A DNA stretch of 55,206 nucleotides from Bacteroidota bacterium. GTDB lineage: Bacteria; Bacteroidota; Ignavibacteria; Ignavibacteriales; Ignavibacteriaceae. Positions 1-55,206 of this stretch are shown here, one piece after another (the first letter of the stretch is position 1; each line of letters opens with the position of its first letter). The notes beneath the pieces were generated by a model. That model searched no databases. It saw only the letters and a program-made list of their open reading frames with translations, and was not told the DNA's origin. The position numbers and the translations under genes are program-made. Location: NCBI GenBank assembly GCA_021813585.1, contig JAKAJV010000046.1, positions 1 to 55,206 of the forward strand. The letters run 5' to 3'.

Positions 1-44
1 TTGACAAGAGTTCTTTAAGATTGTAAAGCAAAACATCAAAATAT

Positions 45-112
45 GCCCCGGTAGCTCAGTATGGATAGAGCATCCCGAAAGCATTCGGGACTAAACTGTT
101 GGTCGGGGGGAA
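45..112 (+). pseudogene. Degenerate tRNA-Arg copy disrupted by a palindrome
   Basis: Bases 45-72 match the acceptor 5' half and D arm of the intact tRNA at 157-231. The eight bases that should form the 5' side of the anticodon arm are replaced by an 18-base perfect palindrome (73-90). The sequence then rejoins at CTAAACTGTTGGTCGG (91-106), but the T arm and the 3' acceptor strand are missing. The molecule cannot form a cloverleaf, so it is a dead copy. Loss of function is inferred from the missing arms. Confidence 0.8.
73..90. repeat. Palindromic insert TCCCGAA-AGCA-TTCGGGA in the dead tRNA
   Basis: A perfect 7-bp stem (TCCCGAA / TTCGGGA) with a 4-base AGCA loop sits exactly where the intact tRNA has its anticodon 5' strand. 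It looks like a small REP-type palindrome, or a template-switch product made during duplication. No second copy was noticed elsewhere in the window. Confidence 0.6.
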
Positions 113-141
113 TTGACAAGAGTTCTTTAAGATTGTAAAAC
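113..141 (+). promoter_or_regulatory. Promoter-like site for tRNA-Arg
   Basis: TTGACA (113-118), a 17-base spacer and TAAAAC (136-141) end 15 bases before the tRNA. The spacing is ideal for a housekeeping sigma factor. The duplicated unit has the same arrangement at 1-29, with TAAAGC as the -10. Many Bacteroidota use a different consensus, so this is suggestive only. Confidence 0.5.
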
Positions 142-156
142 AAAACATCAAAATAT

Positions 157-231
157 GCCCCGGTAGCTCAGTATGGATAGAGCAGCAGTTTCCTAAACTG
201 TTGGTCGGAGGTTCGAATCCTCTCCGGGGTA
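157..231 (+). tRNA. tRNA-Arg (anticodon CCU)
   Basis: The sequence folds as a cloverleaf. The acceptor pairs GCCCCGG with CCGGGGT, with discriminator A at 231. The D arm is GCTC/GAGC. The anticodon stem GCAGT/ACTGT encloses loop TTCCTAA, giving anticodon CCT. The T arm GGAGG/CCTCT encloses TTCGAAT. The 3' CCA is not encoded and would be added after transcription. It decodes the rare arginine codon AGG. A broken copy lies immediately upstream. Confidence 0.95.
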
Positions 232-423
232 CAAAAAATCCCTGTTTTAACAAATTTGTGCAAGTGAATTACTAAATATTATCATGCGGTTACTAAACGC
301 ACCGGCGGGAAAGTAGATTCGTTTTTATATTATCTGTATATTAAATTATGAAAAGTTAAGTTCATATTTTATGAAATCAAATAATTGAGAAAATTAATCA
401 ACACACACAATTGGGGAATTGTA

Positions 424-3400
424 ATGAGAAATCAAAAATATATTTGCTTTGTTTTTTTATTCCTTCTCTGCAGTCTAACTAACTACGCGCAGGGCACCCA
501 TGTAAGGCTTCCCCGGTTTTCCGTCAGTCCTTATTTCGATGAGCAGGTATTAACTTTTAATTATTACCCCGAAGTAAGAATTCAGATAAATGCGCCTCCG
601 ACAAATTCATTCGATTCGAATAAGCCGACCGAAATTATTTTCTTTGCACTTCCTAACGGAAACACTATAGAGCAAACCGTGGGCAAAATACTAAAGCCCG
701 GCGATGACTGGCACTTCGATATCCAGCATATAGGTGCACAGACAAGATTCCTGCGCGAACACGATACGACAAATAACATTGTTACCGTTTACCTGGAGAC
801 AGCGCAAAAAAGCTGGCCTTCATGGAGAAGCAAATATTCGAACAATGCCTCTTTAATTAAAGGCATGGCAGACTCGGTTAAGAATATTTTTTACAAATAC
901 AATCCTTTCATCGTACTTAGCGGGCACAGCGGCGGCGGCGGATTTACATTCAGCTATATGAACAGCGTCTCAAATATTCCCGACGAGGTAAAAAGAATTT
1001 CGTTCATAGACAGCGATTATAATTACGATAACAGCTACGGAAGCAAAATACTAAATTGGCTTAATGCATCAAGCGATCATTTTTTAAGCGTAATTGCATA
1101 TAACGACAGTGTCGCTTTGTATAACGGGCAGCCGGTTGTAAGCCCCACCGGCGGAACTTGGTACCGGAGTAAAATGATGCAGGCTTACCTTGCTAACTAT
1201 TTCAATTTTACTTTTACAGAAGATACCAGTCTTATTACTTACACCGCGCTGGAAGGCAGAATAAAAATCATTCTGAAAAAAAATCCGACGCGTGCAATAC
1301 TTCATACGGTGCAGGTGGAGCTTAACGGTTTTATCCAGGGAATTTTTTCCGGTACTCCACTCGAAGGGAAGGATTATGTTTATTACGGCAGCCGGGCATA
1401 TTCAAGGTGGATTCAGAACGATGTTCCACTGCCTCACGATTTAAACATCCCGGCACGCCCGGCAACGGCTATAACCGGCTCCCAGTTTATGAAGGAAGTT
1501 GAGAATATGGCATTCGATGAAAGGGAGAATGAAATTTACAATGAGGTTTCCAGCGGCAATATACCGGACTTTCTGAGAAACTTAATTACTGTTAAAGATA
1601 CTGTTAAAGACGCTGCCGGAAAAACGCATATCATCTTTTACCAGGTAATGCCGGATTATCTCGCAATAGGAAGCAACGATGATTATTGCAGGATTCCGAC
1701 CGGGCCGATTACTGCGCAAAAGCTGGCTCTTCTGTTCGGCGCCAATCTTCCTACATGCCAACTGGTAGACGACATCTATAAAAATTCCACTGTAAAACTA
1801 GAGCCGGTAACTTATCCGTGGTCCGATGCCAGCGTTACCATTCCGAAATTCCGGCAACACAGTTACGCAATTGACTCCCAAAGAGTGGCTGCCGGCGGAT
1901 TAAAAGGCGAACTGACCGGCGGAATAAAAAAGGATGTTGTACTGAGTAATAAAATTATCGATCCCGCCCGGCCTAACCATGTCTGCATATACGGCTGGCA
2001 TCAGTTGAACGGAATCCCGATTCAGCCTCTGACTAATATTCATCTTAATACTTACGACGATTACAGCCACGGCATTCGTTTTATAAATAATGAAGTGCTG
2101 GTTGACAGCGTGATTATGACTGTGCCCCAGATATTGAAAGACCCGGTGCTCTATAAAATATTAAGCAACGAAAACAGCCCGATGACCCAGCCGAGTTATC
2201 TTACCGACAGCAGCATCCCGCAGCAGCCGAAATCCTTCGGCATTGTTTGCGCCGGCAGCAGCCAATTGAAGATAATAGTAAAGCCGGACACTCTTGCAAA
2301 ACAGTATTATGTTTATCTTAGCGGCGATGGGATAAACTTCGGCAGCCCGCTTATATTGTCTCCAAGCGACTTGACAATTAATAACTTAAAGAACGATTCA
2401 ATTTATTTTATAAAGATTAAGGCGGTTAATACTGCAGGTGAGTCGCCTGAATCCGAAGTGCTTGCGGGAATTCCGGTGCAAATTTCCAGGCCGGTTATTT
2501 TAATTATCAACGGGTTCGACAGGAACTCTGCCGGCAACACACATAATTTTATACGACAGCACGGCAGCGCATTTTTTGCTGGAGGCTACACGTTCGAATC
2601 AGCCACTAACGACGCAGTTATTGACGGACTCTTTTCTTTGAAAGATTACCAGGTAGCCGATTATATTCTCGGAGATGAAAGCACTGCAGATGAAACCTTT
2701 AGTAATTCCGAGCAAGCGAAGGTTAGAGACTTTCTGGATGACGGCGGCAAACTTTTTGTCTCCGGCTCGGAGATTGCATGGGACCTCGACTACAAAGGCC
2801 TGGCTTCCGATAAAAATTTTATTTGGAATTTCTTAAAGATAAAATATGTTGCCGATGCGCCGGGCGGGCAGTCCGGTGTTTATTATAAAGCAGAACCGAC
2901 GGTTAATTCAATAGCGGCCGGCCTGCCGCAGTTCTTTTTTGATAACGGAACACACGGGACAATAAATGTTCTTTGGCCAGATCTTGTTCTGCCGGTTAAC
3001 GGCGGTGCAGGTTTTATGAAATTCTCCGGCGTGGATACAGCCTCCGGCGTTTGCGGAGTTAACTACGAAGGCTTATTCCCCAGCGGCAGCAAGCCCGGCA
3101 AAGTAGTTTGCCTTACATTCCCTTTCGAGACGGTTTACCCCGACAGCATCCGTGCACGGCTGTTGGGAAAGATAATGGATTTTTTCAACCGGGTTACCGG
3201 CGTTGATGATGCGTTAAAAAATAATCTGCCCGGCAAGTTTATGCTTTATCAAAACTATCCTAATCCTTTTAATCCGGCCACAACTATTAAATATGTAATA
3301 CCTGGTTTCCCCGCAGCGAATTCTGTTAAGGTGAGTTTAATAGTTTACGACATTCTGGGCAACCGGGTTGCTACTTTGGTAAATGATAATAAGCAGCCCG

Positions 3401-3510
3401 GAATTTACGAGGTTGAATTTAACGGCTCGCAGCTGGCAAGCGGTGTGTACGTTTATAGACTGTCGGCCGGAAATTACAGCTCGATGAAGAAACTGGTTTT
3501 GTTAAAATAA
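424..3510 (+). CDS. Secreted multidomain hydrolase-like protein with T9SS sorting domain
   Basis: About 1028 residues. I chose the ATG at 424 rather than the in-frame TTG at 385, because it puts a clean signal peptide at the N-terminus (basic start, hydrophobic core, cleavage after NYAQ) behind a GGGGA-like ribosome site. The N-terminal third contains the nucleophile-elbow motif GHSGGG (serine near residue 169), typical of alpha/beta hydrolases. A fibronectin type III-like segment follows near residues 640-695. Next comes an alpha/beta domain beginning VILIINGFDR, of the kind seen in secreted amidase and xanthan-lyase-like proteins. The last 90 residues are a classic T9SS type A sorting domain (YPNPFNPATTIKY, then GVYVYRL and a basic end). 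It should be exported through the inner membrane by Sec and across the outer membrane by T9SS. The substrate is unknown, and I could not place the acid and histidine of a triad. Confidence 0.85.
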   Translation: MRNQKYICFVFLFLLCSLTNYAQGTHVRLPRFSVSPYFDEQVLTFNYYPEVRIQINAPPTNSFDSNKPTEIIFFALPNGNTIEQTVGKILKPGDDWHFDIQHIGAQTRFLREHDTTNNIVTVYLETAQKSWPSWRSKYSNNASLIKGMADSVKNIFYKYNPFIVLSGHSGGGGFTFSYMNSVSNIPDEVKRISFIDSDYNYDNSYGSKILNWLNASSDHFLSVIAYNDSVALYNGQPVVSPTGGTWYRSKMMQAYLANYFNFTFTEDTSLITYTALEGRIKIILKKNPTRAILHTVQVELNGFIQGIFSGTPLEGKDYVYYGSRAYSRWIQNDVPLPHDLNIPARPATAITGSQFMKEVENMAFDERENEIYNEVSSGNIPDFLRNLITVKDTVKDAAGKTHIIFYQVMPDYLAIGSNDDYCRIPTGPITAQKLALLFGANLPTCQLVDDIYKNSTVKLEPVTYPWSDASVTIPKFRQHSYAIDSQRVAAGGLKGELTGGIKKDVVLSNKIIDPARPNHVCIYGWHQLNGIPIQPLTNIHLNTYDDYSHGIRFINNEVLVDSVIMTVPQILKDPVLYKILSNENSPMTQPSYLTDSSIPQQPKSFGIVCAGSSQLKIIVKPDTLAKQYYVYLSGDGINFGSPLILSPSDLTINNLKNDSIYFIKIKAVNTAGESPESEVLAGIPVQISRPVILIINGFDRNSAGNTHNFIRQHGSAFFAGGYTFESATNDAVIDGLFSLKDYQVADYILGDESTADETFSNSEQAKVRDFLDDGGKLFVSGSEIAWDLDYKGLASDKNFIWNFLKIKYVADAPGGQSGVYYKAEPTVNSIAAGLPQFFFDNGTHGTINVLWPDLVLPVNGGAGFMKFSGVDTASGVCGVNYEGLFPSGSKPGKVVCLTFPFETVYPDSIRARLLGKIMDFFNRVTGVDDALKNNLPGKFMLYQNYPNPFNPATTIKYVIPGFPAANSVKVSLIVYDILGNRVATLVNDNKQPGIYEVEFNGSQLASGVYVYRLSAGNYSSMKKLVLLK

Positions 3511-3555
3511 ATATTAATTTGTAATTTATTTCTAATTTATTAAAATAAAAACACA

Positions 3556-4257
3556 ATGGTATTCCTTCCGGGAACAGACAAGCAAATAGAAATTTTATTT
3601 AAAACCATTCCGCAGGGATTTTCTTCAGCTCTCATAGTCGGCCCCGGCTGCGAAGAGATAGCTCGAATGATAATTGAAAAGTATTCGTCGGATGTAACCG
3701 TAATTGTTGATGACTACGATTCTCTTCTAACCGCCCGGCTTAAACTTTCGGGGATGAAAGGAATTTCGGTTAGAATGATGGAATACGACAACACGGATTT
3801 TATAACTCCGAAATTTGATTTGATATTTGCCCAGGCCTCCATTTCACACAGCAGGAGGAACAAAATTGTTAAAGAAATAAAGCGCATCCTAAAACCCGAA
3901 GGCTATTTCTGCGTCGGGGAAAACGTCAGCCTCTCGGATGAGGTACCGGCATTCGTTAGGGACATATGGGAAAATTCGGGCATCGAGCCGCTGAATTGGA
4001 AATACGCCGAAAAATATTACCGTGAGAGAGGATTCAAAGTCTATAACGAGTTCGATCTTTCCTTTACACTGAAAGAATTTTACGGGTTAAGCGAAAAAAT
4101 GCTCGAAGAAAATTTAGAATCGCTTACCGAAAGCGAAAGATCGTACTACAAAAAATTATTAAAACAAATCGGCCATGAGTCTAATGCTTACTTAAACCTC
4201 GGCGGCGATAAATATATGGGATTCAGGATGTTTATTCTTAGGAAAGGCAAGGCATGA
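3556..4257 (+). CDS. Class I SAM-dependent methyltransferase
   Basis: 233 residues. A Rossmann-type start (SALIVGPGCEEIARMI) provides the glycine-rich SAM loop. It is followed by an acidic strand end (VIVDDYD) and, after a FDLIFAQ strand, by the helix IKRILKPEGYFCVGE. This order is typical of methyltransferase family 11/25 proteins. The substrate cannot be read from the sequence. The last four bases overlap the first four of rlmD (ATGA), so the two are probably translationally coupled and may act in the same RNA-modification context. That role is inference. Confidence 0.75.
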   Translation: MVFLPGTDKQIEILFKTIPQGFSSALIVGPGCEEIARMIIEKYSSDVTVIVDDYDSLLTARLKLSGMKGISVRMMEYDNTDFITPKFDLIFAQASISHSRRNKIVKEIKRILKPEGYFCVGENVSLSDEVPAFVRDIWENSGIEPLNWKYAEKYYRERGFKVYNEFDLSFTLKEFYGLSEKMLEENLESLTESERSYYKKLLKQIGHESNAYLNLGGDKYMGFRMFILRKGKA

Positions 4258-5699
4258 AAAAGGGCGACTTAATTGATCTTGAAATTGAAAAATATGCTTT
4301 CGAGGGAAAGGGAATTGCAAAAATTAATGCAGATAAGAATAAACCGGGAGAAGACGGCACTAAAGAAAATAAGTTTGTTGTATTTGTTGAAGGTGCTTAC
4401 CCAGGTGATAACGTTACAGCCAGGGTGTTAAAGGTTAAAAAATCTTTTGCCGAGGCTGCCGTAATAAAAATTAATTCTCCTTCCCGATTTAGGACCGACG
4501 CGCGATGCATTCATTTCGGCACCTGCGGCGGCTGCAAGCAGCAGGATATGGATTATAATGCACAGGTAAAGTTCAAGCAGGAACAGGTAGAGGAAATTTT
4601 TAGGAAGATGGGCGGCTTTAATAATTTTATTGTTGAAGAAATACTGCCTTCGGAAAAGATTTTCTTCTACAGGAACAAAATGGAGTTTTCTTTTTCGGAC
4701 AAGATGTGGCTTACCAAAGAAGAAATCTCGTCGGGTAAATCTTTTGAAAAAAATTTTGCGCTTGGGCTGCACATCCCCGGAATTTATGACAAGGTGCTGG
4801 ATATAACCCGCTGTTACCTGCAGTCTGAATTGAGTAATAAGATTTTGGATTTGACGAGAACATTCTTCAAGAATAAAAATATCCTCCCGTATTCTACCAA
4901 AACGAATTCAGGCTACCTGAGAAACCTGGTTATAAAAGATTCGCACTACAATAACGACCTGATGGTTAATCTTGTTACATCGGAAGAAAACGACAGCCTG
5001 ATGACAGAGTATGCAGGCTTTTTAATTGAACGGGTTCCTGAAATAACCACTATAGTAAATAACATCAACTTGAAAAAGGCGGCGGTTGCAGCGGGCGATT
5101 ACGAAAGGATATACCACGGCAGCGGATTTATTTATGATGCCATCGGCAGCTATAAATTTAGAGTAAGTGCGAACTCATTTTTCCAGACCAACACTCTACA
5201 AGCTGAGAAGCTTTATAAAACTGCGCTGGATTTTGCCGGACCGGCCGGCGAAGAAACCGTTTACGATTTATATTCAGGCGCAGGCACAATATCAATTTTT
5301 GTTTCGGGCAGGGCTAAAGAAGTTTATGCATTTGAATCCGCAGCATCCGCGGTAAGCGATGCGGAAGAAAATAAAAAAATAAATAATGTACCTAACGTTC
5401 ATTTCTTTACTGCCGATTTATACAAATCTTTTCTCCCGCTCGTTGAAGAAAAAAAGCTCCCTTTACCGCATACGGTAATCCTGGATCCGCCGAGGAGCGG
5501 TATGCATCGGAATACGGTTGACGATGTTATAAAATTAAATCCGGAAAAAATTGTTTATGTAAGCTGCAACCCTGCTACCCAGGTAAGAGACATAAAGCTT
5601 TTTACTCAAGCCGGGTATAATCTGGAAGAAATAAGACCTGTGGATATGTTCCCCCATACTTATCATATCGAAAATGTAGCACTGCTGGAACGAAAATAG
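4254..5699 (+). CDS. rlmD: 23S rRNA (uracil-C5)-methyltransferase RlmD-like
   Basis: 481 residues. The N-terminal 70 residues form a TRAM-like RNA-binding segment. Cysteines 85, 91, 94 (CIHFGTCGGC) and 187 match the four ligands of the [4Fe-4S] cluster in the RlmD/TrmA family. The SAM-binding motif is DLYSGAGT (near 338), with DPPRSG near 411 and the catalytic cysteine in VSCNP (Cys438). The family methylates C5 of uridine in 23S rRNA or tRNA. The choice of RlmD over RlmC or TrmA rests on the cluster plus TRAM architecture. The gene abuts the convergent HEPN gene with no spacer: its stop ends at 5699 and the other stop begins at 5700. Confidence 0.88.
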   Translation: MKKGDLIDLEIEKYAFEGKGIAKINADKNKPGEDGTKENKFVVFVEGAYPGDNVTARVLKVKKSFAEAAVIKINSPSRFRTDARCIHFGTCGGCKQQDMDYNAQVKFKQEQVEEIFRKMGGFNNFIVEEILPSEKIFFYRNKMEFSFSDKMWLTKEEISSGKSFEKNFALGLHIPGIYDKVLDITRCYLQSELSNKILDLTRTFFKNKNILPYSTKTNSGYLRNLVIKDSHYNNDLMVNLVTSEENDSLMTEYAGFLIERVPEITTIVNNINLKKAAVAAGDYERIYHGSGFIYDAIGSYKFRVSANSFFQTNTLQAEKLYKTALDFAGPAGEETVYDLYSGAGTISIFVSGRAKEVYAFESAASAVSDAEENKKINNVPNVHFFTADLYKSFLPLVEEKKLPLPHTVILDPPRSGMHRNTVDDVIKLNPEKIVYVSCNPATQVRDIKLFTQAGYNLEEIRPVDMFPHTYHIENVALLERK

Positions 5700-6077
5700 C
5701 TACTTGATATTCAAAAACACTTCAATTTTAGACACAAATTTTTCTCCCTCTTTCAATAACTGTTCCGCTTCGGACTTATCAATTACAAATGTGAAATTAT
5801 AATCGCTAAGTTGCCTCTTATCAAATGCTCTATTTAATTCTCTACCCATTTCTTTGGGAAAAATACCTGTCTTTGTAAAATTTTCTCCGAATGCTGAAAT
5901 AACCATTTTATGAGATGAATAACTTAGATGCCTTGATAATAAAGCTGCCTGAGATGCAAAAAACATAGCATAATAGCTTCTTGAAACAGAAGACTCATAG
6001 TCTCCTTCTTCAAGAGGCAATTTCGCAGAAAGCAAATACCTTTCTGCTCTTTTAATTAAGGAACTAATTTCGTTCAT
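5700..6077 (-). CDS. HEPN domain protein of an MNT/HEPN pair
   Basis: 125 residues. The helix SRSYYAMFFASQAALL and the later RQLSDYNFTF...AEQLLKEGEKFV segment match the HEPN family (PF05168 type). The R-x4-6-H ribonuclease motif is not visible, so this belongs to the group of minimal HEPN partners whose catalytic role is doubtful. Its start overlaps the end of the nucleotidyltransferase gene by four bases (ATGA), the standard layout of MNT/HEPN toxin-antitoxin modules. In that family the MNT partner can modify and silence the HEPN partner; whether this pair is toxic is unknown. Confidence 0.8.
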   Translation of the reverse strand: MNEISSLIKRAERYLLSAKLPLEEGDYESSVSRSYYAMFFASQAALLSRHLSYSSHKMVISAFGENFTKTGIFPKEMGRELNRAFDKRQLSDYNFTFVIDKSEAEQLLKEGEKFVSKIEVFLNIK

Positions 6078-6388
6078 TGCTCTAACCCTTCGCGGCGAAC
6101 ATTTAATAGTAATGGGCTATTTAATGACTCGTATTCAGCAATAGTAATAGGAAAGACAGAGATCAAGATATTATATTTCAAATTAATATTATTAATGATA
6201 TCTATCATTCTGTCGATTTCTTTTCCGGGTGTTTCCATTTCATTAAGCACCACTAATAAATCAATATCGGAATCAGAATTAAAATCACCTCGCGCATAAG
6301 AACCATAGAGAATTAACTTAACGAGATTTCCATTATAAATCCTCTTCAATTCTTCACGAAATTCCTTTATTATTTGATTTACTTCCAT
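6074..6388 (-). CDS. Minimal nucleotidyltransferase (MNT) of an MNT/HEPN pair
   Basis: 104 residues. The motif GSYARGDFNSDSDIDLLV is the G-S-x(n)-D-x-D signature of polymerase-beta-like minimal nucleotidyltransferases, with the two metal-binding aspartates in SDIDLL. It lies upstream of, and overlaps, the HEPN gene. It starts 25 bases after the rsmI-like gene ends on the same strand, so all three could share a transcript. Known MNT partners act as antitoxins by adding nucleotides to the HEPN protein; that role here is inferred from the family. Confidence 0.82.
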   Translation of the reverse strand: MEVNQIIKEFREELKRIYNGNLVKLILYGSYARGDFNSDSDIDLLVVLNEMETPGKEIDRMIDIINNINLKYNILISVFPITIAEYESLNSPLLLNVRREGLEQ

Positions 6389-6413
6389 ATTATATCAAAG
6401 CTTTTATTAAAAT

Positions 6414-7097
6414 CTAATAATTTTTCATATTATTTAAAATCAAAACAAATTCACCCTTTAGCTTTCTATCTTCAGCTATCCTCAAAATCTCAATTGCATT
6501 TCCACGGTAGAACTCTTCATTCTCCATCGTCAGTTGATAAGCCAGCACTATAGGGATATTTTTTCCCAAAATTTTTACTACGTCTTCCAAAAGGCTTTTC
6601 AGCCGGTAAGGCGTATCCATCAGTACTATTACTTCCTTAATATTTTTCAGTTTGAATAGCTGCTGACGCCTAACATTTTTTTTGGGAGAAAGCCATCCGT
6701 AGTAATAGAACTTTTCAAAGTCAAGCCCGGAACCAATAAGCGCAGGAAGCAGAGAATTTGCGCCCGGTACGGGAACAACTTTTATTTTCTGCGATATGCA
6801 AACATCTGCAAGCAAATGCCCGGGGTCTGAAAAAAGAGGAGTACCGCAGTCCGAAATTAACGCAGCCGACTTATTGCCGGTTAATCTTAAAAGGATATCG
6901 TTAACGGCGTCTTTTTCATTATGCTCATTTAAGGTTATGAGTTCTTTATCTATACCGTAGTGAGCAAGAAGTCTGTGCGCTTCCTTAAGCTCTTCGCAAA
7001 TAATAAAGTCCGCATTCCTTAAGACCTCCAATGCGCGAATGGTAATATCGCCGTAATTTCCTATCGGCGTAGAAACAAGATAAAGGCTTCCTTTCAT
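6414..7097 (-). CDS. rsmI: RsmI-family tetrapyrrole-methylase-fold methyltransferase
   Basis: The start at 7097 puts the conserved opening MKGSLYLVSTPIGNYGDIT at the N-terminus; an in-frame upstream codon at 7124 would add nine unconserved residues. The family hallmarks STPIGN, LISDCGTPLFSDPG and VPVPGANSLLPAL are all present. RsmI 2'-O-methylates C1402 of 16S rRNA. At 227 residues it lacks the roughly 50-residue C-terminal domain of the Escherichia coli enzyme, as do many Bacteroidota homologues. The same phylum also has a sister SAM-methyltransferase of this size, so the exact substrate is less certain than the fold. Confidence 0.75.
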   Translation of the reverse strand: MKGSLYLVSTPIGNYGDITIRALEVLRNADFIICEELKEAHRLLAHYGIDKELITLNEHNEKDAVNDILLRLTGNKSAALISDCGTPLFSDPGHLLADVCISQKIKVVPVPGANSLLPALIGSGLDFEKFYYYGWLSPKKNVRRQQLFKLKNIKEVIVLMDTPYRLKSLLEDVVKILGKNIPIVLAYQLTMENEEFYRGNAIEILRIAEDRKLKGEFVLILNNMKNY

Positions 7098-7212
7098 GGG
7101 TCTAAAAATAACAAAAGCCTGCAAAATAACATCCGGTAAAAGAAATTTTTAATTATTATATCATTTAATTTCTTCTTAATTTTAATGCGTTTTTAATCAT
7201 CAATGGGGATGA

Positions 7213-8016
7213 ATGAAGGAAGCTAAAATTTTTTGGATTGCCGCAGTTGTTATTACAATTGCAAGCGCATATTATCAGAGAATAACCGGTCCAACCTACC
7301 CGGTAACAGGAAAAATTTCTTTTGTGCAAAAAGAAATTCCTTACAGGCTTGAAAGGAGCCACTCAAGCTCGGATGATTATTTGGTTTCAATTAAGACAGG
7401 CGATCCCGCCGTCTCCGGTATACTGATATGGCAGCGTTACAAGACAAACGATGCATGGATACAAGCGCCCATGAATTATAGCGATGGAAGCCTTGCCGCG
7501 CATTTGCCGAAGCAGCCGCCGGCAGGTAAGCTCCTCTATAAAGTCATACTTAGCAGCGGCGGGCAAAAAATTTCAGTTCCAGAGGACCGGCCTGTAGTAA
7601 TTAGATTTAAGAACGACGTCCCGTTGTTCATCTTAATACCGCACGTACTGGCTATGTTCGGCGCTATGCTTCTTTCCACAAGAACCGGGCTGGAATGCTT
7701 TAATAAAGAAGCAGCCCTTAAAAAATATACTAACTGGACTCTGGTGTTTTTAATTGCCGGAGGTATGGTTCTCGGCCCCATTACACAGTACTATGCTTTT
7801 GGCGCATTGTGGACGGGAATCCCGTTCGGAACCGATTTGACAGACAATAAAACTCTTATTGCACTGGTTGGCTGGATTGCCGCCGCAATATCCATCAACA
7901 AATTCAGCAAACCGAAAATCTGGATTTTGTCTGCTTCCGTTCTGCTGCTTGTTGTTTTCTTAATCCCTCACAGCACGTTCGGCTCTGAATTGGATTACAG
8001 CAAAATGAATAATTAA
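7213..8016 (+). CDS. Uncharacterised membrane protein
   Basis: 267 residues, not recognised as a named family. There is one N-terminal hydrophobic segment (IFWIAAVVITIASAYY). A soluble, probably periplasmic beta-rich region of about 115 residues follows. The C-terminal half has four hydrophobic segments (near 133-150, 172-190, 212-228 and 236-250). The conserved-looking polar stretch LWTGIPFGTDLTDNK between two membrane segments may be functional. It is followed 35 bases later by the secreted subtilase on the same strand. No catalytic motif is visible. Confidence 0.65.
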   Translation: MKEAKIFWIAAVVITIASAYYQRITGPTYPVTGKISFVQKEIPYRLERSHSSSDDYLVSIKTGDPAVSGILIWQRYKTNDAWIQAPMNYSDGSLAAHLPKQPPAGKLLYKVILSSGGQKISVPEDRPVVIRFKNDVPLFILIPHVLAMFGAMLLSTRTGLECFNKEAALKKYTNWTLVFLIAGGMVLGPITQYYAFGALWTGIPFGTDLTDNKTLIALVGWIAAAISINKFSKPKIWILSASVLLLVVFLIPHSTFGSELDYSKMNN

Positions 8017-8051
8017 AAAATAATCTATAAAAAAAAATCAAAAGGTGGAAA

Positions 8052-10868
8052 ATGAAAATAGGAAAATTGCTGTTGGTATTGCTGCTTCCGTTTATATCGC
8101 TCAATGCGCAGGATTCCTTACAGACGTTCCTATCGGTAAGCGGGACGGGAGTTGAAAAATTTCTTGCCTCGCACCCGGAATACGACGGCAGAGGAACAAT
8201 TGCCCTAATTCTGGATACCGGTGTGGATATGGGTATTGACGGATTGACAAATACTTCAACCGGCGAGACAAAAGTTATAGACGTGCAGGACTTCTCCGGC
8301 GAAGGAGATATAAATTTATACGGATGTAAAACTACGGAAGAGAAAGGCAAGGCATACTTCTTTAACGAAGAGAAGAACTATAAAATTGCAGGCGCAGATA
8401 AATTAACTTTAAAAGCGCTGGACGATAAATATTATATCGGAGTACTAGAGGAAAGCAAGTTTAAGAATTCTAACTCGGGCGCCGAGGACTTAAACGGCAA
8501 CGGCTCCGTAAAAGATAAATATTTTGTTGTAGCCTTTCTTACAAAAGCTGACGGCGATACATGCTGGACGGCTTACTTCGATACAAACAGCAACGGCGAC
8601 CTTTCGGATGAGCACCAGGTTAGAAACTATAAAGAGAAATTCGATTCCTTCCGCATTCCGAATGAGAAGGGACTGCCGCAGCTTACCTTCGCAATAAATA
8701 TTTTTCCTGAGACAAAGAAAATCTCTCTTCATTTTGACGACGGAGCGCACGGCACTCATGTTGCAGGCATAGTTTCCGGCTGGCATATAGGCGGCACCTA
8801 TTTGAACGGCGTAGCACCCGGCGCAAAAATAATCAGCTTGAAGATTGGCAATAACAATTTTGCCGGCGGCGCTACGGTTACAGGCAGCATGAGGAATGCC
8901 TTTTTATATGCGGACAAAATCTCCAAAGAGAAAAAGGAGCCGTGCATAATAAATATGAGCTTCGGTATCGGTTCTGAAATTGAAGGCCGCTCTGATATGG
9001 AGATGTTTTTAGACAGCCTGCTTAAAAACAATCCTTACCTTTATGTCTGCCTATCCAACGGCAACGACGGCCCGGGTATATCAACGGCCGGCCTGCCTGC
9101 TTCCAGCGAGTATGTAATTTCATCCGGCGCTGCCCTTGCAAAGGAAGTAGGAAGAGACTTATACGGGACGACTCTAGACCGTGATATAATTCTTTATTTC
9201 AGCTCGCGCGGAGGTGAAGTAAGCAAGCCTGATATTTGCTCGCCCGGCGCCTGTACCTCCACAATTCCTAATTGGGCGGGCAACGACAGATTCTGGGGCA
9301 CGAGTATGGCGTCTCCTTATACAGCGGGAGTCGTATCGCTTCTGTTAAGCGCTGCCGAGAAGGAATATCCCGGCGTAAAAATTCCTTCGCAGCTTTTGTT
9401 TAAAGCGATTAGGAACGGCGGGGTGAGTATGGAAGGATATTCACATATCGACCAGGGCGGCGGATACATAAACGCGGTTAATGCATACAATCTACTTAAA
9501 AAATATATTGATGGGGACGAGATAAAAAATTTTGAGACCTATTCCGTCTCTTCCTTTGCACCCAATATGCCGGATGCAAGAGGAAGGAACCTTTATCTGC
9601 GGAACGGCAATTCACTTACCGGCGACGAAACATTTGGCTACAACATTAAGAGAAATAATTTCCAGAAGTCGGACAAGTTTTACAGGATATACAATATTAA
9701 AAGCGACAGCGATTGGCTGATCCCGATCCAGAAAAAAACTTACATCCGGAACAACCAGCCTGCTGCCGTATCCGTAAAAATAGATAAGAGCAAGCTGAAC
9801 GCCCCCGGGCTTTACACGGGAAAGATAACCGGCGTAAGAGACGATAAAACCAAAACCGATGAATTTGATTTACTGGCTACTGTCGTTATCCCCTACCAAT
9901 TCAACGAGCCGAACGGTTATTCATTAAACCTTATTAACGAATCCGTTGACAAAGGAATGATTAAAAGGTATTTTCTAGAACTGCCGGCAGGGCAAACATG
10001 CATGCGTGTAAATTTATCTGCAATTAAAAAGCAGTACGCCAGGTGCAGGTACAGGCTGTTCGATCAAAACGGCGCAGAGGTTGAGATATCTCCTCTTCTG
10101 AACTCACAAAACGAAGCCGCTGCTGTCGGGAATTCTTATTATTACCTAACGCCCGGAGTTTACGAACTGGATATTGAAGGCTTCTTACAGGCCGATAAAA
10201 TTTCCGTCTATAATCTCGCGGTTGAATTCTACGGAATAAACCGCGTAGACAACGCCAAGCTGGATGAATTGAATAATAAAATCGATATTGTGAATTTGTA
10301 TAATAAGCCTGGTTCATATAATTTAACCGGCAAAATTTTAGGCTATCAAAGTGAATCTTCCGTAATATTGAAATCATCCGGAGAGTTCACTTTACCTTTT
10401 ATGCTGATGAAAAAAGAATCTTCTAAAGAATTCAAAATAAATTTGAGCAAGGAAGATTTTAACAAGGTTACCGACTTTTCGATGATCATTTACGATAAAG
10501 ACGGCAAGGCAATTGAGAAGAACGGATTGAGCTACAGAAACGGCTCGATACGTATAGATAACAATTTTAAACCGGATAGCGTAAGCCTTACACTGGCTTT
10601 AGTCCCTGCTTTTACAAATCAGCCCGATGAGCTGAGAGTGAGCCTGCAGAACGTAACTATGTTTGATACTCCTCAGCCTTTTCCGGTAAAGGACAATAAA
10701 AGGAATAATTCGGTACTGTACCCGGAAATTCAAAGGACGCTGGAATGCAGCATGCAAAAGGACAGACCGGGTATACCAAATAATTCAATCAGGTTCGGAA
10801 AAATTTATTTCGAGTCCTCGGCAACAAAAAAAGTGGATTGTGAAATTCCAATACTATTCAACTTTTAA
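8052..10868 (+). CDS. Secreted subtilisin-like protease, tripeptidyl-peptidase II-like
   Basis: 938 residues with a short signal peptide ending NAQ, behind a GGTGG ribosome site. The S8 triad is complete: Asp55 in LILDTGVD, His233 in HGTHVAG and Ser418 in GTSMASPYTAG, with the oxyanion asparagine in SNGNDGPG. The roughly 175-residue insert between Asp and His is far longer than in ordinary subtilisins and is the mark of the tripeptidyl-peptidase II / pyrolysin branch. The C-terminal 450 residues are beta-rich. There is no T9SS sorting signal, so the protein is probably periplasmic. The next gene, only 14 bases downstream, is an oligopeptide transporter, which suggests that peptides made here are imported by it. 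Confidence 0.88.
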   Translation: MKIGKLLLVLLLPFISLNAQDSLQTFLSVSGTGVEKFLASHPEYDGRGTIALILDTGVDMGIDGLTNTSTGETKVIDVQDFSGEGDINLYGCKTTEEKGKAYFFNEEKNYKIAGADKLTLKALDDKYYIGVLEESKFKNSNSGAEDLNGNGSVKDKYFVVAFLTKADGDTCWTAYFDTNSNGDLSDEHQVRNYKEKFDSFRIPNEKGLPQLTFAINIFPETKKISLHFDDGAHGTHVAGIVSGWHIGGTYLNGVAPGAKIISLKIGNNNFAGGATVTGSMRNAFLYADKISKEKKEPCIINMSFGIGSEIEGRSDMEMFLDSLLKNNPYLYVCLSNGNDGPGISTAGLPASSEYVISSGAALAKEVGRDLYGTTLDRDIILYFSSRGGEVSKPDICSPGACTSTIPNWAGNDRFWGTSMASPYTAGVVSLLLSAAEKEYPGVKIPSQLLFKAIRNGGVSMEGYSHIDQGGGYINAVNAYNLLKKYIDGDEIKNFETYSVSSFAPNMPDARGRNLYLRNGNSLTGDETFGYNIKRNNFQKSDKFYRIYNIKSDSDWLIPIQKKTYIRNNQPAAVSVKIDKSKLNAPGLYTGKITGVRDDKTKTDEFDLLATVVIPYQFNEPNGYSLNLINESVDKGMIKRYFLELPAGQTCMRVNLSAIKKQYARCRYRLFDQNGAEVEISPLLNSQNEAAAVGNSYYYLTPGVYELDIEGFLQADKISVYNLAVEFYGINRVDNAKLDELNNKIDIVNLYNKPGSYNLTGKILGYQSESSVILKSSGEFTLPFMLMKKESSKEFKINLSKEDFNKVTDFSMIIYDKDGKAIEKNGLSYRNGSIRIDNNFKPDSVSLTLALVPAFTNQPDELRVSLQNVTMFDTPQPFPVKDNKRNNSVLYPEIQRTLECSMQKDRPGIPNNSIRFGKIYFESSATKKVDCEIPILFNF

Positions 10869-10882
10869 AGGAAGAACTGCTT

Positions 10883-12874
10883 ATGAGCGAATCAATGAAT
10901 AATCAACAGAATCAAAAGGGGCTGCCTGAGAATGCATACACAGAGTTAAAGCCGGGAGAAGAGTATGTACCGGTAATGTCTCCGCATTCAGTAGTACCCG
11001 AAGTTAGTTTTTATTCGGTTATTACCGGTTTAGTTATGGCTGTAATTTTCTCGGCGGCAGCGGCATACCTCGGCCTAAAGATAGGCCAGGTGTTCGAAGC
11101 CGCTATACCGATAGCTATTATCGCTGTCGGACTATCGGCATCCACCAGAAGGAAGAACGCGCTGGGTGAAAACGTAATTATCCAGTCCATCGGCTCCACA
11201 TCCGGTGCGGTTGTAGCCGGTGCTATTTTTACCATACCCGCACTATACATACTTAACCTTAACGCGGAGTTTTATAAAATATTCTTGGCGTCGCTCTTCG
11301 GCGGAGTATTGGGAATTTTGTTCCTTATTCCCTTTAGAAAATATTTTGTAAAAGATATGCACGGCAAATACCCATTCCCGGAAGCCACGGCAACAACCGA
11401 GATTTTAGTTGCGGGAGAAAAAGGCGGAAGCCAGGCGATGGTTCTTGTGGTAAGCGGTATTATAGGCGGACTTTATGATTTCATCGTCGCTTCGGTCGGG
11501 TGGTGGAATGAAGTATTCTCGTCCAGAGTTATTCCGTTTGGAGAAAGGCTTGCCGATAAGACGAAGATAGTATTCAGAATGGATGTAGGCGCTGCAATAA
11601 TGGGACTCGGCTACATAATCGGCTTAAGATATGCCGCCATTATTTGCGCCGGTTCTTTTGTTGCATGGTATGTGCTTATTCCGCTCGTTGCTTATATAGG
11701 CCAGGGGTTAACAACTACTCTCGGGTCTAATATTACGCTGCTTGTAAAAGATATGTCGGCCGAACAAATCTTTGCCAATTATGTCAGGCATATAGGAATC
11801 GGCGGCATTGCAATGGCCGGGATAATCGGAATTATTAAATCCTCAAAAATTATAGGCTCGGCATTCTCACTAGCCGTAAAAGAAATTATAGGCGCCAAAG
11901 CTGTAGTTGAAGATAAGCTTAGAACTCACCGCGACCTGACGATGAAGGTTATCGCGGTTTCAATAGTTGTTACCGCCGTAATAATATTTTTGTTCTTCCT
12001 GCTTGGAGTTGTTAATACCTGGCTCTACGCTTTAATAGGGCTTTTAATTGTACTGATTATTTCATTCCTATTTACCACTGTAGCTGCAACCGCAATTGCA
12101 ATTGTAGGTACAAACCCGGTATCGGGAATGACGCTGATGACATTAATTTTATCGTCGATAATCTTAGTTTCAATCGGGCTAAACGGTACCTCCGGAATGA
12201 TTGCCGCACTCTTAATAGGCGGGGTAGTTTGTACCGCGCTGTCAATGTCCGGTAGCTTTATAACCGATTTGAAAATCGGATACTGGCTCGGATCGTCGCC
12301 TTACAAACAGGAGACCTGGAAATTTTTAGGCACGCTGGTTTCCGCGGCAACCGTTGGCTATGTTATTTTACTCCTCAATAATATTTACGGATTTACGGGA
12401 CAGAATGCGCTTGTAGCTCCGCAGGCTAATGCGATGGCTGCGGTAATACAGCCCTTAATGGCTAACGAGCCGGCCCCATGGATTCTATATGCGGCAGGCG
12501 GCTTAATGGCATTAATACTAACGATGATAGGAGTGCCTGCACTTGCATTTGCACTCGGCATGTATATACCTCTGCATTTGAATACGCCCCTGCTGGTGGG
12601 AGGTTTGATTGCTTACTTCGTTTCCACCAGAAGCAAAAACCAAAAATTGAATAAAGCCAGGGGTGAAAGAGGAACCTTAATAGCTTCCGGATTTATTGCC
12701 GGTGGTGCTTTAATGGGGGTTGTAAGTGCTCTGCTTAGAAAGTTCAATGTGAATTTAATGGTTAGTCAGGCCTGGGTCGATTCGCATTCCGCCGAGCTGG
12801 TAGGCTTAATTGCATTTGCAATACTTTGTGCATATGTAATATGGGATGCAATGAGAGCGAAAGCGGAGGCGTAA
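10883..12874 (+). CDS. OPT-family oligopeptide transporter
   Basis: 663 residues with about 14-16 hydrophobic segments. The N-terminal stretch ELKPGEEYVPVM, followed by VVPEVSFYSVITGLVMAV, is characteristic of bacterial OPT proteins. So is the internal FPEATATTEILVAGEKGG segment. Members move oligopeptides (or metal chelates in the YSL branch) through the inner membrane using the proton gradient. It starts 14 bases after the subtilase gene with a good AAGGA ribosome site, so the two form an operon, and it is followed by a strong terminator at 12983. Peptides are therefore the more likely substrate; the exact cargo cannot be read. Confidence 0.88.
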   Translation: MSESMNNQQNQKGLPENAYTELKPGEEYVPVMSPHSVVPEVSFYSVITGLVMAVIFSAAAAYLGLKIGQVFEAAIPIAIIAVGLSASTRRKNALGENVIIQSIGSTSGAVVAGAIFTIPALYILNLNAEFYKIFLASLFGGVLGILFLIPFRKYFVKDMHGKYPFPEATATTEILVAGEKGGSQAMVLVVSGIIGGLYDFIVASVGWWNEVFSSRVIPFGERLADKTKIVFRMDVGAAIMGLGYIIGLRYAAIICAGSFVAWYVLIPLVAYIGQGLTTTLGSNITLLVKDMSAEQIFANYVRHIGIGGIAMAGIIGIIKSSKIIGSAFSLAVKEIIGAKAVVEDKLRTHRDLTMKVIAVSIVVTAVIIFLFFLLGVVNTWLYALIGLLIVLIISFLFTTVAATAIAIVGTNPVSGMTLMTLILSSIILVSIGLNGTSGMIAALLIGGVVCTALSMSGSFITDLKIGYWLGSSPYKQETWKFLGTLVSAATVGYVILLLNNIYGFTGQNALVAPQANAMAAVIQPLMANEPAPWILYAAGGLMALILTMIGVPALAFALGMYIPLHLNTPLLVGGLIAYFVSTRSKNQKLNKARGERGTLIASGFIAGGALMGVVSALLRKFNVNLMVSQAWVDSHSAELVGLIAFAILCAYVIWDAMRAKAEA

Positions 12875-12982
12875 TAAATTTATCGGCAAAGTATTTCGGA
12901 TTTAATGACTTTGTTAAATTGCTAAGTTGTTTATAACAATTTGTAAATTTATTTGAACATTGTTAAAGGTAAAAGAATTATT

Positions 12983-13017
12983 AAAACGGCACTCCCTTTT
13001 ACAGTGAGTTCCGTTTT
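12983..13017 (+). terminator. Rho-independent terminator after the OPT gene
   Basis: AAAACGG (83-89) pairs with CCGTTTT (11-17), with an inner ACTC/GAGT stem and a loop of about 9 bases. The 3' arm ends in TTTT followed by ATATTTT. It ends the subtilase-OPT transcript and separates it from the small gene at 13072. The structure is symmetrical enough to work in both directions. Confidence 0.7.
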
Positions 13018-13071
13018 ATATTTTCATTCATATTTTTATTATTTTTGTTCGAACTTTAGCCTAATGAATAT

Positions 13072-13284
13072 ATGAATAAACAATTAGATAAAATTAAATT
13101 ATCAAAAAGAATTACTCACTCTTCGTTAAATGAAAAAGTTGACGATACGGAGTACTGGCGTTTGAAATCTCCGGAAGAAAGATTTGAAGCCATAGAATTA
13201 CTAAGGCAAATATTTTATAATTATGATCCGGCTACCGCAAGACTTCAAAGAGTTATTGAATCTGCTGAACTCCGAAAAAGTTAA
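13072..13284 (+). CDS. Small protein usually paired with an MNT-type nucleotidyltransferase
   Basis: 70 residues. The core DTEYWRLKSPEERFEAIELLRQIFYNYDP, followed by RLQRVIES, matches the small upstream partner found before stand-alone nucleotidyltransferase genes in many Bacteroidota and Ignavibacteria genomes (often labelled toxin-antitoxin subunit). The nucleotidyltransferase that should follow overlaps its 3' end but is truncated after about 25 codons. This gene is therefore an orphan half-module. Its family is recognised from memory of the motif; its function is unknown. Confidence 0.6.
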   Translation: MNKQLDKIKLSKRITHSSLNEKVDDTEYWRLKSPEERFEAIELLRQIFYNYDPATARLQRVIESAELRKS

Positions 13285-13297
13285 ATACTTTTTATTT
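13223..13297 (+). pseudogene. Truncated 5' end of a nucleotidyltransferase gene
   Basis: The frame starting at 13223 reads MIRLPQDFKELLNLLNSEK then VKYFLF. This is the typical N-terminus of the nucleotidyltransferase partner of the small gene it overlaps (family members continue with a glycine-rich GG-x-A-V-x-x-H-G segment). Here it stops being recognisable at about 13297, exactly where the 3' end of the convergent dienelactone hydrolase gene begins (13292). The rest of the gene, including all catalytic residues, is gone. Confidence 0.6.
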
Positions 13298-14095
13298 CAT
13301 CAAATTCTTATCTATAAAAGCATAAATTACTTTCCATGCGGCGTCTGCTTGTTTTTTACCGTAACCGTTTTTATTCCCGGGATTCATGAATGCATGACCC
13401 ATTCCCTCGTAAAAATGAACGCTCGTCTTTAACCCTGCTTTCTTTGCCGCCTTCTCAAAGCCTTTAACATAAGACTCGGGAAATACCTGGTCCTTTGTGC
13501 CGTAAACGCAAAGAACAGGGCAGTGAATTTTTTTTAGTTCTTTTGCATCGCTGGACAAGCTGCCGTAATTTACAACGCAAGCCGCCAGTCTCGGCTCGTT
13601 TAATGCAGTCTGGAATGAATACCCGCCTCCGAAGCACCAGCCGATTGAACCGATCTTCTTCTTATTAACTTGAGGCAGGGAGTTTAAGTAGTTGTATGCT
13701 GCTTTTAAATCTTCAACGGCTCTTTCTTTCGGAAGGTTTTTGCTTAGTTCCGCAGCTACTTTGGGATCCGAAGTTACTTCACCTCTAAACAAATCTACGG
13801 CCAGCGCTGCATAGCCTTTCTTTGCGAATTCCTCGGCGTTGCTTTTCATCCAGGGTGTAAGCCCCCACCATTCATGCACTACTATTAATGCGGGGAACGG
13901 CCCTTTACCTTCCGGCATTACAAGGTAGCCGCTTACCGTATCGCTGCCGCTTAAATATTTTACCGTCATCGCTTTTACCTTAAATTCTTTCTCATTCATT
14001 TTATTCATCCGGTTTTTTGATTGCCCCAAAATAATCCCGCAGTAAGCTAAACATATAAACATAACTCTAATGTAAAATTGAAAAGGGTTTTTCAT
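13292..14095 (-). CDS. Dienelactone hydrolase family protein (exported)
   Basis: 267 residues. The family triad is visible: Cys154 in GWCFGG, Asp202 in YGTKDQVFP and His234 in GMGHAFMNPG. A preceding HEWWGL strand-turn is also typical. Dienelactone hydrolases cleave cyclic esters such as 4-carboxymethylenebut-2-en-4-olide, but environmental members act on many small esters, so the substrate is open. The N-terminal 25 residues are hydrophobic (VMFICLAYCGIILG) and look like a signal peptide or anchor. An AGGAG ribosome site at the right distance supports the start at 14095; later methionines at residues 30, 33 and 34 would give a cytoplasmic form. Confidence 0.85.
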   Translation of the reverse strand: MKNPFQFYIRVMFICLAYCGIILGQSKNRMNKMNEKEFKVKAMTVKYLSGSDTVSGYLVMPEGKGPFPALIVVHEWWGLTPWMKSNAEEFAKKGYAALAVDLFRGEVTSDPKVAAELSKNLPKERAVEDLKAAYNYLNSLPQVNKKKIGSIGWCFGGGYSFQTALNEPRLAACVVNYGSLSSDAKELKKIHCPVLCVYGTKDQVFPESYVKGFEKAAKKAGLKTSVHFYEGMGHAFMNPGNKNGYGKKQADAAWKVIYAFIDKNLMK

Positions 14096-14564
14096 ACACG
14101 CTCCTCTTAAAACAATTAAATAAAATATTTTGAAATTTGTTGTGGCGTAATGTCGATTTTAATTCAGGAATCCGCTGCGCTATAATATTAGACCTTCAGT
14201 TTTAAAGCAACAAAGTAATTCAAAGATTTAAATTCTGTGAGATAAAATACCAAGCATAGCGAATCTGCTAAAGTATCACTTTACACTATACTTTTTACCC
14301 AACGTTCTCCTCACCAAGCTGACTGCCCTCAGCCAGTTACCTCTTTTTCATACGACGCTGAATTCAATGAAGCAAAGATTACTGTGCTTATCTTTTTATG
14401 ATATTGTAATATATGAGTCCAATCTAGAAAGCCGAAAACTCTAAACGTCATTCACACAAAACCTGCCGGTGAACCTTTGGCATGTAGACGTTTCGCATAA
14501 TTAAGATTCGGCTCACACTTGTAATTAAGCTTCGCTTTGACGAAGTAAGATGTGAAATAAATTT
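14096..14564. other. Gene-free stretch between the hydrolase and the metalloprotease
   Basis: About 470 bases with no credible reading frame on either strand and no recognisable RNA. A small hairpin (CTTCG/CGAAG) lies near 14530. It must contain the promoter of neither neighbour's coding start except that of the hydrolase gene, whose start lies at its left edge. The rest looks like decayed sequence. Confidence 0.4.
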
Positions 14565-14585
14565 CCCCTTCCCTTGGGGAAGGGG
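14565..14585 (-). terminator. Palindrome CCCCTTCCC/GGGAAGGGG after the metalloprotease gene
   Basis: A 9-bp G/C-rich stem with a 3-base loop sits 9 bases beyond the stop of the reverse-strand metalloprotease gene. On that strand it is followed by the A/T-rich AAATTTATTT, so it could terminate transcription. It also resembles the end hairpins of the 152-bp repeat found at 40877 and 54816, so it may be a remnant of such an element. Confidence 0.45.
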
Positions 14586-14593
14586 ATGGGCTG

Positions 14594-17383
14594 TTATTTA
14601 AGCAGCAGCATTTTTTTACTTATACTAAAATTTCTGCCGCTAAGCTTGTACACATAAATGCCGCTTGGTAAATTGCTGCCGGAAAAGATTACCGTATGTT
14701 CTCCTTCGCTTTGTATACCCTCTACAAGCTTTGCTACTTCCTTACCTAATACATTGTAAACTTTAAGTGTAACCTGGTCTCTTTCTTTTAAGCTGTACGT
14801 TATTGTGGTTGCCGGGTTGAACGGATTCGGATATGCTTCACTTAGATATTGATCAGCAGATTTTACAGTTTCGGAATTTTTATTCTTATTCGGTCTGTTA
14901 TAAATATCTACCTTCTCTCCCATATTTATTTGAGCGAACAAAGTAAGGTCTTCGTCCGGGTAAACGGCTTTCATCCTTGTTAAATACTTAACTGCCAAAT
15001 CCGGGTTGTTTTCTATCTGACTATAATAGCTAACCAGATCATACAAGGCTGCTAATTCATTTGACGAACTGGGATAGTTGTTAACTACTTCAGTATTATA
15101 CTTTACCATATCAGTATAATTGTTGGTAAGAGCGGCGCCTCTTGCTAGCAGTCTTACTGCAAATGGTCTTAGCGAATCGCTTGCCGGTCTGCGATATAGT
15201 TCTTGAACTAAATCAACATAATCTTTTGTAGGCTCAAATGATTTACTACTTGAATCTTTAGTTTGCTGCTCTTGTATGGAGAAGTTATAAAAGCTAAGAA
15301 GGGAAAGAGGAGAATATTTCTTATCGAACTTACCGTTTATAATCGACTTCAATAAATCTTTGGCCGTCTTATAATCCTTCTTATTACCGTATGAATGAGC
15401 CTGATGATAAAGGTTGGGAATATCTTCATCTTCTACATTCAAAATAGCAGCATAATCCTTAGAGGCTGAAATCTTCCCCATACACGAAGAGCCGGGATTA
15501 GGATCATCGGCCAAAGGGTTGTTAGCGGAAATCTCTGAGGTACCGTCTGCATAAGTTGCCGGATAAGGTGAACCCCAATAATTATTTTCTGCAACTATGC
15601 TTGAATTATTAACGGCTTCCATATCTGGCAGATCGCTGCCGAAGATGCTATTGTATCCGCCTCCATCGGAACCCGCATAAACATCCGAGTAATTTTCTGC
15701 TTTGAAAAGAGGAGTTGAAGAACAGGTTATCGCATTATAACCGCTTCCGCCGGCTCTATAACCAAAGCTTGGATCGCCCGATGAAATAATTATCCCATGT
15801 CCATTTCCTGTTATCATATTGTGAAGCAGAATAGGCGAAGTATTATTTAAGAACATTGCATAGCCGCTGTTATTTATTAATGTATCATTCTCCCATGGCG
15901 AATTTGCGTTAACATTTTCTGCATGAATGCCGTAATTGGAATTGTTATAAATGGAATTACCCGAAATTGCAGCAGTTGAACCGCTAAGGTTTATTCCCGT
16001 CCCGTTATTTGATATTGTACTACCGGATATATTTACACTGGAGTTATTAATGATTGAAAGCCCGTAAAGAGAATTGTTAGTTATTGTATTATCCGAGCAA
16101 TTAATACTTGCACCGGTAGTAGCATAAATTCCGCATTGAGCATCCTTAATGGTGCATCCTTGTATAGAGCCGCTGCTGCCGCTGTAAAAGCTTATGCTGT
16201 TCCAGGAACCGGCAGAACCGTTACCCTGGAATGTAGCACTACTTGCTGTAAGAGTACCGTAAATACTAAAGGAAACACCGTTTTGAAAATAAATATTTGT
16301 ACCCGGTTGAACGGTTAAGGTTATACCATTTGCAACAGATATATTTCCTGTAATATTAATTGTTCCCTGCCACCATTCATCAGCATCAATAGTACCTGAT
16401 GTAGTATGATGAGGTTCAAAACCTGCTATATATGAAGCATAATCATCTATTGCTCTGGCACAATAATTAGAATCAATTGTACCCATAGGGTTATTTAATT
16501 GATCCAATACATATGGATTTGAAAAATATGGCTTCCTTGTATATTTATTTCCATAATCAAACTGTGCTGTTGACATTATAGTGCAAAAGTTACCTTCTTG
16601 CCCATCTAGCTTTCCAAAAGTCCATTTATATCCATGTGCAAATAAATATGGTTCACTATCGGGATCGCTGTCATGCCTACAGCCAAATAAATGGCCTAAT
16701 TCATGTGCAAAAGAATAATAACTAACAGCCTTTTCTGCTTTTACAACACAAAATGCATCGCTAAATTCAGATCCAATGGAAGCGGCTCTGCCGTTTGAAT
16801 TAAGAGTGTTTACCAAAAGCACGCATACATCCGCATCATATTGATTTCTTAAACTGTGTATTTCATCCATATAGCCGTCATTTTTAGTCATAAAACGGTA
16901 TACATCAATAGAATCGTTTCCGCTTTCTGTGTAAGTTAATTGCTGGTAACCTACAACATCAATGCTAGAGGATACTAAACTGTTTTGAAAAGCTCGGTTT
17001 GTTGTAAGTTCACAATCGCTTACAAGATTATCAATATTATAATTTTGTGCAACAGCAGAGGTGTAAGCAACAAAAACTTTTATAGTTGCCGCGGAAAGAG
17101 CCGAATTGACTGATGTATTTTGAGTTGTTTTGTTAAGTTTTTTAATACTGCCGTAATCATTCGGGTTTTCATGTTTTGCTATTTCGTTTAAGTCAACCTC
17201 GGATACAAAATAAAAACCGTCTTCAAGGAACTCAATACTATAAAAACTTTCTTTATACCAAACGGACGCGCCCATTCCCTTTGAGGAACATGACAATATT
17301 CCACAACCACCTTCTTTAAGCTCAATTTCATATGCTTGAATTCCATACCTATTTTTCCCAAAATCTTTCGTTATTTCAAATTT
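14594..17383 (-). CDS. T9SS-exported metzincin metalloprotease with beta-helix (5' end broken)
   Basis: The open part encodes up to about 929 residues after an in-frame TAA at 17384-17386. The zinc motif HELGHLFGCRH (H-E-x2-H-x2-G-x2-H) and the downstream Met-turn CTIMS mark a reprolysin-like metzincin. A right-handed beta-helix region follows, made of repeated NxxSxNxxxG-type turns, then a helical TPR-like region. At the end is a T9SS type A sorting domain (YPNPFNPATTITY...GIYVYKL). No ATG or signal peptide is in this frame. The natural signal peptide lies upstream at 17555-17617, beyond stops. Whether the gene is expressed depends on whether the breaks are real. Confidence 0.8.
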   Translation of the reverse strand, partial: KFEITKDFGKNRYGIQAYEIELKEGGCGILSCSSKGMGASVWYKESFYSIEFLEDGFYFVSEVDLNEIAKHENPNDYGSIKKLNKTTQNTSVNSALSAATIKVFVAYTSAVAQNYNIDNLVSDCELTTNRAFQNSLVSSSIDVVGYQQLTYTESGNDSIDVYRFMTKNDGYMDEIHSLRNQYDADVCVLLVNTLNSNGRAASIGSEFSDAFCVVKAEKAVSYYSFAHELGHLFGCRHDSDPDSEPYLFAHGYKWTFGKLDGQEGNFCTIMSTAQFDYGNKYTRKPYFSNPYVLDQLNNPMGTIDSNYCARAIDDYASYIAGFEPHHTTSGTIDADEWWQGTINITGNISVANGITLTVQPGTNIYFQNGVSFSIYGTLTASSATFQGNGSAGSWNSISFYSGSSGSIQGCTIKDAQCGIYATTGASINCSDNTITNNSLYGLSIINNSSVNISGSTISNNGTGINLSGSTAAISGNSIYNNSNYGIHAENVNANSPWENDTLINNSGYAMFLNNTSPILLHNMITGNGHGIIISSGDPSFGYRAGGSGYNAITCSSTPLFKAENYSDVYAGSDGGGYNSIFGSDLPDMEAVNNSSIVAENNYWGSPYPATYADGTSEISANNPLADDPNPGSSCMGKISASKDYAAILNVEDEDIPNLYHQAHSYGNKKDYKTAKDLLKSIINGKFDKKYSPLSLLSFYNFSIQEQQTKDSSSKSFEPTKDYVDLVQELYRRPASDSLRPFAVRLLARGAALTNNYTDMVKYNTEVVNNYPSSSNELAALYDLVSYYSQIENNPDLAVKYLTRMKAVYPDEDLTLFAQINMGEKVDIYNRPNKNKNSETVKSADQYLSEAYPNPFNPATTITYSLKERDQVTLKVYNVLGKEVAKLVEGIQSEGEHTVIFSGSNLPSGIYVYKLSGRNFSISKKMLLLK

Positions 17384-17617
17384 TTATCAAAAATATTGAA
17401 TATCCCCTTGAAATTTTTCAAAAAGACAATGTTAGATTTTAATTGGACAGTTTCCCATTGTTTTATTGCCTCTCTCGTTTTTAAATCTTTCTATCTTTTC
17501 TCTAATACTTTTTACAGAAATATTATTTGTAATTGTCTTTTCAAACAGATTTTCTTGAGCTAATATTAAATTATAGCACAGCATTAAAGCAACAAGAATA
17601 ACAAATAACTTTTTCAT
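17384..17617 (-). pseudogene. Detached signal-peptide end of the metalloprotease gene
   Basis: From an ATG at 17617 with a strong AGGAGAAACGGAA ribosome site, the frame encodes a good signal peptide (MKKLFVILVALMLCYNLILA, then QENLFEK) and runs to TAA at 17432. The same frame has further stops at 17384-17389 before joining the protease frame. A second frame bridges the gap without stops (reading VQLKSNIVFLKNFKGIFNIF). The simplest reading is therefore two small compensating indels near 17450 and 17380 in an originally continuous gene of about 1008 codons. Confidence 0.6.
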
Positions 17618-17628
17618 TTCCGTTTCTC

Positions 17629-18360
17629 CTATTTGATTTTGTAATCTGTTAAAACATTTTTTAGAAAGTAATTATACTTATTCGACCTATAGTGATATGT
17701 CATTTCAACCATACCAACGATGCCAATACCTGGTTTAATAAAGTAATAGACCTCATCACGGTACAATGGCTCGAAATCTGCATAAGCAATTTTGAAAACA
17801 ATACATCTAAAATCTCCAAGCGGGGTTGTAAATAATGAATCTGTTGATACACAAGTATATTGTGTAATTATTTCGTCTGGAACGTTGGCATTATTTCCTA
17901 AGGTTGAATAATAGAACATATGTCCATTTACAGACTTGCCTTTTTCTACCGGGTAAGGGAATATTAAATCGTTAAAAGTCATTTTTATAGTATCATATTT
18001 TTCTGTTCCGGAATAATATAATCCAAATCTGTTTTGATAAACTAATTTGCTGCCTTCAAATGAACCTGGTTTATCGTAATAGGGTTTTAACTCTTCACCG
18101 CAATTAAAAAACTTATAATTTACAATCCTATCTTCGTTAATAATTTGTAATACAGTATCATCAATAATAAAACCATATTTATGATCTTGAGGAAAGTTTA
18201 CAGAGCCATCATCGTTAAGATAGTACCCTTGATAAAGCCAGTAATTGCCGATGCTGAGAGGAATTAGAGTTTCAGCCGGTTGGGGTTCAACAGAATTATC
18301 TTTGCACCCTATCATAATAAGTGTAACCAACACAAAAGAAAGTATTGTAATATTTTTCAT
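17629..18360 (-). CDS. Hypothetical lipoprotein
   Basis: 243 residues, no recognised family. The N-terminus has a lipoprotein signal with lipobox LIMIGC (Cys19), so it should be lipidated and membrane-anchored. The mature part begins with a short acidic linker and LIPLSIGNYWLYQGYY, a motif I associate with beta-rich surface or periplasmic lipoproteins of this group. It ends 11 bases before the signal-peptide ATG of the metalloprotease gene, so they form a transcription unit. A GGAAGGG ribosome site precedes the start. Confidence 0.75.
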   Translation of the reverse strand: MKNITILSFVLVTLIMIGCKDNSVEPQPAETLIPLSIGNYWLYQGYYLNDDGSVNFPQDHKYGFIIDDTVLQIINEDRIVNYKFFNCGEELKPYYDKPGSFEGSKLVYQNRFGLYYSGTEKYDTIKMTFNDLIFPYPVEKGKSVNGHMFYYSTLGNNANVPDEIITQYTCVSTDSLFTTPLGDFRCIVFKIAYADFEPLYRDEVYYFIKPGIGIVGMVEMTYHYRSNKYNYFLKNVLTDYKIK

Positions 18361-18459
18361 CTTTCAACCCTTCCATTCTTATTTTGCTTTTACTAAAAGT
18401 AACGTTAAACATATTTCTTTTTCATTCTGCACCTCCATACATTGAAATATACAAGAAGT

Positions 18460-18564
18460 CTATTCTTGAAATTTTGAAAGTTCTTTTAATGTGGATTTCC
18501 CTCCCCATCCATATAGTGAAAGCGAAAATATTAATACGACAAAAAAATATTTTAGCACCTTCAT
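18460..18564 (-). CDS. Tiny ORF with signal-like N-terminus and strong ribosome site
   Basis: 34 codons starting MKVLKYFFVVLIFSLSLYG and ending in SKFQE. A perfect GGAGGT ribosome site lies six bases before the ATG. It sits about 100 bases upstream of the lipoprotein gene on the same strand. The N-terminal 20 residues look like a signal peptide, but only about 15 residues remain after it. It may be a small secreted peptide, or the stump of a decayed exported protein. Nothing downstream in any frame clearly continues it. Confidence 0.35.
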   Translation of the reverse strand: MKVLKYFFVVLIFSLSLYGWGGKSTLKELSKFQE

Positions 18565-18668
18565 GTTACCTCCAATTTTTTTAATTAAAGTAAATATTGA
18601 TATAATTATTTAATAGAACGAATTAAAAATTTTTTATCATAAATAAAAAATACTATCTTTATTTTTTA

Positions 18669-20441
18669 TTAAGGAATAAATAAATAATATGGATACAACA
18701 ACGATATTTTTTTCATTATACCTTTTGTTTCCAGGTCTATTACATATATCATATTGCTATCAAAGCAGCTTATAAATAATATATTCTCATCGTTTCTTAG
18801 AACTAATCTTGATGGTCCTTTATTCTTTCCTACTAATAACACGGAGTCTTTGAGAGATTCATTTTCAGTATCAATTATATATAATATATTCGATCCTCCT
18901 ATTGTGTATGCTTCTTTCCTTTTGGGGCTATACTCTAAATAATACGGATTCAAGCTCCAGGGTAAGATTATAGGGTTTTTATAAAACTCTCCTGTATGCA
19001 AATTATAATAATTGAAGTAACATGCTATTTCTCTGCTTCTTCCGTGGGAAAGCACATAAGTTGTAAACAGCTTCTTATTATCCGCAGAAAAAACAGCATC
19101 ATCACTAAAAATACCGTCTTTATCATTTTCATTTAAAATTATTTGCGGTTTGTTAATCCCATCTTTCGGGCTGCTAATTCTGAAATCCGAATAGTCTAAT
19201 GGTTCTCCATTATACCAGGTTAATACTCCAACTACCTTTTTATCCTTTGATCGAAAGAAAAATCGCTCCTCGTTAAATCTTGCACTGTCTATATACGTCT
19301 CTTTTATTCTTTGTTCTAAAAAATCTATGGCATACAGCCCATTTAAATGCGAATAGAGGTAAAAAAGACCCGGCTCATTTTCCTTTAATGCAGCACCAAT
19401 TCTGGGAGTTCCAACTGTATCCAATCCCGTTGTAAATAGATTTTCCACCGATTCATTTTTTATGTTTAAGCTGGCTATATAATTATGATAGGGCACTTTA
19501 TTAACGAAGACAGAGAATATAAAATAATCTCGATTTGTAGATAATCCTATCCCATCACAGAACATACTATCAGGCAGGGTAATGTTAATCTGCTTCTCTA
19601 CTTCAAAGGTTTGTGTGTTTATTACATCGAGATAGTTTGAGTTGGAATAAACATAAAGCTTTTTGTTTATGGTATCTTTTTCAACGAAGAAGTTTAACGT
19701 CGTATCATGTTGTACTATTACATTTGGTATTTCTTGCTCTATTATTTGTGGGTCGGTGTTAGCCGTGTTTTTTATTTCTACCATATATTTCCCGGAATAA
19801 TCAACTTCTTTCTTTAACAGTGCTTTTTCTTTAAGTATTATTAAGCTTCCGCTAAGAATTACATTACTGCTTCCGGGCACACTGTCTTGATAGAGCATTT
19901 TCTTTATCTGCTTTTCCTTTCCACTTTGTAATTGACAAAAATATACTCCCGGCGCTATCCTCCTTCCAAGGTTATCCTTACCATCCCAGTTTATTTGGTA
20001 TGTTCCGGTTGAGTGGCTGCTTTGCTTAAAACTCTTCACTTCTTGACCAAGTATGTTATATATTTTAATGCTAACAACCCCCGGTTCTTTTAACTTATAC
20101 GGTATTATTGTTTCTGTTGAAAACGGGTTGGGATAGTTCTGCTCAAGCTCAAATGATTTTGGAAGAGTACGACTATTTCCATTAACAGATGTTATAATAT
20201 CAATGCTGTAGTTCCCCATGCTGTCTGTTAAAGCAGAATATATTCTCGAAGTATCTGCTTCATTAATAAATGTAACGGAAGCATTGCTAACCGGTATAAG
20301 ATCGGTTGAAACATTTCCATTAACATGCAAAGATTGAGGAAAAAAATTTTGGGATGAAAGTGCTAAACAAAAAATTAATATAATAATATGCTTTAGGCGT
20401 ATTAAAAAGTGGTTGCAGCAGAAAGTAGGTTTATTTTTCAT
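18669..20441 (-). CDS. Secreted protein with internal FlgD/T9SS-like domain and beta-propeller
   Basis: 590 residues. An N-terminal hydrophobic signal (residues about 18-36) is followed by a carboxypeptidase-regulatory-like domain (about 38-82). Residues 99-185 then look exactly like a T9SS/FlgD-like C-terminal domain (ELEQNYPNPF...NILGQEV...GVYFCQL), but placed internally. The remaining 400 residues resemble a YVTN-type beta-propeller (LYVYSNSNYLDVINTQTFEVEKQ and later repeated strands of the same form). There is no sorting domain at the C-terminus. The internal domain may serve as an Ig-like spacer here. The role is unknown. The gene follows the broken LuxR-type regulator on the same strand. 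Confidence 0.75.
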   Translation of the reverse strand: MKNKPTFCCNHFLIRLKHIIILIFCLALSSQNFFPQSLHVNGNVSTDLIPVSNASVTFINEADTSRIYSALTDSMGNYSIDIITSVNGNSRTLPKSFELEQNYPNPFSTETIIPYKLKEPGVVSIKIYNILGQEVKSFKQSSHSTGTYQINWDGKDNLGRRIAPGVYFCQLQSGKEKQIKKMLYQDSVPGSSNVILSGSLIILKEKALLKKEVDYSGKYMVEIKNTANTDPQIIEQEIPNVIVQHDTTLNFFVEKDTINKKLYVYSNSNYLDVINTQTFEVEKQINITLPDSMFCDGIGLSTNRDYFIFSVFVNKVPYHNYIASLNIKNESVENLFTTGLDTVGTPRIGAALKENEPGLFYLYSHLNGLYAIDFLEQRIKETYIDSARFNEERFFFRSKDKKVVGVLTWYNGEPLDYSDFRISSPKDGINKPQIILNENDKDGIFSDDAVFSADNKKLFTTYVLSHGRSREIACYFNYYNLHTGEFYKNPIILPWSLNPYYLEYSPKRKEAYTIGGSNILYIIDTENESLKDSVLLVGKNKGPSRLVLRNDENILFISCFDSNMIYVIDLETKGIMKKISLLYPYYLFIP

Positions 20442-20545
20442 TTCCCTAACCCCGGTTGTTGGATAAAATTTCTCTCTCTTATCAATCTTTACGGTAATAA
20501 TATATTCTAAGATTGAATTAAAGTAAATACGTGTTTTTCGTATTT

Positions 20546-20899
20546 TTAATTAACATTAGATTTTTTCAGTAAGGATTTATTCTCTACAGCAAAAGCAAAT
20601 AACTCTCTTGCATTTTTAAAGCATAGCTTTGTTATCATATGTGTTTTATGTGTTTCAACAGTTCTTTTCGAGCTATGAAGACTTTTTGCTATATCAATAT
20701 TGCTTTTGCATTCTCCAATTAGCGCCAGTATTTCCTTCTCTTTTTTACTTAGCAGCTTTATAAGCCGGTATACATCCTGTATACTCCGTGAGCTATTATT
20801 TATTACTGAAGATAAATTTTCTGCTTCCGGTTTAGTTTCTTTAACCCAATTTTTACTGTTTAGTAAAGTATCTACTATTATAGTATCGTAACAAACCAT
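20546..20899 (-). CDS. LuxR-type helix-turn-helix fragment
   Basis: The open part gives 117 residues. The C-terminal 65 residues are a GerE/LuxR DNA-binding domain: LSKKEKEILALIGECKSNIDIA, then SSKRTVETHKTHMITKL with the recognition helix in TVETH. This is the output half of a NarL-type response regulator. The ATG at 20899 is internal to the ancestral gene: the preceding receiver part lies upstream in a shifted frame (see the pseudogene entry 20546-21302). If translated alone it would be a constitutive DNA-binding fragment. Confidence 0.6.
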   Translation of the reverse strand: MVCYDTIIVDTLLNSKNWVKETKPEAENLSSVINNSSRSIQDVYRLIKLLSKKEKEILALIGECKSNIDIAKSLHSSKRTVETHKTHMITKLCFKNARELFAFAVENKSLLKKSNVN

Positions 20900-21302
20900 G
20901 CCTTCGTTAACAGATTTGATTACGTCGATAAATTTATTACCGTGACTTTCTATAAGAGTTTCGCTCTTATGTATAATACCTTTAATATTATGCTCGACAA
21001 AAAAAATTTAAGTAAGAGGGATCGATACTGTCTGTGTAAATTATTGTTTTTAAACTCTCAATAGTATTTACATTTGAAATTATTCCGGTTATTTGATTAG
21101 GTCGGAATAAGAAATCATCTAAGAGCAATATTGCATTTCCTTTCCGTGCAGTTTGTTAGGAGATAAAAAATTTTATGGTTTCGTCAAGGTTATTTGAATG
21201 CCCGGAAATAAAAGCTTCCCCCTTATATCTAAGCAGATTATTTATAAAGTTTATAAAAGAATTGCTTAGAGTTAAAATATAAAGATCAATATGCGGCAGC
21301 AT
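20546..21302 (-). pseudogene. Broken NarL/LuxR-family response regulator
   Basis: An ATG at 21302 opens a frame reading MLPHIDLYILTLSNSFINF...NLLRYKGEAFISG. It is interrupted by a single TAA at codon 49 (21156-21158) and continues as RKGNAILLLDDFLFRPNQ...LKTIIYTDSIDPSYLNFF. An 8-base A run (T run on the coding strand, near 21000) then shifts the frame by one. Removing one base restores VEHNIKGIIHKSETLIES, which leads directly into the LuxR fragment at 20899. The whole is a degenerate receiver domain (LLLDDFL, IIYT) plus output domain, about 251 codons, broken by one nonsense codon and one homopolymer shift. Confidence 0.65.
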
Positions 21303-21554
21303 ATAAACTCACTGATTGTTTTCATTCAGTCAGTTATACATTATATTTTGTAAAATAACTGAGAACCCGTGCGTAAAGTACAACGGGGGGGGGTAAATGT
21401 CAATTAAATTTTTGATCGTAATTTTTTCCCTTTTAATCAAGTTGAAAAACAATTTTCTTTATATTTACTTTGTTACCTTTAATATTAATAATTACCTCCC
21501 GCTTATTATGCGGGATTAATCTCCATTTTATAAAAAGAAATAACTTATTTTATC
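21303..21554. other. Upstream region of tex with a G9 tract
   Basis: About 250 AT-rich bases with no gene. A run of nine G (21385-21393) stands alone in it. Further right, TACCTCCCGC-type sequence near 21492 and GCGGGATTAA near 21510 form a short inverted repeat (CCCGC/GCGGG). The tex promoter should lie here, but no confident -10/-35 pair was seen. Confidence 0.35.
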
Positions 21555-23744
21555 ATGAATATTAATCAAATTATATCCAGGGAATTGAACATTAGAACCG
21601 AACAGGTTGAAGCCGTTGTTAAGCTCTTTAAGGAAGACGCTACCATACCTTTTATTGCGAGGTACCGCAAGGAACATACCGGCGGGTTGGACGAAGACGT
21701 CCTACGTAAAATAGACGACAGGCTGAACTATCTTACACTTTTGGAAGAGCGGAGAGATACAATACTTAAGAGCATTGAAGAGCAGGGCAAACTGACCGAT
21801 GAGCTGAAGGCTAAGTTACTGGAATGTGTGAAGCTTCAGGAACTGGAAGACCTTTACCTGCCTTACAAGCCGAAGAGAAAAACCCGAGGAACAATTGCAA
21901 AGGCAAAAGGGCTGGAGCCTCTTGCACTTTTCATCCTCGAAAATCCAATGTTCGACGGAAGCCTGGATGAAAAGCTTGCCGAATTTATAAATGAGGAGCT
22001 TGGCGTTGCCACAATAGAAGAAGCCCTGCAGGGCGCAAAAGATATTATCGCCGAAATGATAAGCGAAGATGCCGAAGTAAGAAAGTCGGTTAGGGAATTT
22101 CTGCTAGAGTCTTCAAATGTAAGATCGGAAAAGACAAAGGAGAAAGCGGCAGATGAGCAGGTAAGCGACAAGCAGAAAGAAAAAGATAAAAAAGAAATCT
22201 ACCAGATCTATTATGATTTTGTAATTGAGATAACTAAAATAAAGCCGTACCAGGTGCTTGCAATTAACAGAGGCGAAAAAGAAAAGGCATTGAAGGCAAT
22301 ATTAAGCTTCGACATTCCTGCAGCACTGCACATAATAAAGAAAAAATATTTTAAATATGATGAGTCGGTCTTTATGGATATACTTGATAGCGTAGTTGAA
22401 GACTCGTTTGACAGGCTAATATTCCCTTCAATTGAAAAGGAAGTGAGGAACCATCTGACAGAAACCGCCGATCTTCATGCAATTGAAATTTTCGCCTCGA
22501 ACTTAAGACAGCTTTTGCTGCAGCCTCCCTTGCTGAATAAAATTATAATGGGAATCGATCCGGGATTTTATTCCGGCTCCAAGGTTGCGGTAATTGATGA
22601 GACCGGTAAATACCTGGAAGGCACCACAATTTATCCTCACCCGCCCCAGAAGAAAATTGAGGAAGCAGAAAGAGTTGTTGTATCCCTTATCCGCAGGAAT
22701 AAAGTCGATGTAATATCTATAGGCAACGGCACAGCCAGCCGCGAGACCGAATTGTTTATTGCCGAGATGATAAAAAAGAATAATTTAACCTGTAAATATA
22801 TTATCGTAAACGAGGCGGGAGCCTCCGTCTATTCGGCATCGGAAGTTGCTAAGAAAGAGTTCCCCGACCTTGAAGCCAGCCAGAGGGGCAATATATCTAT
22901 AGGCCGCAGGCTGCTAGACCCTCTGGCAGAGCTGGTTAAGATTGATCCCAAATCAATCGGCGTGGGCTTGTACCAGCACGATGTAGATCAAAAGCTTCTA
23001 TCCGAAAAGCTGGACAACGTTGTTGAAAGCTGCGTTAATTACGTCGGGGTGGATGTGAATACCGCTTCGGCTTCGCTACTTACATATGTATCCGGGTTAA
23101 ATAAAAGAATAGCTGAAAATCTGGTTAAATACCGGGAGAAGGCAGGCAAGTTTAAAAAGCGCGAAGAGCTGATGGAAGTAACCGGCCTCGGTAAAAAAGC
23201 GTTTGAACAATCGGCGGGCTTCTTAAAAATAAGCAGCGGCGAAAATCCTTTGGACAATACTTTTATTCATCCCGAATCTTACCCGGCTACGGAAAAATTG
23301 CTTGAGAAATTTAATCTGCCTGTAGCAAAGATAAACGATTCGGGTGCGGTTATTTCATTGATAGCTAAACAAAAAGGAACCGCCAGGCTGGCCGAGGAAA
23401 TTGGAATAGGAGAGCCTACCTTAATAGACATAATAGAGAACTTAAAAAAACCGGGACGTGACCCCAGAGAAGATATTCCCAAACCAATACTGCGGAGCGA
23501 CGTACTAAAAATGGAGGACTTGCAGGAAGGTATGAAGCTGAAAGGGACTGTTAGAAATGTAGTCGACTTCGGTGCGTTTGTAGATATAGGCGTTAAGCAA
23601 GACGGTCTGCTGCACGTTTCCCAGATGGCCAACAAGTTTGTGAAAAATCCGTTGGATATGATAAACGTGGGCGACATAATTGATGTAAAAATTATCGGGA
23701 TAGATATTCAGCGCGGCAGAATTTCGCTTAGCCTGAAGAATTAA
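21555..23744 (+). CDS. tex: Tex-family RNA-binding transcriptional accessory protein
   Basis: 729 residues, the usual Tex length. The order is N-terminal helical Tex domain (TIPFIARYRKEHTGGLDE), YqgF/RNase H-like domain (MGIDPGFYSGSKVAVID near residue 330), helix-hairpin-helix region (LVKYREKAGKFKKREELMEV), and a C-terminal S1 RNA-binding domain (GTVRNVVDFGAFVDIGVKQ, then GLLHVSQM). Tex binds nucleic acid and interacts with the transcription machinery. It is well conserved and stands alone between long spacers. Confidence 0.95.
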   Translation: MNINQIISRELNIRTEQVEAVVKLFKEDATIPFIARYRKEHTGGLDEDVLRKIDDRLNYLTLLEERRDTILKSIEEQGKLTDELKAKLLECVKLQELEDLYLPYKPKRKTRGTIAKAKGLEPLALFILENPMFDGSLDEKLAEFINEELGVATIEEALQGAKDIIAEMISEDAEVRKSVREFLLESSNVRSEKTKEKAADEQVSDKQKEKDKKEIYQIYYDFVIEITKIKPYQVLAINRGEKEKALKAILSFDIPAALHIIKKKYFKYDESVFMDILDSVVEDSFDRLIFPSIEKEVRNHLTETADLHAIEIFASNLRQLLLQPPLLNKIIMGIDPGFYSGSKVAVIDETGKYLEGTTIYPHPPQKKIEEAERVVVSLIRRNKVDVISIGNGTASRETELFIAEMIKKNNLTCKYIIVNEAGASVYSASEVAKKEFPDLEASQRGNISIGRRLLDPLAELVKIDPKSIGVGLYQHDVDQKLLSEKLDNVVESCVNYVGVDVNTASASLLTYVSGLNKRIAENLVKYREKAGKFKKREELMEVTGLGKKAFEQSAGFLKISSGENPLDNTFIHPESYPATEKLLEKFNLPVAKINDSGAVISLIAKQKGTARLAEEIGIGEPTLIDIIENLKKPGRDPREDIPKPILRSDVLKMEDLQEGMKLKGTVRNVVDFGAFVDIGVKQDGLLHVSQMANKFVKNPLDMINVGDIIDVKIIGIDIQRGRISLSLKN

Positions 23745-23794
23745 ATTCAGATTTCTCACGTTAGTGCTTTGCCCGGCTGTTTAATTCTAGAAAC

Positions 23795-23813
23795 CCGGTG
23801 TTTATAAAACCGG
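23795..23813 (+). terminator. Weak terminator-like hairpin after tex
   Basis: CCGGT (95-99) and ACCGG (09-13) enclose a 9-base AT loop, with ATCTAATTTTT downstream. It lies 50 bases beyond the tex stop. A stem of only five pairs makes this tentative. Confidence 0.3.
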
Positions 23814-23900
23814 ATCTAATTTTTACAAATATATAATAAGGTTTGCTTTTTTATAAAACCCAAAATATATATATTCCTTAGGAACTTCTCCTTAAATTTT

Positions 23901-24656
23901 ATGATATACAACTATTTACTAAATACTATTGATAGTAAGGGTGCGGCATATCTTATACTACTCGACCCCGACAAGACTCCGGAAAACAAGCTTTCTTCCT
24001 TCATAAGGAAATGCGAACTGAGCGGCGTTGACGGATTTTTAGTAGGCGGCAGCTTAATGATAGACGGAGACTTTGAGAGCTTTATTGAGAAAGTAAAGAT
24101 GACTACCAACCTGCCGGTAATAATTTTTCCGGGAGAGGTAAACCAGATTTGCAAGCCGGCCGATGCCATCCTTTATATTTCGGTAGTAAGCGGGAGGAAT
24201 CCCGAACACTTGATAGGCAAGCATGTTCTGGCTGCCCCCGTAATCAAGAAGTTAAATATTGAGCCGATACCTACCGGTTACATCATTGTCGAGTCAGGCT
24301 CGATGACAACGGCTTCGTATATAAGCGGAAGCATGCCGGTGCCCAGGGATAAGCCGGAGATAGCCGCCGCTACCGCCCTTGCTGCTCAGTACCTCGGAAT
24401 GAAATTAATTTATCTGGAAGCCGGCTCGGGCGCAGAGCAGCCGGTTCCGCAAAGGATGATTAAGACCGTAGCAGAATATTGCGACATTCCAGTTATTGTC
24501 GGCGGTGGAATACGCAGCCCGCAGACTGCAAGAGCTAATGTTGAAAACGGAGCGAAGATTATTGTAACGGGAAATTTCTTTGAGGATGAGAACAACTGGA
24601 ACCTGATAAAAGAATTTGCCGATGCGGTGCATATAAAATCGCCGGTTGAAATTTAA
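23901..24656 (+). CDS. Geranylgeranylglyceryl phosphate synthase family (PcrB/GGGPS)
   Basis: 251 residues with a TIM-barrel layout. The motifs are LILLDPDK at the first strand, SGVDGFLVGGS, YIIVESGSM near the middle, LIYLEAGSGAEQPVP with the phosphate-binding glycines, and IVGGGIRSPQTA plus GAKIIVTGNF at the end. The family joins sn-glycerol-1-phosphate to a polyprenyl diphosphate, the first step of archaeal-type ether lipid synthesis. Bacteroidota members form a known bacterial group with geranylgeranyl-length activity; the physiological product in bacteria is poorly defined. There is no recognisable sn-glycerol-1-phosphate dehydrogenase nearby. Confidence 0.88.
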   Translation: MIYNYLLNTIDSKGAAYLILLDPDKTPENKLSSFIRKCELSGVDGFLVGGSLMIDGDFESFIEKVKMTTNLPVIIFPGEVNQICKPADAILYISVVSGRNPEHLIGKHVLAAPVIKKLNIEPIPTGYIIVESGSMTTASYISGSMPVPRDKPEIAAATALAAQYLGMKLIYLEAGSGAEQPVPQRMIKTVAEYCDIPVIVGGGIRSPQTARANVENGAKIIVTGNFFEDENNWNLIKEFADAVHIKSPVEI

Positions 24657-24738
24657 CGTTTATTACTCGCCCCCTAAATCAAGCTGAAGAAACACCGGCA
24701 GAAAATTTATAAACAAAATAAAAGGAAATACAGAAAGA

Positions 24739-25335
24739 TTGAGATTTAATTTGGACAGACAAAAATTCATTGCTGACTCGCTTACAGAAAGCGCCGAAAC
24801 CAAAAATAAAATTCTGAACGAATGCTCGAACGATATTTCTGCCGCAGTTGATGTACTTGTAGGCGCATACAAAAAAAGCAGAAAGCTCTTGCTATGCGGC
24901 AACGGCGGAAGCGCGGCAGACTGTCAGCATATTGCAACAGAGTTGATGATAAGACTGAATCACGACATCCAGCGCCCGGCGCTTGCTGCCATTGCACTAA
25001 CTACCGATACTTCCAATTTGACCGCAGGCGGGAACGATATTGGCTATGAGAATGTATTTGCTAGAAATGTTGAGGGACTTGGCCGCGAGGGGGACGTACT
25101 TCTAGCCATTTCAACAAGCGGCAACTCGCCGAACGTTATAAAGGCGGTAGAGAAGGCCAAATCTAAAAAGATGAAAACAATAGGCTTCATTGGAGGCAAT
25201 GGAGGAAAGCTTAAAGACCTTGTTGATCTGGCTGTAATTATTCCGTCATCAAATACACAGAGGATTCAGGAAGGTCATATCACGATTGCGCACATCATCT
25301 GCGAGCTTACCGAACTTGAGCTATACGGCAAATGA
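24739..25335 (+). CDS. gmhA: Sedoheptulose-7-phosphate isomerase
   Basis: 198 residues. SIS-domain motifs LLCGNGGSAADCQHIATEL and ISTSGNSPNVIKAVE, plus the histidine/glutamate set in QEGHITIAHIICELTE, identify GmhA. It makes D-glycero-D-manno-heptose 7-phosphate for lipopolysaccharide core. No ATG exists at the N-terminus. The start is most likely TTG at 24739, with AAAGGAAA about 12 bases upstream; TTG at 24751 is the alternative. It follows the GGGPS gene by 82 bases on the same strand, so the two may be co-transcribed, both serving envelope synthesis. Confidence 0.9.
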   Translation: MRFNLDRQKFIADSLTESAETKNKILNECSNDISAAVDVLVGAYKKSRKLLLCGNGGSAADCQHIATELMIRLNHDIQRPALAAIALTTDTSNLTAGGNDIGYENVFARNVEGLGREGDVLLAISTSGNSPNVIKAVEKAKSKKMKTIGFIGGNGGKLKDLVDLAVIIPSSNTQRIQEGHITIAHIICELTELELYGK

Positions 25336-25375
25336 AATGGATTGAATGGCGGAGATAATTTTTAATTAATGATCT

Positions 25376-25467
25376 CATCTTACGCAACATAAGGAATAGT
25401 GGAATGTTGGAGTAATGGAATTTACCCCAACATTTTACTATTACCACGGTTAGTTTTGCGTAAGGTG
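25376..25467. repeat. Imperfect palindromic element with TCAYCTTACGCAA ends
   Basis: The left end TCATCTTACGCAA (25376-25388 region) and the right end TTGCGTAAGGTGA (25456-25467) are inverted copies. Inside, AATAGTGGAATGTTGG and CCAACATTTTACTATT form a second imperfect inverted pair. The 90-base unit is thus almost one long hairpin with arms of about 40 bases. TAATGAT occurs just outside both ends (near 25367 and 25470), which could be a target duplication. It looks like a MITE-type non-autonomous element in the gmhA-DUF192 spacer. Confidence 0.6.
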
Positions 25468-25602
25468 ACTTAATGATTTTGTCTCGGAGTAAGCACACTA
25501 GCAAAAGTTATGAAACCCGCACTTTAAGCAGGCGGTTGCCCCTAAACTTCGCATCCGTTGTAGCAGCAGGCGAAGGCTGACGATAATATTGATGCAATAA
25601 GT

Positions 25603-26181
25603 CTACTGGCTGCTTAATTCAGTTCCCGAACGCGTACTTTTCCAGGTTATTTTATCTCCCGCCTTAATGTTGAACTTATTCGCAAAGCCTAGGTTTACCT
25701 CCAGAACATACTGGGCGGGGGCTGTAGAAGAATATGTTTGATCGGATAATGTTTTATCGGCATTCCTGATTGTAACTATCTGGCTTTTTGAATTTATAAA
25801 GATCATATCCAAAGGAATAAAAGTGTTCCGCATCCAGAAATTCTGAATCGTTTCCTGCGGAAAGATAAACAGCATACCCTGGTTTTCTTCCATGCTTTTT
25901 CTAAACATTAGACCGAGCTCCCGGTCAAAATCGTCGTCGGCAATTTGAATGTCAATCTTCGCCTTGACGTTACCGAGTGAATCGGCAAATGTTAATGTGC
26001 CGTCTTTTCTAAACATATATTCGGAGTCGGTATCCTTTTTCTTCAACAAGTTTGAAATTATTAAAAACAAAACCACAGCTACAACCAGAACAGCGGGTAT
26101 AATTTTGTAGGCTGCTTTCACCTTTTCTTTTTGAGGTTTAGCCGGGGTAACTTTTAGTTTGGGGTTTGCCTTTTTTGCCAT
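25603..26181 (-). CDS. DUF192 family protein with N-terminal membrane anchor
   Basis: 192 residues. One membrane segment (IIPAVLVVAVVLFLIISNLL, about 27-46) follows a basic N-terminus. The C-terminal 120 residues are the DUF192 fold: ELGLMFRKSMEENQGMLFIFPQ, NFWMRNTFIPLDMIFIN, and YVLEVNLGFANKFNIKAGDKI. The domain is widespread and small; it is often secreted and its biochemical role is unknown. It stands alone, opposite in direction to its neighbours, so it probably has its own promoter in the 26182-26493 spacer. Confidence 0.85.
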   Translation of the reverse strand: MAKKANPKLKVTPAKPQKEKVKAAYKIIPAVLVVAVVLFLIISNLLKKKDTDSEYMFRKDGTLTFADSLGNVKAKIDIQIADDDFDRELGLMFRKSMEENQGMLFIFPQETIQNFWMRNTFIPLDMIFINSKSQIVTIRNADKTLSDQTYSSTAPAQYVLEVNLGFANKFNIKAGDKITWKSTRSGTELSSQ

Positions 26182-26493
26182 AATCCAACAGTAAAAGAAT
26201 TAATAAAATTTGAATATGAAAATTAAACAAAAAATTTATATTAGAATCAATTTTACCAAGCGCATAACCTGCAGCCTGCAGGAAAAAAATTTGCAATTGA
26301 ATGCTTTTAGTTTAAACATAATTATTTAAACTGCAATATGTCCTGGCGCATATTCCTAATATTATTTTCTTACCGGGAAAAATTGTATTTTGACCAGGCA
26401 ATAAAGAGTAATTCTGACTAATTAAAATTAGTTTTATTAAGGACGATTAATTTTATCATCATTTTTAAAAGCAACGAGCAAATTGGTGAAAGC
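26182..26493. other. Divergent spacer between DUF192 and a lipoprotein gene
   Basis: About 310 AT-rich bases that must hold two divergent promoters. An 8-bp inverted repeat AGTTTAAA/TTTAAACT (26309-26332) with an 8-base centre could be a regulator site. CCTGCAGCCTGCAGG (near 26269) is a near-perfect palindrome. No gene or RNA is evident. Confidence 0.35.
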
Positions 26494-27069
26494 ATGAAAA
26501 AGTTATCGATAATTTCATTATTCATAGCAGCTCTAGCGTTCATAAATGGATGCAATAAAAACACGGCATCCGGGCCGCCGGTTCACAGCCCTACGGACAG
26601 CCCGAATATAGCGCTCTATTCGTATCCTAGCACCGGCGAAGGCGGGGACCCGCGCGGTTATTATACGCCAAACTCGCCTGCGGTAGACGTCTTTACGCAG
26701 CCCGTTAACAGCGCATCTATTCAGTACGAAATGAAAGTTAACAACGGCAGCGGCCTTGTTCAGCTTAGCGGTTCTTCCACAAGCGGAACTTATACCACTA
26801 CGAATCTTAACATTAATGTTTATGGTATCCTAACCGTTAAGCAAGGCAGCGTTAATTACAGCCTGCCCATCACCTTTGACAACATATTTACCAAGGCCAG
26901 CGGTAAATGGTCAATCCCTACGCAGGGAATGATGGTACTGGATAATACAGATACGGTTCAATATACTGCAACCAACAGAGGAATTTTTTTCATAAACCAT
27001 ATAAAGGAACAGGACCAAAACGACCAGACAACTACTTTTGCCAATGTGGTTATCGGATTTAAGAAGTAA
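26494..27069 (+). CDS. Hypothetical lipoprotein
   Basis: 191 residues, no known family recognised. A lipoprotein signal ends in the lipobox FINGC (Cys20). The mature part starts with a Ser/Pro/Gly-rich linker, contains the unusual run YPSTGEGGDPRGYYTPNSPAVDV, and is otherwise beta-rich with many Thr, Ser and Asn residues. A GGTGAAAGC ribosome site precedes the ATG. It lies 27 bases before the next gene, a hydrolase, and may share its transcript. Confidence 0.7.
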   Translation: MKKLSIISLFIAALAFINGCNKNTASGPPVHSPTDSPNIALYSYPSTGEGGDPRGYYTPNSPAVDVFTQPVNSASIQYEMKVNNGSGLVQLSGSSTSGTYTTTNLNINVYGILTVKQGSVNYSLPITFDNIFTKASGKWSIPTQGMMVLDNTDTVQYTATNRGIFFINHIKEQDQNDQTTTFANVVIGFKK

Positions 27070-27096
27070 ACAGCCTTTGTTTGTTTAATACAAGTA

Positions 27097-27963
27097 ATGA
27101 AGCCGGAGATAATAGATAGAAAAATAATTGAGCTTAATGAGCAACAGACAAAGATGGTTGTAAGCGGCTGGGGAAAAGATGCTTATCAAAATTCCGCAGT
27201 AGACAAGATCACTTATTTATCCGACGGACTGAAAGTTAAGGGATATATTGCTTACCCGGCAGATACTAATCCGCAGAAAAGCGGCGGATTAAAAAAGTAT
27301 CCGTGTATAATATGGAACCGGGGCGGAAGCAAGGACAGCGGTGCGATTGATACTTTTACCGCACGCGGAATATTCGGGCAGTTGGCAAGCTGGGGCTACG
27401 CTGTCTTCGCATCCCAGTACCGCGGCAATGCCGGCGGAGAAGGCAATGAACAGCTGGGCGGAGCCGATGTTAACGATATTTTAAACTTAATTCCCTTGGC
27501 GGATGAACTGCCTTTTACGGATAAAAACAAATGGGGCATCGAAGGCTGGAGCCGTGGCGGCATGATGACATATCTTACCCTGATTAGGAACAATAACTTC
27601 AACTGTGCAGTGCTAAGCGGCGCAATAGCCAGCCTGGAACAATATATACTCTCCCTGCCGGGAAAAGAAAAAAGCTTTAAGAAATTAATCGGCGAAAATG
27701 ATTTTGAGAATCAGATAAAGAAGCGAACAATACTCTATCAAGTTGAAAGCCTGCCGAAGATACCCTACTTATTGCTGCACGGCGCTGAGGATAATACCGT
27801 CTCTCCTATGCAGACAATTGAAATGGCCCGTAAAATGGTCGGCCTAAAAATTCCTTACCGGCTTGTAATTTTCGAAGGCGGCGATCATTTTCTAAAAAGC
27901 CACAGAGAAGAAGTTGACCGGCTGCGAAAATTTTGGTTCGATAAATATCTTAAGTCCGGCTGA
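27097..27963 (+). CDS. Prolyl oligopeptidase-like alpha/beta hydrolase
   Basis: 288 residues. The S9-type catalytic triad is visible: Ser152 in GIEGWSRGGMMTYL, Asp232 in LLLHGAEDNTVSP and His264 in EGGDHFLK. The preceding YRGNAGGEG segment is the usual oxyanion-side loop. There is no beta-propeller and no signal peptide, so it is a stand-alone cytoplasmic catalytic domain. It could act as a dipeptidyl or acyl peptidase or as an esterase. The context of peptide transport genes elsewhere in the window makes peptide substrates plausible. Confidence 0.85.
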   Translation: MKPEIIDRKIIELNEQQTKMVVSGWGKDAYQNSAVDKITYLSDGLKVKGYIAYPADTNPQKSGGLKKYPCIIWNRGGSKDSGAIDTFTARGIFGQLASWGYAVFASQYRGNAGGEGNEQLGGADVNDILNLIPLADELPFTDKNKWGIEGWSRGGMMTYLTLIRNNNFNCAVLSGAIASLEQYILSLPGKEKSFKKLIGENDFENQIKKRTILYQVESLPKIPYLLLHGAEDNTVSPMQTIEMARKMVGLKIPYRLVIFEGGDHFLKSHREEVDRLRKFWFDKYLKSG

Positions 27964-28192
27964 TAATTTTTCATCCTTAATTACATCCAAAGCATGCTAA
28001 CTTGCCCGGGCAGTATTACCGGCTTTTAAATGACGATGCAAGAGCAGCAAACAAAAATTATTTTCTTTCCATTGTTAAATCTTTTTGGTAATTTCTTTAC
28101 CGTTTTTATAAGTCTGTAGCGGCTTAGCTAACTGTCTCCTTTTTTCACTGAAATTATTTCAAACAAATTTACAAATAATATTTAGGGAGAAT

Positions 28193-29680
28193 ATGACGGA
28201 AAAACCTACATTACCCGCCGGGGAAACAACAAGAACATTTAAAAAAGAACTGGGACTTCTGGATTCCACAATGATAGTAATCGGCTCGATGATCGGCTCC
28301 GGGATTTTTATAGTAAGCGCGGATATTGCCAGGACGGTAGGCTCGCCGGGTTATCTGCTGCTAGTCTGGCTTATAACCGGAGCTATTACGATTACCGCGG
28401 CGCTAAGCTACGGAGAGCTTGCCGGAATGCTTCCCCATGCAGGCGGTCAGTACGTCTATCTTCGGGAGGCTTACAATCCCTTAATGGGCTTTTTGTATGG
28501 ATGGACTTTGTTCCTCGTAATTCAAACAGGAACTATTGCTGCAGTGGCCGTTGCATTTGCCAAGTTTACTGCCGTCTTAGTTCCCTGGTTCGGGGAGAAC
28601 AATAAGCTGGTTACTATTCTAGGTTTAAATATTTCAGCCGCTCAGGTTCTCGCAATTCTATGCATTGCCGCCCTTACTCTATTAAATATGCGCGGGCTGC
28701 ATACTGGCAAAATTGTTCAGAACATTTTCACTTCAACCAAGGCGATTGCTCTGCTCGGACTCATCATCCTAGCTATCTTCGTAGGGAGAAACCTTGTAGC
28801 AACCGGCGCTAATTTCTCCGGTTTTTGGAACGCCGCATGGACGCATGTTTCCGGCGGCAAAATTGTTTCGATAGAGCCTTTATCCGGCACCATGCTTATT
28901 GCGGCAATTGGCGTTGCAATGGTAGGCTCGCTCTTCTCCAGCGACGCATGGAACAACATAACATTTACCGCCGGCGAAGTGATAAATCCGAAAAAGAACA
29001 TCCCCTTAAGTTTATTCCTAGGAACTCTTATTGTTACGATCTTATATATAACCGCAAATTACGGATACATACTTGCTTTACCTTTAAGAGGAAATTTGAA
29101 CGGGATAGACACAATAGACAGAGGAATCCAATTTGCACAAAGCGACCGCGTGGGGACTGCAGCGGCATCCATAATTTTCGGCTCCCCGGCAGTTATTATT
29201 ATGGCGGTGTTAATAATGATATCAACTTTTGGATGCAACAACGGATTAATCCTTGCAGGCGCCCGGGTTTATTATGCTATGGCAAAAGATAAACTGTTCT
29301 TTAATAAAACCGGTACGCTGAATAAGAACTCTGTCCCCGGCTTTGCTCTTGCGGTCCAAGCCGTATGGGCGAGCATTCTTTGTCTTTCCGGAACGTACAA
29401 CGATCTTCTAGACTACGTAATATTTGCCGTGCTCATTTTTTATATTCTAACAATCGGCGGAATTTTTGTTCTGCGCAAAAAGCGGCCCGATGCCGAACGC
29501 CCGTACAAAGCTTGGGGATACCCTGTGCTTCCGGCTTTATACATCTTATGCGCCGCTGGCATCTCAATCGATCTGTTAATTCTTAAACCGATGTACACCT
29601 GGCCAGGGGTAATTATTGTTTTGATTGGTATTCCGGTGTATTTTTTATGGAACAAATTAAGTAATAATAAAGAACAATAA
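28193..29680 (+). CDS. APC-superfamily amino acid permease
   Basis: 495 residues with about 12 membrane segments. The first carries the family signature MIVIGSMIGSGIFIV, followed by the conserved SYGELAGMLPHAGGQYVYLREAY segment. This matches the amino acid/polyamine transporters of the LAT-like branch. The C-terminal end is short and basic. AGGGAGA precedes the ATG by the usual spacing. It imports or exchanges amino acids; which ones cannot be read. A convergent restriction gene ends 84 bases after its stop. Confidence 0.88.
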   Translation: MTEKPTLPAGETTRTFKKELGLLDSTMIVIGSMIGSGIFIVSADIARTVGSPGYLLLVWLITGAITITAALSYGELAGMLPHAGGQYVYLREAYNPLMGFLYGWTLFLVIQTGTIAAVAVAFAKFTAVLVPWFGENNKLVTILGLNISAAQVLAILCIAALTLLNMRGLHTGKIVQNIFTSTKAIALLGLIILAIFVGRNLVATGANFSGFWNAAWTHVSGGKIVSIEPLSGTMLIAAIGVAMVGSLFSSDAWNNITFTAGEVINPKKNIPLSLFLGTLIVTILYITANYGYILALPLRGNLNGIDTIDRGIQFAQSDRVGTAAASIIFGSPAVIIMAVLIMISTFGCNNGLILAGARVYYAMAKDKLFFNKTGTLNKNSVPGFALAVQAVWASILCLSGTYNDLLDYVIFAVLIFYILTIGGIFVLRKKRPDAERPYKAWGYPVLPALYILCAAGISIDLLILKPMYTWPGVIIVLIGIPVYFLWNKLSNNKEQ

Positions 29681-29764
29681 TCAACGATTCATTATACTAT
29701 TATTTTATTATGAGTTCTTATTAATAATATTTAAACAGGTTTTGTTTCTTATTATTCCATTTTT

Positions 29765-30379
29765 TTATGCTTCGATTCCTAATATCAACATAGGAACAGG
29801 CGGATTGCTTCTTCCATGTCGTAAGATATTATAAACTTCGCCTTCATAATAAGCTACGCCAGAAGACATTTGGGATTGTATTACCTTTGTAGGCAAAATT
29901 TCTATTCCAACATTTATCAATCCACCCGAATAAAAAAGTAAGTGTTTAACAAATAAATCGAAAGCAACAAAAGCATATTTACCAAATTGAACTTCGACTG
30001 CAATTTTATCTTTTACAAAATCAGTTTGTTTATAAGAAGAGATAGGTTGGTTTACGCCTTTAGATATTAGAAATGCCTTTTGTTCTTGATACTCCATTGT
30101 AATCATTTCTTCCATATATTTTCTTTCTGTAGTCACATAATATCGATAACGGCTTTCTCCCCATCCTTTTTGTCTAAAATGTTTATTAAATTCTCTATTC
30201 AATGCAACAGGGCTATATAACATTTTCCCCTTCATAGTTTTTTCTTTGCTTTTCTTAGTCATAAAATAATCAGCATCAATATTTGAAATAACGCCTATTA
30301 TTTCATCATACAAGTCTATATGATGGACAGTAAGATATTCTTCCCCATTTAAATGCGAGTACTTTTGAGATATTTCCAT
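29765..30379 (-). CDS. BglII-like type II restriction endonuclease
   Basis: 204 residues. The segment DFVKDKIAVEVQFGKYAFVAF matches the BglII family active site: Asp120, Glu129 and Gln131 reproduce the D-x8-E-x-Q spacing (Asp84, Glu93, Gln95 in BglII as I recall it). The following DLFVKHLLFYSGGLINVGIEILPTK is also typical of that family. No break is seen in this gene. Its ATG follows the methyltransferase stop with no gap (TAAATG), so the pair was translated in sequence. The sequence specificity cannot be inferred. Base composition is clearly more AT-rich than in the flanking transporters, which fits horizontal gain. Confidence 0.8.
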   Translation of the reverse strand: MEISQKYSHLNGEEYLTVHHIDLYDEIIGVISNIDADYFMTKKSKEKTMKGKMLYSPVALNREFNKHFRQKGWGESRYRYYVTTERKYMEEMITMEYQEQKAFLISKGVNQPISSYKQTDFVKDKIAVEVQFGKYAFVAFDLFVKHLLFYSGGLINVGIEILPTKVIQSQMSSGVAYYEGEVYNILRHGRSNPPVPMLILGIEA

Positions 30380-31339
30380 TTATGTATTTAATGACTGCCA
30401 CTCAATTGGAACTTGAGCAACTTTATCATTCTTGGATGGTTTATGTATTGGTTTATTAATAGGTCTTAATTTCAAACTTCCTTCTTTAAAAGATTCTAAC
30501 CTTTGACTTGAAATATTACAATATTTTTCTTCTTTCTCAATTACTATAGCATTTCTATTATTTTTTATTGCAGCAATTAACGTAGAACCAACTCCGGCAA
30601 ACGGATCCAACACCCAACTTCCTTCATTTGTCAACGCTAAAACACATCGTTCGACTAATTCAACAGGGAATTGACATTGATGAATTGTTTTTTCAGGATG
30701 ATTACTTTTTACATTAGGTATATCCCACAATTCGCTATACCAGTCATTTTGAACAACATCCCAAATATCAGAAGGATTTTTGCCTTTTGGATTCCCAGAA
30801 GGCAAACCTTTATTCGGACCTTTGAAATGTCTTTTGCCCGGATACTTAGATGGTACTCTTACTTCATCTAAATTAAAAATATATTTGTCATTCTTAGTAA
30901 ACCATAGTATTGTTTCATATCTGCCGGAAAATCTTTTAGAAGCATGCAGACCATGTCCAAAATGCCATATTATTCTATTTCGAAGTTTTAAGTTAAGTCT
31001 TTTGAATATTTGATAATAATAAATATCCAAGGGATATACTTCACCTTTCTGAACAAAATTACCAACTTCTCAACAAATGCTGCCTTTTTCTGACAAAACT
31101 CTAACTAACTGTTCAATTATTAACTCTTGAGTTACTAAATATTCTTCAATTGTTTTTTTTGTTTCATATTCTTTACCAAGGTTATATGGGGGGGAAGTAA
31201 TTATTAAATCGAATTTATTTTGTTCAAATTTATTTAATTCTTTATATGCATCACCATTAATAATTTTATAATTTACATCGGGACTCAAATAATCAAACAG
31301 TGGTTCTTTTACTTTTAATGGAATTTTACTTTTTGACAT
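30380..31339 (-). pseudogene. DNA methyltransferase of the BglII-like system, interrupted by TGA
   Basis: A single reading frame of 320 codons from ATG at 31339 to TAA at 30380 contains one internal TGA at codon 90 (31070-31072). The N-terminal part has the catalytic motif TSPPYN (48-53), typical of N4-cytosine or some N6-adenine enzymes. The C-terminal part has DPFAGVGSTL, the SAM-binding FxGxG loop. So this is a beta-class enzyme. Around the stop the frame reads KGSIC-stop-EVGNFV. Family members carry a tryptophan here (CWQVGN), so TGG to TGA is the obvious change. Either the gene is dead, or the TGA is a sequencing error or is read through. Confidence 0.8.
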
Positions 31340-31578
31340 ACAATAATACTTATTCTTTAATAATATTAATTAAATATAATTACTTTTTCGAAGATAAGTA
31401 AATACTTGTTAATTTCCCGTTGTTTGTAGCTATGCAGCGTAGTTACTTGTAGAATTATATTAGGCACAGGGTTATAAATTTTCTACGTGAACCGAATTAA
31501 AAAGAAATTTGTTAAAGAATATCATTTGAATATAAAATTACCATTGGTTATTTTTTGCTGGTCAATTGGATATGAACT

Positions 31579-31866
31579 ATGCGGCTTAATAAAGATATAG
31601 AGAATTTTATATCTAACTATGTAAAAGAAAACTTCTCCGGCGCCAAGGTCTTTCTTTTCGGCTCAAGAGCAGATGACAGCAAAAAAGGCGGAGATATTGA
31701 TGTGCTGATTTTATCCAAAGAGAGGCTAAGCTTTTCCGATTTATCTAAAATGAGGATTAGCTTTTATAAAACTTTCGGTGAGCAAAAAATCGACCTGGTA
31801 AATTTTACTTACTCGGAAGAAAATCCTTTTAAAAACATTGCTTTAGAACAGGCTGTTGAGTTATGA
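31579..31866 (+). CDS. Minimal nucleotidyltransferase (MNT) of a second MNT/HEPN pair
   Basis: 95 residues. FLFGSRADDSKKGGDIDVLIL carries the G-S-x(n)-D-x-D motif of minimal nucleotidyltransferases, with the metal aspartates in GDIDVL. It overlaps the start of the HEPN gene by four bases (ATGA). It lies 240 bases from the divergent restriction-modification genes and belongs to the same defence-like islet. By family analogy it is the antitoxin that modifies its partner. Confidence 0.85.
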   Translation: MRLNKDIENFISNYVKENFSGAKVFLFGSRADDSKKGGDIDVLILSKERLSFSDLSKMRISFYKTFGEQKIDLVNFTYSEENPFKNIALEQAVEL

Positions 31867-32342
31867 ACGATAAGAATCATTTAAGTAAATTAAATAAAGA
31901 TATAAATGATTTAACCACATCTGTGGAAAGCCTCAAAATCTCTTTTAGCAAATGTAAGAGGATTGGTATAAAACAAGAATACAATTTCGATGAGCAGGAG
32001 TCTTTCGATTCTTTTACATCAAAGTTTGCCCGGACATCCGATATCTATAGTCAAAAAATCTTGAAGACAATATTCATTTTATTGAGAGAAACTCCAAAGT
32101 CATTTATTGATAAAGCAAACCTTGCCGAAAAGCTTGAAGTTATTCCTTCCGCAGAAAATTTGATTTCCATCAGAGATTTAAGAAATGAAATCGCACATGA
32201 ATATATGCTGGAAGAACTGCCGAGAATTTATAAGGAAATGTTTTTAAACTATGATAATCTGATTTCATCTATAGATAAGACAAAAGAATTTATTGCTAAA
32301 AGAAATTGGGAAGAAGAAAAGGGTAAGGGGACTAATCCATGA
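31863..32342 (+). CDS. HEPN toxin with R-x4-H motif
   Basis: 159 residues, mostly helical. RDLRNEIAHEYM contains the R-x4-H ribonuclease motif (Arg107, His112) with the extra polar residue found in active HEPN RNases. It overlaps the MNT gene. Together they form a canonical HEPN/MNT type VII-like toxin-antitoxin module, in which the HEPN protein degrades RNA until modified by the MNT protein. In contrast to the HEPN protein at 5700-6077, the catalytic motif here is intact. Activity is predicted, not shown. Confidence 0.85.
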   Translation: MNDKNHLSKLNKDINDLTTSVESLKISFSKCKRIGIKQEYNFDEQESFDSFTSKFARTSDIYSQKILKTIFILLRETPKSFIDKANLAEKLEVIPSAENLISIRDLRNEIAHEYMLEELPRIYKEMFLNYDNLISSIDKTKEFIAKRNWEEEKGKGTNP

Positions 32343-32436
32343 AATTCAAATATATTTTAAGATTAAGCGACTGAAAATCATTGACTATCTATTTTATAAT
32401 AATTAATCTTTATTAAGAAAAAAATTGGGAAACCAC

Positions 32437-34053
32437 ATGACACAATCCGGAATCGCTCTGAATGAAAAATTTAAATACCGATGGTTTGTCGCGGGTGATA
32501 TCAACGGCTTCTTCGGTTTAATGTTCGACAACCTAACCGTGCTGTCTTTCCTTGCAGGTATTTTGATCTTTGTATTCAAATACCCCGCCGATATAGTATT
32601 TACCAAAATGTTCCCCGGTACCGCATTCGGTGTTCTGTTTGGCGATTTGGTTTACACATGGATGGCATTCCGCCTGGCCAAGAAATTGAAGAATCCGAAT
32701 GTTACTGCGATGCCGCTTGGGCTTGATACTCCTTCAACAATCGGTATCGCACTTACGGTACTCGGCCCGGCTTTCATGTACTTGAAGGCGCAGGGTATGG
32801 CCGAATACGATGCCGCAATGATGACGTGGTACATCGGCATGGCAACGATGGTGATAATCGGCGTTTTCAAATTGGTCTTCTCTTTTATCGGCGGATGGGT
32901 GCAGAAGATTGTTCCGCAGGCGGGACTTCTCGGCAGCCTTGCGGGCATCGGTCTGGCTTTAATCGGCTTTGTCCCGCTGCTAGATGTGTTCGGTCTCCCC
33001 GTTATCGGTATGATATCTCTCGGATTAATTTTATATACTCTGGTTGCTAAAATAAATCTTCCGAAAAATTTTCCGGGTGTGTTTGCCGCTATTTTTATCG
33101 GGACTGTTCTATACTATATACTTGCGCCAATGGGGTGGCTGGGCGGAACTTATACAGCACCTTCTATGCAGCTGCATTTCGGCATGCCGGTTCCTACTTT
33201 AGGATTTTTAAACGGATTTATTGAAGCGTTAAAATACCTGCCTATCGCTCTCCCCTTCGCAATACTAACGGTAGTGGGAGGAATAAACGTTACGGAAAGC
33301 GCAAGAGTTGCCGGAGATGATTTCAAAACGCGAGACATCCTTCTTACCGAGGCTGTTTCAACTCTTATTGCCGGCGTATGCGGCGGCGTTGCTCAAACCA
33401 CTCCTTACATTGGTCAGCCGGCTTACAAAGCAATGGGAAGCCGCGCAGGCTATACTTTGCTTACGGGACTTTTCGTCGGATTCGGCGGCTTTCTAGGTTA
33501 CGTATCTTTCTTTGTTGAGTTTATCCCGCGTGCGGTGCTTGCACCCATCTTAATTTTTGTCGCGCTGGATATAATGGTGCAGGCCTTCAAAGCTGTTCCG
33601 CCCGCGCATACAACGGCCGTTGCTTTCTCCTTCTTCCCCAACGTTGCAAGACTACTTCAAATTCAATTAAGCAACCCAGACGTAGTGCCGCTTGCAAAGT
33701 TTAACCAGCTGCTTGCTGTACCGGGAAAAACCCTGCCGCAGATGCTTGTAATTGTAGCGCTGGGAAACGGATTTATTTTAACTGCCATGCTTTGGGGCGC
33801 ATTTGCCGCAAAGCTTATAGACAGAAAGCTTAAGCAGGCTAGTGCTTACCTTGTAATTACCGCGCTGTTCACATTCTTCGGAGTAATACACTCGGCTAAC
33901 CCGGACGGCAATATGTACTTCCCCTGGCAGTTGAGCGGAGTTTTCCAGCAGATACCCTATCAATTTACAGTTGCATATTTAGTTCTTGCTGCAATGCTGT
34001 TCTTTTTATCTTATACGAAGAAGAGCAAAGAGCCGGTGAGCTTTGTGGAGTAA
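32437..34053 (+). CDS. NCS2-like (xanthine/uracil) permease
   Basis: 538 residues from the ATG at 32437; the in-frame TTG at 32425 would add four residues. There are about 12-14 membrane segments. VTAMPLGLDTPSTIGI and the later region ESARVAGDDFKTRDIL...GGVAQTTPYIGQPAYKAMGSR follow the pattern of NCS2 nucleobase transporters, especially the AzgA-like branch. A purine or other small anionic substrate is likely but not proven; the SulP superfamily shares the fold. A nucleoside phosphorylase (punA) occurs later in the window but is not linked. Confidence 0.7.
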   Translation: MTQSGIALNEKFKYRWFVAGDINGFFGLMFDNLTVLSFLAGILIFVFKYPADIVFTKMFPGTAFGVLFGDLVYTWMAFRLAKKLKNPNVTAMPLGLDTPSTIGIALTVLGPAFMYLKAQGMAEYDAAMMTWYIGMATMVIIGVFKLVFSFIGGWVQKIVPQAGLLGSLAGIGLALIGFVPLLDVFGLPVIGMISLGLILYTLVAKINLPKNFPGVFAAIFIGTVLYYILAPMGWLGGTYTAPSMQLHFGMPVPTLGFLNGFIEALKYLPIALPFAILTVVGGINVTESARVAGDDFKTRDILLTEAVSTLIAGVCGGVAQTTPYIGQPAYKAMGSRAGYTLLTGLFVGFGGFLGYVSFFVEFIPRAVLAPILIFVALDIMVQAFKAVPPAHTTAVAFSFFPNVARLLQIQLSNPDVVPLAKFNQLLAVPGKTLPQMLVIVALGNGFILTAMLWGAFAAKLIDRKLKQASAYLVITALFTFFGVIHSANPDGNMYFPWQLSGVFQQIPYQFTVAYLVLAAMLFFLSYTKKSKEPVSFVE

Positions 34054-34124
34054 ATTAATTTTCAGACGAAGTTGGACGGAAGGGATTTAATTTTTTTTGA
34101 GAAGTTCTAAATTATGATTGAATT

Positions 34125-34202
34125 ACACACCCCTTTAATTCCCCTCTCGAGTTTACCTGCCCCTAAGGCAGGAGGGGAAAGCGCAAAGAGCAAGGGGTGT
34201 GT
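34125..34202. repeat. Nested three-tier palindrome after the NCS2-like permease
   Basis: Three coaxial stems nest inside each other. ACACACCCCTT (34125-34135) pairs with AAGGGGTGTGT (34192-34202). TTCCCCTC (34139-34146) pairs with GAGGGGAA (34172-34179). CCTGCC (34156-34161) pairs with GGCAGG (34167-34172). The 78-base unit could act as a terminator for the permease, but the architecture is more like a structured intergenic repeat of the same style as the 152-bp element at 40877 and 54816. Confidence 0.6.
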
Positions 34203-34232
34203 TGAAAAGAGTTAACACTTAATAAAACACCT

Positions 34233-34261
34233 AATGCCCCGGCATGCCGGTTAAAGGCATT
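34233..34261 (-). terminator. Terminator-like palindrome after the hybrid kinase gene
   Basis: AATGCC (33-38) pairs with GGCATT (56-61) around a perfect 12-base palindrome CCGGCATGCCGG. It lies 15 bases beyond the stop of the reverse-strand kinase gene and is followed on that strand by AGGTGTTTTATT. It could end that transcript. Confidence 0.45.
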
Positions 34262-34275
34262 GGTTGTTTATACCT

Positions 34276-37200
34276 TCAGGCCAGAGCTTCCTTTAGAACT
34301 TCATACAATTGTTCCCGGGTAAAAGGTTTGGAGATATAGTGAGTACAACCTGCGGAAATAAATTTTTCTTTTTCTCCATGCATAGCGTACGCAGTAAAAG
34401 CTATTATCGGAGTATTTTTATATGTAGGAAACTTTCTAATTTCGTTCACAGCATCTAAGCCACTCATCCTTGAGCCTAAGTTTATATCCATAAGTATAGC
34501 GTCAAATTCGTTTGATCTGCATAATTCAACTGCCTCAGCACCGCTGTTTGTGCCGCTCATTATGTATTCTTTTTTTAAATATATTTTTGTAATCGACATG
34601 GCTACTTCATCGTCTTCTACAACCAGTATTGAAGGCTTATTTTTTTGTGCGCGGTTTTTTACGCCGCCGATATTATAATCTTCCCTTTGCAGCCCGGCCT
34701 TTGTGCTGTTAATATTACAGGGCAGCTTAACTATAAATGTTGACCCCTTCCCTACTTCGCTTTCCACCGAAATGCTTCCTTTAAGCTTGTCCACAAATTT
34801 TCTGGTAATAGTAAGTCCCAATCCCGTGCCTTCAAAATTTCTTGCATATCCTTCGCTGGCCTGTCTGAACTCTTCGAATATAATATCCAGGCTTTCCCTG
34901 TGAATTCCGATCCCGGTATCTACTACTTTTATAACAATCCATTTGTTTCCATTGATGAGCTCTTCGTCGGCAAGAACAGTAACCCCTCCTTTGCCGGTAA
35001 ACTTAACTGCATTGCTTATCAGGTTCTCAACAATTTCAGTATAAAGTCTTTTATCCAGTCTTATATTAAAACTATTAAACTTAGAATCCAGTATGAGGAA
35101 CAGCCCTTTTTTATCGGCAATGCTTTTAGACAACTTAATTATTCCCTTAATGCATTCTATAGCGTCGAACTCAGAATAGACAATATCCAGCCTGTCGGCC
35201 TCAATGCGTGAAAGGTCTAGAATAAGATTTAAAGTTTCCAGCAGCCTTCCGCCGCTATTGTAAATTGTCTCAGCCATGTCTCTAAGCTCGTCATTTTTTA
35301 TTTCGGTACTAAGTATCTGTGAAAAACCCAGTATGCCTATTAACGGAGTTCTAAGCTCGTGGCTCATATTTGCAAGGAAGCTGGATTTAAGCCGGTTCAT
35401 CTCTTCGGCTTTTTCTTTTGCATTTAAGATTTCTTGCTCAATATCTTTTCTTTCGGTTATATCCAGTATAGTTCCGAAGATATAAGCAGCTTTATTGTCG
35501 TCTTCATATTCAAGCTCAGCATTTTCAAGTATCCATATTTCTTCGCCGGTAATTTTTCTGCCTTTGGTCTCGTAATTTTTAAGTTCTTTTTCTTTAATCA
35601 ATTTCCGAATGAATAGATCCCTTGTCTCTTTATTAGGGTAAAAAGTATAGGCGTCGGATATAATAACTTCGTCAATGGTTTTATATCCATAAATATTTGC
35701 AAAAGCCTGATTGCACGAAATAACCTTACCTTCTATTGTTGTTATAAATACACCGGCAAGGTTTTTTTCGAACAAGGCTCTGTATCTTTTCTCGCTTTCC
35801 TCAAGCAGCTCTATAGATTTTTTTCTTTCCGTTATATCAATTAAAATTCCTCTAATACCTACCGGCACATTTTCCTTATATATAGGGTTTGCATAAACAA
35901 TGCAGGGAAATTCGGTTTTATCTTTTCGCAGCACATTAATTTCAACTCCGCCAAAACGGGCCCCGGACAGAACTTGATGAAATTTTTCAAAAATAAATGT
36001 CTTATCCTTCTCGTTAAGTATATGCTCTACTAAAATGCCTCTCTCCAAATCATCTTGCATAAATTGAAAAGTTTCGATGCCGGTTTTATTTATATAAGTA
36101 ATTTCCATTTTTGTATTTGCTTCAAAAATAGTTTGGGGCAGCAGTTCTGCCAAATCTCTAAATCTTTTTTCACTTTCGCTTAGCCTTTCTAACGCAGTAG
36201 ATTTCTCTTCGGCCAAATTATTATTTGATTCAAATTTTTCAGCCAGGCTCATAGATGAAGCAAGGAAAACAACAAGCAGCTTCATTAAGCTGATGTTCCC
36301 TTCGGTTATTGAATTGGGTAATTTATAAACAATATTAAGTATTCCTGTTATTACATTATTGTGTAAAAGAGGAAAAATCATAATTGACCGTATTCCCATT
36401 TTACGGGCGGAGATTTTATCTACCCTCTCATCAATTTCAGTATCCTGGCAGATAGTAATTTCTCCTGTTCTGTAGCAATAGCCTGCAAGGCTGCTATTTA
36501 TATTCAATTTTATTTCCCCGTATTTTTTAAATAGCCCGGAAGAAGCTTTAAATTTTATCTCTTCGTTTTCAACGAACCCGATAGTTGAACCGTCTGCGTG
36601 TGTAATTGCTTGTGCATTCTCCACTATTAAGTTCATAATGTCTTCAATATCAAATGAAGAAGATAGTATTCTCTGTTTTACCGCAATTGCGGTCTCAAGT
36701 TGAGTATTGTATATTTTTATTTTTTCTTCGGCTAATTTCCTTTCGGTTATATCTACATGAACAATAATTAATCTCACAGGTCCTTCGCCTTCAAACTTAT
36801 TCACAATGCTTACAAACCACTTGTTACCGTCGGGAAGCAGGCATTGGCATTCCTGTCTGTATTCCTTTGCATAGCCATTTAAAACAGACATAATACCGGT
36901 GGCAAATTTTATCGACTCGGAATTCTGGCGGCATTTTTCAAGATAGTTTTCACCTTCTTTCAAGCCTTGCGGTATAGGCGAGCTAAGGACGGCGTTATCT
37001 ATCCACTTTGTATTTACAAAAAGTATTTTCCCGTTTTCTTCAATTACGCCTAGCTGAACTCTTTGAGAATTTAAAGTTGACCTTGTAAATCGCCCGGCTT
37101 CCCTTAGTGCTTCTTCGGCAGCCTTTCTTTTGGCTTTTTCTTCCAATTCATGTAGTGCCCGGTATATTGCAGGGATAAGCTTTGCAAGCTTGTCCTTAAG

Positions 37201-37515
37201 AACATAATCGGTAGCGCCCATTTTCAGGGCTTCAATAGCACGGTCCTCTCCAATATGCCCTGAGACGTAAATATAAGGGACATCGGGCGCAAGCTCTTTA
37301 GCCATACTTAGCGCTTCTAACCCGTTAAAAGAAGGCAATGCAAAGTCTGAAATTATTAAATCGAAAGTCTCGTTCTTAAGAGCATCGGAAAAAGCCGATT
37401 TAGTCTCTACTCTTTTTATTTTACAGAATGCTAATTCCGAATTTATCGTTTCGTGAATTAACATCGCATCTGCTTCGCTATCTTCAAGATGAAGAATGTA
37501 AATTATTTTTTTCAT
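34276..37515 (-). CDS. Hybrid sensor histidine kinase REC-PAS-GAF-PAS-PAS-HisKA-HATPase-REC
   Basis: 1079 residues. An N-terminal receiver domain (ILHLEDSEADAM, DLIISDFALPSFNG with the phospho-Asp, YVSGH) is followed by PAS (about 135-260), GAF (about 285-430), two more PAS domains with PAC ends (DITERK at each), a HisKA dimerisation helix with SHELRTPLIGILG (His near 718), an ATPase domain (N box LISNAVKFTGKGG, VVDTGIGI, GTGLGL), and a C-terminal receiver (ILVVEDDEVA, DAILMDINLG). There is no membrane segment, so it senses a cytoplasmic signal. No response-regulator gene adjoins it. A GGGAGG ribosome site precedes the start. Confidence 0.92.
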   Translation of the reverse strand: MKKIIYILHLEDSEADAMLIHETINSELAFCKIKRVETKSAFSDALKNETFDLIISDFALPSFNGLEALSMAKELAPDVPYIYVSGHIGEDRAIEALKMGATDYVLKDKLAKLIPAIYRALHELEEKAKRKAAEEALREAGRFTRSTLNSQRVQLGVIEENGKILFVNTKWIDNAVLSSPIPQGLKEGENYLEKCRQNSESIKFATGIMSVLNGYAKEYRQECQCLLPDGNKWFVSIVNKFEGEGPVRLIIVHVDITERKLAEEKIKIYNTQLETAIAVKQRILSSSFDIEDIMNLIVENAQAITHADGSTIGFVENEEIKFKASSGLFKKYGEIKLNINSSLAGYCYRTGEITICQDTEIDERVDKISARKMGIRSIMIFPLLHNNVITGILNIVYKLPNSITEGNISLMKLLVVFLASSMSLAEKFESNNNLAEEKSTALERLSESEKRFRDLAELLPQTIFEANTKMEITYINKTGIETFQFMQDDLERGILVEHILNEKDKTFIFEKFHQVLSGARFGGVEINVLRKDKTEFPCIVYANPIYKENVPVGIRGILIDITERKKSIELLEESEKRYRALFEKNLAGVFITTIEGKVISCNQAFANIYGYKTIDEVIISDAYTFYPNKETRDLFIRKLIKEKELKNYETKGRKITGEEIWILENAELEYEDDNKAAYIFGTILDITERKDIEQEILNAKEKAEEMNRLKSSFLANMSHELRTPLIGILGFSQILSTEIKNDELRDMAETIYNSGGRLLETLNLILDLSRIEADRLDIVYSEFDAIECIKGIIKLSKSIADKKGLFLILDSKFNSFNIRLDKRLYTEIVENLISNAVKFTGKGGVTVLADEELINGNKWIVIKVVDTGIGIHRESLDIIFEEFRQASEGYARNFEGTGLGLTITRKFVDKLKGSISVESEVGKGSTFIVKLPCNINSTKAGLQREDYNIGGVKNRAQKNKPSILVVEDDEVAMSITKIYLKKEYIMSGTNSGAEAVELCRSNEFDAILMDINLGSRMSGLDAVNEIRKFPTYKNTPIIAFTAYAMHGEKEKFISAGCTHYISKPFTREQLYEVLKEALA

Positions 37516-37721
37516 ATAACCTCCCGTTATTTTTAAGGAGGCATCCTTATGTACATTTTAATAATATAGAATTGTTTTAATAAATTCCTACTCGCTTGTA
37601 AGATAAAAAAGGCTTATCTGTGTAAGCCGGTTAAATTGATGGTTGTAGCTGAGTTAAATGTAAAAAAATATATGGTAAAAATTGTGATGTGTAACAAAGA
37701 GAACTCTGCATTCAGAAATGT

Positions 37722-37757
37722 AAAAAACACCCGGCGTTTTGGACGCACCGGGTGTTT
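37722..37757 (-). terminator. Terminator after the sodium:solute symporter gene
   Basis: AAACACCCGG (25-34) pairs perfectly with CCGGGTGTTT (48-57). On the reverse strand the stem is followed by TTTTTTACA. It lies five bases beyond the symporter stop and is a good Rho-independent terminator. Confidence 0.8.
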
Positions 37758-37762
37758 CCAAA

Positions 37763-39541
37763 TTAATTGCTTAGCAAATCCCAGCCGTGCTTGTTCATCT
37801 GGTAGAATATTATACCGCCGAAAACAAATCCGCCGATCATAAATAAAACGCCCAGCATAAGGCTGCCTATTATTATTTGACCGAGACCGAATAAGAAGCA
37901 ATAGATCATAGCTACGCCGCAGATCCAGTTTATCAAATTAAGTATTCCGTCTTTAGAAGGAGTAATATCGGAAGCCTCTTTGGCTATCGGGCCCCAAAGG
38001 CTTGCGTTCGGTCTAACTCTTCTGTAAAACGAAAGCAGCTTTTCTTTAGGCTCGCTTGAGGTAAGCATGGTTACCGTAACCCAAACAATAGTAGTAAAGC
38101 CAACAGTTATTAATAATAAATACGCAAACTGCCTGGGATCGTTTTCATCAAAATGAAAGCCGGTCTGAAGAGTAATGGAAACAATAAATGCAGCCACCAT
38201 AGCCGAGATTTCACTCCAGGCATTTATACGCCACCAGAACCAGCGCAGGATGTATACCAGTCCCGTCCCCGCACCAATTGCCATAAGGAATCTCCACGCG
38301 TCGGCAATTGAATCCATATAAAAGGTTACTATTGCCGAGAGTATCATTAAGACCATAGTAACAACCTGAGAAAAATTAACGTAATGCTTTTCGGCTTTTT
38401 TAGGAACGAGTCTTCTATAGACGTCGTTAACCAGATAGCTTGCGCCCCAGTTTAACTGTGTGCCTATAGTGGACATATAAGCTGCGGCAAAAGCTGCTAT
38501 CATTAGTCCGCGCAGGTACGCTGGCAGATCGGAGACTAAAATTCTAATATAACCCGTTTCCGGATCCGCCAGAAAGCCGGGATCGTGCTGAAGCCTGACA
38601 ACTGCAACAAGCGCAACTATTATCCAGGGCCAGGGTCTTAAAGCATAGTGTGCAACATTAAACCACAAAGTTGCCAGCAGAGAATGCTTCTCATTCTTGG
38701 CGCTGAATATCCTTTGCGCTATATAGCCGCCGCCGCCGGGCTCGGCACCGGGGTACCATGAAGCCCACCAGTTAACCGCGATGAAAACGAAAAATGTTAT
38801 CATAGGCATCCAGGTTGAATTCAGATCTGGCACCATAGCAAGAATGGAGCTGGTCGACTCGCGGGCTTTATCAATCGCATGAAGCTGGTTTATAAGCGAG
38901 CTCATACCGCCTGTGGCATTAACGGCAAATACGGCCAGAAGGATTACCATTCCCATCTTCAAAACAAATTGGAACAGATCTGTCCACAATACTCCCCACA
39001 GCCCGGATAGAGTTGATATGGAAGCGGTAATAAACATTATTGCAATCGCAATAGCCAGTGCTTCTATTTTGTTTACACCCAGAACGAGCATCATAATTTT
39101 TACAATAGCCAGGTTAACCCAGCCCATAATAATTAAATTGATGGGAAGGCCCAGATAAACGGCGCGGAAAATTCTTAAGAACGCAGCGGGCTTGCCGCTG
39201 TAGCGTATTTCTGCAAACTCAACATCCGTAAGCACACCTGCACGGCGCCAAAGCTTTGCATAAAAGAAGACCGTAAGTATACCGCTGAATACCATACTCC
39301 ACCAGATCCAGTTTCCTGCAATCCCGTTTCTTGCAACAAGCCCGGAAACAACAAGCGGAGTATCGGCTGCAAATGTAGTTGCAACCATAGAAGTACCTGC
39401 CAGCCACCAGCTTACATTTCTGCCGGAGACAAAAAAATCACTAACACTTTGAGTCGCCCTTTTCCGTAGGTAAAGACCAACCGAAAGGTTGAAAATGAAA
39501 TAGAGCGCAATAACGATCCAGTCAATTAAACTCAGCTGCAT
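37763..39541 (-). CDS. Sodium:solute symporter family transporter
   Basis: 592 residues with about 13-14 membrane segments. The N-terminus (WIVIALYFIFNLSVGLYLRKRA, then DFFVSGRNVSWWLAGTSMVATTFAADTP) is the standard SSS opening. The motif FAAAYMSTIGTQLNWGASYLVNDVYRR is the conserved TM8 region carrying sodium-site residues. Substrates of the family include sugars, amino acids, carboxylates and vitamins; the sequence alone does not decide. AGAGGT precedes the ATG. It is flanked by terminators, so it is probably a single-gene unit. Confidence 0.88.
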   Translation of the reverse strand: MQLSLIDWIVIALYFIFNLSVGLYLRKRATQSVSDFFVSGRNVSWWLAGTSMVATTFAADTPLVVSGLVARNGIAGNWIWWSMVFSGILTVFFYAKLWRRAGVLTDVEFAEIRYSGKPAAFLRIFRAVYLGLPINLIIMGWVNLAIVKIMMLVLGVNKIEALAIAIAIMFITASISTLSGLWGVLWTDLFQFVLKMGMVILLAVFAVNATGGMSSLINQLHAIDKARESTSSILAMVPDLNSTWMPMITFFVFIAVNWWASWYPGAEPGGGGYIAQRIFSAKNEKHSLLATLWFNVAHYALRPWPWIIVALVAVVRLQHDPGFLADPETGYIRILVSDLPAYLRGLMIAAFAAAYMSTIGTQLNWGASYLVNDVYRRLVPKKAEKHYVNFSQVVTMVLMILSAIVTFYMDSIADAWRFLMAIGAGTGLVYILRWFWWRINAWSEISAMVAAFIVSITLQTGFHFDENDPRQFAYLLLITVGFTTIVWVTVTMLTSSEPKEKLLSFYRRVRPNASLWGPIAKEASDITPSKDGILNLINWICGVAMIYCFLFGLGQIIIGSLMLGVLFMIGGFVFGGIIFYQMNKHGWDLLSN

Positions 39542-39701
39542 TTTACCTCTCCGTTTTTAGTAGTAAAATTTATACCCGGCCAACCTAAGCAATTTTATTT
39601 TCATTTTCTATTATAGCCGGGCATAATTTATTAATATAATTTTTCTTGACTTAATTGAAATTTTATTTCATCTTAAAAGCAAGAGGCATAGCCGCGCGCA
39701 G

Positions 39702-39736
39702 AAAAAAAGAAACCCGGCTGCTATTAAAGAACCGGG
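39702..39736 (-). terminator. Terminator after pta
   Basis: CCCGG (39713-39717) and CCGGG (39732-39736) form a short stem with a 14-base loop. On the reverse strand it is followed by TTTCTTTTTTTC. The T run makes termination likely despite the short stem. Confidence 0.55.
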
Positions 39737-39768
39737 CCTCTTAAAGAATAAATTTTAGAATTTTAATC

Positions 39769-40746
39769 TCAACTCATCAAGGCTGCTATTGAAGCGGTGT
39801 TTACAATATCCTCAGCGCTGCACCCGCGGCTAAGATCGAAGTAAGGCTTTTTCAATCCCTGGATGATCGGGCCGATAGCCTCACCTTTACCAAGCCTCTG
39901 TGCAATCTTATATCCTATATTGCCTGCATCAAGATCTGGAAATATTAAGACGTTGGCGCGGCCTGCAACCTGGCTACCGGGTGCCTTTCTTCTCCCTACC
40001 GAATCTACAATCGCAGCATCAAATTGAAGCTCGCCGTCAACCTGCAGATCGGGCCGTTTGCTTTTTACAATATTCAATGCAGCGCGAACCTTATCAACCA
40101 TTTCATGTTCCGCGCTACCTTTTGTTGAAAAAGAAAGCATTGCAATGTAAGCCTTTTCGCCGGTCAGCTTCTCGTGGTTTTCCGCAGTAGAAATTGCGAT
40201 ATCCGCAAGCTGCGCCGAATCCGGGCTGGGAACAACGGCGCAGTCGGCAAAGCTGTATGTTTTTTCTGGAAAGACCATAAGGAAGAAACTGGAAACGGTG
40301 GATATTCCTTCCGGCATTCCTACGCACTGTATGCCTGCTCTTAAAACATCCGCCGTGGATGCCGTGGAACCGGCAACGCTTCCGTCGGCCATTCCTTCCC
40401 TAACCATCATAGCGCCGAAGAATAGATCGCGCTTAACGGTATCTTTTGCCTCTTCTATTGAGATGCCTTTCTTCTTTCTTAAGTTGAAATAGATGTTGGT
40501 AAAGTCGCTAAGCTTATCGGCCTTAAAAGGATCTATAATCCTGATGCCGGCAAGATCGACGTTCAATGCTTTGGCGCTGTTTCTTATCTTCTCTTCATCT
40601 CCCAGAGTAATAACAGAGACTACTTTTTCTTTAGTTAAAATTTCGGCAGCCTTTAATACTCTTTCGTCGTGAGACTCCGGCAGAACAATAGTTTTTTTCC
40701 TTCTAGCTGCTTTTTCCTTTATACTATCTAATAATGAATTTCCCAT
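39769..40746 (-). CDS. pta: Phosphate acetyltransferase
   Basis: 325 residues, the short form without the N-terminal regulatory DRTGG domain. Hallmarks include KTIVLPESHDERVLKAAEIL at the start, VAGSTASTADVLRAGIQ, SSFFLMVF, DCAVVPSPDSAQLADIA, GELQFDAAIV and NVLIFPDLDAGNIGYKIAQR. Pta converts acetyl-CoA and phosphate to acetyl phosphate and CoA, for acetate-based energy conservation or uptake. No ackA is adjacent. The gene has its own terminator and transcribes away from the 152-bp repeat at 40877. Confidence 0.95.
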   Translation of the reverse strand: MGNSLLDSIKEKAARRKKTIVLPESHDERVLKAAEILTKEKVVSVITLGDEEKIRNSAKALNVDLAGIRIIDPFKADKLSDFTNIYFNLRKKKGISIEEAKDTVKRDLFFGAMMVREGMADGSVAGSTASTADVLRAGIQCVGMPEGISTVSSFFLMVFPEKTYSFADCAVVPSPDSAQLADIAISTAENHEKLTGEKAYIAMLSFSTKGSAEHEMVDKVRAALNIVKSKRPDLQVDGELQFDAAIVDSVGRRKAPGSQVAGRANVLIFPDLDAGNIGYKIAQRLGKGEAIGPIIQGLKKPYFDLSRGCSAEDIVNTASIAALMS

Positions 40747-40876
40747 AATTTTTCCCTATAAAAAATAAATTTTGCACAGTAAAATTAAGAATAATATGCG
40801 GGAATTTTTAATTAATCTTTGCCGATTGATATATTTTTATATATTATATGGAAACGGTTTATTACGGTTTGTAGAC

Positions 40877-41028
40877 AATAAATGCCCCCTCCATCTCCCC
40901 CAAAGGGGGAGAGAAAAATACTCGGTCGGAGTATTGACTCCGACCTGCGTTGAGAGACACCCATGACCCACGGGTCGGGGTATTTAAAGTCCTCCCTTTG
41001 GGGGAGGATTTAGAAGGGGCCAATAAAG
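40877..41028. repeat. 152-bp multi-hairpin repeat, copy A
   Basis: This is the same sequence as 54816-54967, same length, with about seven differences by eye, all in the right half. The ends are imperfect inverted repeats (GCCCCCTCC...CTCCCCCAAAGGGGGAG versus CCTCCCTTTGGGGGAGG...GGGGCC). Inside are two more perfect hairpins, GGTCGGAGT-ATTG-ACTCCGACC and GACCC-AC-GGGTC. AATAAA flanks or forms the edge at both ends. It sits between pta and yggS. It looks like a non-autonomous REP/MITE-type element. Confidence 0.85.
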
Positions 41029-41099
41029 TGAATTTGAGATTATCATTTATCGTTGATTATTGATATGAAAACCCATAAATTCACACTCTTAATTTTACT

Positions 41100-41804
41100 A
41101 TGATAGCTGAAAATTTAAAGATTGTAAGAGAAGCTATAGACAGGAAGTGCTTCGAGGTAAACAGGCAGCCTTCCGAAATAAAGCTGATTGCGGTGTCAAA
41201 AAATTTCGGGATAGATTACATAAACGAAGCAATTAAACTCGGTTTGAGTGATTTCGGCGAAAACAGGGCTCAGGAACTGGATAAAAAACATGAAATCCTT
41301 GGGGATAAGATTACCTGGCACTTCATAGGAAATTTGCAAAGAAACAAGGTTAGGTTTGTTGTTAACTCCGCCGAATTTATTCACTCAGTAGATTCTCTAT
41401 TGCTGGCGTCTGAAATAAATAAATGCGCCGGTAAAAAAAATAAAATTCAAAAAGTTCTTTTACAAATTAAAACCTCCAAAGAGGAAACGAAATCCGGTTT
41501 AACGGAATTCAGCGAAATTAGAGACCTGGCATTATACTGCAAGGATTTTTCAAATTTGGATTTAGCGGGCTTGATGACTATTGCTCCTTTTACAGACGAT
41601 AAAGATTTAATTAGGAAAAGCTTTACTCAATTGCGTAAATTGAAGGAGAGATTAAATTCTGAAAACTTGAATTTAAAAGAACTATCCATGGGAATGACGT
41701 CTGATTACGAAATTGCTATTGAAGAAGGCGCCACGATGCTGAGGATAGGATCGGGAATATTCGGAGAAAGAGATTATTCAAAAGATTGGAAGGAGAACCT
41801 ATGA
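41100..41804 (+). CDS. yggS: YggS family pyridoxal phosphate homeostasis protein
   Basis: 234 residues. The motifs IKLIAVSKNFGIDYINEAI (with the PLP lysine in VSK), FGENRAQEL, WHFIGNLQRNK, IHSVDS, LAGLMTI and ELSMGMTSDYEIAIEEGATMLRIGSGIFGER are those of PLPBP/YggS/YlmE. The protein binds PLP and helps keep vitamin B6 and amino acid pools balanced. It overlaps the DivIVA gene by four bases (ATGA). This mirrors the ylmE-to-divIVA linkage in Bacillus, except that the intervening sepF, ylmG and ylmH are absent here. Confidence 0.93.
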   Translation: MIAENLKIVREAIDRKCFEVNRQPSEIKLIAVSKNFGIDYINEAIKLGLSDFGENRAQELDKKHEILGDKITWHFIGNLQRNKVRFVVNSAEFIHSVDSLLLASEINKCAGKKNKIQKVLLQIKTSKEETKSGLTEFSEIRDLALYCKDFSNLDLAGLMTIAPFTDDKDLIRKSFTQLRKLKERLNSENLNLKELSMGMTSDYEIAIEEGATMLRIGSGIFGERDYSKDWKENL

Positions 41805-42337
41805 AGGTTTCCCCCATTAGCATTAAAAAGCAGGAGTTCAATAAGGCTTTAAGAGGGTACGATAAGGACGAGGTACAAGCCTTCCTAGATAAGCTTGCAG
41901 ACGAATTCGAATCGCTTCAAAAAGAAAACGATTCATTAAAAAAGGAGCTTGAAGAATCTACCGTCAAACTGGTTGAATTCAGGAGGATAGAAAAAAACCT
42001 GCAGGACACTTTATTAAAAGCACAAGAGTCCTCGACCAAGTCCATAGAATCGACCAAGAAGCAGGCTAACCTTATGATTAAGGAAGCCGAAATTAAAGCC
42101 TCGCAAATTTTGGAAAAGGCCAGGGAGAACGCGAACGATATTAGAAATGCGGTTATCAATTTAAGAGAGGAACGCGACCTAATAATTGCCAACCTTAAAT
42201 CTATTATTAATTCGCAGAGCCATCTGCTGGAAATGAAAGTTGAAGAAGCAGGTGAAGAGACAACCGACGTAAAACAGGTTGAGCAGGCAAAAAAAATAGA
42301 TATTAACGTTGACGAAATAGTAAATAAACTCTTATAA
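41801..42337 (+). CDS. divIVA: DivIVA domain protein
   Basis: 178 residues from the ATG at 41801, chosen because GGAAGGAGAACCT lies just before it and MKVSPISIKKQEFNKALRGYDKDEVQAFLDKL is the conserved DivIVA N-terminus. The rest is a long coiled coil (about residues 35-150) with A-x3-A heptads (KKQANLMIKEAEIKASQILEKA). In Gram-positives DivIVA marks curved membranes and division sites; in Gram-negatives such as Myxococcus a related protein acts in cell polarity or chromosome segregation. An F/R pair for membrane insertion as in Bacillus DivIVA is not clear. It is part of the yggS-to-rluD run. Confidence 0.88.
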   Translation: MKVSPISIKKQEFNKALRGYDKDEVQAFLDKLADEFESLQKENDSLKKELEESTVKLVEFRRIEKNLQDTLLKAQESSTKSIESTKKQANLMIKEAEIKASQILEKARENANDIRNAVINLREERDLIIANLKSIINSQSHLLEMKVEEAGEETTDVKQVEQAKKIDINVDEIVNKLL

Positions 42338-42338
42338 G

Positions 42339-43163
42339 ATGATGGACAACTTAATTCAAAAAATAAACGAGACTGTTAAGGTAATAAGAGAGAAAACCCG
42401 GAACGAATACCCGGTGGGGATAATTCTGGGAACCGGTCTAGGCGGGCTTGTTAAGGAAATAAATATAAGTTTTGAAATAGACTATGCCGACCTTCCGCAT
42501 TTTCCGCTGTCTACCGTGGAGTCTCACAGAGGGAAATTAATTTTCGGAACAATAAACGGGAAAAAGGTTGTTGCAATGCAGGGCCGCTTTCATTATTACG
42601 AAGGCTATACTATGCAGCAAATTACTTTTCCCGTAAGAGTAATGAAGTTTCTCGGAGTAAAGTCTTTGCTTGTTTCCAATGCGTGCGGAGGAATGAATCC
42701 TATATACCAAAAAGGCGACGTTATGCTGATGGTAGACCACATAAACCTGCTGGGAGACAACCCGCTTATTGGTAAGAATGAAGACGAGCTCGGGCCCCGC
42801 TTCCCGGATATGAGCGAGCCTTACAGCCTGGAACTGATTAAGATTGCCGAAGAGGTTGCGCTTGAAAATAAGATAAGGGTCCAGAAAGGCGTATATGTAG
42901 CCGTACCCGGCCCCAACCTGGAAACTAAAGCCGAATACAGGTTCTTAAGAGCAATAGGAGCCGATGTAGTGGGGATGTCCACGATTCCTGAAAATATAGT
43001 TGCAAACCATATGGGAATGAAAGTGCTCGGCATAAGCATAATAACCGATGAATGTTTCCCCGATGCTCTTAAGCCTGCAAAGGTTGAAGAGATTATTAAG
43101 ACAGCTATGGAAGCCGAGCCGAAGATGACTTTGATTATGAAAGAAGTGATTAAGAGGCTATAA
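42339..43163 (+). CDS. punA: Purine nucleoside phosphorylase
   Basis: 274 residues. IILGTGLGGLVKEI, FPLSTVESHRGKLIFG, AMQGRFHYYEGYTMQQITFPVR, LLVSNACGGMNP, GPNLETKAEYRFLRAIGADVVGMSTIPE and the final TDECFPD match the trimeric inosine-guanosine phosphorylase family (PNP type 2). It splits purine nucleosides with phosphate. It starts two bases after the divIVA stop and its own stop overlaps the next ATG by one base (TAATG), so it is embedded in the operon. The second ATG at 42342 is an equally good start. Confidence 0.92.
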   Translation: MMDNLIQKINETVKVIREKTRNEYPVGIILGTGLGGLVKEINISFEIDYADLPHFPLSTVESHRGKLIFGTINGKKVVAMQGRFHYYEGYTMQQITFPVRVMKFLGVKSLLVSNACGGMNPIYQKGDVMLMVDHINLLGDNPLIGKNEDELGPRFPDMSEPYSLELIKIAEEVALENKIRVQKGVYVAVPGPNLETKAEYRFLRAIGADVVGMSTIPENIVANHMGMKVLGISIITDECFPDALKPAKVEEIIKTAMEAEPKMTLIMKEVIKRL

Positions 43164-43777
43164 TGGAAAAGAAAAAGCTTATCTATTATTCAACGCCGGG
43201 GCTGCTGGGCGTACTAATGTTTGCATCCAACTTCTTAAATACAAATTTGTTTAAGTTCGGCGACAATAATTTTGCCGTTTGGTTCGTTCTCTCTGTACTG
43301 TGCTTTGCATGCGGCTGGTTTATCAACAAAACATTAGGCTGGCGCTCGGGCGGTAAAATTGTCTTCTCTATGATTATTTCCGTAACAATTATCAGCGTGC
43401 TGATGATTTCTTTTTTCCGGGACTACTTTGCAGCCAACGAACTGTTAACCGAGAACTTAATTCTTTACAGCTTAAGGGATATTACCCTGGGCGCTATGGC
43501 GTTCTTCGGAATGTCTGTCGTGGAAATTCTAACGCTTCAAAAAGAGTTTCTGGTGCTTAAGGAAAAGTTCAACGTGTACGAAAACCTGGCGATAGATGCT
43601 AAAAAGGAAGCGGAGCTTGAGCTGAGAGAAGCAAAAATACATGCCCAGAAAATAATTAACGATGCCGAGCTTAACGCCAAAAATATCTTCCTAAAGAAAG
43701 AAAGAATAGAACAGGAACTGAAAGAGTTTATCCAGGCCGAAAAAGAATTAATAAAGAGATATGAAGACATCGGATGA
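43163..43777 (+). CDS. Membrane protein with DivIVA-like coiled-coil tail
   Basis: 204 residues, no known family recognised. Four hydrophobic segments lie in the N-terminal 120 residues (about 8-27, 39-53, 65-83 and 99-117). A highly charged coiled coil fills residues 125-204: AKKEAELELREAKIHAQKII, then DAELNAKNIFLKKE. Its alanine/charged heptads resemble those of the DivIVA protein two genes upstream. It is translationally coupled to punA (TAATG) and precedes ileS by 79 bases. A role as a membrane partner of DivIVA is a guess based on position and coil similarity. Confidence 0.7.
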   Translation: MEKKKLIYYSTPGLLGVLMFASNFLNTNLFKFGDNNFAVWFVLSVLCFACGWFINKTLGWRSGGKIVFSMIISVTIISVLMISFFRDYFAANELLTENLILYSLRDITLGAMAFFGMSVVEILTLQKEFLVLKEKFNVYENLAIDAKKEAELELREAKIHAQKIINDAELNAKNIFLKKERIEQELKEFIQAEKELIKRYEDIG

Positions 43778-43856
43778 TTTGCAGAGTTTAATAATTGAAA
43801 AATCAAAATTGTATTCACGACTAAAAAAATAAAAACAGAAAGTTGTTCTCAAGTAC

Positions 43857-46800
43857 ATGTTCAAACAAAATCTAGAAAAAATAAACTATCCGGAGATTGA
43901 AGAAAAGATTTTAAAGTTCTGGCAGGAAAATAAGATTTTCGAAAAGAGCGTTTCCACACGCGACGAATCCAAGTCCTTCACCTTTTACGAAGGGCCGCCT
44001 ACTGCCAACGGAAAGCCAGGCATACACCATGTTATGGCAAGGACTCTTAAAGACCTGGTATGCAGGTATAAGACGCTTAAAGGTTACAGGGTTGAAAGGA
44101 AAGCAGGCTGGGATACCCACGGGCTGCCGGTAGAAATAGAAGTAGAAAAGAAAATAGGTATTAAGCATAAAAGCGAAGTACTGGATTACGGAGTTGAGAA
44201 ATACAACCAGAAGTGCAGGGAGTCGGTATTTACTTACCTCGATCTGTGGGAAAAGATGACTACTCGCATGGGCTACTGGATCGATCTCAATTCGGCTTAT
44301 ATTACTTTAAAGAACGATTACATCGAATCCGTCTGGTGGGCGCTAAAAACTCTATTCGACAAAGGATTAATTTATAAAGATTATAAGATAGTTCCGCAGG
44401 ACCCGAAGTCCGAAACAGTGCTTTCATCGCATGAACTGGCGCTCGGATACAGGGAGACAAAAGATCCCTCGGTGTATGTCCTATTCAAATTAAAAAAAGA
44501 GGATGCCTACTTCCTGGTGTGGACGACGACACCGTGGACACTTATATCGAACGTTGCGCTTGCAGTCGGCAAGGACGTTGATTACGTAAAGATTAAACAT
44601 AACGATAAGAATATTATTCTTGCCAAAGGACGCCTTTCAGTAATTGACGGAGAGTATGAACTTGTTGAAGAGATGAAGGGCAAAGATCTAGAAGGCACGG
44701 AGTACGAACAGTTTTTTGACTATATAAAAGTTACAGACAACCCGGCACACAAGGGTAAGAAAGCCTTCTTTGTTGCTTTGGGAGATTTTGTAAGTACCGA
44801 GGAAGGCTCCGGAATAGTACATATTGCACCGGCGTTCGGCGCTGACGACTATGAGCTTTCGAAAAAATACAACATCCCTATGGTGCAGCCGGTTACACGC
44901 GGCGGATTGTTTACGGACGAAGTTACCGATTTTGCCGGTCAGTTTGTTAAGGATGCCGACAAAGGCATAATCCAGAAAATGAAAGAAGAAGGCAAGCTAT
45001 ACAGGAAGGAAACCATTACCCACTCATATCCTTTCAGCTGGCGGCATGAAGACGTGCCCGTTATTTATTATGCAAGGGAATCGTGGTTCATCCGCACTAC
45101 TTCAATTGCAGAAAGAATGGTTGAACTGAACAGGACCATCAACTGGCAGCCGCCGGAAGTAGGCGCCGGCAGGTTTGGAAACTGGCTGGAGGAAAATAAA
45201 GACTGGGCTCTTTCCCGCGACAGGTTCTGGGCTACCCCGCTCCCCATCTGGCTTAGCGACGACGGCGATATGCTTGCCGTTGGCAGCGTAGAGGAATTGA
45301 AGGAAGGATATATCGAGGAAAACGGGAAGAGAATCTCCGTAAAAGATATAGCTGATATCGATCTGCACAAACCTTTCGTAGATAAAATATTGTTTGAGCG
45401 CGGCGGAAAGATTTACAAAAGAACGCCCGAGCTGATAGACGTCTGGTTCGATTCCGGATCGATGCCTTTTGCACAATACCATTACCCGTTCAAAAATAAA
45501 GAATGGTTTGAGAAGCGTGCCTTCCCTGCAGATTTTATTTGTGAAGGCATTGACCAGACAAGAGGATGGTTTTACACTCTTCATGCAATTTCAACTATGC
45601 TGTTTAACAGCGTGGCTTTTAAAAACATAATTGTTAACGAGCTTATACTGGACAAGAACGGATTGAAGATGTCCAAGTCAAAAGGCAATACCGTCGACCC
45701 GTTCGAGCTCTTCGATAAATACGGGGCAGACGCTACAAGGTGGTACCTTGTAACAAACAGCCCGCCCTGGCGTCCTACATTGTTCGATGAAGATGGATTG
45801 GTGGAAGTTCAAAGAAAATTCTTCGGCACACTGCTTAATACTTATTCATTCTTCGCGCTTTACGCCAACATAGATGAGTTTGAATTCAAGCAGGACTTGC
45901 TTCCGTACGAGTCCAGGCCGGAGATAGACAGATGGATAATATCCAAACTAAATTCTCTGGTAGCCGACTATGAAAAGATGATGGATGAGTATGATGTAAC
46001 GAAAGCTGCAAGAGCAGTTTCGGATTTTACTATCGACCATTTGTCCAACTGGTACGTAAGGCGCAGCAGAAGGCGCTTCTGGTCCGGAAGGACTCCTTCG
46101 GAGAAATCCGGGATGAACGAAAGCAAGCTTTCCGCGTATCAGACGCTTTACGAATGCCTGGTAACAATTGCAAAATTAACATCGCCGTTTGCGCCTTTTA
46201 TTTCGGAAGAGCTTTACCACAACCTTAACATGGTTACTCACAGGGAAAATTACGAATCGGTTCACCTGGCAGCCTTCCCGGAAGTAACGTACATTGAAAA
46301 GGCGCTGGAAGAAAAAATGGAAATTGCTCAAAAAGTTGTATATCTTACACGGTCGATGAGGGCAAAGAATAATCTTAAGGTAAGGCAGCCGCTTAAGAAG
46401 ATTATGGTAGTTGTAGACAGCGCGAAACGGGAAGCTCTCGGCAATATGAAAGATGTAATTCTAGAGGAAGTAAACATTAAAGAATTAATAGTACTTAAAG
46501 ACGATTCCGAGATCGTAAACAAGTCGGCAAAGGCAAACTTCAAATCTATCGGGCCCAAGTTCGGTAAGAATGTAAAAGCCGTGGCCGCGCTTATCAAGGA
46601 TTTCGGCAAGGACGAAATCTCCCGGGTAGAAAGCGGAGAAAAAGTAAAAGTTCAGATTAACGGAGAGGAGCTGGAGATTACCAAGGACGATGTGGAAATA
46701 ATAAGCTCCGAAATTACCGGGTGGGTAGTAGAAACAGAGGAAGGCGTAACGGTTGCCCTGGATACCGAGCTTACCGATGATTTGGTTGCGGAAGGATTCG

Positions 46801-47051
46801 CAAGAGAATTCGTGAACCGCGTCCAAAACATGAGGAAGGATGCCGGGTTCGAGGTAACGGATAGAATTAAAATAAATTTTAACGCTAGTAATAAACTAGT
46901 TGAGGCAGTCAGCTCATTTAAGGATTATATTTCAAACGAGACCCTTGCCGGCGAAATAATTAACGGTACAACCGCCGCCGGAGGATTCAATCAAGTTTGG
47001 AAAATCGGGGAGTATGATTGCTCCATTCAAATAGAAAAGGTTTTTTCCTAA
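43857..47051 (+). CDS. ileS: Isoleucyl-tRNA synthetase, type 2, with GIHH signature
   Basis: 1064 residues, the length of type 2 IleRS. FYEGPPTANGKPG opens the catalytic domain. The signature that usually reads H-x-G-H is here G-I-H-H (residues 55-58, bases 44019-44030). KMSKS is normal (LKMSKSKGN). Editing-domain motifs such as LVWTTTPWTL and VHIAPAFGADDY are present, and the C-terminus lacks the zinc-binding end of type 1 enzymes. IleRS charges tRNA-Ile. Published work on type 2 IleRS links a swapped GXHH motif to very strong mupirocin resistance, so this enzyme is predicted to be resistant. Confidence 0.95.
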   Translation: MFKQNLEKINYPEIEEKILKFWQENKIFEKSVSTRDESKSFTFYEGPPTANGKPGIHHVMARTLKDLVCRYKTLKGYRVERKAGWDTHGLPVEIEVEKKIGIKHKSEVLDYGVEKYNQKCRESVFTYLDLWEKMTTRMGYWIDLNSAYITLKNDYIESVWWALKTLFDKGLIYKDYKIVPQDPKSETVLSSHELALGYRETKDPSVYVLFKLKKEDAYFLVWTTTPWTLISNVALAVGKDVDYVKIKHNDKNIILAKGRLSVIDGEYELVEEMKGKDLEGTEYEQFFDYIKVTDNPAHKGKKAFFVALGDFVSTEEGSGIVHIAPAFGADDYELSKKYNIPMVQPVTRGGLFTDEVTDFAGQFVKDADKGIIQKMKEEGKLYRKETITHSYPFSWRHEDVPVIYYARESWFIRTTSIAERMVELNRTINWQPPEVGAGRFGNWLEENKDWALSRDRFWATPLPIWLSDDGDMLAVGSVEELKEGYIEENGKRISVKDIADIDLHKPFVDKILFERGGKIYKRTPELIDVWFDSGSMPFAQYHYPFKNKEWFEKRAFPADFICEGIDQTRGWFYTLHAISTMLFNSVAFKNIIVNELILDKNGLKMSKSKGNTVDPFELFDKYGADATRWYLVTNSPPWRPTLFDEDGLVEVQRKFFGTLLNTYSFFALYANIDEFEFKQDLLPYESRPEIDRWIISKLNSLVADYEKMMDEYDVTKAARAVSDFTIDHLSNWYVRRSRRRFWSGRTPSEKSGMNESKLSAYQTLYECLVTIAKLTSPFAPFISEELYHNLNMVTHRENYESVHLAAFPEVTYIEKALEEKMEIAQKVVYLTRSMRAKNNLKVRQPLKKIMVVVDSAKREALGNMKDVILEEVNIKELIVLKDDSEIVNKSAKANFKSIGPKFGKNVKAVAALIKDFGKDEISRVESGEKVKVQINGEELEITKDDVEIISSEITGWVVETEEGVTVALDTELTDDLVAEGFAREFVNRVQNMRKDAGFEVTDRIKINFNASNKLVEAVSSFKDYISNETLAGEIINGTTAAGGFNQVWKIGEYDCSIQIEKVFS

Positions 47052-47068
47052 AATAAGGAGACCATGTT

Positions 47069-47809
47069 ATGATAAAAAAATCTACCAATAAAAAAATTGC
47101 GGCTAAAAAAACTGTTAAGAAAGCTGTAAAGGCTAAGCCTGCCGTAAAGCCTAAAAGCACGGCAAGTGCAGCTAAAAAGGCTGCTGCAAAAGCAACGCCA
47201 AAGAAGCAAGTTAAAAAAGCTGCTGTAACAAAGAAGACTACTAGCATTAAAAAACCAACTAAACCGAAAACTATAGAAAAAAAGACAGGACCAACGAAAC
47301 CAATGCAGAGAAAGAAGATAATTCAGCCGGAAGCTCCAGCAGTTGTTGAAACACCGGTTTTAAGTGCAGCAGAAGCGCGCGCAATCGCTATTCAAAATAT
47401 TAAAGGCTACGGAAAAGAAGACCTTGAACATTTCAGAAAGATTATTCTTGCAAGAAGAGACGAGATTATCGAACAGTTGCAAAACTTGAAAGACCAGATG
47501 CTAGACCCCACTACGGGTGAATATATAAATGAGAACTCTCCCTATTCCCTGCATATGGCCGAACAGGGTACCGATGCGATGGAAAGAGAAAAAACATTTT
47601 TATACGCTCAAAGAGAAAATAAATTTTTAGGATATTTAGAAGATGCGCTCAAAAGGATTGATGCCGGCACGTACGGAATCTGCATCGAGTGTATAGATGA
47701 ACCGCAGCACCTGTGCGAGACATGCCCTCTTATTCCGAAGGCAAGACTGGAAGCGGTTCCTCACAGCCAGCTGTGCCTGCCCATTAAACAGCGGCAGGAA
47801 AAAAGATAA
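47069..47809 (+). CDS. DksA/TraR-like zinc-finger protein with histone H1-like N-terminus
   Basis: 246 residues behind an AAGGAG site. Residues 1-85 are rich in Lys, Ala and Pro (KKTVKKAVKAKPAVKPKS), like bacterial H1-type DNA-binding tails. Residues 115-200 are the DksA coiled-coil part (DLEHFRKIILARRDEIIEQL, then EREKTF and LEDALKRIDAGTYGIC). The zinc finger deviates: Cys205 and Cys208 (CIEC) are normal and PKARLEAVPHSQLC keeps Cys236, but the fourth cysteine is absent, and an extra CETC pair (216, 219) sits in the loop. The position between ileS and lspA matches ylyA in Bacillus. It probably acts on transcription; the DNA tail is inference. Confidence 0.85.
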   Translation: MIKKSTNKKIAAKKTVKKAVKAKPAVKPKSTASAAKKAAAKATPKKQVKKAAVTKKTTSIKKPTKPKTIEKKTGPTKPMQRKKIIQPEAPAVVETPVLSAAEARAIAIQNIKGYGKEDLEHFRKIILARRDEIIEQLQNLKDQMLDPTTGEYINENSPYSLHMAEQGTDAMEREKTFLYAQRENKFLGYLEDALKRIDAGTYGICIECIDEPQHLCETCPLIPKARLEAVPHSQLCLPIKQRQEKR

Positions 47810-47874
47810 GTTTTCCTCCTTAAAATTTGACCTGGACTAAGGTGCTTTAGATTTTATTGAATTGAAGGTATGCA

Positions 47875-48468
47875 GTGAAAGTTTTATTTGTATCTCTGTT
47901 TGTAGTAATAGTAGACCAGATTTCCAAACTGGCGGTAAAAGGATTTTCACTGCCTCTGTTAAATCTCCATTTTAACGGTATGCTTGCCGGCCAAAGAATT
48001 CCATTGCTCGGGGATTTTTTCAACATAACATTTGTTGAAAACCCGGGAATCGCATTCGGTATTAACTTCGGCATCACCTTCAAAATTCTTGTTTCTCTTT
48101 TCTCGCTGCTTGCCAGCATATTTTTATTGATCTATCTTTACAGAAACAGGAATAAGCCCCTCGTATTTAGATTGGCGGTCGCCTTAATTTTAGGCGGCGC
48201 AATCGGCAACCTGTTCGACAGAGTTTTTTACGGAGTAATATACGGTTACGGCCCGCTGTTCTACGGAAAGGTAGTCGACTTTTTTAACATAAAATTATTC
48301 GACCTATACATATTCAACAGAATTTTGGGAAACTATGTTTTTAATGTAGCCGATCTTGCCGTAACAAGCGGAGTGGTTTTACTCATTTATTCGTTGAACA
48401 AGCAGAGAGAATCGGAAAGCCAGCCGGCTTCTATTATTGAAAATTATCTAGCGGAAAGTAAAGAATAG
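47875..48468 (+). CDS. lspA: Lipoprotein signal peptidase (first of two)
   Basis: 197 residues starting with GTG. There are four membrane segments. ENPGIAFG, GAIGNLFDR, the first catalytic aspartate in GKVVDF (Asp135) and the second in FNVAD (Asp160) are all in place. It is about 35 residues longer than typical LspA, with the extra length between the first segment and ENPG and between the two aspartates. LspA removes the signal peptide from lipid-modified prolipoproteins, such as the lipoproteins encoded at 17629 and 26494. The second copy follows after one base. Confidence 0.92.
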   Translation: MKVLFVSLFVVIVDQISKLAVKGFSLPLLNLHFNGMLAGQRIPLLGDFFNITFVENPGIAFGINFGITFKILVSLFSLLASIFLLIYLYRNRNKPLVFRLAVALILGGAIGNLFDRVFYGVIYGYGPLFYGKVVDFFNIKLFDLYIFNRILGNYVFNVADLAVTSGVVLLIYSLNKQRESESQPASIIENYLAESKE

Positions 48469-48469
48469 C

Positions 48470-49090
48470 TTGAGAGTAATATTTGTATCAATAGCCATAG
48501 TAATTATAGACCAGGTTTCGAAACTGTTAGTTAAGGGGTTTTCAATTCCCTTCTTAAACATACATTACCACGGAATGTATCCCGGTCAAAGAATCCCTAT
48601 CCTCGGAAATTTTTTCAGGCTGACGTTTATTGAGAACCCCGGCATGGCGTTCGGTTTCGATCCCGGGCTAAACATGAAGCTGTGGATCTCTTTATTTTCA
48701 CTGGTAGCGAGCGCAGGCTTGTCGGTCTATCTTTATATAATAAGGAAGAAGAACCTTACTTTAAGGATAGCAATCGCAATGATACTCGGCGGTGCAGTCG
48801 GCAATTTAATAGACAGAATGTTTTACGGAATCTTTTATCACTACGCTCCGTTGTTCTACGGAAGGGTTGTGGACTTTCTGGACTTCGACTTCTTCAAGTT
48901 TAATCTTTTCGGACGAAGCTTTGACAGGTGGCCTATATTCAATTTCGCAGATGCATCAGTTACTATCGGCGTTCTAATTTTGATTTTCTTTTACCGCAGT
49001 GCAAAGTCGGAAGAATATGAAGCTAATGATACTGCGGGTGAAGCCGGAGTTTCCGCAGAATCAATCTCCGGCCGGGACAAAACAGATTAG
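48470..49090 (+). CDS. lspA: Lipoprotein signal peptidase (tandem second copy)
   Basis: 206 residues from TTG at 48470, one base after the stop of the first copy. GCGGAAAG, lying inside the end of the first copy, serves as ribosome site. The two proteins are colinear from the first residue (VIVDQISKLAVKGFS versus VIIDQVSKLLVKGFS) to the end. All catalytic parts are kept: ENPGMAFG, GAVGNLIDR, Asp135 in GRVVDF and Asp161 in FNFAD. The C-terminal tail is longer and acidic. The copies have diverged a great deal, so the duplication is old and both seem to be under selection. Distinct substrate sets are possible. Confidence 0.9.
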   Translation: MRVIFVSIAIVIIDQVSKLLVKGFSIPFLNIHYHGMYPGQRIPILGNFFRLTFIENPGMAFGFDPGLNMKLWISLFSLVASAGLSVYLYIIRKKNLTLRIAIAMILGGAVGNLIDRMFYGIFYHYAPLFYGRVVDFLDFDFFKFNLFGRSFDRWPIFNFADASVTIGVLILIFFYRSAKSEEYEANDTAGEAGVSAESISGRDKTD

Positions 49091-49153
49091 CGGACTATAG
49101 CCACACTCACTCATTCAACTGCCTTCTGTTCAGTCCAAGGCGGGAATCTTTCT

Positions 49154-49219
49154 CTTAAACTTGATCTTGATCTTAAACTTGATCTTGATCTTGAACTTAA
49201 ACTTGATCTTGAACTTAAA
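49154..49219. repeat. Hexanucleotide array (CTTRAW)11 before rluD
   Basis: Eleven unbroken hexamers: CTTAAA (4), CTTGAT (5) and CTTGAA (2). The array ends five bases before the ATG of rluD, so it covers the ribosome-binding region and probably the promoter spacer. Changes of six bases would alter spacing without changing a coding frame. A related array lies just after rluD at 50302. Confidence 0.85.
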
Positions 49220-49224
49220 GATTT

Positions 49225-50205
49225 ATGTCTAAAATTATAAACGAAAAAAAATACACAATAACTGTTCCGCCCGGTAAAAAGAAAGAACGGATAGACACCT
49301 TTCTTACCAACTGCATTGAGAACGCTACAAGATCGAAAGTACAAAAACTGGTCGAAGCAAATCTGGTTTCCGTTAACGGCAAGTTTGTAAAGCCCAGCTA
49401 CAGCGTTATGCCGAATGATTTAATTGAGGCCGTTATCCCCATAGAGCCGCGGCCTGAGGAGACGGAGCCGGAAGAAATTCCTCTCGACATAATTTTTGAG
49501 GATGATTACCTCCTTATTGTAAACAAGCCTGCCGGTATGGTTGCTCACCCGGCTTACGCAAACTATACGGGCACCCTGGTAAACGCACTGCTTCACCACA
49601 CTCAAAAGCTAAGCGGAGGAGGCGTACCGGGAAGGCCAGGAATTGTGCACCGCATCGACAAGGATACAAGCGGACTGCTAGTTGTTGCCAAGGACGATTG
49701 GACACACGCTAAACTGGCAGAACAGTTTTCGCGCCACTCATTGGAGCGGGAGTACCAGGCCGTTGTTTGGGGTCTCTTTAAAGAACCGAAAGGAGAAATA
49801 AATTCCAACATAACCCGCAGCAAATCCGACAGGAAAAAATTTACAGCCAGCAGCAGCGAAGGAAAAACTGCAGTTACATTCTACGAAGTTTTAGAGCAAT
49901 TTGAATTCTGTTCTTTAATCAAGCTGAATTTAAAAACAGGAAGAACTCACCAGATTAGAGTCCATTTATCCAGCATCGGTCATCCTGTTTTCGGCGACCC
50001 GGTATACGGCGGCAGACATGTTGTGTACGATTACGGCAGCGCCAAAATAAAAAGCAGAGTAACGAACCTGCTTGATATAATGAAAAGGCAGGCTTTGCAC
50101 GCAAAAACGCTCGGCTTTATTCATCCACATAAAAAGGAATTTGTAAGATTCGATTCCCAGCTCCCCATGGATATGTTGGAGCTGTTGGAAAAGCTGAGAG
50201 GATAG
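49225..50205 (+). CDS. rluD: Ribosomal large subunit pseudouridine synthase RluD-like
   Basis: 326 residues. An N-terminal S4 RNA-binding domain (ERIDTFLTNCIENATRSKVQ, about 19-80) is followed by the RluA-type catalytic domain. The catalytic aspartate is in HRIDKDTSGLLVVAK, with LKTGRTHQIRVHL and HPVFGDPVYGG downstream. It converts uridines in helix 69 of 23S rRNA, or related sites, to pseudouridine. It ends the yggS-to-rluD run, as ylyB does in Bacillus. Hexanucleotide arrays lie on both sides of the gene. Confidence 0.92.
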   Translation: MSKIINEKKYTITVPPGKKKERIDTFLTNCIENATRSKVQKLVEANLVSVNGKFVKPSYSVMPNDLIEAVIPIEPRPEETEPEEIPLDIIFEDDYLLIVNKPAGMVAHPAYANYTGTLVNALLHHTQKLSGGGVPGRPGIVHRIDKDTSGLLVVAKDDWTHAKLAEQFSRHSLEREYQAVVWGLFKEPKGEINSNITRSKSDRKKFTASSSEGKTAVTFYEVLEQFEFCSLIKLNLKTGRTHQIRVHLSSIGHPVFGDPVYGGRHVVYDYGSAKIKSRVTNLLDIMKRQALHAKTLGFIHPHKKEFVRFDSQLPMDMLELLEKLRG

Positions 50206-50301
50206 ATTCAATTTAAATGATTTTCTGCGCGCCGTAATGCAGGCAACAAATTTATACTCGCCTTTTATACCCAAATTGCCCGTAGCCTGATGTTTCCAAA
50301 T

Positions 50302-50349
50302 CTTGAACTTGAACTTAGACTTGAACTTGAACTTAAACATGAACATGAA
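50302..50349. repeat. Hexanucleotide array after rluD
   Basis: Eight hexamers: CTTGAA twice, CTTAGA, CTTGAA twice, CTTAAA and CATGAA twice, followed by CTTTTT. It is the same repeat class as 49154-49219, but slightly degenerate. It lies about 70 bases before the ompA-like start. The CTTTTTT end could aid termination of the rluD transcript. Confidence 0.75.
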
Positions 50350-50415
50350 CTTTTTTGGGTAAAAGGCAAAATAAATATAAATTAGAATATCTCTTATAAT
50401 TTAAATGGAGATTTA

Positions 50416-51903
50416 ATGAGAATATTCTTCAGTACGCTTCTTCTTACCTTGTTCACGGGGGCTCTCGTCTTTCCGCAACAAAATTCCGGCAGAAAGTATA
50501 ACGCTTTTTCCGGCACTATGGTACTTACCGTAGAAGCCGGTCCTACAATCGGGCAGACCGATTATTCAAAGACAAAGGCCGATTATATGGGACGCGCTTC
50601 ATTAGAATATTTTTTGCCCGCTTACTCCCAAAGCTCCTTCGGAATAAAAGCCTTTGGCGGAGGAGGGTATATTACCGGCAGCGATGCCGCTCTTACACCC
50701 GACCTTTTTAGAACAAAGCTTTCCTTCCTGGGCGGAGGAATTGTTTACTCATTATCTCTGGGAGACTATGTGTTCCCCTACATATTTGCCGGCGCCACAT
50801 ACCTGTGGTTCGATCCTTACCAGAACAACGGCGTAAAAATGCCTAACAATATTAAAGGTATTTATTCCAAGCGCGAGCTGGACTATAACGGCGAATTCGG
50901 ATTTAGATTTTTATTAACCAGCAACCTAAGCTTTAACATAACCGGCGGCATCCAGTTAAGTCCCAACGATTACCTGGACGACGCGGCTATCGGGACAAAT
51001 AACGATTTCTTTTATTATACCACTGCAGGATTTTCATTCTCATTTTTTGGCGACCACGACAGCGACGGCGACGGTGTGCCTGATTCAAAAGATATGTGCC
51101 CCAATACCCCAAAAGGCATAAAGGTGGATGAATCCGGATGCCCTCTGGACTCGGACCACGACGGCGTACCCGACTATCTTGATAAATGTCCTAATACTCC
51201 CAAGGGAGTTCAGGTTGATAAGGACGGCTGCCCGCTAGATTCGGACGGTGACGGAGTGCCAGATTACAGAGATATTTGTCCCAACACCCCAAAAGGAGTT
51301 AAGGTTGACGACCTGGGCTGTCCGCTCGATTCAGACGGCGACGGTGTGCCCGATTATCTAGACAAATGCCCGAACACTCCGCCCAACGTCTCGGTCGATT
51401 CCGAGGGCTGCCCGCTCGATTCGGACGGCGACGGTGTGCCCGATTATCTTGATAAATGCCCCGACACGGCTCCCGGCGTAAAAGTAGATTCAACCGGCTG
51501 CCCGGTGGCTGCTAAGCCTGTTCTAAAGCCCGAAAAAACTGTTGAGGAAAAACCGGAAGTAAAGCACTTTACTCTTAGCGCAGGTACAAACTTTGCTTTC
51601 GGCAAATCTACTCTTCTGCCCGCTGCTTATCCTGAGCTGGACAATCTAATTAAAATTATGAGAGACAATCCCAAATCAACTTGGAGAATAGAAGGCTATA
51701 CAGACAATATCGGCTCTGATAAAGCAAACAAAAAAGTATCCCTCGAAAGAGCTCAGGCGGTGTTAAACTATTTCGTATCCAAGGGGCTGAACAAGAAGAG
51801 GTTCCTTGTTATAGGATTCGGGAAGGCCCGCCCGGTTGCCTCTAATTCCACTGAAGAAGGCAGAGCAAAAAATAGAGGAGTAGAAATTATAAGGGTAAAA
51901 TGA
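50416..51903 (+). CDS. OmpA family outer membrane protein with TSP3 repeats
   Basis: 495 residues with a signal peptide ending VFPQQ. Residues about 25-210 are an outer-membrane beta-barrel-like region. Residues about 215-365 hold five thrombospondin type 3 calcium-binding repeats (D-x-D-G-D-G-V-P-D-x2-D-x-C-P-x-T-P), near-identical at the DNA level. The last 120 residues are an OmpA peptidoglycan-binding domain (LSAGTNFAFGKSTLLPAAYPEL, then IEGYTDNIGSDKANKKVSLERA). It should tether the outer membrane to the cell wall. Confidence 0.93.
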   Translation: MRIFFSTLLLTLFTGALVFPQQNSGRKYNAFSGTMVLTVEAGPTIGQTDYSKTKADYMGRASLEYFLPAYSQSSFGIKAFGGGGYITGSDAALTPDLFRTKLSFLGGGIVYSLSLGDYVFPYIFAGATYLWFDPYQNNGVKMPNNIKGIYSKRELDYNGEFGFRFLLTSNLSFNITGGIQLSPNDYLDDAAIGTNNDFFYYTTAGFSFSFFGDHDSDGDGVPDSKDMCPNTPKGIKVDESGCPLDSDHDGVPDYLDKCPNTPKGVQVDKDGCPLDSDGDGVPDYRDICPNTPKGVKVDDLGCPLDSDGDGVPDYLDKCPNTPPNVSVDSEGCPLDSDGDGVPDYLDKCPDTAPGVKVDSTGCPVAAKPVLKPEKTVEEKPEVKHFTLSAGTNFAFGKSTLLPAAYPELDNLIKIMRDNPKSTWRIEGYTDNIGSDKANKKVSLERAQAVLNYFVSKGLNKKRFLVIGFGKARPVASNSTEEGRAKNRGVEIIRVK

Positions 51904-51957
51904 AGTTAGGATTTAATAAATTTAATTTAAAAATAAAAGTATAATAGCGAGGTAAAA

Positions 51958-53208
51958 ATGTTTGATGCAAATTATAAATTTACATGTGTCGACAGATTTC
52001 TGAAGTATGTAAAATACGATACTCAGTCGGACGAAGACTCAACAAGTTTTCCCAGTACGGAAAAGCAAAAAATTCTTTCCAAAGACCTTGCCGAAGAACT
52101 GAAAACCCTAGGGCTGGAAGATGCACACATGGATGAGTGGGGATACGTAATGGCTACTCTCCCGTCCAATACTAATAAGGATGTTCCGCCCATCGGTTTT
52201 ATTGCGCATGTCGATACTTCTCCGGCCGTTACCGGTGCAAACGTAAATCCGGTTATAAATAGGAATTACCAGGGCGGGGATATTCAGCTTAAAAATGATC
52301 CGAACCAGGTAATTAGATTTAGCGATAATCCTGACCTCGCAAATATGATAGGACATGATATTATTACTACCGACGGCACTACGCTTCTAGGCGCCGACAA
52401 TAAATGCGGCGTTGCAGAAGTTGTGGATGCAATTAATTATCTGCTGGCTCACCCGGAAGTAAAACACGGCCCGGTGAAAGTATGCTTTACTCCTGATGAG
52501 GAAGTAGGACGAGGTACCGAAAAAATCGATGTCAAGAAACTCGGTGCCGTAGCTGCATATACTGTTGACGGGCAAAGCCGGGGCGAAGTAGAGACAGAAA
52601 CCTTCAGCGCAGACGCGGCTGTAATTAAAATCCACGGCAAGAATATTCATCCCGGCTATGCAAAGGGAAAAATGATAAACTCGGTAAGAGTAGCCTCCGC
52701 ATTTTTAGAAAGCCTTCCTAAAGACCGCCTTTCTCCGGAAACGACTGAAGGGCGCGAAGGGTACGTCCACTGCACTAATGTAAGCGGCAACGAAGAGCTT
52801 ACGACTTTAAAATTTATTATCCGCGACTTTGAAACGCCCAAGCTTAAGGAATATGAAAACTTGCTGAAAGAACTTGCTGAAAAAGCAGTGGGTAATTATC
52901 CGGGTGCAAGGCTTGAGTTTGAAGTAATAGAACAATACAGAAACATGAAAGAAGTTTTGGATAAGCATCCTGAAGTGGGAGGAAATGCAATTGAGGCTAT
53001 GAAGAGGTTGAACATTAAGCCAATCTTAAGCCCTATACGCGGCGGAACAGATGGATCTCGCCTGTGCTTTATGGGATTGCCTACACCGAACATCTTTGCA
53101 GGCGAACATAGCTTTCATTCCAAACTCGAATGGGTTTCTATCCAGGATATGGAGCTAGTTGTTAAAGTAATTGTAGAGATTTGCAAAGTGTGGGAAGAAA
53201 GAGCATGA
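51958..53208 (+). CDS. pepT: Peptidase T (tripeptide aminopeptidase)
   Basis: 416 residues, typical length. M20B motifs are clear: FIAHVDTSPAVTG (first zinc histidine and Asp), DGTTLLGADNKCGVAEVVDA (bridging Asp), CFTPDEEVGRGTEKID (catalytic glutamate pair), YTVDG, and PIRGGTDGSRLCFMGLPTPNIFAGEHSFHSKLEWV at the end. PepT removes the N-terminal residue from tripeptides in the cytoplasm. It would finish the breakdown of peptides such as those imported by an OPT system. GAGGT precedes the ATG. Confidence 0.95.
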   Translation: MFDANYKFTCVDRFLKYVKYDTQSDEDSTSFPSTEKQKILSKDLAEELKTLGLEDAHMDEWGYVMATLPSNTNKDVPPIGFIAHVDTSPAVTGANVNPVINRNYQGGDIQLKNDPNQVIRFSDNPDLANMIGHDIITTDGTTLLGADNKCGVAEVVDAINYLLAHPEVKHGPVKVCFTPDEEVGRGTEKIDVKKLGAVAAYTVDGQSRGEVETETFSADAAVIKIHGKNIHPGYAKGKMINSVRVASAFLESLPKDRLSPETTEGREGYVHCTNVSGNEELTTLKFIIRDFETPKLKEYENLLKELAEKAVGNYPGARLEFEVIEQYRNMKEVLDKHPEVGGNAIEAMKRLNIKPILSPIRGGTDGSRLCFMGLPTPNIFAGEHSFHSKLEWVSIQDMELVVKVIVEICKVWEERA

Positions 53209-53373
53209 AGTAGAAAATAGATGGCTGTCAGCTGGAGGTTGAATAAAGAAAATTATTAAAAGAAGATGAAGCAACAAATATTAAAACAATTTTAGATGAG
53301 CTTTTGCCAAAGTACTCTTGTTCATAAATACAGTGGCGTATAAAATAATGGTTAAACCTCAACACGACATATT

Positions 53374-53504
53374 AAAGTCCCGTAGGGACGAAATAGATGA
53401 TGCTGTCTAATAAATTTATTAAATATATCTCTAATATATCGTCCCTATAGGACTTTGATTTACTTTATTACATTTTTCTATAAATATGTCGTCCCTACGG
53501 GACT
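53374..53504. repeat. GTCCC palindrome cluster
   Basis: AAAGTCCCGTAGGGACGA (53374-53391) and its inverse TCGTCCCTATAGGACTTT (53439-53456) bracket about 47 AT-rich bases. A second inverse copy, GTCGTCCCTACGGGACT, follows at 53488-53504. Each unit is itself a short palindrome (GTCCC-x3-GGGAC). The set sits in the 375-base spacer between pepT and the U32 gene, which otherwise holds no gene. It looks like a REP/MITE family seen in many FCB and cyanobacterial genomes. Confidence 0.65.
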
Positions 53505-53583
53505 AATCACAAAAATGTTATGTCATAGTATTTATGAATACGTATACTAAGTTAAGCGCATATATTAATTACCTTGATGAAAA

Positions 53584-54876
53584 ATGAAATCAATTGAAAA
53601 ACCGACCGCCAACCGCCAACAGTCTACCCCCGAATTAATGGCCCCGGCAGGAGACTGGACAATGCTTACCGCCGCAATTAAGGCGGGCGCAGATGCTGTT
53701 TACTTCGGCGTGGATAAACTAAACATGCGGGCTAAGGCAGAAAACTTTTCTACCGGGGACTTGCAAAAGATTTCCGAATACTGTAAGGAACGAAATATAA
53801 AGACCTATCTTACACTTAACACAATCGTCTATGAAGAAGAGCTTGCAGAAGTTGAAGAAATTATAACAGCCGCTAAGGTTGCCGGGATTAACAGGGTTAT
53901 CTGCTGGGACCTTGCAGTTGCGCAGATATGTAAAAAACTCCAAGTGGATTTCTGTATTTCCACACAAGGCTCGGTATCAAATTCCTTAAGCGCAAATTTT
54001 TATAAACAGATTGGTGCAGTAAGAATAGTGCTTGCCAGGGAATGCTCGCTTGAAGAGATAAAAAAAATCAGGGCGTATACAGATCTTGAAATAGAGGCAT
54101 TCGTCCACGGTGCTATGTGCATTGCGGTTAGCGGCCGCTGCTTTATGAGCCACCACCTGTTCGGTAAAAGCGCAAACAGGGGCGAGTGCATACAGCCGTG
54201 CAGAAGAGAATTTGAAGTAACGGATACCGTTACCGGCAAGTCAATGCTTATCGGCGAGGATTATGTACTTTCTGCAAAAGATTTATGCACTATAGAATTT
54301 ATTGACATGTTGATTGAAGCAGGAATAGATTCATTTAAAATAGAGGGAAGAAAAAGAAGCCCGGAATACGTTGCCAAAACCGTCTCAGTTTACCGGCGGG
54401 CGATTGATCTTTATTATATGGGCGAACTAACCGCTGAGATTAAAAAAGAATTATTGCGGGAACTGGAGAATGTTTACAACAGGGGCTTCTCATCCGGCTT
54501 TTATTTCGGCAAGCCGAGCTCCGAAGATTATTCCGATATATACGGAAGCAAAGCCAAGACAAGAAAAGTATACGCCGGCAAAGTTGTGAACTATTATAAA
54601 AAAACCAAAATAGCTCAGGCGTTTCTGGAATCCGGTGAAATTAAGACAGGAGACGAAGTTCTAATTATTGGTTCTAGTTCCGGAGTGGTTAACCTGAAAA
54701 TCACCAATATATTTAAAGATGATGTTCAAACCGTAGCTGCGGCAAAAGGTGATATGATTACTTTTCCATGTGAAGAAACGGTAAGAAACAACGACAGAAT
54801 TTATATCGTCGTCCAAATAAATGCCCCCTCCATCTCCCCCAAAGGGGGAGAGAAAAATACTCGGTCGGAGTATTGA
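53584..54876 (+). CDS. U32 family peptidase / tRNA-hydroxylation-type protein, C-terminus altered by repeat
   Basis: 430 residues. ELMAPAGDWTMLTAAIKAGADAVYFGV is the U32 N-terminus. EAFVHGAMCIAVSGRCFMSHH with the later GECIQPCRR is the U32 signature with its conserved cysteines. DSFKIEGRKRSPEYV follows, and the C-terminal beta-barrel (KVYAGKVVNYYKK onward) is complete. E. coli homologues (TrhP, RlhA) are needed for hydroxylation of tRNA or 23S rRNA. The normal end is close to RNNDRIYIVV. From 54816 the frame enters the 152-bp repeat, which contributes about 19 residues and the TGA. Confidence 0.88.
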   Translation: MKSIEKPTANRQQSTPELMAPAGDWTMLTAAIKAGADAVYFGVDKLNMRAKAENFSTGDLQKISEYCKERNIKTYLTLNTIVYEEELAEVEEIITAAKVAGINRVICWDLAVAQICKKLQVDFCISTQGSVSNSLSANFYKQIGAVRIVLARECSLEEIKKIRAYTDLEIEAFVHGAMCIAVSGRCFMSHHLFGKSANRGECIQPCRREFEVTDTVTGKSMLIGEDYVLSAKDLCTIEFIDMLIEAGIDSFKIEGRKRSPEYVAKTVSVYRRAIDLYYMGELTAEIKKELLRELENVYNRGFSSGFYFGKPSSEDYSDIYGSKAKTRKVYAGKVVNYYKKTKIAQAFLESGEIKTGDEVLIIGSSSGVVNLKITNIFKDDVQTVAAAKGDMITFPCEETVRNNDRIYIVVQINAPSISPKGGEKNTRSEY

Positions 54877-54967
54877 CTCCGACCTGCGTTAAAAGACACC
54901 CACGACCCAAGGGTCGAGGTATTTAAAGTCCTCCCTTTTGGGGAGGACTTAGAAGGGGCCAATAAAG
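54816..54967. repeat. 152-bp multi-hairpin repeat, copy B (overlaps the U32 3' end)
   Basis: This is the same length and orientation as copy A at 40877-41028. Copy B differs mainly in its right half and retains the four hairpins. The left 61 bases are translated as the last residues of the U32 protein (NAPSISPKGGEKN and onward), so the element inserted at or just before the original stop codon. Identity high enough to suggest recent movement, or strong constraint, was judged by eye. Confidence 0.85.
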
Positions 54968-55097
54968 GCTAAATAACCTGCGCCTGCCGGATTAAAAAAA
55001 TATACGAATTAAAAATTTCCCGTTGTATCTTAAATTAAAACTAAATATCTTACAACAGTTATAATTGGTGCGGATTTATTTTCCCGACTTGTATTTT

Positions 55098-55206
55098 TTA
55101 GTGCGGCAGCAGGTTTAGCTTCTCCATTATTTTTGAAACCTCCTCCGATAGAGGAACCCTCTTAACAATAACTTTATTATTGTTCTTGTTTAACAATTTA
55201 GCGTCT
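55098..55206 (-). CDS. 3' end of an unidentified gene (cut by window edge)
   Basis: The reverse strand from the window edge is open for 35 codons to TAA at 55098-55100. It reads DAKLLNKNNNKVIVKRVPL, then SEEVSKIMEKLNLLPH. The basic strand followed by a terminal amphipathic helix is a plausible protein end, but I do not recognise the family. Some transposases of the IS1634 type end in a similar way; this is not enough for a call. A 130-base spacer separates it from the 152-bp repeat. Confidence 0.45.
   Translation of the reverse strand, partial: DAKLLNKNNNKVIVKRVPLSEEVSKIMEKLNLLPH

Follow-up and report, generated by a model that had tools for sequence, protein, structure and literature searches.

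A composite repeat built on paired intrastrand-triplex motifs and its association with DUF559 genes

The window analysed here, a stretch of 55,206 nucleotides, contains two copies of a small dispersed repeat that belongs to a known type, the paired triplex repeats, and is itself a new variant of it. Units of the kind found at its two ends are strongly associated, in controlled counts, with genes of the endonuclease-like family DUF559 (PF04480). Based on this linkage, we propose that a DUF559 endonuclease acts in trans to move the element, which would itself be a non-autonomous mosaic repeat; we assign this reading a probability of roughly 0.55. Repeats of the BoxC/PIT/TM kind have been described since the 1990s without a known mobiliser, and we regard the DUF559 link, which names a simply testable partner, as the valuable result. 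If true, a DUF559 partner (ycjD in E. coli K-12) would explain the spread of these widespread repeats, assign a function to a family still listed as unknown in Pfam, and extend the REP-RAYT principle to a second enzyme class.

Structure and copy number of the element

A preliminary description of the window had reported a pair of equal-length four-hairpin elements, nearly identical, about 14 kb apart and in the same orientation. The alignment agrees with this: copies a and b (40877-41028 and 54816-54967) are 95.4% identical. The length given there, 152 bp, has to be shortened to a conserved 151 bp; base 152, a G, is common to only three of the six full copies. The imperfect inverted outer ends (TGCCCCCTCC/GGRGGGGCCA in the copy alignment) and the four hairpins are present as described in the window copies, while of the two inner hairpins that had been called perfect, hairpin C of copy a is not, because it contains one G-T pair. 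The AATAAA edges were found on the left in all seven copies that have a left edge and on the right in six of these seven, the copy on contig C15 ending in AATAAG (Table 1).

Table 1. Positions of the two element copies, their parts and the overlapping gene in the window
Feature	Position	Strand	Remarks
Copy a (151 bp)	40877..41027	+	divergent spacer between pta-like (39769-40746, -) and yggS-like (41100-41804, +) genes
Left edge AATAAA, copy a	40877..40882	+	target or element end; from copy alignment
Left triplex unit, copy a	40885..40911	Y-R-R strand -	predicted; tag CCCCCTC (40885-40891) and hairpin CTCCCCC-AAA-GGGGGAG (40895-40911)
Inner hairpin B, copy a	40924..40945	+	GGTCGGAGT/ACTCCGACC; two pairs changed on both sides relative to subfamily 2
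Inner hairpin C, copy a	40964..40977	+	(C/T)GACCC/GGGTCG; one pair changed on both sides
Right triplex unit, copy a	40990..41019	Y-R-R strand +	predicted; hairpin TCCTCCC/GGGAGGA (40990-41008) and tag AGAAGGGG (41012-41019); one mismatched triad
Right edge AATAAA, copy a	41022..41027	+	from copy alignment
Copy b	54816..54966	+	within the 3' end of the U32-peptidase-like ORF
Left triplex unit, copy b	54824..54850	-	
Inner hairpin B, copy b	54863..54884	+	
Inner hairpin C, copy b	54903..54916	+	
Right triplex unit, copy b	54929..54958	+	
U32-peptidase-like ORF	53584..54876	+	last codons and stop from the element; ends QINAPSISPKGGEKNTRSEY-stop

Folding of copy a as DNA gave a z score of -4.3 and folding of copy b as RNA one of -7.0, with 0 of 200 shuffles as good in either case. 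The left hairpin motif, at up to three mismatches on both strands, has five matches in the window against 0.08 expected. A second subfamily (C92:17087 and C132:46137) has a different left unit, lacks the right unit and keeps both inner hairpins. Over eight copies from the two subfamilies, the four hairpins are paired in 98.6% of cells. The structure-covariation test that the preliminary description had called for yielded a score of 0.207, which none of 500 shuffles (mean 0.126) and no slid version reached. Five pairs were changed on both sides, a number reached by 17 of 500 shuffles; the two-sided cells, ten in number, all lie in the two subfamily-2 copies and therefore represent few independent events.

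The end units share a design in which the tag is the mirror image of a hairpin arm. The left unit reads CCCCCTC-CAT-CTCCCCC-AAA-GGGGGAG in both window copies. The right unit, on the other strand, reads CCCCTCCT-AAA-TCCTCCC with the purine arm GGGAGGA in three of seven copies, and the other four, both window copies included, carry the tag CCCCTTCT with one mismatch. A pyrimidine arm, a purine arm and a mirrored third strand (G against G, A or T against A) are present in both units of both window copies with at most one mismatch. Judged by its letters, the purine strand of the end units is a putative pyrimidine-purine-purine triad, that is, an intrastrand-triplex motif of the BoxC/PIT/TM kind. 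In both window copies, the two units are inverted, with their tags outward, around the two further hairpins. In contigs found by a single hairpin, 28 of 44 unit pairs also had outward tags. The corresponding 13 of 17 in relatives were not used as evidence, because many of these loci came from the inverted-pair model itself.

An initial triad count, with A/T-rich arms admitted, gave a weak result. Of 32 hairpins in the own genome, 14 scored in the mirrored register, 7 in the direct register, 4 upstream and 7 after shuffling; the respective counts in genome G013 were 13, 10, 7 and 8 of 30. G-rich arms were required in the later triad counts, a choice made after this weak result. In the window and the further stretches examined, a third strand with G at every G of the purine arm was then seen in the mirrored register in 4 of 14 hairpins (own genome) and 5 of 14 (G013), against 1 and 2 in the direct register. 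Of the third-strand letters opposite A in the hairpins of these two genomes, 36 of 38 were A or T. Relatives with other arms keep the triad rule, and their third-strand departures from A at A:T pairs are nearly always T, which purine-motif triplex chemistry tolerates at that position. A single unit-like hairpin with its tag lies in frame within a 359-aa open stretch resembling a nucleotide-sugar dehydrogenase (G000:C43:598-628, L238).

The own genome (G000), a draft assembly of 4.54 Mb in 142 contigs, contains six full copies with pairwise identities of 90-97% (two on C104, and one each on C139, C11, C88 and C15), as well as a diverged copy with a replaced middle at C121:39316-39456. A right half-copy at C129:98-190 (L007), near a contig end, breaks at the centre of hairpin B, and its right flank has 116 bp in common with that of copy b. 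Apart from this one duplicated flank, the 200-bp flanks of the six full copies are unrelated by BLAST. The genome-wide count proposed in the preliminary description therefore gives six full copies and not two. Only two copies in the genome and none in relatives had been named there as the outcome that would speak against a dispersed family: the first part does not hold, and the second holds for full-length matches, of which BLAST found none in 163 other genomes of the order. Three matches at E 1e-8 in these genomes each cover one terminal unit. There was no BLAST match in 12 other genomes of the same genus; a structure (covariance) model matched weakly, once each, in G001 and G012. At gathering scores, Rfam reported a single tRNA for the window. 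We rejected a carrier phage or plasmid, as plasmids and phages gave no match at E 1e-3 and an exact-pattern scan of viral contigs gave none either.

In the available part of their paper, Holder et al. (2015, PMC4666352) describe BoxC/PIT/TM intrastrand-triplex motifs with a Y-R-R triad in more than 260 bacterial genomes, state that no link to transposons, phages or plasmids was found, and report that the E. coli motif forms a triplex in a single strand in vitro. The window element resembles this class in its predicted Y-R-R purine-motif triad, its short loops, the inverted pairing of two unit types and the lack of a known mobiliser. It differs in its fixed composite form of 151 bp, which includes two additional hairpins and is edged by AATAAA, in that one of its copies alters a coding end, and in its arms, whose sequences deviate from the E. 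coli TM consensus CCCTCNCCC...GGGNGAGGG given in the same part of PMC4666352. A further difference is that the class is here linked to DUF559.

Association of triplex units with DUF559 genes

Triplex units beside DUF559 ORFs were first seen in relatives found by the covariance model. PF04480 has four matches in the own genome, and matches occur in 51 of 80 genomes of the bacterial family, the own genome included. A unit lies within 250 bp, a limit set before the DUF559 and Y1 counts, of 47 of 60 stand-alone DUF559 genes in the family (on both sides in 20 of the 47); the other 13 of the 60 have none within that distance. These 60 genes are PF04480 matches taken in list order, restricted to new loci and with weaker matches left out; 11 matches were passed over because of contig edges, an internal stop or earlier collection (including the leads L209 and L211), or were skipped (G067:C66 and G073:C209). 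At the same 60 loci, 107 units lie in the 29.8 kb within 250 bp of the genes, compared with 14 in the 68.0 kb more than 600 bp away. As controls, 4000 random places of 320 bp, drawn from 0.8 Mb of own and G013 sequence, had a unit in 29 cases, and 1200 flank shuffles had one in none. Plus-strand units make up 25 of 36 innermost upstream units and minus-strand units 24 of 31 innermost downstream units, the pattern that a gene placed between outward-facing pairs would give.

In a second set of DUF559 loci (L301-L333), 27 of 35 have a unit within 250 bp; the two sets were not summed, because C83 and G079:C144, both leads, are part of the second, and one G081 locus occurs in both. Of the four matches in the own genome, two lie within 250 bp of a unit, the pair on C52 is 266 bp away, and none was found near the match on C100. 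One of the own DUF559 domains (G000:C83:102040-102413; L239, L301) lies in frame within an ORF that we take to be metH-like from its GDVHDIGKN motif, and the domain precedes this motif. Ten loci of the second set have this arrangement (C83 with L307, L310-L312, L314, L317, L319, L321 and L322), and each has one or more triplex units nearby. The metH-embedded form recurs across the family, where it may be inherited rather than mobile. At L308, L309, L313, L315 and L318, DUF559 and triplex units lie in a large ORF that presumably encodes a type I restriction subunit resembling HsdR.

The similarity of the units follows that of the genes. At the 47 loci, DUF559 identity correlates with the best unit similarity (Spearman 0.35), also between genera, and 0 of 1000 permutations were as high; joint inheritance of gene and units could account for this correlation. 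Among 161 DUF559-linked units, the one closest to the window left unit is metH-embedded (a class of 20), as are the three closest to the window right unit, the own one among them. DUF559 has a conserved E.DG..H pattern and a solved relative in PDB 3hrl, an endonuclease-like protein (E 1e-14), and the part of PMC12907096 that was available places it among the Vsr-like PD-(D/E)XK nucleases. In the literature searched, which holds little subscription material, we found no paper that treats DUF559 and intrastrand triplexes together.

DUF559 genes with flanking end-type units occur in several phyla, where the gene is often enclosed by unit pairs in a REPtron-like arrangement. Outside the family, the plasmid collection supplied 17 DUF559 loci (cyanobacteria, Alpha- and Gammaproteobacteria and Deinococcus): 13 of them, against 0 of 340 shuffles, show a unit at no more than 250 bp, and the other 4 have none; units are not rare in these flanks, with 9 in the 30.6 kb more than 600 bp away. 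These 17 were examined out of 26 DUF559 records, several of the other nine being near-duplicates by organism. Among the matches listed, a scan with the hairpin CTCCCCCAAAGGGGGAG found at least 120 contigs with at least 10 DUF559 domains. Of the ten listed, 5 have a triad unit within 250 bp, 7 have hairpin arms within 300 bp and 9 have one or the other, L119 being the exception; these counts are a hint and give no rate, because the contigs were chosen for the hairpin. On Sphingomonas and Deinococcus plasmids, DUF559 genes with triplex units lie insertion-like between operon genes (sufB-sufC at L432, paaD-paaZ at L433).

In E. coli K-12 MG1655, ycjD (1351407-1351760) is a DUF559 gene at 167 bits and, to our knowledge, the only one in K-12. 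We confirmed a BoxC 167 bp from it, number 9 (1351204-1351239) of the 23 TMs of Holder et al.; according to PMC4666352, numbers 16, 19 and 22, at other places in the K-12 chromosome, have the same sequence, and 4 of 5 BoxC pairs face inward by our reading of Table 1 there. By our arithmetic, the chance that one of 18 sites falls within 250 bp of ycjD is about 0.003. A sapF-ycjD-BoxC query was covered to at least 80% in 3361 of 5426 genomes and matched partially in 5375; a partial match may reflect only sapF or only BoxC. DUF559 genes are not universal in E. coli, since the E. coli control genome has no PF04480 match. In the sapF-fabI region (L414, L415, L421-L423), ycjD and BoxC occur together in some strains. 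The 3.8-kb sapF-fabI stretch of three ycjD-less strains contains no triplex unit; as clean empty sites these strains were rejected, because all three carry an efflux gene beside sapF.

A gene ending altered by copy b

The U32-peptidase-like gene, interrupted at its end by copy b, reads into the element and ends in ...YIVVQINAPSISPKGGEKNTRSEY-stop. Three of 12 related loci (G006, G011 and G009) end in ...YIV(I/N)QIVS-stop, five end a few residues further with other letters, and the ends of four were not read out by the script. When copy b was removed in silico together with one AATAAA, the frame continued to ...YIVVQIKAK-stop, which resembles the three relatives. Removal with both AATAAA likewise stayed in frame and gave VVQAK-stop (by reading), so AATAAA fits both as target and as element end. 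The Gln-Ile common to the three relatives weakly favours, by comparison of these predicted ends, one AATAAA in the target. The preference for AATAAA targets suggested in the preliminary description remains in the sense that the hexamer is constant in this element family. As a general target preference it was rejected outside the family, as unit pairs elsewhere (15 in relatives and 31 in named contigs) have no common flanking repeat. In a flank-repeat shuffle test on the own copies, 29 of 500 shuffles reached the observed value, a test that cannot decide the matter because all own copies share AATAAA.

Candidate mobilisers

According to our proposal, the element, as a non-autonomous pair of inverted BoxC/PIT-type triplex units around two hairpins, would spread as a discrete unit of about 145-151 bp into places containing AATAAA. 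A DUF559 endonuclease would recognise the triplex unit and cut or nick it, and this would drive the copying of DUF559's own module and, in trans, of gene-less derivatives. The metH-embedded DUF559 (G000:C83) appears to be the best candidate enzyme for the window element. We see an even chance that the wider generalisation holds, namely that DUF559 drives an undescribed class of mobile elements whose flanks and gene-less derivatives are the BoxC/PIT/TM repeats. Such a class would parallel REP-RAYT, with a PD-(D/E)XK nuclease and triplex-type repeats, would extend over several phyla including E. coli, and could lie in frame within genes.

Homing endonucleases of the PD-(D/E)XK and EDxHD kinds are small nucleases, as is DUF559. 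The in-frame DUF559 modules in metH-like and other large ORFs resemble such enzymes (compare PMC6083498 and PMC3943268), whereas the triplex repeats beside the DUF559 gene and the dispersed gene-less copies set DUF559 apart, and we noticed no intron or intein.

Several explanations without DUF559 have to be weighed. The element shares with MITEs a size below 200 bp, inverted ends and the lack of a gene, and it could be the MITE of an unknown DDE-type transposon with AATAAA as the target duplication. The imperfect inverted ends, the direct AATAAA on both sides and the reconstructed copy b site, which keeps one AATAAA and the shared Gln-Ile, agree with this. We nevertheless consider it rather unlikely, as an identical AATAAA in every copy would be unusual for a target duplication and plasmids and phages have no match. 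Moreover, the end pattern has six exact matches in the genome, every one of them an element copy, and its 19 matches with one or two mismatches stay below the 77 of the reversed control, so that no longer element with these ends was seen; an autonomous partner with the same ends, which would be expected of a MITE, was likewise not seen in the draft assembly of 142 contigs. Spread could also do without an enzyme, by replication slippage or repair at a triplex-forming sequence, with DUF559 loci as rearrangement hot spots that collect units. The half copy broken at the centre of hairpin B, with its 116-bp flank shared with copy b, fits such a process, as does the raised variability around these motifs that PMC4666352 reports, with a discussion of instability, in its available part. 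The six copies are discrete, share one set of ends and lie in flanks that are otherwise unrelated, which argues against it, as does the fact that unit type follows DUF559 identity between genera, and we hold it to be unlikely. A transcription terminator or mRNA-stability element kept for its function at gene ends is very improbable: copy a has two terminator-like sites on the minus strand against 0.6 expected, yet two divergent genes start on either side of it, copy b alters the end of a gene, and congeners yielded nothing beyond the two weak structure-model matches in G001 and G012.

The preliminary description had seen in the element a REP/MITE family and suggested a search for a RAYT-type transposase. 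The dispersed family stands, with its six full copies in flanks that are unrelated but for the one duplicated; the RAYT-type REP does not. Neither the triplex character of the ends nor the link to DUF559 had been noticed there. A REPIN/BIME moved in trans by a RAYT (Y1 tyrosine) transposase would agree with the two hairpin units in inverted orientation, as in a REPIN, and with the host, which has an open-frame RAYT gene (NF047646, 120 bits, G000:C112:6936-7112, L146) and one further IS200-like Y1 match (L145), frameshifted in appearance by reading. The resident RAYT, however, has a REP of its own, the flanking hairpin TGTCACGGAATGGTCCGTGACA found at 36 places at up to three mismatches against 0 for the reversed control, and the window element is absent from the examined stretch around either gene. 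A GT[AG]G tetranucleotide 5' at the hairpin foot is absent from both window copies by eye, and an end-type triplex unit lies within 250 bp of 0 of 50 Y1 genes in the family. On the resident REP and the Y1 count, we rejected RAYT as the mover, and we judge this explanation to be quite unlikely. The DUF559 reading retains the likeness to REPIN/BIME systems in the dispersed inverted hairpin pair and in a presumed partner gene among its repeats; it differs in that the element has neither a GTAG nor a CGTC tag and in that the presumed partner is DUF559 and not a Y1 enzyme.

A first motif scan of 30 Y1 loci, part of whose flanks is missing because several adjoin contig ends, found one lone hairpin (L185). 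At another Y1 locus, L190, four units lie more than 800 bp from the gene, and one pair (L190:3148-3232) lies in frame within another ORF, a 447-aa open stretch resembling a histidine kinase.
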